Shown here: in pieces, positions 1 through 64,000 of the stretch | Numbering within the stretch: the stretch's first letter is position 1 | How the letters are laid out: each line of letters opens with the position of its first letter | NCBI GenBank assembly: GCA_950295325.1 | Contig: OX485803.1 | Location: 25,854,001-25,918,000 of the forward strand | Direction: 5' to 3' | From: Polytrichum commune | Lineage: Eukaryota; Streptophyta; Polytrichopsida; Polytrichales; Polytrichaceae | Length of the DNA: 64,000 bases | Made by a program: the position numbers and the translations under genes | Notes under the pieces: generated by a model | Databases searched by the model: none | Seen by the model: only the letters and a program-made list of their open reading frames with translations | What the model was told of the DNA's origin: nothing

Positions 1-3000
1 TCGCATTTGCTGTCAGGGCTATTATGGATGTCCTTTGCTGTCCCTCATTTTCGGCATCTCTGACAGCTTTGCAAGCTTCGTACCCATCCATCACAGGCAT
101 CTGTCACAACCAGAACCACAGAATATCAGACAAATGAATTTCTAGATGCAGAGAACTACAAATATCTTCCTCAATCTTTTTTGGGAAATGTCGCCTGCTC
201 AAGTTCATGTTGCTACAAGATCTACAAATACAACAGCTTCAAAAGGCAATACGAACCTTGGCTATCACCAGCACAAAAATTGTGTCATAACCTAGATAGA
301 TGTCAAGGAGAATCCCTACGACTAAAAACCACAGACACACTTACATGAATAAATTTTGCTTCATGCAATCAAGAAGATACCTGACAGTCCATGAGGATAC
401 AATTGAAAGGAGGCTGGCCATTATTCATGCGGTTGACAACAGCTGTTAAAACCTCCCGCCCATTAGCAGCTTCATGTGTACAAGCCCCAAGCTTCCGTAG
501 CATTGCAACAGCCAGTTTCCGCAATAATGGTGTATCCTCGGCCACCATAATCTCTAGTTTCTCAAGGGGCTTTGGCATGGCCCGACCGAGAGTCTTGTTT
601 TTCTTGGGTCTAGCCCTTTGAAAATTGTTCAAGGTTCTGGTTGTAGGAGGAGGGCTCGCATCTTGAACTAGGTTGCTGACTTCAGGGAGAATCGGTGTGA
701 GGATGACTTTAGCAGCCTGCTCAGAAGTTGTAATTGGGAGTAAACTCGATAGAGACAGTTCTGCTTTCGCCGGACCTGTTGATGAGACCTCAGAATCACA
801 TCTGTAAGGATCATCCCACTCTTGCTGTTTAGCATAAGCTAATGCATTTGACGAAAGAATTCTTGGTCTGTCAGACTCTGTTATAGGTAAGGGATCCCCC
901 CCCTCACGAGCTATTTGTTGGAAGAGCTCTTTTAAGCGAGCAGAGTGTAATGGCCGCCTTACTGTGATAGAGTTTCGAACAGATCTTAACGCTGCCTTCA
1001 CAGGTTCTGGAGTATTAGAAGCTGTGACCCAGATAACTAAAAGGTTGCGCTGAATGTTTGTCAATTGCCGCTCATTCAAGTCAAGTTTCTCAAGACCAAG
1101 AGCATCAAGACATAAAGCAGAAGTCCCCGTTAAGAATCCTGCTTGTCGAAGGTACTCCTCAAGATAATCATGTTCAACAATACTTGGTAACAAGCTTATA
1201 TCAATAATCAATAATTGCCGTTCTTGTCCACTTAAAGCCTTTGATCCAATATTCTTCCAACTTTTCCAAAATTCATAACGGCTAGACCACTTTGGAACAG
1301 ATGCTCTTGGGCTCTTTGCACCCCCTTCCAATGCTAAAGTTGATGCCTGAACAGACTCTGCAATATACCTCTGTGTCAACCCTGAGGGTCCTTTTCTCTG
1401 GTCAGCCAATATTCCATTTAAAGCTCTCATGTGAAGTAAAATTTCATCCCATGTGTCGCATTGATGAGCCACAAGACCCCATGATTTAACCCATCGAGCA
1501 ACTACGGAGCGACAGTCAGCTTCTGGGATGCCAAGAACCACCTCAGCTCCTTGTAAAGAAGATGGTAGAAGGAAGGGGCCTCTTTCAATCTTCAAAGAAC
1601 GTTGGAAGGCAATCGTGAACTGAAACAAAGATCCTGGGCCGATCTTTTCCACAATCCTGATGTTCCCACCCATTATCTGTACAAGTGACTTGACAATGCC
1701 CAGGCCTAATCCTGTGCCTCCATGCCTGCAGATAGTCCATGTTGACATGAGGACTCATTTGGTAGTAGTAAGAAATATTGCTGGTATTCATTGAGTGAAG
1801 ACCTTCATGTAGCTATAATCTGTCAACATCAATTACAATGCAGTCAAACAAAGCATTAAAGGAAGTGGCTTACGTTCGAGTTGTGCTTGCATCGCCCTGA
1901 ACAAAGTTTTCGAAAACACGCTCCCTCAAGGCTGCATACACAGTTCCATTCAGAAAGTACCAATCAGATGCCTCGTACAAGATACAACAGTAAAGTCAAA
2001 CAAGTAACTAAAGGACATTATTCACATCAATGTAGTCTATACATGACCATGAGAAAGTGGGGGAGGTGGGGTTGGGGGGGGTACTACCTGGGTCTATTCC
2101 AGGGCCAGTGTCATCAACTTCAAACAGTAAAATAACTTCCTCATTGACTGAAGGTTCTGCAAATATATCTAGAGAAAAAGAGCTGAAGCTGCGGCGGTGA
2201 ATTCGACCAGCAGGAGTTAGCCCATCTTCTACTGTTGCAAGCCGGCCCCGAACGGATATTCTTCCTTTAGATGTGAACTTGATGCTGTTCCCAATCAAGT
2301 TTGTAAACACTTGCATAACCCGGGCGGAGTCCCCAATAACATTCTTAGGTACATCATCTAAGAGACACCAGAATCACAAGGTACAAATCAGTTGTGATTC
2401 AAACCATCTATATTCAATTCCCTAACCACTACACAGAATCCAGAATCACCTGCAAATTACAACTACACAACATGAACAAGATAAGTAGGTACCAATTGCC
2501 CAGATAAAGAAATGACCTGGAGCTTCATTGTACACTGTAGGTGGAGTGTTCAAAGTACACTGACCTGCAAGCTGTAGAGATATAAAAAGCCCTTTGTTAT
2601 CACACTGCACTGAGAAGACGTCTATCAGCGCTGTGAGCTCTGCCTCAAGATCAAATTCTGCTTTCTCAAGGATAAGCTTCCCAGATTCGACCTGCCAAAA
2701 GATTCTCGTTATAGATGCAGCTGATTTGGAGACTGTTAGTTGACCAGAACATAAAATATCTCATTCAAGTGAATACAGACCACCAAAATCATGTACAGCT
2801 ACCAGTGAAAGACAGTGGCCCTAACATGGTGGGGCATTCCAGTATCAGGTTGTTCGCTAAGGGAACACAATAACAAGTAACATCCTTGACTTGGAATATG
2901 GATGTGAGGAACAAATAAGTTCAAGACTTTTTCACCAAGGTACTCTCAGCTTACCATCACTTCTAGATGTAGATATGTTGATGAAAGTTGGAACGAGATG

Positions 3001-6000
3001 AAACATTTGACCAGGAATAAGACAATTTTTTTAAATTGAGGAAATAAACACAGAATACTATAAACAACTATCTACTTCATTCACCATCCTTCCAATATGC
3101 AGCAAGCAGGACACACCTAAAGTAGTACGTTCGCAAAGGAAGGAATGATTTGACAAAATGACAAGCCAGGACAGACTTAATTACAAAAAGGTCAAAGCAT
3201 AGAGAACACCTTTGCAATGTCAAGAGCAGAGTTGAGGAGAGCAACAAGCGAAGTTGCGCAGCGATGGATTTGCCGGACACTACTTTCAGTATCCTGTGAC
3301 AGTTTCTCTGATAAAAGCATGTCCAGCAGCCCAATGATGCAAGCCATCGGAGTCCGAAGTTCATGGCTGTTTCCAAAATGTCCCAAAAAGATGGAAGGCT
3401 CTCATCAGAATTGCATCTTACAAATGAAGAAAATGTGACACACCTACATTTGAAATTAATATCACAAATCCCAGATTCAACTTACAATCCTCAAAAGGTG
3501 TTGATTTCAATAATATAAACTAAAGCAGAGGGTAGACATCACAAATGTGCTTCAAACTGTAGCACTTACCTCATGCTTGACAAGAAGTTGGTCTTAGCAT
3601 CTCGACTAGCTTCAGCCCTACGCTTTGCCTCAGATTGCCTTAGAATTTCTGCCCTCAGCTTCTCCTCAGCTTGAACTTGTTCAACCAACAAGTATATAAG
3701 ACTGCAACCTATGAAGACAACTCCAAGAGAGAGCAGTGGCAAGGAGATCCAAGTAACTCTTGTGTAGTAGTCCATGGGGCCCCAGAAACTATGTCGAGGA
3801 ATCATAACCACCACTGCAAGCTTCACTGTTTGAAACTCATAAGGCCAACTATCAATAGAATAACGTTTGCCTCTGATACTCACATCACCAAAGCTGGTTC
3901 GCACTTTCACCAAATTTGCCAATCCAACTTCCTTCATAAGAAAGGACTTTGCTTCACTAAGAACAGAGTGCAGAGGGGCCACTTCACATTCAGATTTGTT
4001 CCGCTCAGCACAGTTGGTTGCATCTGAAGAAAAGAGGAGCTTCCCGTTCTGATCCGACAAAAAGATTCTACCCCCTGCCACATGGTTCAATCATCGTGTG
4101 CATTTTAAAATAGAACCAACATGCTATGTATTATTTAGAAAAAAGTACAATTGACCAGGTCAGACACTGTCTGTCTAAGTATGCACTCTCACTTGTAAGC
4201 AATACGTTAATGACAAATTTTACTTCAGTTTTCACAGTTGCAAGTTGGATCTAGGGGCTGACCTGGACTACGACTTTCAAAACATGTAGCCTAGTACTGA
4301 GAAGATAATTATCACCAATAGATTGTTCGATACCAATGAATCCCACTATATTTACCATTAACTTAAAATGCACTGGTGAATCTTGACTAGACCACTTCCG
4401 TGATCTCCATCCTTTCTGCCATACACATTGCAGGGTGCCAGAAAAGTAATCATAATCTGGGTGCCACAGCATTGCATGGCACTTTCAGACCTTCAAGTGT
4501 CAAGGATTTGCCAAAATACATGTTGGTGACCAATCTGGTCACCCATGACACTAAAGTATCAAAGAGGTGAGAAGAGATTTCCAAGCATTCTGAGAGGACA
4601 ACATGTACTGACCTTTCAAATCAAGAGAAGATATGAAGTTGTTTATTGCGACTGCACTGTGCCCAGAGTGGACAACAGCAATTTCCTTTGTACTGTGTGC
4701 TCGCACAGGTATTGCACACTGTATGAACGCTTGTTTAGCTGAAAAGAACAATGCAAGTAGTTCAATAAACAAGTTGGAACTCGCTTTCAAAATCTCTCGA
4801 TGAGGTAACATGCAGACATAGACCATAGTGCATCAGATTTCTGGCAGTCTCGGCAAGGTCCAGCAGGATATGGATGCCATTTAGTTGGGAATATTTGGCC
4901 TAAGAAAATTTATTCGAAGTTCAAGAGCTTGCAATCTTGTGACATTGCAATCAAAACGACCAGTGAGAACTTACTAACATAACTCCTTTCGATGAACCAG
5001 GAAAAACTGTTAACAGGCACTGTCAGCGCATCAATAAACCACTGCCTTGTGTGAAGAGGTGATCTCAAGTCCTCCACAATAGGAGAGGTTATAGGATCCC
5101 CTGTAATCTCATCCACAAACTCCTTGTAATACTGGGGGCTATCATCTGTAGAATTCGCATAAACCACAAAACTTCCCTGGTAGCCTTCAACTTCATTCTG
5201 GTTTCCACGAGCGTGTACCACAGTAAGTCCATTTAAGGCCGTAATACCCAATGTGGTGATAGTTGGCATGGCTTTAAATATCGACCATGATGCTGCCCGC
5301 ATCTGCCAAAAAAATTTGCATCAATAGGTGCTACTCTCAATAGGCATTTGCAGTGTGAGAACTGCAGAGATCATTATCATTCCAAAAGCAACTAATTCCT
5401 ACTCTACCAATCTGAATGAAAATCGAATGAAAGGGTTCTGTCAAGATTCAAGATAGGCATAGCAACTGGCTATCAGATTTCTAATGGCTGCTCCAGCTAA
5501 ACACTGAATGCAACACGACTAGCCAAACCAAGTGTTCTCAATCTTTGGTGAAATGATTTCAAGACAGAACTTGTCCAGCCCTAAGTAAGTGAGCTTCTCT
5601 CACAAAGTATGGAATGCAGCCACACTATCCCAAAGGCAGACATAGCCAAATATTGTCACTGTCCTTGTGCAAACACATCTTGTCTAAGCTCATCAAAAAA
5701 CTAGATCAGAATCACGTTACTCCATTGCCTTTAAAAAAATTGAAAGCAGAAGCATAAATGGCCCCAAGCAAGAGTAAATGATAGACAAGTTGCGAACCTT
5801 TTCTAGAGATTCAACACCAAAATCAACGCCAAAGAATTTTTTGTCCATCAAGTTTGCCACTGCCATAGAGCTATAAGTATTCATTTTGAAAATCCCATCC
5901 AGAAGCTCAGAAGTATTGACCAAGATTTCCAGTCGCAATGATTCCGATAAACTAGCCACTGCTGTTTTCGGGTAACTATGCGTGAAGTACCATGTGCTGA

Positions 6001-6169
6001 TTGTCAGCGCTCCAACTAGCACTGCAACTGTGACCTGCAGAATTCCAACCCCAGTCACCCTCAGAATGCTGAATAGCCTATAAACCCCTTTAACATCTGT
6101 CACAAAACAGCCTCCTCCACAATTGCACTTGTCAGCATACCAACTGCAATACCCATAATCAACTTCCAA
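1..6169 (-). CDS. CKI1: CKI1-type hybrid histidine kinase, 3' end outside window
   Basis: Membrane sensor kinase that starts a His-Asp phosphorelay of the cytokinin type. Read on the minus strand the exons are 6169-5798, 5302-4975, 4899-4810, 4738-4613, 4074-3570, 3366-3210, 2691-2565, 2357-2088, 1931-1874, 1725-381 and 100-1 (open). All phases agree, giving about 1,159 visible residues. Order: membrane segment near 39-62, an extracellular sensor region, a second membrane segment near 412-436 followed by a charged coiled stretch, the H box [10 protein letters not shown] with His about 475, N box NLIGNSIKF near 588-596, G1 DTGPGID, F motif FENFVQGD, G2 GGTGLGLG, a long linker, then a receiver with the acidic pair in VAEDTP and the phospho-acceptor Asp in ILMDCQMPVMDG (about 1124). 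The sensor region has no CHASE signature and resembles CKI1 rather than AHK2/3/4. The receiver Lys and stop lie beyond position 1. The start at 6169 is the first ATG of the exon and is uncertain. The donor at 4809 is weak. Confidence 0.9.
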
Positions 6170-7400
6170 GAGAAAGGGAAGCCAATGCCCACTTCTGCAA
6201 TCTCAGATTGTGAAACAGACATTTGAACTCCAAAAGAGAAGACGAGGTTGAAGATATATTCTAGGGCAGCAGATGCGTCGCATCCAACAACTGCGATTAA
6301 TACACCCATGAAGAATGAGGTTTGAGCTGACTCAATGCTCAAGGAGAAATTGCTCAGAATGTAGAGCTTGTCAAGATCTTTACTACACAGGGGGGCAGGA
6401 CATGCTGCAGCAAACTGCTGGAAGATGCAAGGATGCCACAAACCCCAAGGACCGATCATAAAATGGAATGAAGTCTAAATGTGATCGGTTAAAGAGGTGG
6501 TCCTTCACGTATCACCCTAAAGACACGCTCGATCGGCTATCCAATGAAAGATCTTGAAGAATCAGAATCCCAAGACCACCAAAAACCTTTTGATAAGTCG
6601 AGTGCTAGTGAACACAGTGGAGATGAATGGACATTTCTGGAAAGGATGAAACACTTCACAAGCTTAAATCGATATCTCACAAGACTTAAATTAAGAAAAA
6701 AGAACTCCACGAAGCTATACACAAAGATGTAATAGAACACGCAGGAACACTGCTCAATGCATCCAATCTCGCCTTCCGAACAGAGCCCATCAACTATAAA
6801 TTAGTTCCGTGCGTCACAAAGAAAAGGAGCTTGCACTCACAGTACATGCAAAAAGTTAAAGTGTCATCCTGCAACATACCCTACTTTACATCCACCTTCT
6901 TAGCCTTCACAATTCAATTGATTCAGTGACTGAAAAATCGACACCTCTTGTCACTTAGAGGCTCACGAGAAAAAGGACATGGGAATCTGAGGAATGCCGA
7001 GCCAAGAGTTTAACAAACCCTAACCCACAGTTTACGAACAACAATTCATCAGAAAGAAGAGAAACTACAATATATATATATATATACCATGATGACAACC
7101 CTGGAGACGGTAAGATTCCGAGATGGATGGGGGAGCTCCTCCATGGCCAAGTGAGAATCCGAGACACCATGAGCACCACTGCCCTGTGATGAAGAAGGCA
7201 TCATCTTCTTCTTCTTCCGAAGAAACGTAGATCTCAACATTTTCGTTACTGCAGCAACAACAGTAGTTGCACCTTTCGCTAGGTTGTTTGTTCCTGGACT
7301 GTCTCGAGTGATGCTCTTCTTCTTCTTCTTTACTACACTGCTGGACAACGAGCATCTTCTCCCTTTTAACAACAACACGAGCCCATCCACTCGACCCCCT
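6170..7400 (-). other. Unresolved 5' region of the CKI1-like gene
   Basis: Upstream of the first firm exon there are two open stretches on the same strand. One (6459-6100) reads two hydrophobic segments, but in another frame than the kinase exon it overlaps. Joining it would need an intron of only about 50 bp. The other (7390 to about 7090) starts with an ATG, is rich in Ser and Lys because of AAG/GAA repeats, and ends at a TA microsatellite near 7070-7087. I recognise neither product. A leader with GAAG-rich sequence is the simpler reading; an extra coding exon cannot be excluded. Confidence 0.4.
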
Positions 7401-7783
7401 TCTACAATTAATTAATTAGCCAGAGGGAGCATTTCAGCAGATTTCCTGTGAAGTGATGATGATCCGCAACCCCTGACGGCTGCCGCTGCTCAACCGACTG
7501 CAAACACGTCACGTCGCCAAATTTGGCTGCAGTAATGTGATATGGTCATGGCGAGAAACTTTGGTGCACCCGTTCCACAAGGAAACCATACCTACGAGGC
7601 CAGGATTCTGGCCCGTTTTTACTTTCAACCACCTGATAAATCCTCCTTCGTTACTACGAAGCCTCCCGGGTAGGTCTCCCGCTCTACTACAACATAGCGT
7701 CTCTATTGATATCACCTGCTTATTCTCCCTCCTGTCACCATTCCCATATCTTTTCCATGTCAACCTTGTGCCTGTCATTCGTC

Positions 7784-8120
7784 TACTCCTGATGCTCGTG
7801 TCCTTCCAACTTCCGGAGCTCCTCCGGTAACCAAATCTGCATACCTCCGTGATGTCAATCCTTATCCTGTCTTCACACACGAGCTTCGCCTAACTTCACC
7901 CCTTCTTTCAAACTAAATATCACGTACCAGATGAGAGAGACTATCAAGCCAACGTCTACTCTTGCTGTTCTTCCAACCTCCGGACAGGTTCTCCCGTAAC
8001 CCAATCTGCAAGCCCTCCGTGAAGTCAATCTCTTACCCCGTCTTCACCTGCCCTTCACCTGACTTATCTCCCCTTCTTCCAAATGGAACTCTCAGTTACC
8101 AGCAAAACCGAACCACCAAG
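7784..8120. repeat. Imperfect tandem duplication, about 170 bp unit
   Basis: Two diverged direct copies, about 7784-7955 and 7956-8120, share blocks such as CTTCCAACYTCCGGA, CCAAATCTGCA/CCCAATCTGCA, CCTCCGTGA and GTCTTCAC. Open frames here are a by-product of pyrimidine-rich sequence. No product is recognised. Confidence 0.65.
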
Positions 8121-8210
8121 ACGCAGCTACTATACCATCCGCAAGGTGCACTTGATCACTTAACCACTTCCCGTCCAAACACTACTCCAACTCGCCACAA
8201 GCCAGAAGGA

Positions 8211-8235
8211 ACACACACACACACACACACACACA
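8211..8235. repeat. CA microsatellite
   Basis: About 12 AC repeats. The flanks to 8720 are low-complexity: a TCC/CTC-rich tract near 8456-8500 and an AGAC tract near 8585-8605. No gene seen. Confidence 0.9.
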
Positions 8236-8829
8236 GAGGCGGGGTAGGGTAGGGTAGGTGTAGCGAAGAAAATGTGGATATGGTTCAAGGTTGTGATAAT
8301 AAGAATGGTGCGATAAGTGCCCTATGGCTCTCCTGCAACAACGAGCGCACTCAAGCCCTATTGCACTCTCCTCCTGTGCGACTTGCAAAAGCTTGGCCGT
8401 CCGCAAATACCACAACGAAACGAACAAAGCAGAAAAGAATATGATGATGTTCAACTGCCTCCTCCTCCTCCTTCTCCTCCTCTTCTCCTCCCTCCTCGTC
8501 GACCTTTTGTTGTGCAGTGGCTCTCACCTATACAAAGTTTCCTACGCGGCATCCATCCAGATAGCAAAGCTCGCATCAGCAAGGAGACAGACAGACAGAC
8601 GGACGAACAGACGGAAACATAAAATAGAAGAAAAGCGCACAAAAGTGCCCAATTGCTTCCCTTCACCACACCAGCCAAGCTTCCCTTCACTTCACTTCAG
8701 AAGTTAAGTTGTTCGCCGAGAGTGCGAGAGTGCGAGAGCTTGTGCCTGTGAGGAGGGTGTGGGTCCTCTAAAGCCCTCTAAATTAGGAACAAACGTCAAA
8801 AGTAACGTAACAAGAAAGACAAGACATGT

Positions 8830-9480
8830 TGTTAAGTTATGTCTTAACTTAAAATGGTGCGCCTCGGGTTCACTTATTAAAGCCCATCCCCAATGAACGG
8901 AATGGAAGGGACAACCGATTTGTCTAATTAGTGTGGGTTACCATTCCGAGTTACGTGTTGCTATAACTTTTTACCCAACTACGTTATATCCATATTCTGC
9001 AGTGTGCATACTAACTCCACTAACTAGGATAATTTAGTGTTGTTACCATCCTACCTTGCTCAACATTGATTCTCAAATTCTCTGACAATTAGTGTTAGAC
9101 ATGAATGCGACCGCTACCTTCCCTACTGCCACCTCCCTTATTATGTCCTTTTTTTGCTCATATCCTTACTAACACTAAATTCCAACATGTAACTTCCATA
9201 CTAACTACACTAACTAGGATATTTAGTGTCTGGTTGTATTTAGTGTTGTTACCACCCTACCCTGCTCAACACTAATTCTCAATTCCTTGATAATTAGTGT
9301 TAGACATAAATGTGGCCGCTACCTTCCCTACTGCCACCTCCCTTATTCTATCCTCTTTTTTCATATCCTTACTAACACTAAATTCAAACATGTAACTTCC
9401 ACATATTACCATAGTTGATATTTAGTGTTTGAGTTTACATTTAATGTTACTTACTTTCATAGGGTCATTGATATTTAGTG
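8830..9480. repeat. Tandem duplication (about 205 bp) packed with TAGTGTT motifs
   Basis: Two adjacent copies of about 205 bp (near 9000-9205 and 9206-9420). The block TAGTGTTGTTACC recurs at 9035 and 9241, and TTACTAACACTAAAT recurs near 9166 and 9369. TTAGTGT and its complement ACACTAA occur ten or more times in both orientations between 8930 and 9480. Short motifs clustered in both orientations are typical of the subterminal region of CACTA or hAT DNA transposons. No transposase is seen next to it, so an element end is only inferred. Confidence 0.6.
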
Positions 9481-10034
9481 TATGTGTCCGTAATTATACC
9501 AAAAACGATATAGATACAGATGATGAACCAGTTGAGTTTGAGAAACAAGGAAACGGTAGAACCGTGAGGCTCTGTCTTTTCTTATGAAGACTACAACTGT
9601 AATTGTCCAGTTTGCTCATTCCAGTCCATGGCTATTTTCTATATCTATAACCAAATCTTTCTTGAATTTTGTGCACCATTTTCTCAAATGCAGGTCAATG
9701 ATTGAAGCTACCAAAATAACTATACTTAACTAGGAGTTTTTCAATACATTTTAGGAGAAACTATAATTAACTATATATATATAACACTATAGTTAACATC
9801 CACATTAAATCAAATGGACCAAAAATAGCAAGAACAAGAAACGTCCAAGTGTGAACACAAAGTGGTTAGGAAATTTGCTCTTGAAACAGAAAAGTTGATG
9901 CATAGTCTTTGTCCTATAGACAGAGCCAATAAACGGTTGAAGTTCAAGACTTGGGGAGAACCGCCGACGAGTTTAGAGGAATCTTGTAGAATATACCCTT
10001 TGAATTTATAAAGAAAAAAAAACCCCGAGAGAGG
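9481..10034. other. No gene seen
   Basis: AT-rich intergenic sequence without a convincing open frame, ending in a short A tract at about 10013-10022. Confidence 0.6.
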
Positions 10035-10290
10035 ATCACAACATGTAACCGCTTGGACTTGGAAGCACTAGGATCTTGCCCTATTATGCCCAAAAATGTC
10101 CCCGGACACCGCCCGTCCCTTACTCGGTGTCAAACATGTTGGGGTCCGGTTTAGGTCACCATTGATAAAGACCGAGCACGTTAGTTGGTTGAGAGAAGAA
10201 AGAAGTGAGCCGCTAGGTGTGCTTCGAGTACAACGGAGAATCATTCATCCGACGACAAAGGACAAGTGACGATAGACATGTACGTTAAGT
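10035..10290 (+). repeat. Dispersed repeat family B, copy 1
   Basis: Contains CAACATGTAACCGCTTGG, then TTGGAAGCACTAGGATCT and a C-rich stretch. The first part recurs at 63788-63870 and, more diverged, at 32745-32830. The second part (GAAGAAAGAAGTGAGCC and following) recurs at 12060-12290. Non-coding and probably part of a larger retroelement. Confidence 0.6.
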
Positions 10291-11224
10291 GATGAGCGAA
10301 GAAATAAGTGTGGTTGATTTAATCTTAGAGGGTTTTCCAAAGAAAAATTAGGAACACGTCTCCAAAAGCAACGGTAGATATGTCCATGACCTCGCATCTA
10401 AGATGGTGCTAGAGTAGCCCCGGTCCCTTTAACCCTTATTACCCCTAAAGAGTTTGAGTTTTTTTTTTTTTTTTGGGTCTTCAAGGTCAATTGTGAAATG
10501 AGGTTTGCAACCTTTCGTTATGGAACATTCATGAAGTAGAATGTTGACACAAAGTTGGAGAATGTGTATATACAGTTGGAATTCCTATACAAGGTGATGA
10601 GTTTTGTGTGTCCATTTTCAAAGCAAATTTTTTTAAGAAAAGCTTCATAAAATGAATATGGTATTTGTTTGCTTATGTTTTGTAGATAAGTTCATCTTAT
10701 GAAGACGTTTGATTTCTTTTTAATTGCATGAGAAAATATGACCGTACATGTAGAGTATGAGCAACATTTCTTGATGAAATTGGAAACTTGTCACACATTT
10801 CATCGAAGTTGATGTTTTGTTCCTACTTGTTTCTATCTCTTTAACGTGCATATAGTAACGTCTTGGTGATGCACATGCTCAAATGTGAAACAAAACTCAT
10901 ACGATTTCGCATTTCTTGTGATTTGCTCAAGTTTAAATCTTTGAAAAATCAACATTTAGGTAATTTAAGCTTCTTACTATTTTATATTTATATTTTTTGT
11001 AGGACTAATGAGAAATAATCCCAAGAATTCTTCTTTGGAGATAAATATCATTCAAGAATTGAAAGTCGATAGTATTCATAAATATAGCAATGTTGTTGGG
11101 AAAACCATTCATCAGTTGAAGGGTTGGCCGTGAGCTCCACGAAGAATCATAAGAATACGGAGAATTCAAATCCACTTTTCAAAACATCATTATGAAGACC
11201 TTGCAGACTCCCCCACAAAAAATC
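10291..11224. other. No gene seen
   Basis: AT-rich sequence with a T tract at about 10458-10475. Frames are short and of skewed composition. Confidence 0.5.
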
Positions 11225-11480
11225 TCTTCTCAAAAAATACCTCAACTACACTACTCTACACTCAACATTGAACACAATTGGGAGGACCTATATATCTAGT
11301 TACGAAATCAACAAACATGCACTTCCAATAACCATGACTAAATCAAAGGACATTCAATTTTCAATCCACTTTTTGCAGATGTTTCATCATAGAGTTTGCT
11401 AATGCGACACTAGTTTTGTTGTGTAGACCTAATCAATAGAAAGTTGGAGAACATGAAAAATGAACCAAATAACACCCACA
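11225..11480 (+). repeat. Dispersed repeat family A, copy 1
   Basis: Shares ACTCAACATTGAACACAATT, AATCAACAAACATGCA, TTTGCTAATGCGACACTAG and AGTTGGAGAACATGA with four other places in the window: 16960-17225 and 19610-19915 (inverted), 23690-23910 and 24745-25075 (direct). Non-coding. Confidence 0.7.
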
Positions 11481-12059
11481 TCCCTTAAAAGCCTCAAGAA
11501 TGGACCCCAGGGCACAACTCAAACAAATAATTACAGCCTGGGGCTCGTCCAAAAATTTCACAAAGGCATAGATTATGTACACATAATTGTACATATAATC
11601 TAGATTTTGTTTCAAAAAATGAGAGATATGTTTCAAATAATCCACAACTTTCAAGTATTGAAAAGGGGTTGATGAGTTTCAGAAGAGGAGCAAGAGAGAA
11701 GCCACCAAGAGAAGTCGGGAAGAGAGTTAAGGTCAGGGCTTTCAAGCCAAAAGAATCAATATTATCTTCAAATTTTTGTAGATTATATAATTTATAATTA
11801 GGTTTGATGGAGACCATATTATGGACTCGCCCCCCTGTCCAAGAGAAAGTCCACATTATTTTCAAATTATTCATGTATTACAACACATAGACATGTTCAA
11901 ATCAAAAAATTGTTACGTATTATGGACAATCTCAATGTGCACTACATCATTCCATTCTAAGTTATGTAAAAGTATATTCTTTGGTATGAATGTACAAGGA
12001 TAATATGGATGGATTATTTGTTACAAATTATTTGTTTGAGTTGCCACCCCAGGGAATGG
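11481..12059. other. No gene seen
   Basis: AT-rich. A minus-strand open frame (11874-11494) has no recognisable domain and looks like chance. Confidence 0.5.
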
Positions 12060-12290
12060 ACCTCAAAAGCAATGGAAAATATGTGCATGACCTCACACCT
12101 AAATGACACTCATATAAGTGACCATGGTCCCTTAATTGGTAGCACCATTGACGGGACAAAGCACTTTGATTGAAGAAGAAAAGAAGTGAGCCCCTGAGTA
12201 CAAAGCTTCATTCGCCTACAAACCAATCAAAATCGATGACAAATGACAACTAACGATGGACTTGTAATGAAAGCGATGAAATGGCGAAGG
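12060..12290 (+). repeat. Dispersed repeat family B, second-half copy
   Basis: Diverged copy of the second part of the 10035-10290 repeat, sharing ACCATTGA, GAAGAAGAAAAGAAGTGAGCC, ATGACAA and ACGATGGACTTGTA. It abuts the MITE at 12293. Confidence 0.5.
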
Positions 12291-12292
12291 TG

Positions 12293-12630
12293 CACTAAAT
12301 AGTCTTATTAGTGTGGCGGGAAACTTAGCGTGGGTCACACTTGTTTTCTAGTTGATGTGGGACTAATGTGGGTTCATAACCTTGGGTATTTTTCTAAGTC
12401 TTCATGAAGACTTCTAACCAACACATTGAATATTAGTTATACGATAACAATAGCACACAAAAAAGTACCCATGTTAACTTTCTAGAAAATCATTTGATGC
12501 AGCTCACACTAATTTTCTATTATAAATTAACGTGGGTTGAAAATTGATGTCGCCCACTTTGATTCTCATTATGAAAATTAGCATGCGCTCTAGAAAATCA
12601 TTGTGGCCCACATAATAGGACTATTTAGTG
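12293..12630. mobile_element. CACTA-like MITE, 338 bp
   Basis: The left end reads CACTAAATAGTCTTATTAG. The right end, reverse-complemented, reads CACTAAATAGTCCTATTAT. The ends start with CACTA as in that superfamily and the interior is non-coding. The three bases on each side (GTG left, TAG right) do not match, so no target duplication is visible. A related end with the ACACTGAAAGTC / GGGCCACAATAATTTC pattern lies at 15441-15540. Confidence 0.6.
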
Positions 12631-15440
12631 TAGTTCGATCCGGTAGTGTGAAACACCTCAACCCCTTAGTCGAAGTTAACACCTCCAATGCAAGCAACAC
12701 CATGCACAATACATATGCAACCTTATTTACCAAAACCCAACTATATTCCATACCACGTCTCCCTCTTGCCATCATCCACACCGAACCACATAAATGATTG
12801 TCCGATGAAGGTTGAAGAAGAAACCTACTCCGGTAACTTAACCTAACCCCGGTCATTAACCCCCACTCCCAATACAATATTATTTAGGCATGATGCCATC
12901 TATTCATTAGTCAATAGTTAATGCGATAAAGTGAGAGTCACAATAACTTTCCAATTCACCCAAAGTCGTGTGACTTGATAATATGTATCACATTAGTTTG
13001 TATAATAGAATGTTATTTGAACAACACTATGTGTTGATTCAAATGAATGACGTAAGGAGGAGTTTTGATCACCTTCATAATTTCGACGAACTTTTTCACA
13101 AAGTTGGGCTTTGCGACAAGACCTAACTTCTAAGTCACCTAATGCATCCAATCACTACCTAGATCAACCTAGATCCACAAAGAAGTTTGGCCCGTCGTGC
13201 TTGCAACCCTAAGCAAGAAGTGGGCTTGCTCTCAGTTCAACAACCCCTTCCAAAATCCAGCATTATCTCTTCCATGAATGCATGGATGAGATAAGACAAC
13301 GAGAATATTGTGCATCATAATTTCATCCAATATTAGACAAAAAAATCCCATAAAGTCTAGTGACACTACCATGCAAGTACAAATATTGTAAATTTTCTCG
13401 AGGTCCTCTGTATGTGCACATAACTATGAGCTACAATTTGTGTAGCATATGTATACGTAGTATGAGAAAGTTCAAATTAATCCCCCTTTCGTGCACTCAC
13501 ATGTATTCACACATGTTGGTAAACACCTCAAACAATTGTTACAAACACATGAGACCTAGGCAACTCGTATTGCGTCAACTGGTTTTCTTGTAGATTTTTA
13601 ATTGTAGTAGATTCTCAAAATTTCCAATTGAGACATGACGATTTTTGCCAACGCAAGACAAGTTGTCTAGGACTCGTATGCTTGTAGTGTTTTATGCCCC
13701 TGTTAGACTTCTTGAACCTCCTTGATGTCTATATTTCCATATCTAAGATTATATTAATCACAAGAGGTTCGCAACTTGGAAAATATAACATTCTTAAACC
13801 TCACGAGATCATTCTCTTTGAATTGGGCCCAAGAAACAAAACCTCCAAGAATCGGGGTCCACATTCTAAAGAAAGAACGTCAAGCTAGTCAAGTGGCAAA
13901 CTCCTATTAGTCCTCACCCCATTACAAACTTATGTGAAGACATAAAGTCTTCATATACTCTCATATTAAGAATTTTTTTTACAAAACATTCTCTCACAAG
14001 GAATTTGATGCTTGCATCAAAGTGCCGTAGATTCACAGTCTCACCTGAAAGAGAGATGACACCCAATGTCGGTGTTGGTGTAAACGAAGGACGCTTCACC
14101 TTTCGACCATAGCCACGAGCTCATTTGGGAACTTGGAACATGACATTGCGCAGGATGCTTCACCTAACGCTCTTACGAAACTTAAGAACATCATTATGGA
14201 AATTGATACATGAGTTCAATATTTGCAGCAATCATGTTTCACAATCAAACGGGATAGGCCTTCTTATACTCTAGAAAAGGGAGAAAACAAACAAACAAAA
14301 AAAGCATAAAGGGCATCGTTATCCTCATCTCACCTTATTATTCCATCGTTTTTGTGCACAAGGTATTAATAGCCCCCTTGGAGGAAGAGTTTGACCAAGA
14401 CCAAAGAGCTAACTCCTAAGAGGCCGGGCGAGTGATAGACAAACAATTGTGGTGTTTGGACATCACACGGGAAATTGCAATTGACCATGTGCAAGCTCGA
14501 GTTGGTGGGACCTCAATTAAAAGGCTCTTGGTACATCACCTTCAAGTGAGCAATGAGGACCGGTGTCTTGCAATCGCAACCACGCAAGCTCCCAAAAAGA
14601 TCTTTGGGATGTGTATGTACACATAACTTAACTTAGTGTGTTTCTCATCGATCGATCTCCTCTTTGTTTGAAATCATCGGGATTTTTGGGTGTGTTGTTG
14701 GAGCGGTCCCCAAAAAAGATTTCGATTCTTGACAACGAGTCGAAGGTCCGGGCCATGTCACTAGCTAGGAGCGTGGCTCACTTCGTGTTCGGCCACAATG
14801 GTTTTTGGAGGCCGTATTTATATTGCGTATGTGATTCACATGCTCCACGTAGGCTACCTTAAAGTTGCACCAAAATCATGCATTGGAGAGAAAAGTCCGA
14901 TATTCACACCATCTCACTAGCCACCGATGCACATAGCCAATCGTCGACTGGTTACATGGCATCTAGTTGAAATGGCAATAACTCAAGATTTTAGGGGGGG
15001 TCATAACTATCTTTAAAAGAATAGCATCCTAACATTATTTAGTTGTGTATCAATGTTTCATATGTTTAGAATCTCCCGGGCATTATGCCCTTTTATTTTG
15101 GTTGTACTCAACATGAGTATTGTTCGTTACCTAACATTTGTCACCAACAATTGGCTATTGATCCGGGAATATTGAAATATGACAAGGTTGTAGGTTTTAT
15201 GTAGGTCAATCCAGTGTTGCATTGGTTTATTTTCCCAACTTACATGCCAAGCATGTCCATGAGATTCATGCTTACATGTCATCCATCTTGCCCTCTTTTT
15301 TGGGGGGGGGGGGGGCGGGAGAAGTGCATATGCATCAGCCTTTTCTCTCTCCTCATTTTAGAAAGGAAGCATAAAGGAGAGGCTCAATAATGTTATGATA
15401 GTATGTCTCATGCGTAGTTGATAATCTATTCCCTAAAAAC
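12631..15440. other. No gene seen
   Basis: 2.8 kb without a convincing gene. Open frames of 60-95 codons (for example 12877-12590 and 13360-13593) have no domain, splice partner or conservation that I recognise. Confidence 0.5.
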
Positions 15441-15540
15441 TAACTACACTGAAAGTCTTGTTAGTGTGAGCCACAATAATTTCTAGAGCCCACGCCAATT
15501 CTCATAATGAGAATTAATGTGGGCCACAATAATTTCCATA
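15441..15540. repeat. Short foldback related to the CACTA-like MITE
   Basis: Starts with a diverged copy of the 12293-12630 terminal repeat and contains the palindrome AATTCTCATAATGAGAATT near its centre. GAGCCACAATAATTTC and GGGCCACAATAATTTC flank the palindrome as direct copies. Confidence 0.5.
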
Positions 15541-16307
15541 CAAATTCCTCAGGATCACACTTTTGGTTTCTTAAGATCTATCTTTAATAGCGGTTGACCA
15601 TATGCTTGAGTGACTCCCAACGTAATAATGCATTTTGATCTCTTATGTAAAGTTGACCACAAGTGTTTCTCTTGGGAATTCTTAATCCGATTTTAGCACA
15701 ACAAATTCAACATTCAATATACTGCTTATGGTGAATAATATGGGCCACACCGTATACGAGGAAACCAACACTAAAAACATCGGGGTTAATATTGTGGGTG
15801 CATATTATATTCCAATCCACAATATCTAACATTGGAGGCCTATGTTAGAAGTTGCAATATTTCAATTCGATGGAAAATAATGTGCAATTGCGAGGCTTCC
15901 AACAAAGTGAGATCAATTTATACCTGTCTTTCTAGGAAAATTTTGAATCTAAAATTAAAATACTTATCTTATTTTCAAATTTTTATTATTCAACTGGATT
16001 CAACAACAAAATTTTCCTTGTTAAGTGTTATTGTTTGAAAGTAAAATTCCATGCAATTTGGGAAAATACCATATTTAATAATTAAATAATACCATATTTG
16101 AAAAAATAAAATAACTCCCATATTTATTTTTATTTATTTTAGAAATAGAGTTTCCTGACTAATTGGTTTTCCTATAGATAGTTTTAATTACTACCAAGGT
16201 GGTAAAGGAACTACAATAATCATTTAAATTTTATAATATAATTCAATGCATTTTCACCTTCACAATGTATGAGTTTACATGGACACCATGAATTCCTAGT
16301 TGGTAAG
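15541..16307. other. AT-rich, no gene seen
   Basis: Includes an A/T tract near 16060-16140 with repeated ATACCATATTT. A G run lies further left at 15300-15315. Confidence 0.5.
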
Positions 16308-16315
16308 GTGTCTAT

Positions 16316-16862
16316 CAGAGCCCAACATTTTTCCTTTAAATTGCACCCATACCCAGACCATGCCCATCAACATCGACCTATGCCCACCCATGCCCACCCA
16401 TGCTATTTAAATTGCGCCCATGTATTCAAAAATTATGTAATGTGTATTACCCGCCTACACCAAGTCTTGGTTGGATTGGACAAATAAAAGGTCGTTCACT
16501 ATCGCTGGCTTCAGCCCGGAGCGCTTCTTGGTTAGCGTATTCCCTGCATCCGAGAAGCTTGACTCCGATTTGGAGTTGGATGCAGGGATGCACAAAACCA
16601 AACGCGCCACGCACGACATGATGGGGAATGTGGGGGCTCCTTTCAGCTTCCACCACAAGAGAATACTGAATTTTGCAGTGGTATCCAATATGCTTTGCTT
16701 TAGCCCATGCTCACCCATGAACAATAATATCGAACCCATGCCCACCCATGCCCACCCATGAATAACAATATCGCAGCCATGCCCACCCATGAACAATAAT
16801 ATCGCAGCCATGCCCACCCAAAACCCATGGGCATGGACATGGGCACCCAATGTAGGGCTCTG
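16316..16862. mobile_element. Complete non-autonomous hAT element, 547 bp
   Basis: The ends are 14-bp inverted repeats: CAGAGCCCAACATT on the left and AATGTAGGGCTCTG on the right, 13 of 14 matching and fitting the hAT start pattern YARNG. They are flanked by an exact 8-bp duplication GTGTCTAT (16308-16315 and 16863-16870), the length made by hAT transposases. The interior holds repeats of ATGCCCACCCATG near both ends, including a 40-45 bp minisatellite at about 16730-16820. It also holds the tail of a hAT transposase, so the element is a deletion derivative of an autonomous parent. Confidence 0.9.
16455..16655 (-). pseudogene. hAT transposase C-terminal (dimerisation) fragment
   Basis: The minus strand reads PTFPIMSCVARLVLCIPASN, then SESSFSDAGNTLTKKRSGLK, then a stop after about 20 more residues. 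This is the hAT dimerisation motif (FP-hydrophobic, CIPASS, SERxFSxAGN, KKRSxLKP). Only about 60 residues of a normal 600-800 residue transposase remain; DNA-binding and catalytic regions are missing. It cannot encode a working transposase but could be mobilised in trans. Confidence 0.85.
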
Positions 16863-16959
16863 GTGTCTATGATACCACTTGTATCAAAACATTTGGGTAT
16901 ATGTATAGAGTTTACCACATGCGAGGAATATTGTTAGGGAACATTTTAATCTATTGAGA

Positions 16960-17225
16960 TATGGGGGTGTTATTTGGTTTGGTTTTTTATGATCTCCAAC
17001 TTGTACCGGTTATGTTTGCATAACAAAACTAGTGTTACATTAGCAAATCTACTATGAAACACATGCAAATACCGGATTGAAAATCAAACCTTCCCTACTT
17101 TAGTTATGATTATCTAAGGTGCATGTTTGTTGATTTCTTAACTAGATACACAAGTCCTCCCAATCGTGTTCATTATTGTGTGTATAGTAGTTATTGATAT
17201 TTGAAGACATAGTTCAATTTCTTTT
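16960..17225 (-). repeat. Dispersed repeat family A, copy 2 (inverted)
   Basis: Reverse complement of the family described at 11225-11480, sharing CTCCAACTTGTACCG, CATTAGCAAATCTAC, GTGCATGTTTGTTGAT and CCTCCCAATCGTGTTC. Confidence 0.7.
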
Positions 17226-19124
17226 CACTAGAAGAAAACTTGTTCATTACAACCGTATGTTGCAACTTGGCCATTGCGACCCATGGCAAGAAAATGCATA
17301 AACAAATGATTTTGGTTGTCAACTAGAGAGTTTTGGTTATCAATTGTCCAAAAATTACAACCAAAAACCTTCAATTGACAATCATAATGATTTATATATG
17401 CATTTTCGTGGCATTCAGGTGTTAAAGAAAATGGCATGTTATCTCAATTTAAAACCCTAAACCACAAAAATAATCAAAAGGAACATGTGATTCATGACCT
17501 TGAAGTTAACAATTGTCACATTAACTCTCTTTGAGCTTGGTGTGAGATGGTAATCTTGGGAGACCAAAATCCCGTCATGGTTTCTTGCATTTCAAGTATT
17601 ATATTTGTACATAACATTGCTCTGGGCCTCTGACCTATTCTATGGGCCATGTAGATCGTAGTTGCGGATGCCAGGATAGCCCAATGTGGGTGCCTCGGGG
17701 AGGGCACTCACGAAAAACGTAGAAATTTTGTGTGATAAGTATAGGACCTCATATATTAATTTTGGGTAAATTTTATAAAGTAGTTACATATAAAACATGG
17801 TGCTCTAGGTGTGCAAAACATGAGTATATGTAATATAGCATTTGATATAACATTATAAAATTCCCTAAGTGGTACATATAAACATTCCATGAACATCAAG
17901 GGCTATATATGGGAAATCATATACTTCCACTTCCGTTATGCATAATGGATGAATAATTGTTGATTTTTTTTATGAAGAATCAAAGGATAGATGAAATCAC
18001 CCATGAGATGTCTCTAACTATGCCATGATTTGTAAACTTCCTAAATTATGTTAATGAGCACTTTTATTATTATTATTATTGTTGTCTTGTTTTATGTATG
18101 ACATGTATATACAATTCATTGTTGTTGTTAATATACTAGTATATTGCTTTACATTGGGCTTGGTTGTGATTTCAAACCATAAACCATGAACCCTAGAGAA
18201 TGTTTGTTTTCCTTGTTTTGTACATGTGCTTCTTGCAAGGCTTACATGTAGTCTTACACTTTAAGGACTTGGAGAATTGAGGATTCTTTTTACATATAAC
18301 CAATATAGGGTACCATTAAAGCATTCATTCAACAAACTATAATTATCCACAAGGTGCCAATAGTCACAACAATCTACCATTCTTTTGAAGATTAACATGC
18401 CTTATAATCCATAATAGTAGGTAATTACCCCCCCCCCCACATAAAAAAACCATATTTTTGCACATATATACTCATTCCGAGAGAAAGTGACCTCCCCAAG
18501 CGGATGTGCATATCTTTGCTTGGCCAAAGTGAATTTGGGCCAGGTCGTTTAAAGGAGTGAACATAACTCATCTCCTGAGCAATGTCATGTGTAGGGCAAC
18601 TATGCTATGTGGAACTTTTAACTCACATGGCGACCTTACCTTGATTGAATTGCTACATAGCCAATGTATACTACCTTGACACATGCTAATTGTCTCAATC
18701 AACCAAATAATATAGAAGGTGGTCTATTTTATCTTTACTAGTGCTAGAATGTAGCTTCCACATTAGATTCAACATGTCTTAGCTGATGTAGGATTGACAC
18801 ACGGTAACTTGAGGGGAAAATATTAATTTCTTGTTGGATTAGAGAGCCCTCTATGGTATGTGAAGTTTGGCCCTTGACTTTCCCTACCCTTGAATCCAAG
18901 CGTACACGGCATTTTGAGCCAAGCCCTAGAAAACAAGCAACCTTTTGGGCCTTATCCCTTGCATGATTTACATGTAATTGTTGGCTCTCTCAATCTTCTA
19001 AGGGTCCACAATCACTTTAAATGGAGACCTTGGGCCCATTCATACAATGGAAAACGACACCCTCCCCCCCCCAAGGAAAGGTCAACAATGAATCATGTGT
19101 GCAATTTCCATAACTTCAACCTTT
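17226..19124. other. No gene seen
   Basis: AT-rich. Short simple repeats such as (TTA)n near 18064-18080 and a C run at 18427-18438. No recognisable product. Confidence 0.5.
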
Positions 19125-19500
19125 ATTGTTAATGGGTGCGTTCTACCGAACTTGGAATTTTCATACCGTCCTTGATGTCGAGGGGCAGTTCTAGCCACTA
19201 TCATTAGTTTGGAAAAGGCACTAGCACAAGCAAAAATGGTCAAAAAGTCTAATGTTTGAAAAATAATGAAACAACCCAAAATCCCGAGGGCTAATTTGTT
19301 GCCAAGTTAGGGGATCCCCTATTTGAGAGATGAACGGGTTGGGCCCATTAGATTCGATGTTACATGCCACTGGCTAATGTTTGCATGACGAACCACTTGT
19401 ATGTGAAAACCAACTCCACTATAAACAAATAATATGAACAAACTTTGAAAAGATCCAAAGGTCTCAAAATTGAAATTCTCAAGTCCATATGGCCAAACTT
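19125..19500 (+). repeat. Dispersed repeat family C, copy 1
   Basis: Shares CTTTGATGTYGAGGG-like, TTTCATACC and AAACCAACTCCA blocks and the AAGATCCAA / TTGAAATTCTCAAGT pair with 63380-63580, in the same order and orientation. Confidence 0.55.
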
Positions 19501-19609
19501 GTTGGAGTTATGGGTTTTGGAAGTTCCCATTTCTCTTGGCCCAAGTCCAAGGAGTTCTATGTAGCCCTTTCAAAGTGTGCCATGTAGGTTGCCACTCGTT
19601 TGATAAGGT

Positions 19610-19915
19610 GCGTGGGTGTTATTTGGTTTGTTGTTCATGTTCTCCAACTTCTACCGATTAGATTCACACAACAAAACTAGTGGTGCATTAGCAAATCTAC
19701 AACAACCGGATTGAAAACCGGACCTCCCCTGATTGAGGTATGGTTATTGGAAGTGCATGTTGTTGGTTTCTTAACTAGATACATAGACCCTCCCAATTGC
19801 GTTCACTGTTGAATGTAGACCAGTTATTGATATTTGAAGACACAATCCAATCTCTTTCAAACATTTGTCTTCATGATGTTGTTTGCTCTTTGATCCTCAC
19901 CAAACCACGTACCAA
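19610..19915 (-). repeat. Dispersed repeat family A, copy 3 (inverted)
   Basis: Same order of blocks as 16960-17225, extended by CAATCCAATCTCTTTCAAAC and TTTGCTCTTTGATCCTCACC. The extension also occurs, inverted, at the start of the 24745 copy. Confidence 0.7.
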
Positions 19916-20660
19916 TCAAATCTAGGGGTCCGTTTAAGAAGAGGAACCACTTAAGACCCATCCACCTTACACATGATTCGAGTAGTGAAGAACAGACAGA
20001 TACATCACGAAATCCGAACTCCCAATGATCCGAGATGACCTTAAACTACCAGACAACAATGGAGAGGCACCCATAACGATTTGAATCCTGGTCATGAAAT
20101 CTTCTCTCTACGTGACGGAAAAACCAGCCAAGTGGTCAAAAACACCTCATGTGTTCCAACAAACGAAGAGACCGAAACTCCCAAGAGTTCAAGTCCGAGA
20201 CCAATGGGACGGGCGGACGGACTTATAAAGCTGCCCACAACGGGCAGGAAAAAGGTAATTTTTTTTTTTGGGGGGGGGGGGGCATAGCCCCGATTTTCAA
20301 GGGGGCCCTATGGCCGCTTGTCAATAGGCTTTATTTAGTACTCGAAAAAACTTTACGTTCGACCAGAACCCGCTTTTCAGTGCTCGCCCAATAATGTGGC
20401 CCCAATGGACTCGAAGCCGTTGGACCAATTACGCTCCGTTAACTGCCCTTGCACCTTTAACGCTTCCCACTGCCTGTAACTGCCTACCTTCCAAATTGTG
20501 TTGAATATCATAACGCTGTTTTATACCATTATTGTTGTATATTTCTAGTGAACATTTCTACAAGCACCGTCATGCCAACTTCCTCCTTTTCGTTCACTCA
20601 ATTGCCCATTTTCAAATCAACATTGCGTACATTTTTTTGCATTCTAACATATATGTATTA
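19916..20660. other. No gene seen
   Basis: Contains a T10-G12 run at about 20259-20282. No convincing open frame. Confidence 0.5.
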
Positions 20661-20738
20661 GGTAATCGTTTTATTGGAACTGGTTATCGGTGTAGAACCA
20701 GTTCTGCACCGATAACCGGTTCCAATAAAACGATTACC
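20661..20738. repeat. Near-perfect 78-bp palindrome
   Basis: Left arm 20661-20698 and right arm 20701-20738 are reverse complements over 38 bp with two mismatches and only two bases between them. It would form a long hairpin in RNA or cruciform DNA. Confidence 0.9.
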
Positions 20739-20742
20739 GGAC

Positions 20743-20924
20743 GTAACCGGTTGGCCGCTTTGTTGAGCCGCGCAGGTGACCTAAACAGTGGGTCACCTGT
20801 CACCATAACCAATTTAGATGATCATAACCGGCTGGGATGTCGAGGTTATCGTCTACAAACATGTGTGCTCAGAGCCAATCATGTCGTGCCACCTCGGCGA
20901 AACAAAGCGGCCAACCGGTTACGT
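20743..20924. repeat. Foldback element with 24-bp perfect inverted ends
   Basis: ACGTAACCGGTTGGCCGCTT and the next four bases (20743-20766) return as an exact inverted copy near 20901-20924. Inside, AGGTGACC and GGTCACCT form another inverted pair. Non-coding, locally GC-richer than its surroundings, and directly next to the 20661 palindrome. Confidence 0.8.
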
Positions 20925-23689
20925 AGTGAAACGTTGTCGTGGATGGTTGAGATTTGGGTGCAAATTCACTTAATAAGTGACAATCATCGCGACATTGTGA
21001 ATCTATAATACCCAAATGTGTGTACAAGGAATGACAAATACCATGACCCTAAATACGATGTCGGGTGAAGAATCCGGTTCCGCATTGTTTCATTAGCCGA
21101 GAAGGAGAGTAAATTTGGGATGTAAAAGTAGGTTGGGTAAATTTGTCTGTGCGGGTGGTGTGATGATGAAAGGGTTTTTAATAAGTTAAAATGCAAAAGG
21201 GGAAAGGGAAGGGAAGAAAGAAAGGGGAGGAGGAAGCTTCGGGATGAACAACCAAAGGCTATCTTTGACTCCATTCAAGGCCCCAGGTGTCACCTCAGAT
21301 TTTGTGGCCGGCCAATCGCGTTGGCCCAAGTGTCCATCGAGCTTTCGCTTACTTGCCGGCCTCCACAAACTCGGATTCCGGTTCGGCACAAGGCAAGGGG
21401 ATTATATTATAATCGTACAAGGTAATAACTTAAGAAAGTGTACCTCTCATCCAACTAACATAAAAAACAAACTTGAGCCCCCCTATCTCTCTCTTAGGTT
21501 TGTCGCCCATTCATCTCAAATGACCTTTTGTAAACTACATCGATCATTTGGGGGGTTTTAGGGCTTGATTTGGTGTCAATCAACTTTAAAAAGTGATCTT
21601 CGGGCTGCATGTTATATTAGGGTTTTATGATGGATGAATGAGAAGTACGTTCTTAACATGATAATTTCCCTTTCTCATGCGACACCTACCGGGGGGAAGG
21701 GGGGGGAGAGTAAATAGTAAAATTGTGCATTTATAGGTTGGTTGCTTACTCATCCCAATTTGAGTTCACTAGACTAGTTTGGGTCTTTGATCTTGATTGA
21801 GGGGGGCAGGGGGGGGGGGTTATTTTCGCAAAATAACACTCTCCACACTTTCCACTATTGATCATTGTTTTTCATCCTTCCCTCCCCCGGTTCGTCCTCC
21901 CCCTTGGTAGGTGTTGTACATGTTGACACGACACCTACCATGGGGGGTGCAATAGAAACATGCCTCTCTTTTAATTCGTTGTTCCAAATTCGTTGTCTTT
22001 GGATCCCACCAAAAGTAAATCGGGGTCTTTGACCCTGCTTTGGGGGTCCATTCAATTGAAATTTGAATAACATGAGTTATTCGATGTTTCTTTGTGTTTT
22101 CACATTCCTCCATGCTAGGGTGTCATGAAACTTTCACCCACAAACTTCGCACAGTTCGATTGGAAAACACATGTTTCTGTTACCGTGTAAATACTATCTT
22201 ATTGGGAACTCTAATAGGTTGGCCTACATTTGAATGGAATCCACGATTATGCAAAGGCTTGGAGGTATGGCAGGTATGGCTTGGAGCACATAATGTGGTT
22301 GGTCCTTAATCCCTAAGTGCAAAAATGTGTATGTGAGCTACATATCCTTATCAACAATCATCTCACTTGTCAATCACACATCTCAATTTGGTGGAACATC
22401 CTACTTTATCGAGGATTTGGGTTTGAATGCAAAACTTGGGTGACATCAATTGCAAATACATGTTCAATGTTTTGATCATCAATATCACATAGGACTCATG
22501 AGTTTATTTTATTTCTCTCCTTTACCTTGTTTTTTAATGGACTATAGTCTCGAAATCATAAAGAAGTTTAAAAAAAACAGGTTGATTTAAAAAACTTAGT
22601 GAAGCTCAAAGAGATTGTGTATATAGGTTGTACATTACGGCCTCAAGCCTTTTGTCACATGATAACAAACATTGTTCACTCGCTCTTAAATTAAGGTCAA
22701 GGCTGCAAAGTTAAGAATTTGTGAAGAAACTTGTCGAACCTATTTGAAAATTCACATCCGTACATTTGGGGTCCTTAAAGAACTCGGTGAGCTCCATACA
22801 AGCATTTCTTAGTTTAAATTATCGAAATTCCTCACGCATCAAGATTATGTAGCTATAGGGTTAAGAATATTTAGGTTATCATATCACACATAGTATTATG
22901 ATGGATATAAACAGACAATAAATAAAGAATGTTTGGTTTGAATGAGAAATCATTATGTGTTAAGACAATTATGAAAGCATGATTTTATGTTTTCCACAAT
23001 GATGCTAAATGTATACATGTCGAGTTTCATCTGATCTTGTTATTTGCATTTCTTATCATGACCGTTGAATTCGTGCTAAATACATGATGGAAGACTATAA
23101 CATTATTCAAATCCATAACAATGTTCTGTGGTATTGACAATATTCCACGTAGTATTCCTAGATATCCTCCACATTTAGTTTGAACGTATTACCTACATGA
23201 ATGTCTTTTGTAAAAACTTACTTACAATGTTTGCTTATTGAAAAGCGACACTCCCCACGTGTATTGAGTTTTTGATGCATTCAACCCATGAAAAACATTC
23301 ACCAGTCACATACAATACTAACATAATTATGATAAAAGAAAATAGAAACAAAGGGCAACTCCTTGTGGCAATTTTGATTTTAATTCTTTATCATAATCAA
23401 TTCCTATTCCATCTATTGTCACAAAAACAAAGATTGATTTGCATCTCCATCCAAACCTCCAAATTTACGATTTGGACAAAAAAAATCCATATGGGGCATG
23501 AGGGATGAAACAATACCCGCCCTTTGATGGTTTTCTCTCATATAGGTACATATATTCAACCATGAAATGCAAATCATTAGAAGAAACTTTCCAACTAAAT
23601 TTAGAAGGAACACTTCAACAATTCAAACAATATTGACTCTCATTTTTATAAATAGAAGAATTAAGTATTGTGTTTCTCATTTGGTTTTG
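20925..23689. other. No gene seen
   Basis: 2.7 kb intergenic. G runs near 21693-21710 and 21801-21820. Frames of 60-105 codons lack recognisable domains. Confidence 0.5.
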
Positions 23690-23910
23690 ACCACCAACAT
23701 ATACATGTAGCACAAGATTTCCGAATTCAATAGTCAACACAATTGGGGGGACCTAGGAGTTTGATTAATCAACACACATTCACTTCGGGCAATCATAACT
23801 GAATCAAAGGAGGTCTAGTTTCGATGATGCTTCATCATAGGTTTACTACTGCAACACGTGTTTCTTTAATGTACAAAGTTGATTTGTATAAGTTGGAGAC
23901 ACTACAAGCA
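23690..23910 (+). repeat. Dispersed repeat family A, copy 4
   Basis: Shares CAACACAATTGGGGGGACCT, the TCAACACACATTCAC block, TGCTTCATCATAGGTTTACT and AAGTTGGAGA with the family. Confidence 0.65.
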
Positions 23911-24744
23911 TACGAGTCTTCAGCAATCATCCTACATTGGTGAAAGAATCCCGCAAGGTGGACTCTACATTGGAAACCTAAATGATGTGTGTGGGTCACT
24001 ATGAAATCAAGGCGTCACGAGAAACTTATAGAGGAAAACTATATATGTATGCCTTAATGATAGACTATGTATGGATACCAAGCACTTCAAGTATAATGTA
24101 ATCATATAAGCCTCCACTACATATAGAAAATGTGAATCATGGCATAAATGGGCCTTTATTACATGTACATTTCACTTTCTCTTTCCCATGAGAAAGTCAT
24201 TGATCATATTGTCATTTGTAGGATGCTACTCAATGATTCCATCAAAACAAAGAAAGACAAGAGCACAATAACTTACCCACAATCCAAAGTGCAAAACTCA
24301 AGGTAGCCAACAAGTGCTCCAAGAGCCTACATTTTGAAAAAGTCTAGAACCTAAATGCAGTTTCTAACAAGAGTGACAATGGTGGTCATCGGGGACTAGT
24401 ACCGTATGAAAGCATGGATGAAAACGTAAATCATATGAGACTCACACATCCATTGTCATTTTTTCCTCTAAATATGAGGACCTTCTTTTATACATCTACC
24501 ATTACTTGAAAATTGTTTATAGCATGTTGAAATGTACACACTAGAGAGAGAAAAAAAACACCCCCCCATATCTATACTATGTACACAAGTGCCTCAAATA
24601 ATACTTCTTTCTACACCCACATTAGCTTGTACATGGTAGGAAGAGTCTAGCTCCTGGAGAAAGAACAGTGCAAACCTATCATTTTAGTAGATTTACGCAT
24701 TTAGTGACGTAGCACAAGTTTTTGGTGACGCATGTCAATTGCCC

Positions 24745-25075
24745 AAGTGTGTGGTTTGGTGAGGATCAAAGAGCAAACATCGTAAATACACATGCTTAAA
24801 AGAGATTGGACTACATTTTCAAATATTAGTAACAACTCTACACTCAATAATGAACACAACTGGGGAAACATATGTATCCACTTAAAAAAATCAACAAACA
24901 TGCAGCTCCGACAACGACAACTTAATAAGGGGAGGCTTTAATTTCAATCCCGTTTCCGCTTATATTTCATTGTAGATTTGCCAATGCAACACGAGTCTTG
25001 TTGTGCAAATCTAATTGGTAGAAGTTGGAGAACATGAGAACAAACCAACTAACACCTACATACTTTAACACATAG
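24745..25075 (+). repeat. Dispersed repeat family A, copy 5
   Basis: The longest copy: GGTGAGGATCAAAGAGCAAA, ACTCTACACTCAATAATGAA, AATCAACAAACATGCA, GCCAATGCAACACGAG and AGTTGGAGAACATGAGAACA, in that order. Confidence 0.7.
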
Positions 25076-25668
25076 AATAGCTCAAATCGGATACGAAGAA
25101 CATATACCGTGTGTTGGACCAATGCACAAATTATGTGTGGTCTTCTACGGACTACTTTTGGAGGTACAAGTACCTATTCGGATTTTGGGGGGGGGGGGGC
25201 ATATGGGTCCTTAGTCCTCTTGGAGATTCTCTTTTTGTGTAAAGGATCGACTTGACCCCACCCCACATGTAATGGACAACTTTCACACAACCAACATCAC
25301 CGTACCCCACGCGTTTAGAATGTGGGGGCCCACATGAAAACGGATGGGTGGTCTATCATACTCTTGAAGCTTGTCTATTGTACACTCCTTTTAAAAGTGC
25401 GTTTTCACCCTAAAAGTTGTGAATGCATGGGTAAGTGGAGAATTGTTTCTTGGAAGCAAAATGGATTTTATGTGGTTCAAGACATAAAAGTAAATAGAAA
25501 AATCTAGATTGGATACACACTTTTAGGTGCCCCTACTAGGTGACCATCAATGTCACATATAATCACACTATATTCTTGTTTCTCCGTCCTTTGTAAAACA
25601 ATGCACTAGAGATACTTCCAAGCTCTGAAATCTTTATTTGGATAGTTGATGAGATTACACGTAGAAAT
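25076..25668. other. No gene seen
   Basis: Intergenic, with a G run at 25187-25198. Ends at the left target duplication of the LINE. Confidence 0.5.
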
Positions 25669-25692
25669 GGTGTACATAAGAACTTAGAAATA

Positions 25693-26367
25693 ATGGCACG
25701 AAAATTTCTCAACATTAGCAAATGGATAATGAATCCAGACATCAATAACGTAGTATTCAATGACGTCTGGTCAAGCCTTGCAATAATAAACTCACAAAAA
25801 ATAAGCCTTCTAAAAAAAATTCGTACTGGCCAATACATGGGCAATGTTGGGAAGCAACTATTTTTGGGTATACAAAGATTCCCATCAATCGCATACCCAA
25901 TCTGCAATTCCCTTGACGCAGATACATGGCTCCATGTACTCCTAAAATGCAACCAACACCACACACATGCCCTTAGAACCAAAAGACATAACATAGGAGT
26001 TTGGGAACTAAGAAATCTAATCCTATCATCACATAAATCAAGATGTTACATCCTCGTGAATGCAGGATCATTCAAGAACAACCCACAAGAAAATACAATC
26101 CCTACATGGCTTTTACCTTGCACGTGCGAACAACAAAGATGTCATTGTAACGCCAAATTAAAACCCGACGTACTATGTATTAAAGGACTTCCATACCTAA
26201 GTACTCTGCCATCAACCCTAGTAGACAATCTCACAATACACTTTATAAAATTTGCATACACTAATGACAATTTTTCACAAGAAACAATAAACAACAAAAC
26301 CCAAAAATTCCAGCCAATAATCAATTGCCTCATCCAACAAGGGTGGAAAGTAGACCCAGATAGATAG
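25693..26367 (+). pseudogene. LINE reverse transcriptase C-terminal region, disrupted
   Basis: 224 open codons. They contain a CPIC-like pair (here YPICNS), then WLHVLLKCNQHHTHAL, forming the C-x2-C...H...C zinc knuckle seen after the polymerase domain of plant LINE ORF2, and a second Cys-rich block CTCEQQRCHCNAK. The frame reaches GWKVDP and hits stops where the SINE tail begins. The protein resumes after the SINE at about 26728 as LIVITTSARGTPHT and runs to a stop near 26921. Endonuclease and catalytic polymerase domains are absent. Confidence 0.8.
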
Positions 26368-26720
26368 ATAGAAACTCCGGTCCCTTTTTAGCAAGGGGCT
26401 GGCGTGAATAAAGTGTCCGTTCGTAATGTCAATGACCCGATGCCCACCGGACAAGGGGACATTGGGGCAATACTACTCTCCCCTTTCAAGGATGGACACT
26501 ATAGTGACACACTATACTAGTTCCTAGCTAGCCAATAGTGCCTTGAAGATACCGGATATGGTATCCCCCCAAAGGGCTTTGAGGTACCCATACAACAAGG
26601 TCCAAGGACCCCCCACCATAGTTGGGTGGACTAAGGTGGTGAGCACCACGCCAGCATGAGGAATAGAACCCACAACCTCCTCATATGGGGCCATGAGCCC
26701 TAACCACCAAGCCAAGGCCC
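26361..26720 (-). mobile_element. tRNA-derived SINE inserted in the LINE
   Basis: On the minus strand it starts with an A-box-like TGGCTTGGTGG, followed about 35 bp later by a B-box-like GGGTTCTATTCC, so it has a pol III tRNA-type head. A body of about 150 bp ends in TTTCTATCTATCTATC. That last part matches the 3' end of the host LINE (27040-27190) in inverted orientation, sharing ACTAGT, GGAGAGTAGTATTG, GTGGGCAT, GGGTCATT and ACTTTATTCACGCCA. No clear target duplication is visible. Confidence 0.8.
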
Positions 26721-27202
26721 TTGGTGCTACTTATAGTCATCACAACTAGCGCCAGAGGAACTCCACATACCCCCCTCAATGAAACAACTAAAAAAAATCT
26801 ATCACCTGAAACCTCCATCAAAAACACATTCAAAACAATAAACATTTATGCCATTCAATATGATGGCTCAATCTTACTACACAAAAGACGAATAGAGAAA
26901 AACCAATCAATACCAATATAATAATTATATTTTAAAAACAAAACAAAACACCACCAACAAAGAAAAATCAGAATATTGCTATTAGGGGACCAACTAACAC
27001 ATGATTATCCTAACCCTCATCCCATGGTTACTTTTATTGGTTACTAGTCACTAAAGTGTCTATTCTCGACAGAGGAGAGTAGTATTGTCCCAATGGCCCT
27101 TTGCCCAGTGGGCATGGGGTCATTAACAATTCGAGCATACACTTTATTCACGCCAACCTTTACCAAGAGGTCCGAAACTTTTATCTATCTGGTGTACATA
27201 AG

Positions 27203-27689
27203 TTAAACAACGGATCCTTGGATCTAGAAGCACGGTGGAGAGCACTTTTGAATATATCTTGTTTCAAGCCATTCTTGGAAGACCTCATGAGAGAACTATA
27301 ATTTTGTCATGTTATAGTTCAAGAATCACATTCACACGTTTAGAAGTAGAAAAAAATTCCGGACGATTTTGTTGATTTTTTTTCAAAAATATCATACCAA
27401 TGCTGTGGATTGTTGTAGAATAAAATAACCCTTTAATGGCATGACTACACCTTTCGCTTATTATGGTTAACCAATTTGCAGTTATGTGTTGTAAAAGTTA
27501 TAACAATGTGTAACTCTAAATGGTAAACCACAGTATAAGAAGTGAAAGGTGTAGGAACAAAATGTACTTTGGGTGCATGAATGTTGTGGAGCTCGAAGAC
27601 AACTTCAAAAGTTGGATGTGGAACACATGAACCCCTCAAATCCTAAGTGTCCAACTATGGACTCCATGTGGTGCTAGAATTTTTGTCTT
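27203..27689. other. No gene seen
   Basis: AT-rich intergenic between the LINE and the decayed A/C-rich segment. Confidence 0.5.
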
Positions 27690-29000
27690 TTTGAAGCCCA
27701 CCTCTTATATACAACCACAATCTACACAAGCCACTATGATATTGAGATCAACAACACCATCCCAAACACAAGAAATCATGCATCTCAAAACAACAATCAT
27801 AATGATCACATCAGAAAGAAAAGAATGCCAACTGATACAAACAAAACCAACTCCACAGCCTGACACACCAACGTCCTTATTTCTACCAAAATAACACCTC
27901 ACACCTTGTCAAGACACCATTATCAATCTCTCACCTACAGATCACCTCACAACACAACAAAGCATCCCCCGAAATTGGGGGAAAAAACCCAAACAAACAA
28001 GAAACAACAAATTCGCACAAACACAACACACACAACCTTAGTGCTTACATGACACCAAAACCGCCACTCCTTCCACCCACACACTGCCATCTTCAATCAC
28101 GTACAAATATCAACAAACCCAACAACCAAAAACACCATCACAAGCCTACCAATCTACAACCGCAAGGATCGTGATAGAGATGCGCACTCGCCACTACTGG
28201 CCTCACTGTCACCGGGAACACAAGGGGCTTCTTTGCTTAGTACCACCTCAACCACAACTTGCTTGACAACCCACATCCCTACATACCTGTATCGGACCAC
28301 AAAATCCTCCCTGAAGGCCCATCTTGCTCGACATCAACTCCCACTAATGAAGTTTGACAACCAATAGTAGACCAATACTTGTCCATTAAACCCATCACAA
28401 CCACAACCTTGACAACAACACCGACATCAACCTACCTCACGACCATCCCTCGAACCAATATCAACAACCTCATCAAATAATGCGCCAAAAGATCTACACA
28501 CGTAGCCACCACCATCATGAGAGACTTCACTATACAAAACGGCCTAGAGAGGTGTGATCAACGAGACTTATTAGGAGAGAAAAACGCAAAGTGGCCATAT
28601 CAAGGAAGCAGATCCTCAACAACTTGGAGCAACAACAACAACATGCAAACATAGCAAGTAGGCACCAACAACCTGCCTCCACACCAAAAAAGAAGACATT
28701 AATATGCAATTGGAGGCAACCACACTTGATATGCTAGTAGCTTGCTACAACTATCCACTCTCAAAAGTGTCTAGCGGGAAATCAACTTCAAGTTGCCACC
28801 AAGGAAAGAAGAATCATCCATTTGCTAGAAAATACCCCCTTACCATCTACCATAGAAGCCCAAAAATGGGAGACATAAGCCATATCCATAGTGATGAAAG
28901 GAGAAAGGTGGGAAGAAACGAAGGTAAAGCAACTTTACACCCCAAAAACAACATGGAGGGCTCACAAAGTTAGATGTGCCACAAGGTAGCAATCCCTAGC
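27690..29000 (+). pseudogene. Decayed LINE ORF remnant (endonuclease-like), A/C-rich
   Basis: Strong A/C strand bias like the LINE at 25681 and unlike its flanks. Broken frames read GLTVTGNTRGFF near 28200, EGPSCSTSTPTNEV near 28310, and DLLGEKNAKWPYQGSRSSTT near 28560. This resembles the start and end of an APE-type endonuclease domain of a plant LINE. Several stops and frame changes interrupt it. Family assignment rests on short remnants. Confidence 0.4.
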
Positions 29001-31770
29001 ATTGAAATTCTCGCACAAATATGGTGTGGATATCCCCTCCATGAAGCCATGGCTATTTAACAAGGCAATCCAATCTTGAAAGAGACCCGATCAATCAAAT
29101 TGTGGGTATGAAGCATGGCAATATGTATTCATTCCGTCACCAAAGATTACTCTTGCAACACACAATCATGATACATAAAAGTCATCTCAAGAACCATCAA
29201 ACTCCTAGCCTCCCTCCTTAACCCCGAATTAAGTTGCCTACCATCTCTAAAACTTTAAACTCCAAAACCACACTAATATGCAAACACATATATTACTTAA
29301 CACTACAAGCATATGAGTCATGGGCAATTGTTCAATGTCGCTAGAAACTTGTGCTACACAGGTGGAAAATCCGCAAGTCTATCACAATGATGGATTTGCA
29401 TTTCTTTCATCGACGTAGGACAATTTCCTCATATTGGTATGTTGTTAGTGCAACCACAACAAATACTACATGACCACAAGAGACACCCAAAGCCCCTATT
29501 CTCAAATGACCTAGACATGTTAACTATTGCCAACATGACATTCCTCGAGGATCGTAAGCCAACACCCCACCATTCCGAGTCATTCAACTTCAAGGTGTAT
29601 AAACCATGACTATTAGAAGCTTTAAATCCTAGTTGACCAATCTCATACCTCACGCTCACAAACTCCAATGTCAGTTACCCATCCCCACCTTCTCTTTTAT
29701 ATCAAAAGAGACCACCTCTAATACAAGTGACAGTGTTTTGTTGATAGCTTAGTTTCATAAAATCACGTTGGTTTATATATCATATTAAGTCTTTGCCCGT
29801 GGGTTCAACTTAGCGTGTGTCATCATTTGGATGCCAAGGGTGTTAGTAGAACTCTGGTGTTAAGCTAAAACCTTGCATAACATTTTTATTCTAGTACATC
29901 GCAAAAATCTCACATAACATTACTCAACATGATTTATCAGTTCCATGTGACATGGAATACCCTAAAATATTTTAAAAATATTCATGACATGTTAAGGTGT
30001 TAGATTGAGTTTCGGAATGAAATGCTCATGTACAAAATCTCCAAGATTAGAGTGAAAGATTCATTGATGACTATTGGTCGAACACTATAGTGCTATAATG
30101 TTTGGAGAGGTTCTACTAGGATCGATGTAAAGAAGGTCTAGTAAAAACTTAACCCCCAAATGTTTATGGTTAATTCATCCCAAAGGGTTCCCTCTTAACT
30201 ATTCTGGACTCTTTGATGTTAATTTCAAAGTCAAACGTTATTTTTTAAGAAAGATCTACAAGTGGAACGGAAGTGACTATGGAATAGAAGTGACTGCACT
30301 TTCATCTTGGGTATTGATGTTTAGGGTCTAGCTCAAAGAGGGGAGCATCTAGCCATGGCCACCGTAATCTCTTTAGATAAAATGAACCATGTTATTAATT
30401 TATGCTCCATTTGGAACTCCGAAGTGTTGAGATTTTGATTCGGCACATGCTAGGCATTGCCTGGATGGCATGGCTTGTGAGGCACATGGGTGTGTCAAGC
30501 AATAAAGACCTCCAAAGGAATTAGTGTTTGGTCCCAATGTTGCGTAGTATCCTATGGCCGACCCAATCATAGCAAAGATATTTGGGGGAACTAAGCTTAG
30601 TCATGTTCAACAAAGCATATAACATAGCGTGCCTTTTGTTTGTGCGTGTTGAAGTTGTTGTTGATGTCCACAAGGAGGTGGATAATAACGAGTTAATTAT
30701 TAAGTTCCATAGTATGTCATATGTCAAATTAATGTAAAAATGCAAAATAAGTTGTCAGAAAAGTTTGATTAAAATGTTTCAGATCTGTAAACAAACTGGC
30801 ACTATGAGAATTGCCCGTAAGCAAACCCAATGGGAAATTATACATTCATCGCATATCACAACATACACATACATATAAAATAGTAGGTATAATCTAGGCT
30901 CATCATGTTTGAGCTACCCACATCAATTATTTTTCGTAATGGAAATGGAATTCCAAAGCATCAGAGTATGGCATATTTGATATCCATATGCACAAGTTAT
31001 AAGCTTTCAAAATTTTATTGGTAGCTGACCCAAAACCAACACGTGAGCTGGATATCAAGGTGATGGACATTCTCAGAATCACTATGTATTTGTGACACAA
31101 CATTTGGAAGTGTTGGTTTTAGCATGTTCTAGATTTAAAAGCATAAGATATATGGCCCTATTATGGGTGTTTCCACCTCCGCAAAACAATCCAGGTTGCT
31201 TTGGGTTGAGAATTGTCTCATCTAGTTAGCACAATTACAAAGATTGTCAGTTCAAGATTTATAATCAGAGTTGGGACACAAACGTCACAAAAGGGCAAAG
31301 TGAAGACACTCTTTCTATCCAAGTAATCACATGGACCATCGTGATTGTGCTAGTCACTGAACCTGAAATGATGTCTATGTTTTGAGCACACAATCCAATC
31401 TTATCGGAACATGTGTATATTCTTGACTACCAAACCTTCCTATACACCACTTGAAAAATAATTGACCAATGCAAAAAAATGACCACATAAGACTCACATA
31501 TATAATTTGGAGAGGAGACTCTCTCATGTGAATTTTCTTTTCTTTTCTTTTCTTTCTAGTTTTATAAATTCCAAATTCACAATGATTCAAAGTCGCCTTG
31601 GCACACGACAACTTAGATTTGGTGGGAAGAATGGAGCACGGCTTTTAAAGCACTGTAGTCCTTGTGGTGCTACCTTTTGCGGTGGGAACGTGGTGCATTT
31701 CGCGACTTATTAGCTAGCAAGCCCTCCTCAAAAATGGGCCAAAGACTAAATATCTTGCTCCACTTTGAAA
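29001..31770. other. No gene seen
   Basis: 2.8 kb intergenic. A stretch near 29300-29380 resembles 23900-23965 (ACACTACAAGCATA-GAGTC), so repeat debris continues here. No gene recognised. Confidence 0.45.
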
Positions 31771-32130
31771 GGGAGGCTACACGTGTTCCAAACCCAAGAT
31801 TGGTGGGCCAAGGTGAAAGAATTTTGGCCTTGACATGTGCCTAACATTGGGAATATGGTAGAGAAAGATTGCATACAAGTGTACCTATCATTCATCCAAC
31901 GTAAAAGTCTTCAAATAATATGTAGTATGTAGTTAATTTTCTAGTTGATTTGACACTGGAATCAACTTTTAAGACCCCGCACTTACATTGAAGATTCGAG
32001 GTGAATTGGCAACAAACCTATAGATGGTAAAGTTTTTATTTTTATTTTTTTAAATGTTGGGTGGACGAGACACACTCACTTGTACATGATGATCCACTCT
32101 CTTTGTTTCAAGGTTAGTCCCCCTTTTCAT
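31771..32130 (+). repeat. Dispersed repeat family D, copy 1
   Basis: TTGCATACAAGTGTACCT, the CATCCA-AACGTAAAG block and TAGTTGATTTGACAC recur in the same order at 36540-36800. Its left part (ACACGTGTTC, GGTGGGCCAAGGT, GGCCTTGACATGTG) returns inverted at 32268-32360. Confidence 0.6.
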
Positions 32131-32267
32131 TGTGTTATAAATGTTTGGTTTTCAACTCTGATAGGAAACGAAGGTTTTAAGCCCTACAAAACCGTTGTCT
32201 TGAATCAAACTTGACAATGGACGTTTATACCTAGTAAATGAGGGAACAAGCTTGAAACCAAGAGCCC

Positions 32268-32360
32268 CAAAAGGTTACACACATGTCAAGGCCATATATT
32301 TATTACCTTGGCCCACCGGTCTCCATCTTGGAGTTGGTTGTTTTGAACACGTGTGACCTC
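32268..32360 (-). repeat. Inverted partner of repeat D left part
   Basis: CACATGTCAAGGCC, ACCTTGGCCCACC and GAACACGTGTGACCTCC mirror 31771-31846, giving arms of roughly 75-90 bp about 420 bp apart. Open frames across it have no recognisable product. Confidence 0.55.
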
Positions 32361-32744
32361 CACATGAGTTGGGGTTTCAACCAATCTTACCCCAAAAATG
32401 AGAGAGTATAGTCAACATAATACAAGCACCACTTTCTTCAATCGATTCGACTCCATATTTAGCATCATAAATCCCATATTGGATCGGTGGATTCCAATGG
32501 TAAAATTAACCGTAACGAGTTGGACTACCACCAATGTCATCAAGCGTTGAAATGTAGTCAATTTCGTTACACGATCCAAATAACTCCAACACAAAAAACT
32601 AAAGTTAATGAGATGGGACCCAAGTAGAGTGAATGACCGCAAATATATGAATGAATTTCATGTTTTTACCTTTTTTACCTCACCTAACTCATCGAGCAAA
32701 ACAAATGCATTGTTTATTGTAGTTGTTATTTGTCACCGAAAAGA

Positions 32745-32830
32745 TCACAACATGTAAAACCGGGTGGGACATCGAACACACTAAAATTTTGACCGATCGT
32801 GCCCAAAAATCTCCGACCCGGACACCGGAG
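32745..32830 (+). repeat. Dispersed repeat family B, diverged fragment
   Basis: GATCACAACATGTAA, CGTGCCCAAAAAT and CCCGGACACC match the order in the 10035 copy. Confidence 0.5.
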
Positions 32831-35800
32831 AGCATCTAATTTTAATAAGATGATTGTTGGTAGTGGTGAAAGGTAAGTATAGTAAACTTCTTTGGAAGTT
32901 TGGTGGTTCAAGTTGCCAAGTGTATGAAAAGCCTTATTTTATTGGAGTGGAAATATTTGGCCCCAATGCCCATCACATTTCGCCAAAATCACTCCCGCAC
33001 CGACACATGTCATGGGTTATTGGGGTCAAACCTCCTCGTTGACTTGGGAACAATTAACTTAATTAGGTTTGCAAGTGTGCAGGTTCTATTGTAAGATGAT
33101 TTGTGTCATGTTTTTATTAGATACTAAGATAACTAGGACACAAGTAAGTTCATGTCTTAGTGATGCGGAAGGCGGGTATAAGGTAGATGGGTCTTAAATG
33201 CTAACTTTTTCCGACTAGCCCACTTCTCGTAGGATATGAAATATGCGATTAGTAAGTTACGAGATGGTTAGCAAATCCAAATTCCTAATGAATTCGAGGC
33301 CATGGCTACTTTCCTCATTAATTTCGGTATTCATATGATTGTTTGGAGCGGTAACTGGAGAAGGTGTATGGTGGTACATGACAAGTTATAAATACCACCC
33401 TAGGCACACCAATCTTAATGCTACACTAACTAAATGTCAAATATTTCAAGTAAGTATATACGACCATAAATGGTGTCTAGTGTTATTAGTAGTAGGAACC
33501 AATGTTTTTATTTTGACTTCGTGACACCAAATTGCACCAAAACAAACGTGGTGAATTTTTCCCCATTAGAACAGAAACTTGAAAATATATGTGTCCAAAA
33601 AGCGAACGAAACAATGGTTTGGCAGGTTAACTTGGTGCCACCCCTGCATGAAATGTCACGTATGCAACCTATGTTGTTGCCTACACATCAACCATGATAG
33701 TGTTCTCCCATGTGACCTAACTCCAGTGTTTAGAAGAATATTGCATCCTATCGCCAACCTCAAACTTGGATACAACAAACACAGAAACAAATGACAATTT
33801 TCATATTGCATTGTGCAGCCAACACGTCGATACTTATACAACCCTTAATTTTTTAATTTCTCAAATTTATAGAAAATCTTGAAGGAATTCATGACCACTA
33901 ATTGTGAATAGAGTGCGGTGAGCAAGTAGTGTGGTGCCCATGTGGCGTACCAATTCTAGGAACGTGAATCCCACCTCACAACATACAAAAGTGACATCAT
34001 CTACCCCACAATCATCCCCTTTGAATTGTACCACATGCCACTCGGCCCATGGAAGGTGGGGAAAAAATCGATGGCCAATTGACTCGGTTTGCGACTAGGG
34101 TGGGCCAAATATGGCATTGACAAGATCATTGTCTAGATTGCCACGTGTCCTAGCTCCCCTTTGGCGGCACGTTCTTCATCAACTTTCTATGAACTTGAAA
34201 CAACTACAAACACACATGATACTAACAACAACAACAACATCAATAATAACAATAATAATAAGTTAGTCTAACTTAATAGTATGTGAACACTTTTGTTGCT
34301 ACACTCGCGGTTTCGTGTCCCGAGTGTTGGAATCATTTTGGGGACTCTTTGGTGTACTCATTCCACCGTTTTCTTGTCCGCCTCCAACTTCCTTATTTCA
34401 TTTTAAGTTGCATTTGTTGGCTTTGCCATGAGGGAGGAGATCCAGGGTGGAGTCGGCCATGTGTGCATCATAATAATAGGGCAAAGCACTTTTGTGATTA
34501 GCCACTTGTTTTGTTTTGTTTTGTCCTCCTGGAAGTTGGTTTGTGATGGGCTTTTATGGACTACACAACTGACAAGAGGGGAGTGGATGGCGAGCTCGAG
34601 TAGCAATAAGGCATTCACATAATCAAATATCATTTTAGGCAAGGGTGTTGTAGGAGAAGGGGGGGGGGGTGATAGCAAGGAGCTAATAAGATGAACAATC
34701 ATGTCAAAATCATCTATTTCTTTAAAGGAGGATGTAAAATGTAATTAATGCATTAGAATCAAAGTTTTATATTACAATATGTGCGTAGGTTATAGGCAAC
34801 AAACTCTTTCCTAGTAGTCAAATCTAGCAAATTGTAGAAGAAGAAAATAAAAGAGAAAGAATAAGAAAGAATAATAATAATCATCATCATCATCATCATC
34901 ATAATCATAATCATCATAATAGGATATTTATGATGTTATTACAACCTTTTTATATTTTTATCATGTAAAATTGTGATGAGATTCAAGTCAAAACACTTGG
35001 ATTTTTTTTTAAAAAAAATTCTTCTAAACTTTGGTTCACATGTTCAATTTAGTTACACTCACCTCAATTTTGATCCCTTCTTCTTTGAATTTCATATCAC
35101 CATGCAAAGCCGCCTTAAATTGAGGCTTGAGCATAACATCTATTCTCTATTTGGTGCATGGAGGTTCTAGCGAGTTATTTACCCAATGGAAGTGACCTTG
35201 GACGACAAGGACTCAAGGATTCTATGTGTTATTTGTTCCTTATACGTAAATAACTTACGATCACCGTCCCTTCCCTTGGCAAAGCGTCTACTTTTTGTTC
35301 ACTCATTAAACGAGGGCTGCGTTTGGTCGAGGTTGGTTTAACATACATAGGGTGAGGGATGTTGTGGTCAAGTAATGTGCGCCCACATAGGCGGCGTGTG
35401 GTGGTGGGTGCTCACAAATCATAACTTAATGGTCATGGCACTTGTACCATTGCGATGTGGCACTTCCCGGCCCCCCTTCGTACTGTTCAACATCAATGTT
35501 GCAGTTTTTTAGCTCATAACCATTTGGTGCTTGAGGTGGCGTTCCAAGATTGGGACTGATGATGGCTTCCCTACATCACAAACTTTGTCCTACTCTGCCC
35601 TCAATCTACACCATAGATCTCCATGATTGGATGGCCTAGAGGACGTGGTGTTCAAATGGCTATGTCATTCCACTCTTTTGTATGTGCCCTTCCTTTTTTT
35701 TTTTTATGAGATTTGCAAAAAGTGGATTCAACGCCATAGATCATATAGATTCAAGTATTATGTTAATGCTTGTCAAGGTTTGTGCAAAGTGTCACGTATC

Positions 35801-35930
35801 CATATAAAAACACCATTGATCCTTTAAGGGTTAACAATGTTATAATAGGTGATCTATTATGCACCTGTTTTAATAAGGAAGAGAGACTAAATAGTCATGT
35901 ATTGTTGGTATCTAGTTAGATAGCAATGTA
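32831..35930. other. No gene seen; simple repeats
   Basis: 3 kb intergenic. Trinucleotide tracts near 34222-34262 (AAC/AAT) and 34880-34920 (ATC), a G run at 34661-34670, poly-T/A near 34999-35020 and poly-T at 35692-35704. No recognisable coding unit. Confidence 0.5.
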
Positions 35931-35935
35931 TATGC

Positions 35936-36008
35936 AATGAGGTGTGGAAGTGGTATGATTCTTGCTTAGGGTGCAAGAGGTTAGAAGTTCAATTCTCCCA
36001 ATATCCCA
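35936..36008 (+). pseudogene. tRNA-Pro(AGG)-like pseudogene or SINE head
   Basis: Reads AAGTGGTATGATTCTTGCTT then AGGGTGCAAGAGG, with an anticodon stem TCTTGC/GCAAGA around loop TTAGGGT (anticodon AGG). It then reads AGTTCAATTCT as a T arm, about as far apart as in a real tRNA-Pro. The acceptor ends do not pair and the D arm start is degraded, so it is not a working tRNA. It is followed by AAACAAACAAAC, an A-rich tail that suggests retroposition. Confidence 0.65.
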
Positions 36009-36539
36009 AACAAACAAACATCTAGAATGGATTCGTTTTTTTTTTCGTAAATAGAAGAAAACCTTAAACAACAAAACTTCATGAAATGTGGCAATGTCTC
36101 AAATGTCAACGGTTAATCCTAAGAGGATGTGAGGTCTGAATATATAACCAAATATACAATTTATATGGCCTCGTCAAGTTCAGAAATCATATTCTATATA
36201 CTGATGGGGTTGAAACCTTGTTTTACACATTGCCTTATGTCAAGAGAATATAAAAATAAAGTCATACTTGACATTGATGATCAAAATATCACAAATGTAT
36301 TTGCATTCAGGGTCATGAAGGGTTCATATTGGAATTCAAATATTCACTAATATCAAAGTATTCAACCAATTCAAAATGTGCATTTGAAGAACAAGTTGAT
36401 TTTAGATAGGTTTAGTATTGACATATTTTGCTAAAAATGAAAATATGAAGCTCAAATACATGTTTTTATGCATGGAAAGGTGCACTTTGGGTCTCTTGAA
36501 CATTTAAGGGTTCAAGCCACCTCCTTAGCTGGAGACGGA
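36009..36539. other. No gene seen
   Basis: AT-rich intergenic with a T tract at about 36037-36046. Confidence 0.5.
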
Positions 36540-36800
36540 AAAATATTGCATACAAGTGTACCTCTTATCCATATAACGTAAAGCCCTAAAATAGTATGCA
36601 ACCCAAAGGTTATTCATTTTAGTTGATTCGACACGGGGATTAGCTTTCAACTGGTTTGTGTCAATTTAAATTAGTCAAGTCCAAGTCAATTGGGATGAAT
36701 TGGCCACAAACTCATAGGGAGTCAAGTTTTTATGTGGCACGGATGAGAGGTACACTTTGTATGCAAGAATTCCCTTTCTCCACCTTAGGCCCGATTCGGA
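36540..36800 (+). repeat. Dispersed repeat family D, copy 2
   Basis: Same block order as 31860-32130 (TTGCATACAAGTGTACCT, AACGTAAAG, TTAGTTGATTCGACAC), then diverged. Confidence 0.6.
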
Positions 36801-38365
36801 CGAGTGCCTAGACAAAAGATTGGCAAAGGTCATTGATTGAAATACCAACTTTATCGAATCCAATGTTCAAACCTAGGGTTTGTCCACTTCGTCAACCCCC
36901 CATGTCACCAGCCAATACAGCCACATCAACGGACAAGATGGAGAAGTGTTGGGTCTTGCATGGGGTGCGGCTCCAAACTTATTCGGTGGAGGAACACTCC
37001 TGCTTGTTCGGTTAGGGCTGGTTACAACTGTCGGTAGGCCTAAAGTTGCATCCCATGAATTGGACAATACATACAACGGCTTGATGATGTGGAAGCACTT
37101 TGGGAGGATGAAAAATTTAGCAGGGGTGTCACTTTTACACACTTTGCCTGGGCACTCGTCTTAGCCGGGGACCTTAGTTGCCCAACAACATGCGTGGCAT
37201 ATACGATCCTTCATCTCTTAAATGTTTCTAAGGGATCGACATGAACACTAGTTGTGTGCAAATTCCTTTTCAATGTTAAGCTCTAAAGGTCGGTAAGGAC
37301 CAATGTTTTGTGGGTATCATCATATTGGATACCAAATTTGATACCAATCATGTCTATTGTAACCGGGATATTCGTGTCTAGTAATAACAACATTGCCATC
37401 CATTCCATCAACCTTTTATTGATAGGCTTGAGAATCGGAGACTACATTGTAGGAATTTAGAAGATTTAGTTTTCCCGCATGTTACCGGCCGTTTCAAAGA
37501 ATCTCCCATACACATTATCAAATAGTGTATAGGCTCGCCCTTCACTTCCGAATCTCTTTGGGAATTTACAAAAGATTCCTCATTGTTATGTTTGATCTAG
37601 AGAATGAGACATGCAATGATAGTTGAGGACTAATAAATAGGAGTTTGTTACTAGTCTATGCTCAACATTCATCATAGAATTGAGAGCTTTTTTTTGAAAC
37701 TCACATAATAATGATGAAAAACCAATGCATGGACAAACAATGTGACAATCAAATTTGTCTCAAAGATATCCTTGAAGTTGGGTTGCGTTTTTGGGGAGAC
37801 ATGGTGTTGGGTATTTAGGGGTAAAAGGGAATGCTTAGTAGCCCTTGTCCTCGTGCAAGGGGTTGAGAATTGAGGCTATCCGAATTAGAGACTGTTAAAG
37901 GGTTCATGCACTTGGATTAAGGTGCCAATGACCAGTGGTGATATTTCACAAGGTCCCCAACATGTCCAGGGACATGTTCATAAAAAAAAACCTTTCCAGT
38001 GGACGGGTTTTAAGAAAATGAACAGGTTTTTGGATGTGTCAAATTCATTTTGGACGTGTTCTAAAAATAACAATTTTTTTGATAATTTTTTCCAAACAAT
38101 ATAATTGGTACAAATATCAGTTACATTATGTTATATATGACATGTGAATATTATAAGCATAATGCAACCAAACCACTAATACCCAATCAAAATATCCATC
38201 TTGAAGTGCTTGATACACCTGCATACATTAATTCATCAACCACAAAATTTAGAACCTTTTTAACATAATGTCAAAGATTATAATTGAAGGTAAACTTAGC
38301 AATTGAATAAGAACTAGTATATATAAACATGCTCAATTTTTTTTAAATAAAGAGCTACTCACCCT
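36801..38365. other. No gene seen
   Basis: Includes a region open on both strands at 36873-37164 without a recognisable domain; its composition suggests chance or TE debris. Confidence 0.45.
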
Positions 38366-38596
38366 TCAAAGAAGTGGATGAATTCTCCTATCCTTCATGT
38401 TTCTCCAAACCAGCATCACTGCATTCCAATTGATGTTTTCAACTGGAATATTTGCACATGAATTGCGCATCAAAGCATCTAAAGTCTCTAACTTCAAACT
38501 AGCACGTAGATGACTTTTGATTAGGTTTTGTCTAGAAAAACCCCTCTTGTGAAGGGAATGCGGGTGGTGACAGACGGGCGATAACGGGTGATACAA
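38366..38596 (-). pseudogene. hAT-like transposase C-terminal remnant
   Basis: Reads RQNLIKSHLRASLKLETLDA then LMRNSCANIPVE and WRNMKDRRIHPLL before a stop. The order LR(A/P)xLKxETLDALMR ... W...KDRRI is the C-terminal end of hAT-type transposases of the zinc-finger-862-like kind. The rest of the gene is not visible upstream on the minus strand. The flanks are T/G-rich with repeated GGACGGGTT and CCGGTTTTGGGA (38850-38960). Confidence 0.55.
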
Positions 38597-39840
38597 ACAC
38601 CTTGAAGATAGAGTGTGGGGAAAGAAATGGGAGATTGAAGGACAAGAAATAAAAAGAAATGATGGTGGCAGAGGAAATTAGAATGGGGTGTACTGGAAAG
38701 ATGAGAATCGACAACAAAAGACATATAATTAACAGGCATTAAAGGCATAATTTGTGAAGATCCTATTGTTTCCAAGTGCAAACAGTCACATGTCAACATC
38801 TTTTGGTGGTTTTTTTTTGTTTTTTTACCAACATTGTAAGAGACTTATTTATACGTATTGCGGGACGGGTATTTTTATTTCCAAACCGGTTTTGGGAGGG
38901 GTTGTTTTTTCTTTAACCTTTCCATGGACGGGTTGGTTTAGAAACTACCGGTTTTGGGATGGGTTGCAATTTTTTTTTGCCTTTCAATTCAAGGTTTTTG
39001 GACGTGGATGGGCAAAAACTTTGTGAAAATTCAGCCTTGCCAATGACACCTATCATTATCACATACATTAACTTATATACAATAAATGCATACTTGCAAT
39101 CTAGTGGAGAGGTCATAGTCCGGGTGAACCAATAGTATAATTCATGTTGGCCTTTGGTTGACAACAAACACTCAATTGTTGTTAGACAATCATCTATAAT
39201 AAGTCAATTTGAAGGAAGTATGATTACACAAGGACACTTTCATGTCACAACATCGATATGATATTATTGCGGATAGACTTTTGCCCCTTTTTTCTAAGTT
39301 CCTTTGTCCACTTCCTCATTGATGCTATGTAAAGGTTCTTGATGCTATGTACCAACAACTATTGGCTACTTTACTTGCATTTTACTACTTACATCTTATA
39401 CTTTTACTATGTCTATAATAAAGAGATAACACAAAATGTGAATATTGTAGTTTTATCACTTGCCTCAACTATTATGGGACGTCATTAGTTCACCAATGTT
39501 CATGTAGTGCCTTGAAAGTACATCTTTGTGAGGATTATGTATGTGCCTTCAAAATCATGATGTTTTGTTTCACTACAACATCATTTGGAGCACCAAAATA
39601 AACATCATGGTGAATTTTGCCATTTGAAATTACCATATGTCCTCTTTGTCATTGGGGGCTAGAGCATTGTGATGTCTAGGTGAATTCATTTGTTGGGAAA
39701 GTGAAAATGCATGAACTACTCTACAACTTGGACATTCTTATTCTCTAGGTTTTGACTCTAGGCACAACATCCTTCAAATGAGATATTTGATTTTTATTTC
39801 AGAGAATGAATGTGAAAATATTCTTTGCATCAAAGAACTT
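38597..39840. other. No gene seen
   Basis: T-rich with GGGTT-type motifs near 38850-38970, otherwise plain intergenic. Confidence 0.5.
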
Positions 39841-40215
39841 AGGGCAAGGCCAGTGGCATGGCACCTGCATCTGCATCTGCTCTTTTTCATCCAAGATGCA
39901 GATGCAGGTGCAGGGCCCGGGCCCAGTGATCGCCATTCTTGCAAATCGGGGATGAAATTATATCTATGGTCCAACCATCTGCCTGCATAACCCTCGGTTA
40001 TGCAGGGACCCTGCTATCCATATGAGACAAGCCCATTTTAGTATAATGACAGATGAGACGAGGTATAGGTGAGACTAGGGTTTAACCTTCTGTATTTGGG
40101 TAGAGGGGGAATTTACACGACGAGTGGGAGGCCTCCCTGCATCTGCATCTCGCATCCCGGACAGAGGCCACTTTCTGTTTCCGGATGCGGATGCAGATGC
40201 AGGCATGATTGGGCT
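39841..40215. repeat. Foldback region built on CTGCATCTGCATC arms
   Basis: CACCTGCATCTGCATCTGC and its inverse GATGCAGATGCAGGTGCAG lie about 30 bp apart at 39859-39918. The pattern CTGCATCTGCATC / GATGCAGATGCAG repeats at 40138-40203. The outer edges AGGGCAAGGCC and GGGCTTGCTCT are also roughly inverted. It looks like a non-autonomous DNA transposon, but flanking duplication is not evident. Confidence 0.6.
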
Positions 40216-41034
40216 TGCTCTTACATTCATAACATCCAAGTTTCCAACACAAATATGAAGAAGCTTGTGCTTGGATAATGAATGCTCATGAATAAAGGGA
40301 GGTTCTAAAAGTGAAAGTTGCTACAACATCATAGGATTAATATGTTTGTAGGAGGTTGAACTCGAAACTTTATATAAAGGAGAATCCAATTCTCTTTAAG
40401 AAAATCATGAAATGGCATCAAAGACCCCAAATCAAGGATATTATGACACCTCAATTGATGCCAAATTAAGGGGCGGAGAAATGGCAAATGAAGGGGCAAA
40501 AATTCCCACATGAGAGAATCAAACGTGAGATTCGACACTACGGATGAATGTGAACTGTTTCATCCTTGACGACGATTATACACATCCCAGAAGTAGGCCA
40601 GCACGAATACCCGCCAATTCTGGACGAAGTGGCAAGACGACGAACGAAAAGTATTTCGTCTACACTGACGAACGAGAACAAGCTATCATCCATGTTGACG
40701 AACAGAAGGAACAACCGAGTCCGATTGGGACTCGCTCGTTCCATGCAAGAGACACGTCGTTCATCCGTCGGTTGGAAAAGAAGTCTGTGAAGCAGAAAGC
40801 GCCACATCCACGACGACGACGAAATTGAATCATTCGGCGCCAAATCGGCATGTTTCCACATTAATCACTAACTTTTCCAGTTTAACAATCTCTTGCCCAA
40901 ATCGAAATTGTTATGGGTTCTCACAATTCCGAGGAAGAAATTGGCAGCGCTTGGAGTAGACAGGTTTGAAGCATGCATTGTAGCTGAGCAATTTGTTGAA
41001 GCAAAAGAGAAGGCGATAGAGGAAACAAGTCTAC
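40216..41034. other. Upstream region of UVR3
   Basis: From about 40550 the sequence gains GC and CpG (GACGACG, CGACGAACG) before the gene, which fits a promoter and leader. No TATA box or start site can be fixed by eye. A 68-codon open frame at 40893-41099 overlaps the leader and could act as an upstream ORF. Confidence 0.4.
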
Positions 41035-41127
41035 ATGATAGCGACCAGCAACCGGGTGCAAACTTTTTTCTCCAAATTGCTTGTCCCATCAACATTTGAC
41101 CGAAACCGGACATTTAGAGTCGATTGC

Positions 41128-44100
41128 ATGAGCAAGAGGAGCAGTGAAGAGATGGAGAAGAAGAGTTTGATGTGGTTTAGGAAAGGATTAAGGTTGCATG
41201 ACAATCCAGCTCTTCTGCGTGCCTGCGAAGGTAAATTATGTGAATTAGCCAGTAATGTATCGAAAGTCCACATGTTTTTGGATTCTTCAAAATGTGTTGG
41301 AATTTTGGCTTGATGTTGTGGATGATTGGAGTGAAGGTGCGAGCCATGTGTGAAATGCCAGATGTTGTTGGACTTTAGAAAAATCAGTTGAATTTGGCTT
41401 CATGTGTGAATAATCGGCGTGAACGTGCCAGCCATGTGTATCCCATGTGCCATGTGTGAAATGCCGTATGAAGCTGGACTCTAAACAATTCATTTCAATT
41501 ATGGCCTAATTGTGAAGGTGCCAGCCATGTGCATCCCATATGCCATGTGTGAAATGCCGTATGTTGTTGGACTTAAAAAAATCATTTCAATTTTGGCTTA
41601 TGTGTGGATGATCGGTGGAAGGTGCGAGCAATGTGTACCCAATTTTTGTGCTGGACCCATGGTTTTTAGCACCTGACCCAACAGCGCCCTCACCTGGATC
41701 GAAGCTGGTGGGCATAAACCGCATCCGGTTTTTGTTGCAGTCACTGCAGAATTTGGATGACAATCTTCGACAGCATGGCTCACGTCTGCTTCTGATGAAT
41801 GGTAATCCTACTACAGTCATTCCGGAGCTTCTAGAGAAGGTTAGCTTCTATACAGCTCGGTTTTGTACATCTTGTCAATGATCATTTGAATGGGGGGATT
41901 CATGGTGATACTTCCTCATCTCTTTTGTTAGCACTTTTGTAACACGTGTTTTGGATGGGTTGAATTGCAGTGGAACATCAATGAGCTTTGCTATGAATTT
42001 GATACCGAACCCTATGCCCAGGATCGGGATGCCATTATCAAGGTCGGTCCTTAATCTTTCCTGAGCTCAAATTTCTCAACGCACACGCATTTCATAAATT
42101 CTGGTTGACAGTGTGATTTGGCAGCATTAGCAAGGATACTGGTTCAGGAGTTGTCTCAGAATTGAAGCTTTATTGATATCTAAGTTAGGGATATTTTGAA
42201 TTCCTGGTCACTGCAATTTATTGCAAGGTGTCTGTATAAGACATTTCATTTAATTGTGATTATGTCGAGGAGTGGCTCTTATACACCGCTCGCACACGCC
42301 GAACGTCGGACATTTCGGAAAGTTCGACGTTTCAGATTCTTTTTTTGAAGACATCGAACATTCACATCCAAGTTTTGGGTAAAGTGTTCAAGTAGAAAGT
42401 CATGGCTCACACCCGAGGATGAGAAACCAATAAAACTGTCACGAATTGCAAGCTGGGTTTTGTGACGAGCAAGGAACTTAGTCTTTCATCTTGTTGTGTT
42501 TTGAGAGGCGTCGAACGCAAAACGTTCGACGACCGTGTAGAACATCGCAATCGGATGTCGAACGTTCTCGGTCGTCCGACGTTAACGTGCACAAAAATGT
42601 GGCTCTCCAACTTGAGGAAGGGTCCTTGACGTTTCGACACGTTCGACGTTTGCTGTGCGTGAGTGGTGTTTTAGAAAACCGATAATTCTAAGGTTTGAAA
42701 ACAGTATTGGCTGTTATGGTTTGCAGAAGATGGCATCGAGGGTTGGGGTTGAGGTGTTCAGCCCTGTTAGTCACACGCTTTACAATCCTGTGGAAACTAT
42801 TCTAAAGGTATATATTGACCCGTTTTATGCTCAGAAGTTTGGGATCATCTGCTCCATGTGGCTGTTATTCTATTCTCTTTTGTTTCTGGCATGGGTTTAA
42901 CATGTGGAGTTGATGATGGTAAGATGCTGGTATGCCTCTAGCATTGCTGACACTTCTGGTTATTGGTCCAAAAGAATGGCGGGAAGACACCATTGACATA
43001 TCAGAGTTTCTTGCAAATAGTCGCTGGGAAGCCACCGCCACCTTTGGACGCACCATTGCAAATTCCAGGCCCTCCTGATGACCTGAACAATGTGGATGTT
43101 GTTGCGGTACCGACTCTTGAAGAACTTGGCTACACAGACTTGGATGAGGTTTGCACTTGCATTCTCCGTTTGCATTCAGGTTCAAAGTGTGGATGACGAT
43201 GGTTTTTGTTAATATATATCACTGATCTTTTTCTAAGTTTGCGATTACACGAATATGGGATTCATGTATCCTTATTTTTTTTATTTGACAGGAATTCACT
43301 CCACATCCAGGGGGAGAGACTGAGGCCCTTAGAAGGCTTGACGATTCTCTGGCTGACCATGTAACCATCATTCCTTCAGGCTTATCATAAATTCACCTTC
43401 TGAATTGCATTTTGTCATCAGAATTTACATCAGCTCTGGCTTATATTTATTTGGTCCTAAACAAGTGGTAATGGGAGTGCTCATTTGACGCTTGCTTTAA
43501 TAGGTGAATTTGCATTTCCATTTTGGTAATTCTGCTATGCTGTGAAATATGCAGAAATGGGTTTGCGAATTTGAGAAGCCTAAAGGTAACCCCACCGCTT
43601 TCATCAAGCCAGCCACCACGGTCCTCTCCCCATATTTAAAGGCATGTATTCTGGTCATACATTGTTGACTTTATCCATGTCACACGGACCTTACCTTAGA
43701 ACGATGTACAACCCAAAGGCTCTAACATTTTTTACTACAGTAGTTTCACATGTTTGAATGATAACTGAAACTGAACATTTTTCTTGCAGTTTGGTTGTCT
43801 ATCATCCCGATTGTTTTATGCAAAATTGAAAGCAGTGTATTCACAGAGCAAGAAGTACTCAAAGCCTCCTGTATCTCTCGAAGGCCAGGTGACTTTACTC
43901 TTTCCTTTTCTATTTAGCAGAGTTGTTTGTAGATTCTAGTTCTTCATCTGCTTGGTTATTAATAGCATAGGTTTTTCATGAAAGGCCCATGCTGAAAAAC
44001 TTTACAGGCTGGGCCTTCATGAAGTTCTCAACGAGTTCTTCGTGAAGGCCCAGCATGGGTTTTCCAGGTTTTCAATTCTAACTTTACATGCATTGTTTCA

Positions 44101-46422
44101 CAGCTACTGTGGCGTGAGTTTTTCTACACAGTGGGTTATGGCACGCCGAATTATGATAGAATGTATGGAAATCCCATTTGCAAACAGGTATGTTACTCAC
44201 CGTTCTGCGTCCATGTAGATTTTTTTGGGAGAAATTGAGTGGAAATCTATGCATATGTCCTGAAAACTAGCTCTACCAGATCATATGTCCTGCTAAGTGT
44301 GCTTTTTGATTCAGTGCGCAGAAAACACTATGAGAACCTTTTCCACTAAATCATCTGTGATCATTCCTTCTTTTTTTAAAAACTACCAATGTTAGGGATC
44401 CTGTCCGCTTATATGGATGTCTTCCTAATTGTGTTGATTGTTGTTATCATGATCAGATACCATGGAAAGATGATGATCAGCTGCTAGCAGCGTGGCGAGA
44501 GGGGCGCACAGGGCATCCCTGGATTGATGCTGCCATGATTCAGGTTGCCATTTACTTCCTTTTTCAATATAAAATTCTATCTTCTCTAAACTGCCATTGA
44601 TAGTTCTTACAGGCTTGTTGACCAATCTGCTTGAATTTTGTGATTGTCGGATGCAGCTACGAAAGTGGGGTTGGATGCATCACCTGGCACGACATGCTGT
44701 TGCGTGCTACCTCACTCGTGGGGATCTGGTAAGTCGAATTTTTGAGTTTGATGAGATTCTCACAGCAATGGTCTGGCATAAACATATCAAAATTTCAACC
44801 ACATAGGCTACCTTCTTATGTGTATCCATAAATCTTAGAACCTTCTTATGGCATTGTGATGGGATGGATTCCACTGATGGAAAAACCATGTTCTTGTCTG
44901 AATCTACATCAAGTTTTGCATCCACTTGCACGATGCAGTTTGTGTACTGGGAAAAAGGTCGAGACGTCTTCGACAGACTTTTGATCGACTCCGACTGGGC
45001 TATTAATAATGGCAATTGGTTATGGCTGTCAGCGTCTGCATTTTTTCACCAAGTGAGGAAGCCTGGACCAAACTGAAAACATCATTTTCGTTTGAACTTT
45101 CATTTAGTTTGTTGATCAGGGGTTTGACATAGCAAAGGTTGCATATGCTAGGAATGAGGGTAGTGTCAGTACTAATATCTCGTGGGACTCTGCAGTATCA
45201 TCGAATATACTCCCCCATCACTTTTGGCAAGAAATACGACCCTGATGGCCTCTACGTAAAGCGTTTCCTACCAGTGTTGAAAGGTGACGCCCCTGTTTTA
45301 AAGTCACTTGTGATTTACAGTAACTTCCATTATGCGGTGGGTTATTGTGTGGTTTAAGAAGCTCTCTAATACTTTTATCTGTGGTATGGCTAGCCTAACT
45401 GGTGTGGGTTGCACTACATGCAACAGACATGCCCAAGCAATACATTTATGAACCGTGGACAGCCCCACTCGAAGTGCAAAAGAAAGCAAACTGCATTATT
45501 GGAGTTGATTATCCTCGCCCTTGTAAGCTCTTCTAACCCTGCATGTTGAATTCAAGTAAGACCTAGTTCCCTTCGGTAAGATGTTGATGTTGAGATTGGG
45601 TGGCTAAACCCAAGACCTTGACCTGGATCCCATGGGAACTTTTAGGTTAAGTCGCCTAAGGCCGAAATATAGTGCTTGGATGGGTAGCCGGGAGTATCCG
45701 GGTGAACTGGGTATATTCAATCAACCATTTTGGAACCCAAAGGGCTTGACCTCGAGGAGGATTACGTGCAGGCCAACTTGTGCTCGCCCATTCAAGGTGT
45801 TCACCTTTGAAAAGAGGCAACAATCTTTATGGTCTCTCTAAATGTCGTGATCTCTGTTTTGGAATCATATATGGAACTAGACTAACTTAAAGATGAAGCA
45901 ACACGGTAATTCACGCCGCTGGTAACATTGGAGTCGTCTCTCTCTCTCTCTCTCTCTATATATATGTGTGTGTGTGTGTGTTGAGATTACAGAGGTGAAT
46001 TTGGAAGATGTTTACTTGATGGTGAGGCGAAAAAAATTAAATGTATTTGAGGGCCTAGCAAATATATATATATATATATATAGATTTTTTGTCGCGCCCT
46101 ATTAACCTCAAGATGTAAATATATTATATGTGATGGTCTTATCTTTGCAGTGGTGGACCATGCAATTGCCAACAAGCAATGCCGAGAAAGGATGGGTCAA
46201 GCTTATGCATTGAACAAGGAAGCTGGGGGGCAGCCCAAGAAGGAGCAAGTGGATGCGTTGCATGATCGGTTGGAAAAAGAATTTCCAGTGGTGGACAATC
46301 AGATTTCAAGTGCTCCACCTGAACCAACTCCCAAGAAAACCGTTAAGGTTGTCTTGAAAGCAAAGGTGAAGGCAGAGCCTTCGAGTAAGCGGCAACGTAA
46401 ATTGACAGATTACAAGAAGTAA
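41128..46422 (+). CDS. UVR3: (6-4) DNA photolyase
   Basis: Flavoprotein that uses blue/UV-A light to split pyrimidine (6-4) pyrimidone photoproducts. Exons: 41128-41230, 41622-41839, 41971-42042, 42727-42807, 42975-43148, 43292-43360, 43555-43641, 43790-43888, 44104-44187, 44457-44543, 44657-44728, 44939-45052, 45196-45283, 45427-45522, 46151-46422. Total 1,716 bp, 571 residues; phases close throughout. Residues [16 protein letters not shown] open the photolyase domain. [35 protein letters not shown] and YDPDG form the FAD pocket. His 367 and His 371 match the pair needed for (6-4) repair. The C-terminus is Lys-rich with KRQRK, a likely nuclear signal. Close to Arabidopsis UVR3 (556 residues, from memory). 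An upstream in-frame ATG at 41035 would add 31 residues, perhaps an organelle-targeting form. Intron 7 starts with GC. Confidence 0.95.
41303..41640 (+). repeat. Tandem repeat in UVR3 intron 1 running into exon 2
   Basis: Four diverged units of 90-105 bp start near 41303, 41393, 41498 and 41593. Each has TTTGGCTT-like sequence, GTGAAGGTGC(G/C)AG, CCATGTG and, except in the last, GAAATGCC(A/G)TATG and GTTGGACT. The last unit includes the acceptor and the first bases of exon 2 (41622). Confidence 0.8.
44008..44054 (+). repeat. Hairpin in UVR3 intron 8
   Basis: GCTGGGCCTTCATGAA (44008-44023) pairs with TTCGTGAAGGCCCAGC (44039-44054), 15 of 16 bases, with a 15-base loop. A partial outer pair (GGCCCATGCTGAAAAAC / CAGCATGGGTTTTCC) extends it. 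Confidence 0.8.
45600..45945 (+). repeat. 5S rRNA-derived sequence (SINE3-like) in UVR3 intron 14
   Basis: GGATCCCATGGGAACT, then AGGTTAAGTCGCCTAAGG and GCTTGGATGGGTAGCCGGGA follow the order and spacing of a 5S rRNA gene's second half, including A-box-like and C-box-like promoter parts. The first half is missing or too diverged. The segment runs on to AATTCACGCCGCTGGTAACA and GGAGTCGTC before a TC tract. A close copy of that 30-bp end is in an epsilon-tubulin intron at 53121-53152. This fits a 5S-derived SINE better than a 5S gene. Confidence 0.65.
45937..45981. repeat. Compound microsatellite TC-TA-GT
   Basis: About 10 TC, 4-5 TA and 8 GT units in UVR3 intron 14. A second AT tract is at 46062-46082. 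Confidence 0.9.
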
Positions 46423-47262
46423 TCTGATGAACTTCTCAGAAGTAGAGCTGACCAAAGAATTATTTTTGCACAAAGGGTTACGTTTTCATGTATAGCCGGA
46501 AAGGTGGTGACCTTTTTAAATCAATATGGAGCGTAGTTGCAGGTGATTTAGGATTTGATGGAATATCCAACAAAATATCATGGAAAGGCAGAGGAGCTGA
46601 GAAGTGAGTGAACCTGAAACTGAGTTGTGCAATTTACATCCAGGCTCATTTACGTTGTGTAGAAGCTCACATTTGAAGGTTTGGTCTTTCTCTCAGAGGA
46701 AGGAAGAAATGAAAGTTTGCATAATTGCTTCCCGAAGGGAGAGTAATCATTTTGAGCTCACTTGCAGTTGACCCAATTCTGTCACATGTAAGGTTATCCT
46801 CTTCAATTCAATGTGGCATGTCAGAAAGAGGATTGTTGTCTTGATTATTGTATATTGTGTATTTGTTCTATTTATGCAATGTATCTTAATGACGCATTTG
46901 GAACAAATGTTGAATTTTACAGTTTGCATCAAAAGGATTTTTTGTTACAGGCCATTACATTGAGCTACCTTACTGGGCATAAATTTGAGTGTACCTAGTG
47001 CATTAAACAGAAATGAGTTGTCCACTTCTTGTTAACCTAGTAATCACATGTTTATGTTCTCTCGTTGCATGTAGATATTCAAACTGAAACTCAACACCTA
47101 TTGCCAATCTTCTGTACAAATGCATCTTAGGTATGTCAGTCTGATTGCGGAACAATTGAAAGAGTAATTCACCATGAGGTGGTTTTATGTGTACATCAAA
47201 TGGTTGAAGTGGTTGATGGTTGTAATTTACTTTGATTCTATTTTGGATGGATAAGGAGGGTT
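46423..47262. other. UVR3 3' flank
   Basis: Downstream of the TAA, presumably holding the 3' UTR. AT-rich sequence near 46840-46990 has no further exon. No polyadenylation site can be fixed by eye. Confidence 0.5.
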
Positions 47263-47659
47263 AAGGTGCATTGATGACAACGACAACCACAACTACTCTA
47301 CCTTGACCAACTATGATACAAGGTTTAGTTGGGAGTAGTTGCAATGGTTGTAGGTTACATCCATTGGGTCTATTTGGTTTGTGGCTACTCTATGGCATTG
47401 GTAGAGAACATCAAGATCAAAAGCATGGGAGAAGATTTGTACAGGTCAATCGCTCTTAGACAAACTTTCCACTAGAATCCATGAATTGTTTGTCTAGATC
47501 TCCACTCCATAAATTGCACCAACATGAAAGAAACTTATTGAGGTCAAATCCACTCTTGAATCACAAGAGTAGTTGTGTGTAAACGGGAACAAATTGTAGT
47601 TGTAGTTGAAAGTGGGCCCCAACCATAACCATTTGAGTAGTTGTGTGTAAATGCACCTT
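47263..47659. repeat. Foldback element, CACAACTACTC arms
   Basis: AAGGTGCATT ... CACAACTACTC on the left mirrors GAGTAGTTGTG ... ATGCACCTT on the right. Internal GTAGTTGTAG-type motifs recur in both orientations. No clear flanking duplication. Confidence 0.55.
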
Positions 47660-47889
47660 CAATCTCAATAATTTGTCATCCACTTTAGGATGACATATAT
47701 GTAAACTACTACCACAACGTACATATCCACTCTACCTTTTGAATAGGTATAGGTAGCTTCTTGCACGCCTCCCCACCTCACAAGCATGTAGAATATTAAC
47801 ATGTGGAATTACAAAATAAGCATGCTCCATGCACTTTGAAATTATCAATTCATGTGGTATGTGAAGAGATATCACTTGATTGGGGGTAC

Positions 47890-48075
47890 TTGAGCAAGTG
47901 GTAGAGAGGCGACCATTGATAGGCCACCCACACTTACTAGTGGAGGCCACCCATGAACAGTTCCTACCAGCACAAGTTACATTCAATGGCTATCACTAGC
48001 CAAACTGAAGCTAGAAATGACCCATGCTGGTAGGAGTCGTTCAATGGTCACCCACACCAGTATGTGCGGGCATGC
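47890..48075. repeat. Small foldback, TCCTACCAGCA arms
   Basis: GTTCCTACCAGCAC (near 47960) and TGCTGGTAGGAGTCGTTC (near 48025) are inverted. Outer CCACCCACAC / GTCACCCACACCAG blocks repeat around them. Probably a MITE remnant. Confidence 0.5.
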
Positions 48076-48582
48076 TATGAGAGCACTTGTGCTCTTTGCC
48101 AACAAGGAACTCACTATTCGTGCATGCTACAAAAGTATGGCTATGATACATTGTATACACAATATGTCAACCCAATAGTTGAAAATAGATGCTACAGTTG
48201 AAAAGAAATCCTTATGTAGACCAATGTAAGACAAGTTTCTTATGGCTAAACGACCTAATAGCATGCCCACACTAGGATCAACGAATGGCTTGTAGTATTG
48301 GGAGAGTTTCCATCTGGATAGGAGTTTTTGTCTTGTATGCAGGACGTGAGTAGGGCGAAACTACAGTATATAACATGTAGTGAGGTTATTGTGAGTATTA
48401 CTCTTATAGATAGCAATAAATTTTGAAAAGAGATGAACTTTCCCTATCAAGAGGGACTCCTCATTCTACCAAGGAGCAACACCTAGTCCTAGAGTGGGCA
48501 TGCTATAAGTCCATCCATCGTTGCTTTGCTTCATCATAGGATTTTCATGAATCAAGTGGCATTAGCTCTCATTAGTCAACAC

Positions 48583-48909
48583 TAATGTTGGTCTAGTATA
48601 TAGGTGAATGCATGGTGTCAATAATCAACATGAATAATGGTATCAAAGAACCTACCCATGGGCATGAAAATTATAATACTAGTCAAATATTAATAACCGG
48701 TGGGTACGTCAAGGTGAGAAAATCTTTGTATACCCGAGTTCTTAATACCATTCTAAATCATATTGATACTAGGGCGATTTTACCTAGGGATGAAGGTCCT
48801 TGCATGGTATATATAGACCCGAATGGTATTGGAATCAAAAATACCATCAAAAAAAGTGAGGATACCCAAATGGTATCAAAAAAGATGGTAGTAAGTTAGA
48901 CCAACATTG
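48583..48909. mobile_element. Non-autonomous hAT-type element, 327 bp
   Basis: Ends are TAATGTTGGTCTA and TAGACCAACATTG, inverted over 13 bp with one mismatch, fitting YARNG. They are flanked on both sides by exact 8-bp GTCAACAC (48575-48582 and 48910-48917). The interior has repeated GGTATCAAA / AATACCAT motifs in both orientations and a 95-codon open frame (48612-48899) that spans them and is unlikely to be a gene. Confidence 0.85.
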
Positions 48910-49207
48910 GTCAACACCTCATTATTGCCTATCTTTAAACACAACGCCTTCTTCCATCCACCAAGATTCATGTGAAGAGTCTCCTGTGAAATCACTTTGA
49001 GGTTATCTGGATTACCTTAAGGATTATTCCATTTGGACTGGAAGCTAAGTAGGCTACTTAAGAATGTTACGGTGGATTTGCTGAATTGAATCTACAAATG
49101 CACTGTTCTTGTTAGCCTAGCAAACTGGGATACTGCCACATCATTGAGGTGACAGTCAATGCCATCCCCATGACGGCATTTTGATTCTATCCGGGATAGA
49201 GTTTAGG

Positions 49208-52200
49208 CTACAGGGTGACAGGTTGCAAAGGTTTGTTCTGTTGAGAAGGCTTCACACACTCCATTTCTGCATACTCGGCAATCAGGTCGTCTAGTGCATC
49301 TGCCAAGTTACACACGGGTTACCAATGGAGCACTAAGATTCTATTTTCAATCAAAAATATTATCATAACGGACCTGTATATAGTTCAATAGAGTTTAAAC
49401 ACTTAAACGAGCAGTATCTCCTTTGATTACTTTGTCCATCCTGATACATGCAAAAGGCCCAGGCAAGGTTCTGCAAATGAGAACTTACTACTGGCAGTGT
49501 CAAACAAGGAAACGTCCATGAACTCTTCGTAGTGATGTACATAAACTTTTCGCTTGTAAAGTTGCTTGAAGCTCTCTCTTATTCCAATGAAACGGTCCCT
49601 GAATCCTCGAGGAAAAAACAACCACTTACATGAGCCTTGTGAGGATGGACCCTTGTCTATTTCTGCTCAAGGAACCGATCTCCAAGACCGGGGCCTCAAT
49701 TCTAGAAATGAACACCGAGCATAGACTAGCTCCTTAGTCCTTAGGATTTTCGTGACCTATCTAAGGACGTGAAGCCAACACACACTCAATTGTGGATTTT
49801 ACAAGAAGTCAATTAGAAGAAGTCCAAAAAGGATCGACACTTGGGATATCCATTGTGGGTACCTCCAAGAATGAGAATTTGGGGGTCAACCCCAACACTT
49901 GCTCAAGAATGTTATGAACTTCTCTTTTGCCAAGGTAATATCAAATACAGTAACTGACATTAAGATGTTCCGTTCAGCATCATGAAATATGGAACATGTC
50001 ATTAATCATGAGAATTGTCAAGGTAGTGATGGAAACAAGGTCACCTGATGCAGGTGTTGTTTGAAAGACAAAGAAGAGAACAGGGACTGTGCACAGGAGG
50101 TTGACTGCACAGCCCTACTTTGAACCCCTCATCGTTCCAATAAGCCTGTCCCCCCACGCGACACAAAGTTAGTTCCTCAAGTTGCCTTTGAAGTTTTGAC
50201 ATACACAATCCTGTAAACCTAAATCAAACTGATCCTACGTACCAAAGGCCATACTTAGTTGAATAACTCTGAGTCTGTCCTTCGCAATACAAACCACGTA
50301 AATTGCTTCTTTGGTGTAGAGCTTATATATAGAAACAGACTGCAGCCAACTACGTCTACCGCATAGAGTTAATCCAATCGCTTTTCAATGAACGACTTTG
50401 ATTTGTAGGATATGTAATCTATTCTCAGATACGGCTTGAGATTTCAACATAGTGAATGTGTTCATACTTGCTTCCCCAGGAACCTGGCGTTGCTCCTTTA
50501 CACTAGAGAGGTTGAGAGCTATAAGAAAAGAGCCTTCTCAATGGCGGTTATGCATACTTGTTCACTCAAGTCCACTTGACGCTTGAGATTTCAACTTGAG
50601 AGCTTGAACATTTTACTGTGCTTAGAATGCTTCAATGGATCCATGTGGCGACAACGACAAGCTCTTGGTCCAAATATTAAGCAATATCCATGAGGTAGCT
50701 TAAGAATGTCGAGAGGTTCAAACTCTCATTTTGTGGGCCCCAAACCAATGGACTTCCAAGCATTCTTTGGCTTGTCACGTATTCTCCTTTGTGTAGTGCC
50801 ACTCCCCCTTTGGTATCTCGCTTTGAGCATGGCTACTTTACACTTGCTCAGACTATTGAAAACCTGAAAATTGGTCAAGCTCTCAATAGTTTGAGCTCTG
50901 GATAAAGCTTGTCAACTCCAAGCAAGTTCGAGCTCTCAACTCAAGCTCCACTGTAAATGGGGCCTGACTCATCTTGGATATGGACTAGAGATTTGTTTGC
51001 ACTATTTTGGGAACGAATTTTATAGAGCTTCTATTAGAAATCTTCGTGATCATTTAGGAGGATGGCTTAGAATGTGGAAGCAGTAAAATGCATAAGATGT
51101 ATATATATACGCACCATAGTGACACGATGCTTCATGCGAGAGACATTATCTTGAAGGTCGGAGATGGTGCAATTCTTCCCACGCATTAGCAGTGCACATG
51201 CCAAGTAGGTGGACCCAGTGGGGTTAACTTTCATCAGCTGATAATCCCTTGAGAATACATCTGTGAAAAGCTGCAAGACCCAATTAAGGTGAAGTTCATG
51301 ATGTGTCCTGTGTCATAGTATACTTTAAATCGCCAATTTCTTCAGAGTCGTGGGAATTTAAGTCATGCTCCAGCCAGTCTTCTAACAGTCGAAATTATCA
51401 GAGGGTTTTCCTTGCCCTCATTACTTTCTACTTTCCATCCAAGACTTCGTGAGAGTGGAAACATTACCAAATCAAAAACATCAGTATCTTTTTGTGTGTT
51501 CTTGTTGCAAAATGGAAAACTCATGTCAATATTTTGTCTCCTTTATATTCCTGTCCCGGTACCTGATTGACTGCACGGTGCTGATTCCCTGTGCCCGAAT
51601 CAAAAGAATAAAATCATCACATAATTACAGCAATTGGAAGAGATTCACATGTACCTTTCAACTACACATTGAGAAAATTTGATACCCAGTGATGGTGTCA
51701 CATAATGAGAAATCCACTGATGTTTTTCAGCTAAACACCAGTCCAATTTGATATCCAATAATGTTATTACTAATGCATGTGTACGCAGAAAACATGAAGT
51801 CCCTGCTTTCAAGTTTCATCGAAAAATAGCACGAGTGTTGTCAAAAGAGATTTCTTCCTGAAATGAGGAGATGATGCACCAGAAAAGGAGACGCCAGAGT
51901 ATGGCGACATGCTTGAGATAAGGTAATGTAGTCGCGGGAATGGAACCAGATTCATAGTGATCTCATTCAGATCCACTGCAATAAACGCATCAGAATGATA
52001 ATAATAAGTTATGATGGATATGTGACTGGAAGAAAATTGGAAACTGACCAGGTAAAATAAAGGGGAGATTTCAAAGGAAACAATTTATCTGGGATGCAAT
52101 TCCAAACATTCCTTTCACTTGTCTATCTTAGAATTTGAACCCGACCTTCCTCATCTTTGGCAGTGATGACCTGCTCTCCCAAGCTCACCCCCTCAGTTCT

Positions 52201-55200
52201 CCAAAGTATCTAGACCCTCTTCTGTAATCATATGATCAGCTACATGCGGTACATACTTAAACTCCAACATGGCCATAATAGATTTGCCACATTGCAGATC
52301 AGCTCAACACTCCAGATTTTTGGGTCACATATTCTAATGAGGTAGTATATGTTGAACAAACAAAAAGGTTAAATGCTGACCTCAAAATAAGCCTCAGAGA
52401 AGAGATTTTTTTCTTAGTTACAGGTCATGGGATCAGTGAGTACCATTCAGGGGTCCCTCAAAGCGCATAGAACTTGTCAAATGGAGAAGGAGACTAGAGG
52501 CAATGCTATTCATTTCATCAAATGGTTTGACCATTCTTGGACCCCGTCTGTCCAATGCTTGATTCACCATTCGGTTTTCCTTGGTGCTAGCCCTCTCCTT
52601 CTTTCTGCAAATCCAAGCGATGAAGAGGAAGTAAACAAAATGTTCATAATAATTGCTAAAGAACATGTACCCTAATGTTTATGTAAAGGCATCAAAAGTT
52701 TACATCTTGGTCCTAGAGGCGCAACACACATAAATCAGTGATGAAGTAAGATGAGAACCTCAAAATGTCAACCAAGGCCTGATTTTCTACTGGGAGGACG
52801 CAATTGGCATGCTCTGTTAGTGCAATTGTTGAAAGAATGCTGCACGTGACGGTTTCATGCTTTAAAAAATTCGATCCACATCGAAAATAAATCAATGTTA
52901 CTCAGACAAGTGCTTCTACAGATCTACTAGCATGCCCAAGTCATGAGTGCACTGCATATGCCTTGTTTCTTCACACATTCCATAAACTATCAGTGATTGA
53001 GAAACTGCAACTTAAGTAAATGCAACTAAATCCTGTGACCTTAAATCTTAAACTCAAGTTCTATTTGGAATCAGTAAATCAACTTCACGAAAGAATCCAC
53101 CATGTCATGCTGACACCATTATTCACACCGGTGGCAACATCGGAGTCGTCCTTTCTATGAAGTTCTTGGTGGAGCCAAGAAATAGATAGATTACGCAGTA
53201 CCTGTTGTATGGAGAAGTAACAACATCGTCATCTGCAGATGGGAATATGCTCTGTGTGAAGCGATAAACCTCTGGATATGCATCCTGCAGTGACAGGAAA
53301 ACATTCCCAAACTAAATTTTAGGTGCAGAAATTTGAACATGTATACAATCAAAACTGAAATCAAGAAGCTTTAATTTCCAATACAAATATAGCATCAAAG
53401 ACATCCCATAGTGAAAGAAGGGACAAACTAGACCTACATGGCAAGATTAAATTTACAACCATGACTCTGAGAACACGCACATGGAGGAGCTCGAGAATGT
53501 AGCTTCCGAGACCAGATCCAGTGCCACCCCCAAGAGAGTGCAACATCACAAAACTTTGTAACGAGTCACATAGTTCCGCCTGCAATGAATAATCATAGTC
53601 CTTAACCTCTTCATCGCTTACATGTCTGAAACCTAAAATAAGATTTTACAATTTGCAACAAAGCAACAGAACGTAGGCTTATTATAGTAAGAAGTCTTAT
53701 TTGCTGACAGAATCATAGGTAATGACGGAATCCTTGGCCCATAACAATCTGCATTCCTTTGTCTGATCTGCATTCCTTTGTCTGCTTTATAATGAATGCT
53801 CCTTTAAAACTAAAGGGGAAGAAATCTGGAACTCATATATCCTACAGAGAAGATGAACATTTCCAAGGCCGAAAAGTGGCAACTGAATGTGAGATTCCAT
53901 ACCTCGCCCCTTATTTTCTCAAGAATGAGATCAGCATACTGTGGTCCATATACCTCATGTCCATGTGCCCTGATGACATCTACAAGAAGTGATCAGAAAT
54001 TTTTCAAGAAATGATCAGTTCAAATGATGACTTTCTTAGTCACCAAAGAAATGGGATTCTTTCATGAAACTTTACCCTGAAACCCATCCCTTGTCCGTCA
54101 GAGGCTAATTCAGCCTGCAATTGATGGCCAGGTCCTGATAAGGAATAAAACTAAATGGTTACAGTGATTGACCTGAGACACTAATAGTTGGTGATGGTCA
54201 TACCAATTGTTGCCAGAACCTGAGGTGTCTGTGATGTACTGCTTGCTGTGAAACAGATCTGCCAGGGGGCCCTGAAACTCGGACAAGTGGAGTTGATCAA
54301 CTTCTACTCCGAACAACCTTTCCAATGTTTGTAGAAAATGTGCAACTCACAATGCCCTTTAGCTGAGGTTTTAAGACCAAAGTTGAATGGGAGTACAATA
54401 TTTCTGTCCATTATCAATGCAGCTGAACTCTTATTAGTATTGGAAGACTTCATCATTCTGATATCAAGTGAAGATTTCTTGCTTGAGAAGGAGGTCTAGG
54501 ATTTGCTGGATGGTGCCAACAGCTAAACTCTTTCTCTTTAGTGTGGGCCTTTTTCCTTCAAAGCCGTTTGATTGAACTAATCTTCTATCTACATATTTGA
54601 AAGCTAATCATTATGTGACAACCAGTTCCAAACCCCTATGCTTGAATGACACATACCCCACCCACGTTATTTCAGGACCCGCACTAAAGAGAAGAAATAG
54701 TGTACTGACAAAGCTAATAATTTATTGGAAGGTCTTAATTCTGTGCATAATACTCTACCTTAAGTAACTGATTGACAACGCCCTCCTCCATATCTATGAG
54801 CACCGCTCTTGCCTGCAACAATTTTGTAAGAACGTTCAGTTCAAACATACCTAGAGTACTCTGCTGAATAGAGTTATCCTTTAAACTCAATGGGACTGTT
54901 CGTTGGAAGTTGGTCCCCTATGATCTTCCATTCGTTGTTTTCCATACAAAATCTATAATTTCTTTCCACTTGTGATGGTGCATGCTCGGAGGTACTGTTT
55001 GAATTTGAATGAAGAGCAACCTATTTCGGCTCATTGAGGGCCAAACTCAATTTAGCACCTCTTGATTGCATGCCAAATGAGTTTGACCCTCAACAAACCG
55101 ATAACAAATGTGCTTCAGTCAAACCTCCACACTACCTCCCAGCATGCACCAAAAAATTTCCGAACATGGAAGGTGTTGTGTGCAAAAATCCAACTCCCTA

Positions 55201-56391
55201 CCAAAAGCCATGTTGAGTAAGAGGATAACTCTATAGATGATTTTCCGTTGGTTATTTTGCATGCAAAGTCAGTAATTCTTTCCACTTCTTATGGTGCATC
55301 CTCGGAGGTAGTGTTTGAATTTGAATGAAGAGCAACCTATTTCGGTTTGTTGAGGGCTAAAATCGTTTTGAAACCTCTAGATTGCATGCCAAAATGAGTT
55401 TGACCCTCAATAAAGCAATATAGAATTTTCTTCATTCAAACCACCACACTACTACCTCCAGACATGGATCAAAACTTAATGGACATGGAACATGGAAGGT
55501 GTTGTATCCAAAACGACTAACTCTCTACCAGAAGTTATGTTGAGATAGATGATAACTCCAATACCCACTAAATGACTCCAAATCTTTCTTGTAGAGAAAT
55601 TTCAGAAAAATCTCGGATTCAATCAATAGACAAAGCGTTATGTACAACCTTTAGATAATGGATGGGAGTGGTTCCGTCGCCTACAGGAAGCTCCCGAGGT
55701 GGGGTGTAGCGTCTATCCACGTTATGGAAGAAGCTGTATAATCATAGCCAACATTAAACTTAAAATGAATTTTAAAGAAAATACAACGAAATGGCTATAC
55801 CTATGAGAGTGTATGTTCATTCTGGAGATTGTAAAGAAACTTTCAGAAAAGACATTAGGTATCGAACTGGTCAAGTTGCATTGCTTTCTCTTACGTTGGT
55901 TTTGATATCAGCTGACCTGCTAAGGCTATGATCAAATACAACATCAAGATTGCACATGGCATGCTCTCGTAGCGCCATGTCCCAGAACCGGCATCCAATC
56001 TGCACATCGTCAACATTTCCGTTTTAATACTGAACCCAAGAGCAGCAACTTTCAACATGGTGCATTACTTCATTGATTTGGTGAAATAAAGGTCATAGTT
56101 CAAAAAGTAATTAGGGTTCAGATTCTTCGGTGTGAGGTACTTTGGCATTCTACAGCTTTCCACATCAATCATTAGCCCATCAATACCCCCAACCCCACTA
56201 TAAGCACATAGAAATTGAAACCAGAGGTAATAATTTAAACTAGTATTTGGCATGATATTATGCCTGCTTATGGTTCAAGTTTTACTTCCCTATCTCAACT
56301 TTCAAGCATCTGGATGTCATTGAGGTAGGGAAAGATTTTGTGCCTGATTTCCACATTGGCCGACTTGCAGGGTGATGATTTCGCGTGGCAT
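49208..56391 (-). CDS. TUBE1: Epsilon-tubulin
   Basis: Divergent tubulin needed for centriole and basal-body triplets. Exons on the minus strand: 56391-56344, 55999-55917, 55733-55649, 54812-54759, 54271-54204, 53969-53903, 53579-53481, 53284-53202, 52839-52759, 52604-52444, 51975-51833, 51270-51115, 50145-50045, 49598-49489, 49299-49208. They total 1,431 bp, 476 residues, against 475 in human as I recall. All phases close and the frame ends in TAG. It starts MPREIITLQVGQCGNQIG, has VLIDMEEGVVN, the tubulin signature GGGTGSG at residues 152-158, SPYN, LTEHANCVLPVENQAL and VPFPRLHYL. FWDMALREHA, DTSGSGNNWAHGHEVYG and LCSQPPV...NNTCIR mark the epsilon class against alpha, beta and gamma. The insert RKKERASTKENRM before KPFDEMN is family-typical. 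Intron 1 has a GC donor. Transcribed toward UVR3. Confidence 0.95.
54872..55560 (-). repeat. Two tandem foldback copies in an epsilon-tubulin intron
   Basis: The 836-bp intron 54813-55648 carries two direct copies, about 54960-55230 and 55285-55560. Each has GGTGCAT-CTCGGAGGTA-TGTTTGAA at its left and TCAAAC...CACACTACCTCC at its right in inverted form. Matching inner halves are GTTGAGGG / CCCTCAA. ATAGAGTTATCC and GGATAACTCTAT enclose the first copy. It is a MITE duplicated inside an intron. Confidence 0.7.
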
Positions 56392-57399
56392 TGCGAATTT
56401 TGATGTCCCAATGTAGATAGTGAAGGATTATTACTTTGGAGGATTGCATCTCTCGAAGCAACTCCCGAGTAGGAAATCTGAGAGAAAAGGTGGGCAACCA
56501 GAATGTGGATCAATTCAAAGAAAAGAGGCAACATTCCAAGAAGTGTTTCTGAGCCCAAAATTCTGTGTAAAGAAACGGCGAAAGGGGAAAGTGCATCAAG
56601 AATGGGAATACCATGACATAGCATGGAATGGTTGGGTATGGCATGCACTCACTTCCCATGTCCACTATGCACACATACCTACTCGTCATGACAACACCTT
56701 TTACATGGAGAAATGGAGATTATTACCAGCAGCTGGCATTAAATTTGTTCAATACATTGAGCTTCGACCAAATACAATCACACTAGTAGGGCCTTCAAGT
56801 GAGTCACACAAGATCTTTGAACCTTATTAGACAAATTCTTATGTCATCTCAGGTCATAAGTACCGTACAGGATTTGACCTCATTATTGAACCAAATGCAA
56901 GTGCTCCAGCTCAAATGGCCTTACACTAATAATATTGCTATACTTTGTAAGCCTTGTCCTTTTAGGTACAGTATGTAGATTCCTAAAATGATATGCTAGT
57001 GCTCTGACAGTGCTGTGGACACACAAATAGACAGTTTGTTCTGATGCACAAGGCACAATGCGACAAAAGGGAGCACAATCTAAACAGCACACACACACTT
57101 CCCTCGAAACTAGATGTCATCCAAAACAATAACTCAAGGTTGTGCGTTGGATCTGTAAATGTTCATACATAGACATTTCTTCACCCTGCATTGAGTCTCT
57201 TGGCCACCATAGATTCACACCAAAATAATTTACCCATTTGTTACACCTGGCAGAGATGGCCTCAATCATATTAGTCATTTACAAGTCCATTGTAGGATCT
57301 CCTTGGGAACTGCGAGATGAGATCAGAGGACCAGACAGAGAATGAGGTCAAGGAAACAAAGAAAAGGACCAACTTTCTAAATCAAAATCCACTCTGTTT
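56392..57399. other. Gap between epsilon-tubulin start and F-box gene stop
   Basis: 1 kb that must hold the epsilon-tubulin promoter and the 3' UTR of the F-box gene. A plus-strand 136-codon open frame (56420-56830) crosses it. I recognise no domain and regard it as chance. Confidence 0.5.
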
Positions 57400-60300
57400 C
57401 TAAAGGTTGTTGATGTGTTCTAGTATGGTGTCATCTGTAATGGGATATATGTGAGACTCCCGAACTGTAGCATGAATCCCAGAAATTAAGTGAAGGCTTT
57501 CTAATTTTATGCATGCTATTTTCAAGCTCTGCAGGTTGGCGAGAGAGAGAGGCTCTATAGTTTCAAGTCTCAGTCTTTTCAGTGCTGGCATGGTCCATGT
57601 GTCGAATGATATGCTCTCAAGTGCTTGGAACACACCTAGGGCAGCTGCTGATAAGAACATCATGTTCTGCACCACAGGAAGATGAGTCAGAAATAGAGCA
57701 CAAGCATATAAGCAATGTGTCACCCAACTTTCAAATACTAACCCTGAGTGATCACATGGACCCAATCACTACTTCCAGCATTATGTTTATCTCAATTGAT
57801 AACTGACACTTACTACTCTCAGTCATATATTTCCAAGGCACCCTGAACATTCTTCCCAAGTAGAATAAGGCAGGACAAACCTGAAAGAGGGATCCTATTG
57901 TGGGAGGGATCCCATGTTCTCCAGCAATATCCAGAGAAGAGCGTAGGTCAATTGCCTGCACAGAAGTCCAGGTTAAACAAATATGAACATGTATAGAAAC
58001 CCTGCTAAGAGAACAGATTGGGCTGAAAGTTGTCTTTATAGTAAATTGCGTCACTTGTCAGCCCATGCTGTTCATACAGCATACAGAATAATTGGGTACA
58101 TTAACTCCCTGTAGTTTACTAAGTCTGAGGTGATTGTGAACATATCTTCTTCCTACATGCATTACTTGCAAAGAATAGATAGGATTCATTGCCGCAACAG
58201 GAACAGCAAGCATTTGTAACTGGGTCACCAACAGGCCTTCACAAAAAAATTGATGTAGTGGTTATCAAAGTGTTCTACCATCTCTGAGATGCAGAATATC
58301 TGGACACTGACAGGGTATCCATCACTCCGGCTGAGATTAGTTATACATTAACTGCACAGTGATAGTAAAGACAGGCACTGACCTCAAGGTTGGGGCATGC
58401 AGCTGCAAGTGCTGAAACAGAAGACTCCGTGAGATCACAACGATTTAGAGCCAGAGCACTCAATGGCGGTGGTCCTGCATCCAACAGTGCCAACAATTCC
58501 TGCACAACATTGTAATAGTTTCAACTTCAGGATCCAATTCGTTTTGGCTACTGTGAACAACTGCTCAAACTCATAAGCACCAACTGAAAACTGAATTAGA
58601 AAGGATGAAGGATGAGAATAAGGAACCTTGTCAGAGCAATGAGTGTGTTCTTGCCAGATGAGCTGAGATTTCAGCGATTGTCCAAATGACCTATTGACAA
58701 GAATCACTTATCAGATGCAAAATAGCAGAAATAGAAGCCAGATATAGGTTTCAGACCAAAGGTAAAAAGAAAATGAGTTGGCATGTGAGTCTAACAGGGC
58801 AATGAGGATGAACCACTCACGGCATGCGTAGCTCCACAGACAATGTATGGAGTTTTGGAAGAGCACCCAACTCAGTCATAATCAAGCGAAGAACTTTTCT
58901 TAATATCACATGCTGCAACCACACCCACCAGACAAATATAAACACAGTGCAGACAGATCATCCTTTAGCTGATATTAAAAACCTCAGCAAGTTTACTAAA
59001 GCTCATAGCAACAAGGATATGCAATATCAAGGATGTGCTGTACCTGGAGAACAAGTGTGACACTATTGAGGTCAGGACAATGCCAGCGGACTGCTGCAAA
59101 GGCCTTCTCTGAAAGTTGTCCACACCCACATGACAGAACAGGTGGAAGCACATACTTCTCTGGCCCCACATCTGCCACTCGCAGAGGTGAAGGACCCACT
59201 TCAAATGAAGAACTTGGGTACATTGAGGGTACACACAAATGCTGCAAGCGAAGTGTGTGAAGACGGGGACAGTTCTTCAGCATGATTCTGTATAAATTAC
59301 AAACCAATATATTAGGCCAGGCATACACTGAATACTCAGGCACAACACTGAACAGCACAAGAGGGAAGGGGACACCAAGCCCTCTCCAGCCTAACCAAAT
59401 TTCAGAGAATGAAGACATGTTCCCAGTGTCATCACACAAGAGGTAGAGTGCTTCTACAGCATTCAAGCATATGTGTAAATCAAGCTTTAAGTTCTTGTAG
59501 ATATGATACGAAGTCTACTTCAAGTCACTACCCAAAAGTATGCTCAAGGAGCAAAGAGAAAATTGTTGATAATCAGTATACCATGCAAATATCTGATATG
59601 CAAAAAAAATGACCAGATGATCAAATATAAGAGAGAGACATGACAAAAAAATTGAGAAACTTACTGCAGGCTTTTGTCACTAAGACGAGAGGAACTGATA
59701 TCAAGCTCTCCCATATACCTGAATCAACCACAAATGAAGGTGTTGCATATCATGATTGACAACAAGTGTAAGACAATGGAAATTATTCACATGATAGGTG
59801 CAACAAATAATTCTTCAAATATCTAATTTGATTGGGAACATGAAGAGATGAAACTAAAGATAGAGAGCATGCACATTGTTGTGATGTATCATCCAGCAAT
59901 GTGCAAAATTCAGCTGAAACCTGTTAGGTGAACTCCAACTAATACTACAATTGAGTAATAAAATTAAGGAGTGATCCACTCTTACTCAACCTTCAGTAGC
60001 AGAAAACCAGAAAAAAGAAAAAGCTGCAGCAAAAGAGCCACAAGAGGTAGAAGCTAAAGAGCTCAGAAGAAGGGTAGCTGGTAGACATTTCCATACAGCT
60101 CACCTTCCGATCTTCATCTTTGACATTACAATCTCCAAGAATGCACCCCCAGGTGCCACCGGCTGAACTGGTGATGGTGTTCGTGGAGAAGGTCCACTTT
60201 CTTCTGAATTGGAAACTCCACCTCCAAGGCCCTCGGCCAGGCGATTCTCACTGGCCCAGAAAAGGGAACGAATCGGGGAGGGTGCCTGCGCAGACAGCAG

Positions 60301-60927
60301 ACTTTTCGGTGTCTTGAATGCAGAGAAAGGGGAGTGAGTTGTTGGATTAACCCAGTGTTTTGGGAGTGGAGTCTTTGGCTGCATGGGAGTGGCAGAGGCT
60401 TTTGTACCCACTGAATGTGGGAGATCGTCATCAAACTGCCATGACCGCAGCTGTGATATATCAGTAGCAATTGCTCTCCAAATCCTGTTCAGATAACAAT
60501 CCCAACAAGTTAAGGGGCTGAATTTGCATCGCTCTCAAGCTAAGGTGTTGTATAAAGATGAAAGTAGGATGCACACAAATCCCCATAAAATTGATTAATA
60601 TGTAACTCCCATTGCTTCTACAGTACAAGATACTACACATCCTTGTCAATAATCCAATCTCGTACAATGAAAGCTAAGCATAAGATTTACTACTTTCATT
60701 CCTGTGTGAAGTTGACATCAACAATTGACATGGGTGTGAGTTTAAATGTGGGAGAAGAGCAATGTGACAAAGTTACTACACGCATTGTTAGAGTAAATAT
60801 ACCTGCACACTTGAGCAGCTGATAAAACATCTTGGGGCTCAACCAAATGACGAAAAATTTGAGCCACAACATCCGGTTCTTGCACACCCGAAATCTCCAC
60901 CATTTCCTCCCCCTTTGTCGACTCCAT
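57400..60927 (-). CDS. F-box protein with leucine-rich repeats
   Basis: Probable substrate receptor of an SCF ubiquitin ligase. Minus-strand exons: 60927-60803, 60484-60104, 59718-59665, 59287-59044, 58912-58821, 58690-58627, 58499-58383, 57955-57881, 57666-57400. Total 1,419 bp, 472 residues plus stop, all phases closing. Residues about 16-50 (EPDVVAQIFRHLVEPQDVLS, AAQVCRIWRAIATD) are an F-box. A Ser/Pro-rich linker follows to about 150. Degenerate leucine-rich repeats then run to the end, for example GELDISSSRLSDKSLQ, MLKNCPRLHTLRLQHL, GPPPLSALALNRCDL and AAACPNLEAIDLRSS. A Cys-bearing insert (CGCGQLSEKAF) sits in the repeats. It is much shorter than plant FBL15/SLOMO-type proteins and lacks the FBL17 front part, so I give no gene name. 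The last exon's end is the least certain. Confidence 0.8.
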
Positions 60928-62706
60928 TCTCTTTTCTCCCTCAAACCAAACTCTTTTATGGAGGCCTAGACAATGTTACCCATGCAGACAACGAGCTGGA
61001 ACAGCTATTGTCTTCCACACAGTGGCATTACTTTGACGCACTACAAAATACTGCGATTTGAAGGTACTAATTCGGCCAACTTCTTTGTGGCTGAATCGCA
61101 TGTCTCACATTGTGAGGCCATCTAAACCGCGAATGAGAAAAACGAAATTGACGAAGCTGCATTGCAATTACTTCGCCTCCCGATCCTACGACCTATCCAA
61201 AACCGTATATTTTACCTCTACCACCAGCCAAGACGCCAGTGCCTGATAAGTAGGCTTGGTAAAGACTCCAGTGCATTATAATTTCCTAAATGGTAAAGTC
61301 GGAAGAAGTCGTATAGGTGCACACTTCCCTAACTTACAGTTTCAAAACTGTGGGAATACCACAAAGACCGGGTCTTCGAACCAAAGGTTTTTAAAACTTA
61401 AAAAGACGTTACGCACAAGAGTATATCAAACCCCCTTAATCCACAAGCCAAAACTGAAACCCTGAGGTTTAACCCCACAGTGCACTCGATAGCCCTCGAC
61501 CTCGCTACAAAGACTCCAGCTTAAGAAACACAGTGTTAATCGCTACGATGAGCCCTGAAGAACCAAAATGGGGGAAAAGAAGCACATTTCCACCCCAATT
61601 TGAGACCACGGTGTGAAAAAAAATTACAGCATCCCCTGTGCGGAACGTGTTCGGGGATACATTCGCCGTTGTGAGAAAGATGTCCCCTGATGTGCAAGGA
61701 TGCAAAATGGTCGATCCGGAGCGAAACCCTAAGCACTCTCTCTCTCTCCTCCGAAGCTCCCGATTTCGGAGAAGCGAAAGCAAGCAATGGCGCGCTTATG
61801 GAATCGATGAATGTGTGGATGATTGTGTGCGTTAATGAACAGTATCTCCGTCTTCTTATCATTCATCTATCCGTCGAGCTGAAGGGCGGAGCCACTGTCC
61901 TTCAGCCTTACGGGCAACTTTACAATGGAGCTTGAGGGCCCTTGCCTCGTGATTATACAAATTATGTGATTGGTCGAGAGAAGCCAGAGCCAGTCCGAGT
62001 TCACTTTACACTAGGTCTTGAGGGCCTGAGGGACCAAAGAAATTTGAATACATGTCCTACATGATAGCAAGTGATAATGTTCATGGTCTATCAAATATTA
62101 TGTTAGACACATTAAAAAGAGGTGTGTCTAACACAAAACTAGGGGTTGTAGTAATTAGTTGAATTGTCGTTGGCTCTTAGAAATAGTCTATTGTCATGGT
62201 GGAGATTTGAACCCAAACATATGTTGTGGTCCCTCAATATGGTCTTCATTACGCTAAGCTTGAGGGCTCGTCAATTGCAAATTTGAATTTTTATTTCACA
62301 CGATATAACCTTTGGATGATTTTCAAGGATCCTTAGATTTTCATGATCATAGGCAAACACACACATAACAACAACCAAGATCCCAAAGTATGAATCTTAC
62401 AATAACCAAACCCTCTCTCCATTAGCTCAAATAGAGGTAGAAAACAACCTCCCGAGGACAAACTCAAGAAACAAACCCAACACACTCTGGAATCAATAAA
62501 ACCACCTTGCTAATATAACACCCACCTTCAATATACATAACATGCATCACATACACATACTCACGCAACTATGAAAGGGATCTTGAGCCCCTCTTGTACA
62601 TGGTTACCAAAATGGACCACCTCCAACAGGAGGCAATCGCATTTGTCATGTATCCTTGCTCAGTGTACCGCTCAAGGTTTAGATACAAGCTCACAACTAT
62701 GATCAA

Positions 62707-62708
<2 letters not shown>
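60928..62708. other. Upstream of the F-box gene; promoter-like island
   Basis: 61500-61930 is GC-richer. It holds AAACCCTAAGCA (a telo-box, AAACCCTA) followed by TC repeats and a purine stretch before ATGGCG (61786). This resembles the leader of a plant housekeeping gene reading plus, but the ATG frame stops after seven codons and no later exon is seen. It may be a decayed or truncated gene start or a distal promoter part. 61930-62708 is plain. Confidence 0.35.

Positions 62709-62757
<49 letters not shown>
62709..62757. repeat. Long TC microsatellite
   Basis: About 24 uninterrupted CT units. Confidence 0.95.
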
Positions 62758-62759
<2 letters not shown>

Positions 62760-63379
62760 AAAGAAACCTTCGTACAAGTTAACTCATGTCCAATACCTCG
62801 GTGGGCGTAATGTTGAAATATTCATTTAAAACTCTAAGGTAACCTTGTCTTAAATGGACACTTGTAGTTGTGCACCCACTTCTAATAGGACATGAACACA
62901 AGTTAGTGCAAGATGATTAATAAACCCAATTTTTTCCCTTGGTTCTTTTTGTCATAATTTTTTGGAGTTCATGTGAATATCTCGTTCATTATCAAAGTGA
63001 AGATTTTTTTTCTCAATAAATGATCAAACATGTCCCCCAATCATGTTAATTGTTGAGACTAAAATGGTCAATAAAACTTTGAGCATGTAGTCCAATCTCT
63101 TTTAAACACGTGTCTTTATGGTGCTCGTTTTTTGATATACACTCGACCAACACACCACTCAACTATAGGTGTTTGTTTTAAGATGAGTATTTAAATCATG
63201 CTTGCTTATCTTAACTCTCAACTTTGTGGAACTCTGAGAACCAGAGTGTTAGGATTGAAGATATAAAGATGATGCCCATACAATGTTCTAGGACATTGGG
63301 GTCTTGAAGGAAAGTGGTCCACATGTGTCGCGCTTTTTGATTTCCATGCATTTTGACTAACCCTTTATTGCCAAAGGGT
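62758..63379. other. No gene seen
   Basis: AT-rich. 63085-63160 resembles the extension of repeat A (CCAATCTCTTTTAAACAC, GTCTTTATGGTGCTCG). Confidence 0.5.
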
Positions 63380-63580
63380 GCATTTTTAACGAACTTGCAA
63401 CTTTCATACCACCCTTGATGTTGAGGGCAATCCAACCCATTATCACCAAGATTTTTGTTGATCGGCTGCTTGTATATGGAAACCAACTCCATTGTGAAGA
63501 TCTACAAAGAAAAAGTTTCTTTGTTTCAACAAAACATGAGAAGATCCAATGGTCGCAAAGTTGAAGTTCTCAAGTTGGGG
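63380..63580 (+). repeat. Dispersed repeat family C, copy 2
   Basis: Same order as 19125-19500: CGAACTTGCAACTTTCATAC, CTTGATGTTGAGGG, AAACCAACTCCA, GAGAAGATCCAA and AGTTGAAGTTCTCAAGTT. Confidence 0.55.
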
Positions 63581-63787
63581 CAACTAGTGAAAATATGTTT
63601 TGTCTAAATTTGAATGATGAGACGGATGAGGATAATGAACGGGGAGAATTGACCTCTAGTTACAAACGAATGGGTTGAGTTTGAGAAACAATAGGTTCAA
63701 CTTGAAGACTTTGGGAAATCTACCAATCCGTTTAGTGTAGTTAACCCATAAATAAATCCTCAGTTTAATAAATAAAATAGCTAAAAG

Positions 63788-63870
63788 ATGTCAACATGTA
63801 ACCGGTTGGCCTTGGAAACACTAGGATCTCGACAGATTATGCCCCCAAAAAATCCCCAACAACTGGATGA
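63788..63870 (+). repeat. Dispersed repeat family B, copy near window end
   Basis: CAACATGTAACCGGTTGG, CTTGGAAACACTAGGATCTC and ATTATGCCC match the 10035 copy closely. The rest to 64000 shows no gene. Confidence 0.65.
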
Positions 63871-64000
63871 GGACTCTTGTCAAGAATATTAAACTGTGTT
63901 TATGTACAATACACATATGCAAAATTTGAAGTTCATGTGCCTATTTTAGAAGTAGTCAAAGTTCATTGGCAGGATGATGAGTGTCTCTCTTTATGAGCTT

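Follow-up and report, generated by a model that had tools for sequence, protein, structure and literature searches.

To our knowledge, how a LINE enzyme chooses its own RNA, and how a SINE cheats that choice, have been worked out for few clades. LINE/SINE pairing is already a known phenomenon, and the example described below appears to be new for a land plant. In the green alga Chlamydomonas, SINEX-5/6_CR pair with RandI-5, and SINEX-1, -2 and -4 with RandI-2 (Ohshima 2013, PMC3747384). Among land plants, the portions of the same survey available to us list pairs from maize/sorghum L1 and tobacco RTE only (PMC3747384). Dualen elements have been reported in green algae, in the accessible part of one account (PMC8226300). 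Among the matches listed in our literature search, which covers journals in part and is no proof of novelty, no report of Dualen/RandI from a moss was present.

A LINE interrupted by a tRNA-like SINE

The window analysed here is a 64,000-nucleotide stretch of DNA from the moss Polytrichum commune, and the genome searched comprises 407.8 Mb in 64 contigs (C1-C7 being 42-78 Mb each). A smaller contig, C8 (146,561 bp), carries full-length PsaA and PsaB, two genes in all. Among the best 60 of 84 matches, its PsaA chain scores highest with 8htu (1719.5 bits), 6l35 (1703.7) and 9lut (1693.6), ahead of a group at 1649 bits or lower. 6L35 appears in work on photosystem I of the moss Physcomitrella (PMC7884438), and 8htu is a structure from that moss too, so these matches point to a moss as the likely source. 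A 5'-truncated LINE in the window (25681-27189, a piece of ~1.5 kb) is interrupted by an inserted SINE. The initial annotation had assigned this LINE a 12-bp target duplication; the duplication is present, with a measured length of 13 nt, as the direct repeat TGGTGTACATAAG at 25668-25680 and 27190-27202. The locus is composed of the following features:

25668-25680, no strand: left target-site duplication of the LINE (TGGTGTACATAAG), repeat D12
25681-26357, plus strand: first piece of the LINE, C-terminal coding part, 5'-truncated, open frame P0001
26358-26728, minus strand: tRNA-like SINE within the LINE, 371 nt with its tail; A box at SINE position 15, B box at 59
26367-26520, minus strand: SINE 3' segment common to the LINE; RNA model match of 147.1 bits
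26358-26372, minus strand: TATC-type tail of the SINE
26729-27034, plus strand: second piece of the LINE, coding end and 3' untranslated region
27035-27185, plus strand: structured 3' tail of the LINE; RNA model match of 130.1 bits, this row being within the model training set
27182-27189, plus strand: TATC-type end of the LINE
27190-27202, no strand: right target-site duplication of the LINE, repeat D12

The frame interrupted by the SINE is LINE coding sequence, as had been proposed. Once the SINE is removed, the window LINE aligns gap-free with five other copies and no base is lost. No target duplication around the window SINE was seen by eye in that alignment. The SINE differs from fetched copies of its family at 6-7 per ~212 positions and carries A and B boxes separated by 44 nt, which we take to be internal Pol III promoter boxes; a scan of the window with ARAGORN detects no tRNA, and thus no parent tRNA of the SINE. 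Elsewhere in the window, open frames at 369-6169 on the minus strand resemble, by eye, a plant receptor histidine kinase.

The LINE 3' end had also been read as resembling the 3' part of the SINE in inverted orientation, and the alignments bear this out. Positions 26397-26508 and 27047-27158 match in inverted orientation over 112 ungapped nt at 83%, and a gapped alignment of the LINE end with the reverse-complemented SINE end reaches into both tails with a score of 137, where the best of 1,000 shuffles of the letters scores 30, confirming homology. The common segment is ~145 nt long, and TATC repeats close both elements, again in keeping with the annotation. At the level of sequence, the two tails are shown to share common ancestry. 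The nesting of both partners in one locus, presented originally as direct evidence, is incidental and carries no evidential weight.

Distribution and predicted fold of the common 3' segment

Searching the genome with P0001 returned 4,144 first-look LINE candidates, 150 of which were scored and 40 of these, spanning the range of identities, fetched. The segment was recognised by sequence at the 3' end of 36; in the remaining four it is detected with a covariance model trained on 32 LINE-only tails, so that LINE copies lacking it, a possibility raised at the outset, are absent from the fetched set. L036, kept out of model training as these four were, has the segment at 124 bits. The four copies in question (L018-L021) were considered as LINEs without the segment and rejected as such, since both reading of the loci and the covariance model (73-87 bits) show it. 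The SINE search gave 1,025 candidates, with 20 copies fetched from the 40 best non-self places; the LINE-trained model finds the segment closing 19 of them (E 1.4e-42 to 5.6e-36, 137-161 bits). The exception, L042, has a matching SINE head, with DNA that departs just before the common tail, maybe through later insertion or rearrangement. Within the window, the model has two strong matches, the LINE and SINE tails, and the next (20.3 bits) lies antisense to the LINE tail. A weak match at 45775-45944 on the plus strand (16.1 bits, E 0.029) adjoins CT and GT repeats and is possibly a decayed tail or due to chance.

The same arrangement emerges when the segment itself is taken as the starting point. 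From 39 non-self segment places, 37 copies were fetched (the remaining two lie within LINE loci), and upstream of these is LINE sequence in 17, a SINE head in 11 and neither in 9, with the short LINE matches of L083 and L087 (25-27 nt) excluded from the LINE class. Over the initial 43.8 Mb of C1, the exact 29-nt tail motif follows 48 of the 86 listed exact SINE heads, on the same strand and within 1.5 kb downstream, while none of the 86 has this motif on the opposite strand or upstream. The head-tail coordinate offset is 170-185 in 47 of these 48 pairs and 1,136 in one, a regularity that speaks against the independent repeat that had been considered at the outset; heads without an exact tail motif may have mutated tails. 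Tail motifs without an adjacent SINE head make up 52 of 100 in the same 43.8 Mb. In this genome the segment belongs to the LINE itself as its 3' end, and the search for both families that had been proposed finds it ending each of them.

Modelling indicates that the tail is a multi-helix RNA, with a fold conserved in LINE and SINE. The predicted layout comprises a closing stem enclosing a small and a long hairpin, followed by a terminal hairpin and the TATC repeats. When the fold of the LINE copy L008 is applied to 54 tails, 91.4% of cells are paired, against a maximum of 49.3% when it is slid by 1-3 columns. Both partners have changed in 21 of the 42 pairs, where shuffles average 10.5. The pair at columns 29-110, for example, is intact in all 54 rows, as UA in 34 of them and as CG in the other 20; some pairs are weak, such as columns 28-111, unpaired in 21 of 54. 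On four of five fold measures none of 500 shuffles reaches the observed value, and 4 reach it on the fifth, in a comparison where the shuffles keep the relatedness among tails and the tested structure is taken from one of the 54 rows (L008). RNAalifold predicts a smaller structure from the same 54-tail alignment, with 22 pairs, 7 showing double changes. Folded singly, L018 and L019 adopt the same layout despite quite different stems.

The LINE and SINE families

Two LINE copies carry open frames of 2,924 and 2,919 codons stop-to-stop (L098:301-9072 and L099:282-9038), giving a protein length of ~2,920 codons with APE, RT, RNase H and an RLE-like motif. Pfam detects RT, RNase H (3.6e-12 and 1.5e-14) and PCIF1_WW in both frames. 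APE exceeds the Pfam cut-off in one frame (P0003, 25.5 bits; cut-off 24.5) and is absent from the Pfam matches of P0002 at E<=1; ExoIII in PDB matches the LINE APE weakly (E 0.015). In PDB the RT matches R2 best (4e-29), though other RT entries, 8gh6 (8.1e-19) and 8ibw (1.4e-17), score close to 8c8j (1.5e-17), which we take to be an L1 structure. A CCHC plus K/RPD...E...K pattern, presumably an RLE motif, is conserved across 41 C-termini. Pfam gives no RLE match in the C-terminus, a profile built from 24 C-termini fails to retrieve R2 from PDB at E<=10, and the part of R2 collinear with it has a score of -1.8 bits. A single-sequence fold predicted for P0001 is of low confidence (pLDDT 35.9). 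By its domains, the LINE appears closest to Dualen/RandI and is filed here as Dualen/RandI-like, short of proven membership.

Between RT and RNase H, both long frames contain a PCIF1-like domain (Pfam; L098 1.3e-10, L099 2.9e-12). It is probably not an active methyltransferase, because the position of NPPF, which we take to be the PCIF1 motif, is occupied by HPHN in the L098 alignment. Upstream of APE, P0003 has the motif GDIETNPGP, presumably 2A-like, and P0002 the variant GDIKPNPGP.

Both families have young members. In one LINE group, out of 1,883 candidates, the 40 places that were scored all reach 98-100% identity, and this group is young and recently amplified. The SINE is likewise young and recently amplified: a 23-nt head motif has 680 exact occurrences in the genome (reversed control, 0), and head divergence has a median of 0.4% and a maximum of 2.2% among the 20 fetched best matches, in which older copies are under-represented. 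Another tRNA-like SINE (GGTTCGATTC box), with an A-rich end, was noted by eye in the 3' untranslated region of L018 and L021, a LINE lineage whose own tail is TTCTC-type.

LINE and SINE have the same tail type and the same type of duplication. Target duplications satisfying a strict rule flank 18 of the 28 SINEs examined (two of the 28 being without a matched head start), and the first base is T in all 18. Repeats of 11-14 nt flank 8 of 26 non-SINE segment copies, and T stands first in seven of the eight LINE repeats of at least 11 nt, the exception being L064 (A).

Origin of the SINE tail and relation to known pairs

The tail of the SINE is very probably a captured 3' end from a Dualen/RandI-like LINE whose enzyme would copy it, and by sequence and structure the two would form a LINE/SINE pair of the stringent type. 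We infer that the SINE would be transcribed by Pol III from its A and B boxes and mobilised in trans by the LINE protein, which would pick out the folded 3' RNA and reverse-transcribe it at a nicked target with T at the junction, leaving duplications mostly of 10-14 nt. For the short element, its copied LINE RNA tail is thus the most likely route to getting copied.

Alternatively, the SINE tail could be a LINE-derived relic, with the SINE now copied by another LINE such as L1. The majority tail of the young LINE group does differ by ~9% from the SINE majority, yet the LINE-trained structure model gives SINE tails 137-161 bits, and their TATC repeats and T-start duplications agree with those of the LINE. 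The A-rich-ended SINE in L018/L021 also differs by eye from the tail-sharing SINE, and an L1-driven SINE would therefore be expected to look otherwise. A relic tail is accordingly improbable in our assessment.

Capture from the LINE remains the preferred reading, and it can be followed further among the LINE lineages. The single LINE tails nearest to the SINE majority are those of L103 (96.4%) and L002 (94.2%), which are 98% identical to each other over 411 nt, against 82% for the next listed relative; only two close copies of this subfamily were found, one adjoining a frame with two stops. Majority tails of the LINE subfamilies match the SINE majority at 89.6-91.9%, a range in which no single donor stands out, and that of the young group at 91.1%. 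With the nearest tails in a two-copy subfamily and the young group at 91.1%, we therefore settle on no present partner LINE. The window LINE had been taken as the SINE's likely partner; its tail has a mean identity to SINEs of 80.2%, against 96.4% to the SINE majority for L103, and it is therefore a relative of the donor and not the source.

Transfer in the other direction, with the LINE acquiring its 3' end from the SINE, is very unlikely. In its favour, the tail tree is midpoint-rooted with no outgroup; yet all 31 SINE tails fall, together with L082, into one clade (support 99) and are close copies of one another, whereas LINE tails are far more diverse, some lineages being found only via the structure model. 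Backbone support of this tree is weak (53-57). Scarcely credible is an independent repeat inserted separately into LINE and SINE, as the nine of 37 segment copies without recognisable LINE or SINE head upstream might suggest, given that the segment is terminal in all 40 fetched LINEs and 19 of 20 fetched SINEs, that no listed SINE head has a misplaced or inverted tail, that in three of the nine (L064, L069 and L070) a repeat of 12-13 nt lies 36-82 nt before the segment, as expected of 5'-truncated LINEs, and that another of the nine, L082, groups with the SINE tails in the tree.

Capture of a LINE tail by the SINE opens a wider, tentative possibility: mosses may keep a living dual-endonuclease Dualen-like branch that recognises a large folded RNA, the sequence of which turns over while its shape stays, so that several LINE lineages could drive one SINE family, and in which the PCIF1-like module, probably non-catalytic, may handle RNA. 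The 98-100% identical LINE group, the 680 SINE head copies and the covarying RNA together offer clear base pairs to break and restore.

As far as the available parts of the sources describe them, Dualen/RandI LINEs resemble the moss LINE in having APE, an RLE-like C-terminus and RNase H; their hosts are green algae as opposed to a moss, and the moss RLE is a candidate by motif (PMC4640811, PMC3636483, PMC8226300). The moss LINE carries a PCIF1-like domain beside these Dualen/RandI-type domains. From the portion of the survey at hand, the land-plant pairs of maize (ZmSINE2/3 with LINE1-1_ZM) and tobacco (TS with RTE) have a common 3' end, as in the moss, and that of maize/sorghum a 3' hairpin with compensatory changes, as in the moss tail; their partners are L1 and RTE in contrast to a Dualen/RandI-like LINE, and the last 45 nt are conserved, compared with about 140 nt and several helices in the moss (PMC3747384). 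Closer, in the same portion, are SINEX-5/6_CR and RandI-5, in which the SINE tail also derives from a RandI/Dualen LINE and the SINE promoter is listed as tRNA; Chlamydomonas SINEX and the moss SINE both have non-poly(A) 3' repeats, (ATT)n or (CTTT)n in the alga and TATC in the moss, and the pairs are likened here by description (PMC3747384). The host of those SINEX elements is a green alga; the moss locus would add a Dualen-like LINE/SINE pair to the land plants, for which a 2022 review, in the part available, has LINEs of L1 and RTE only (PMC9033089).
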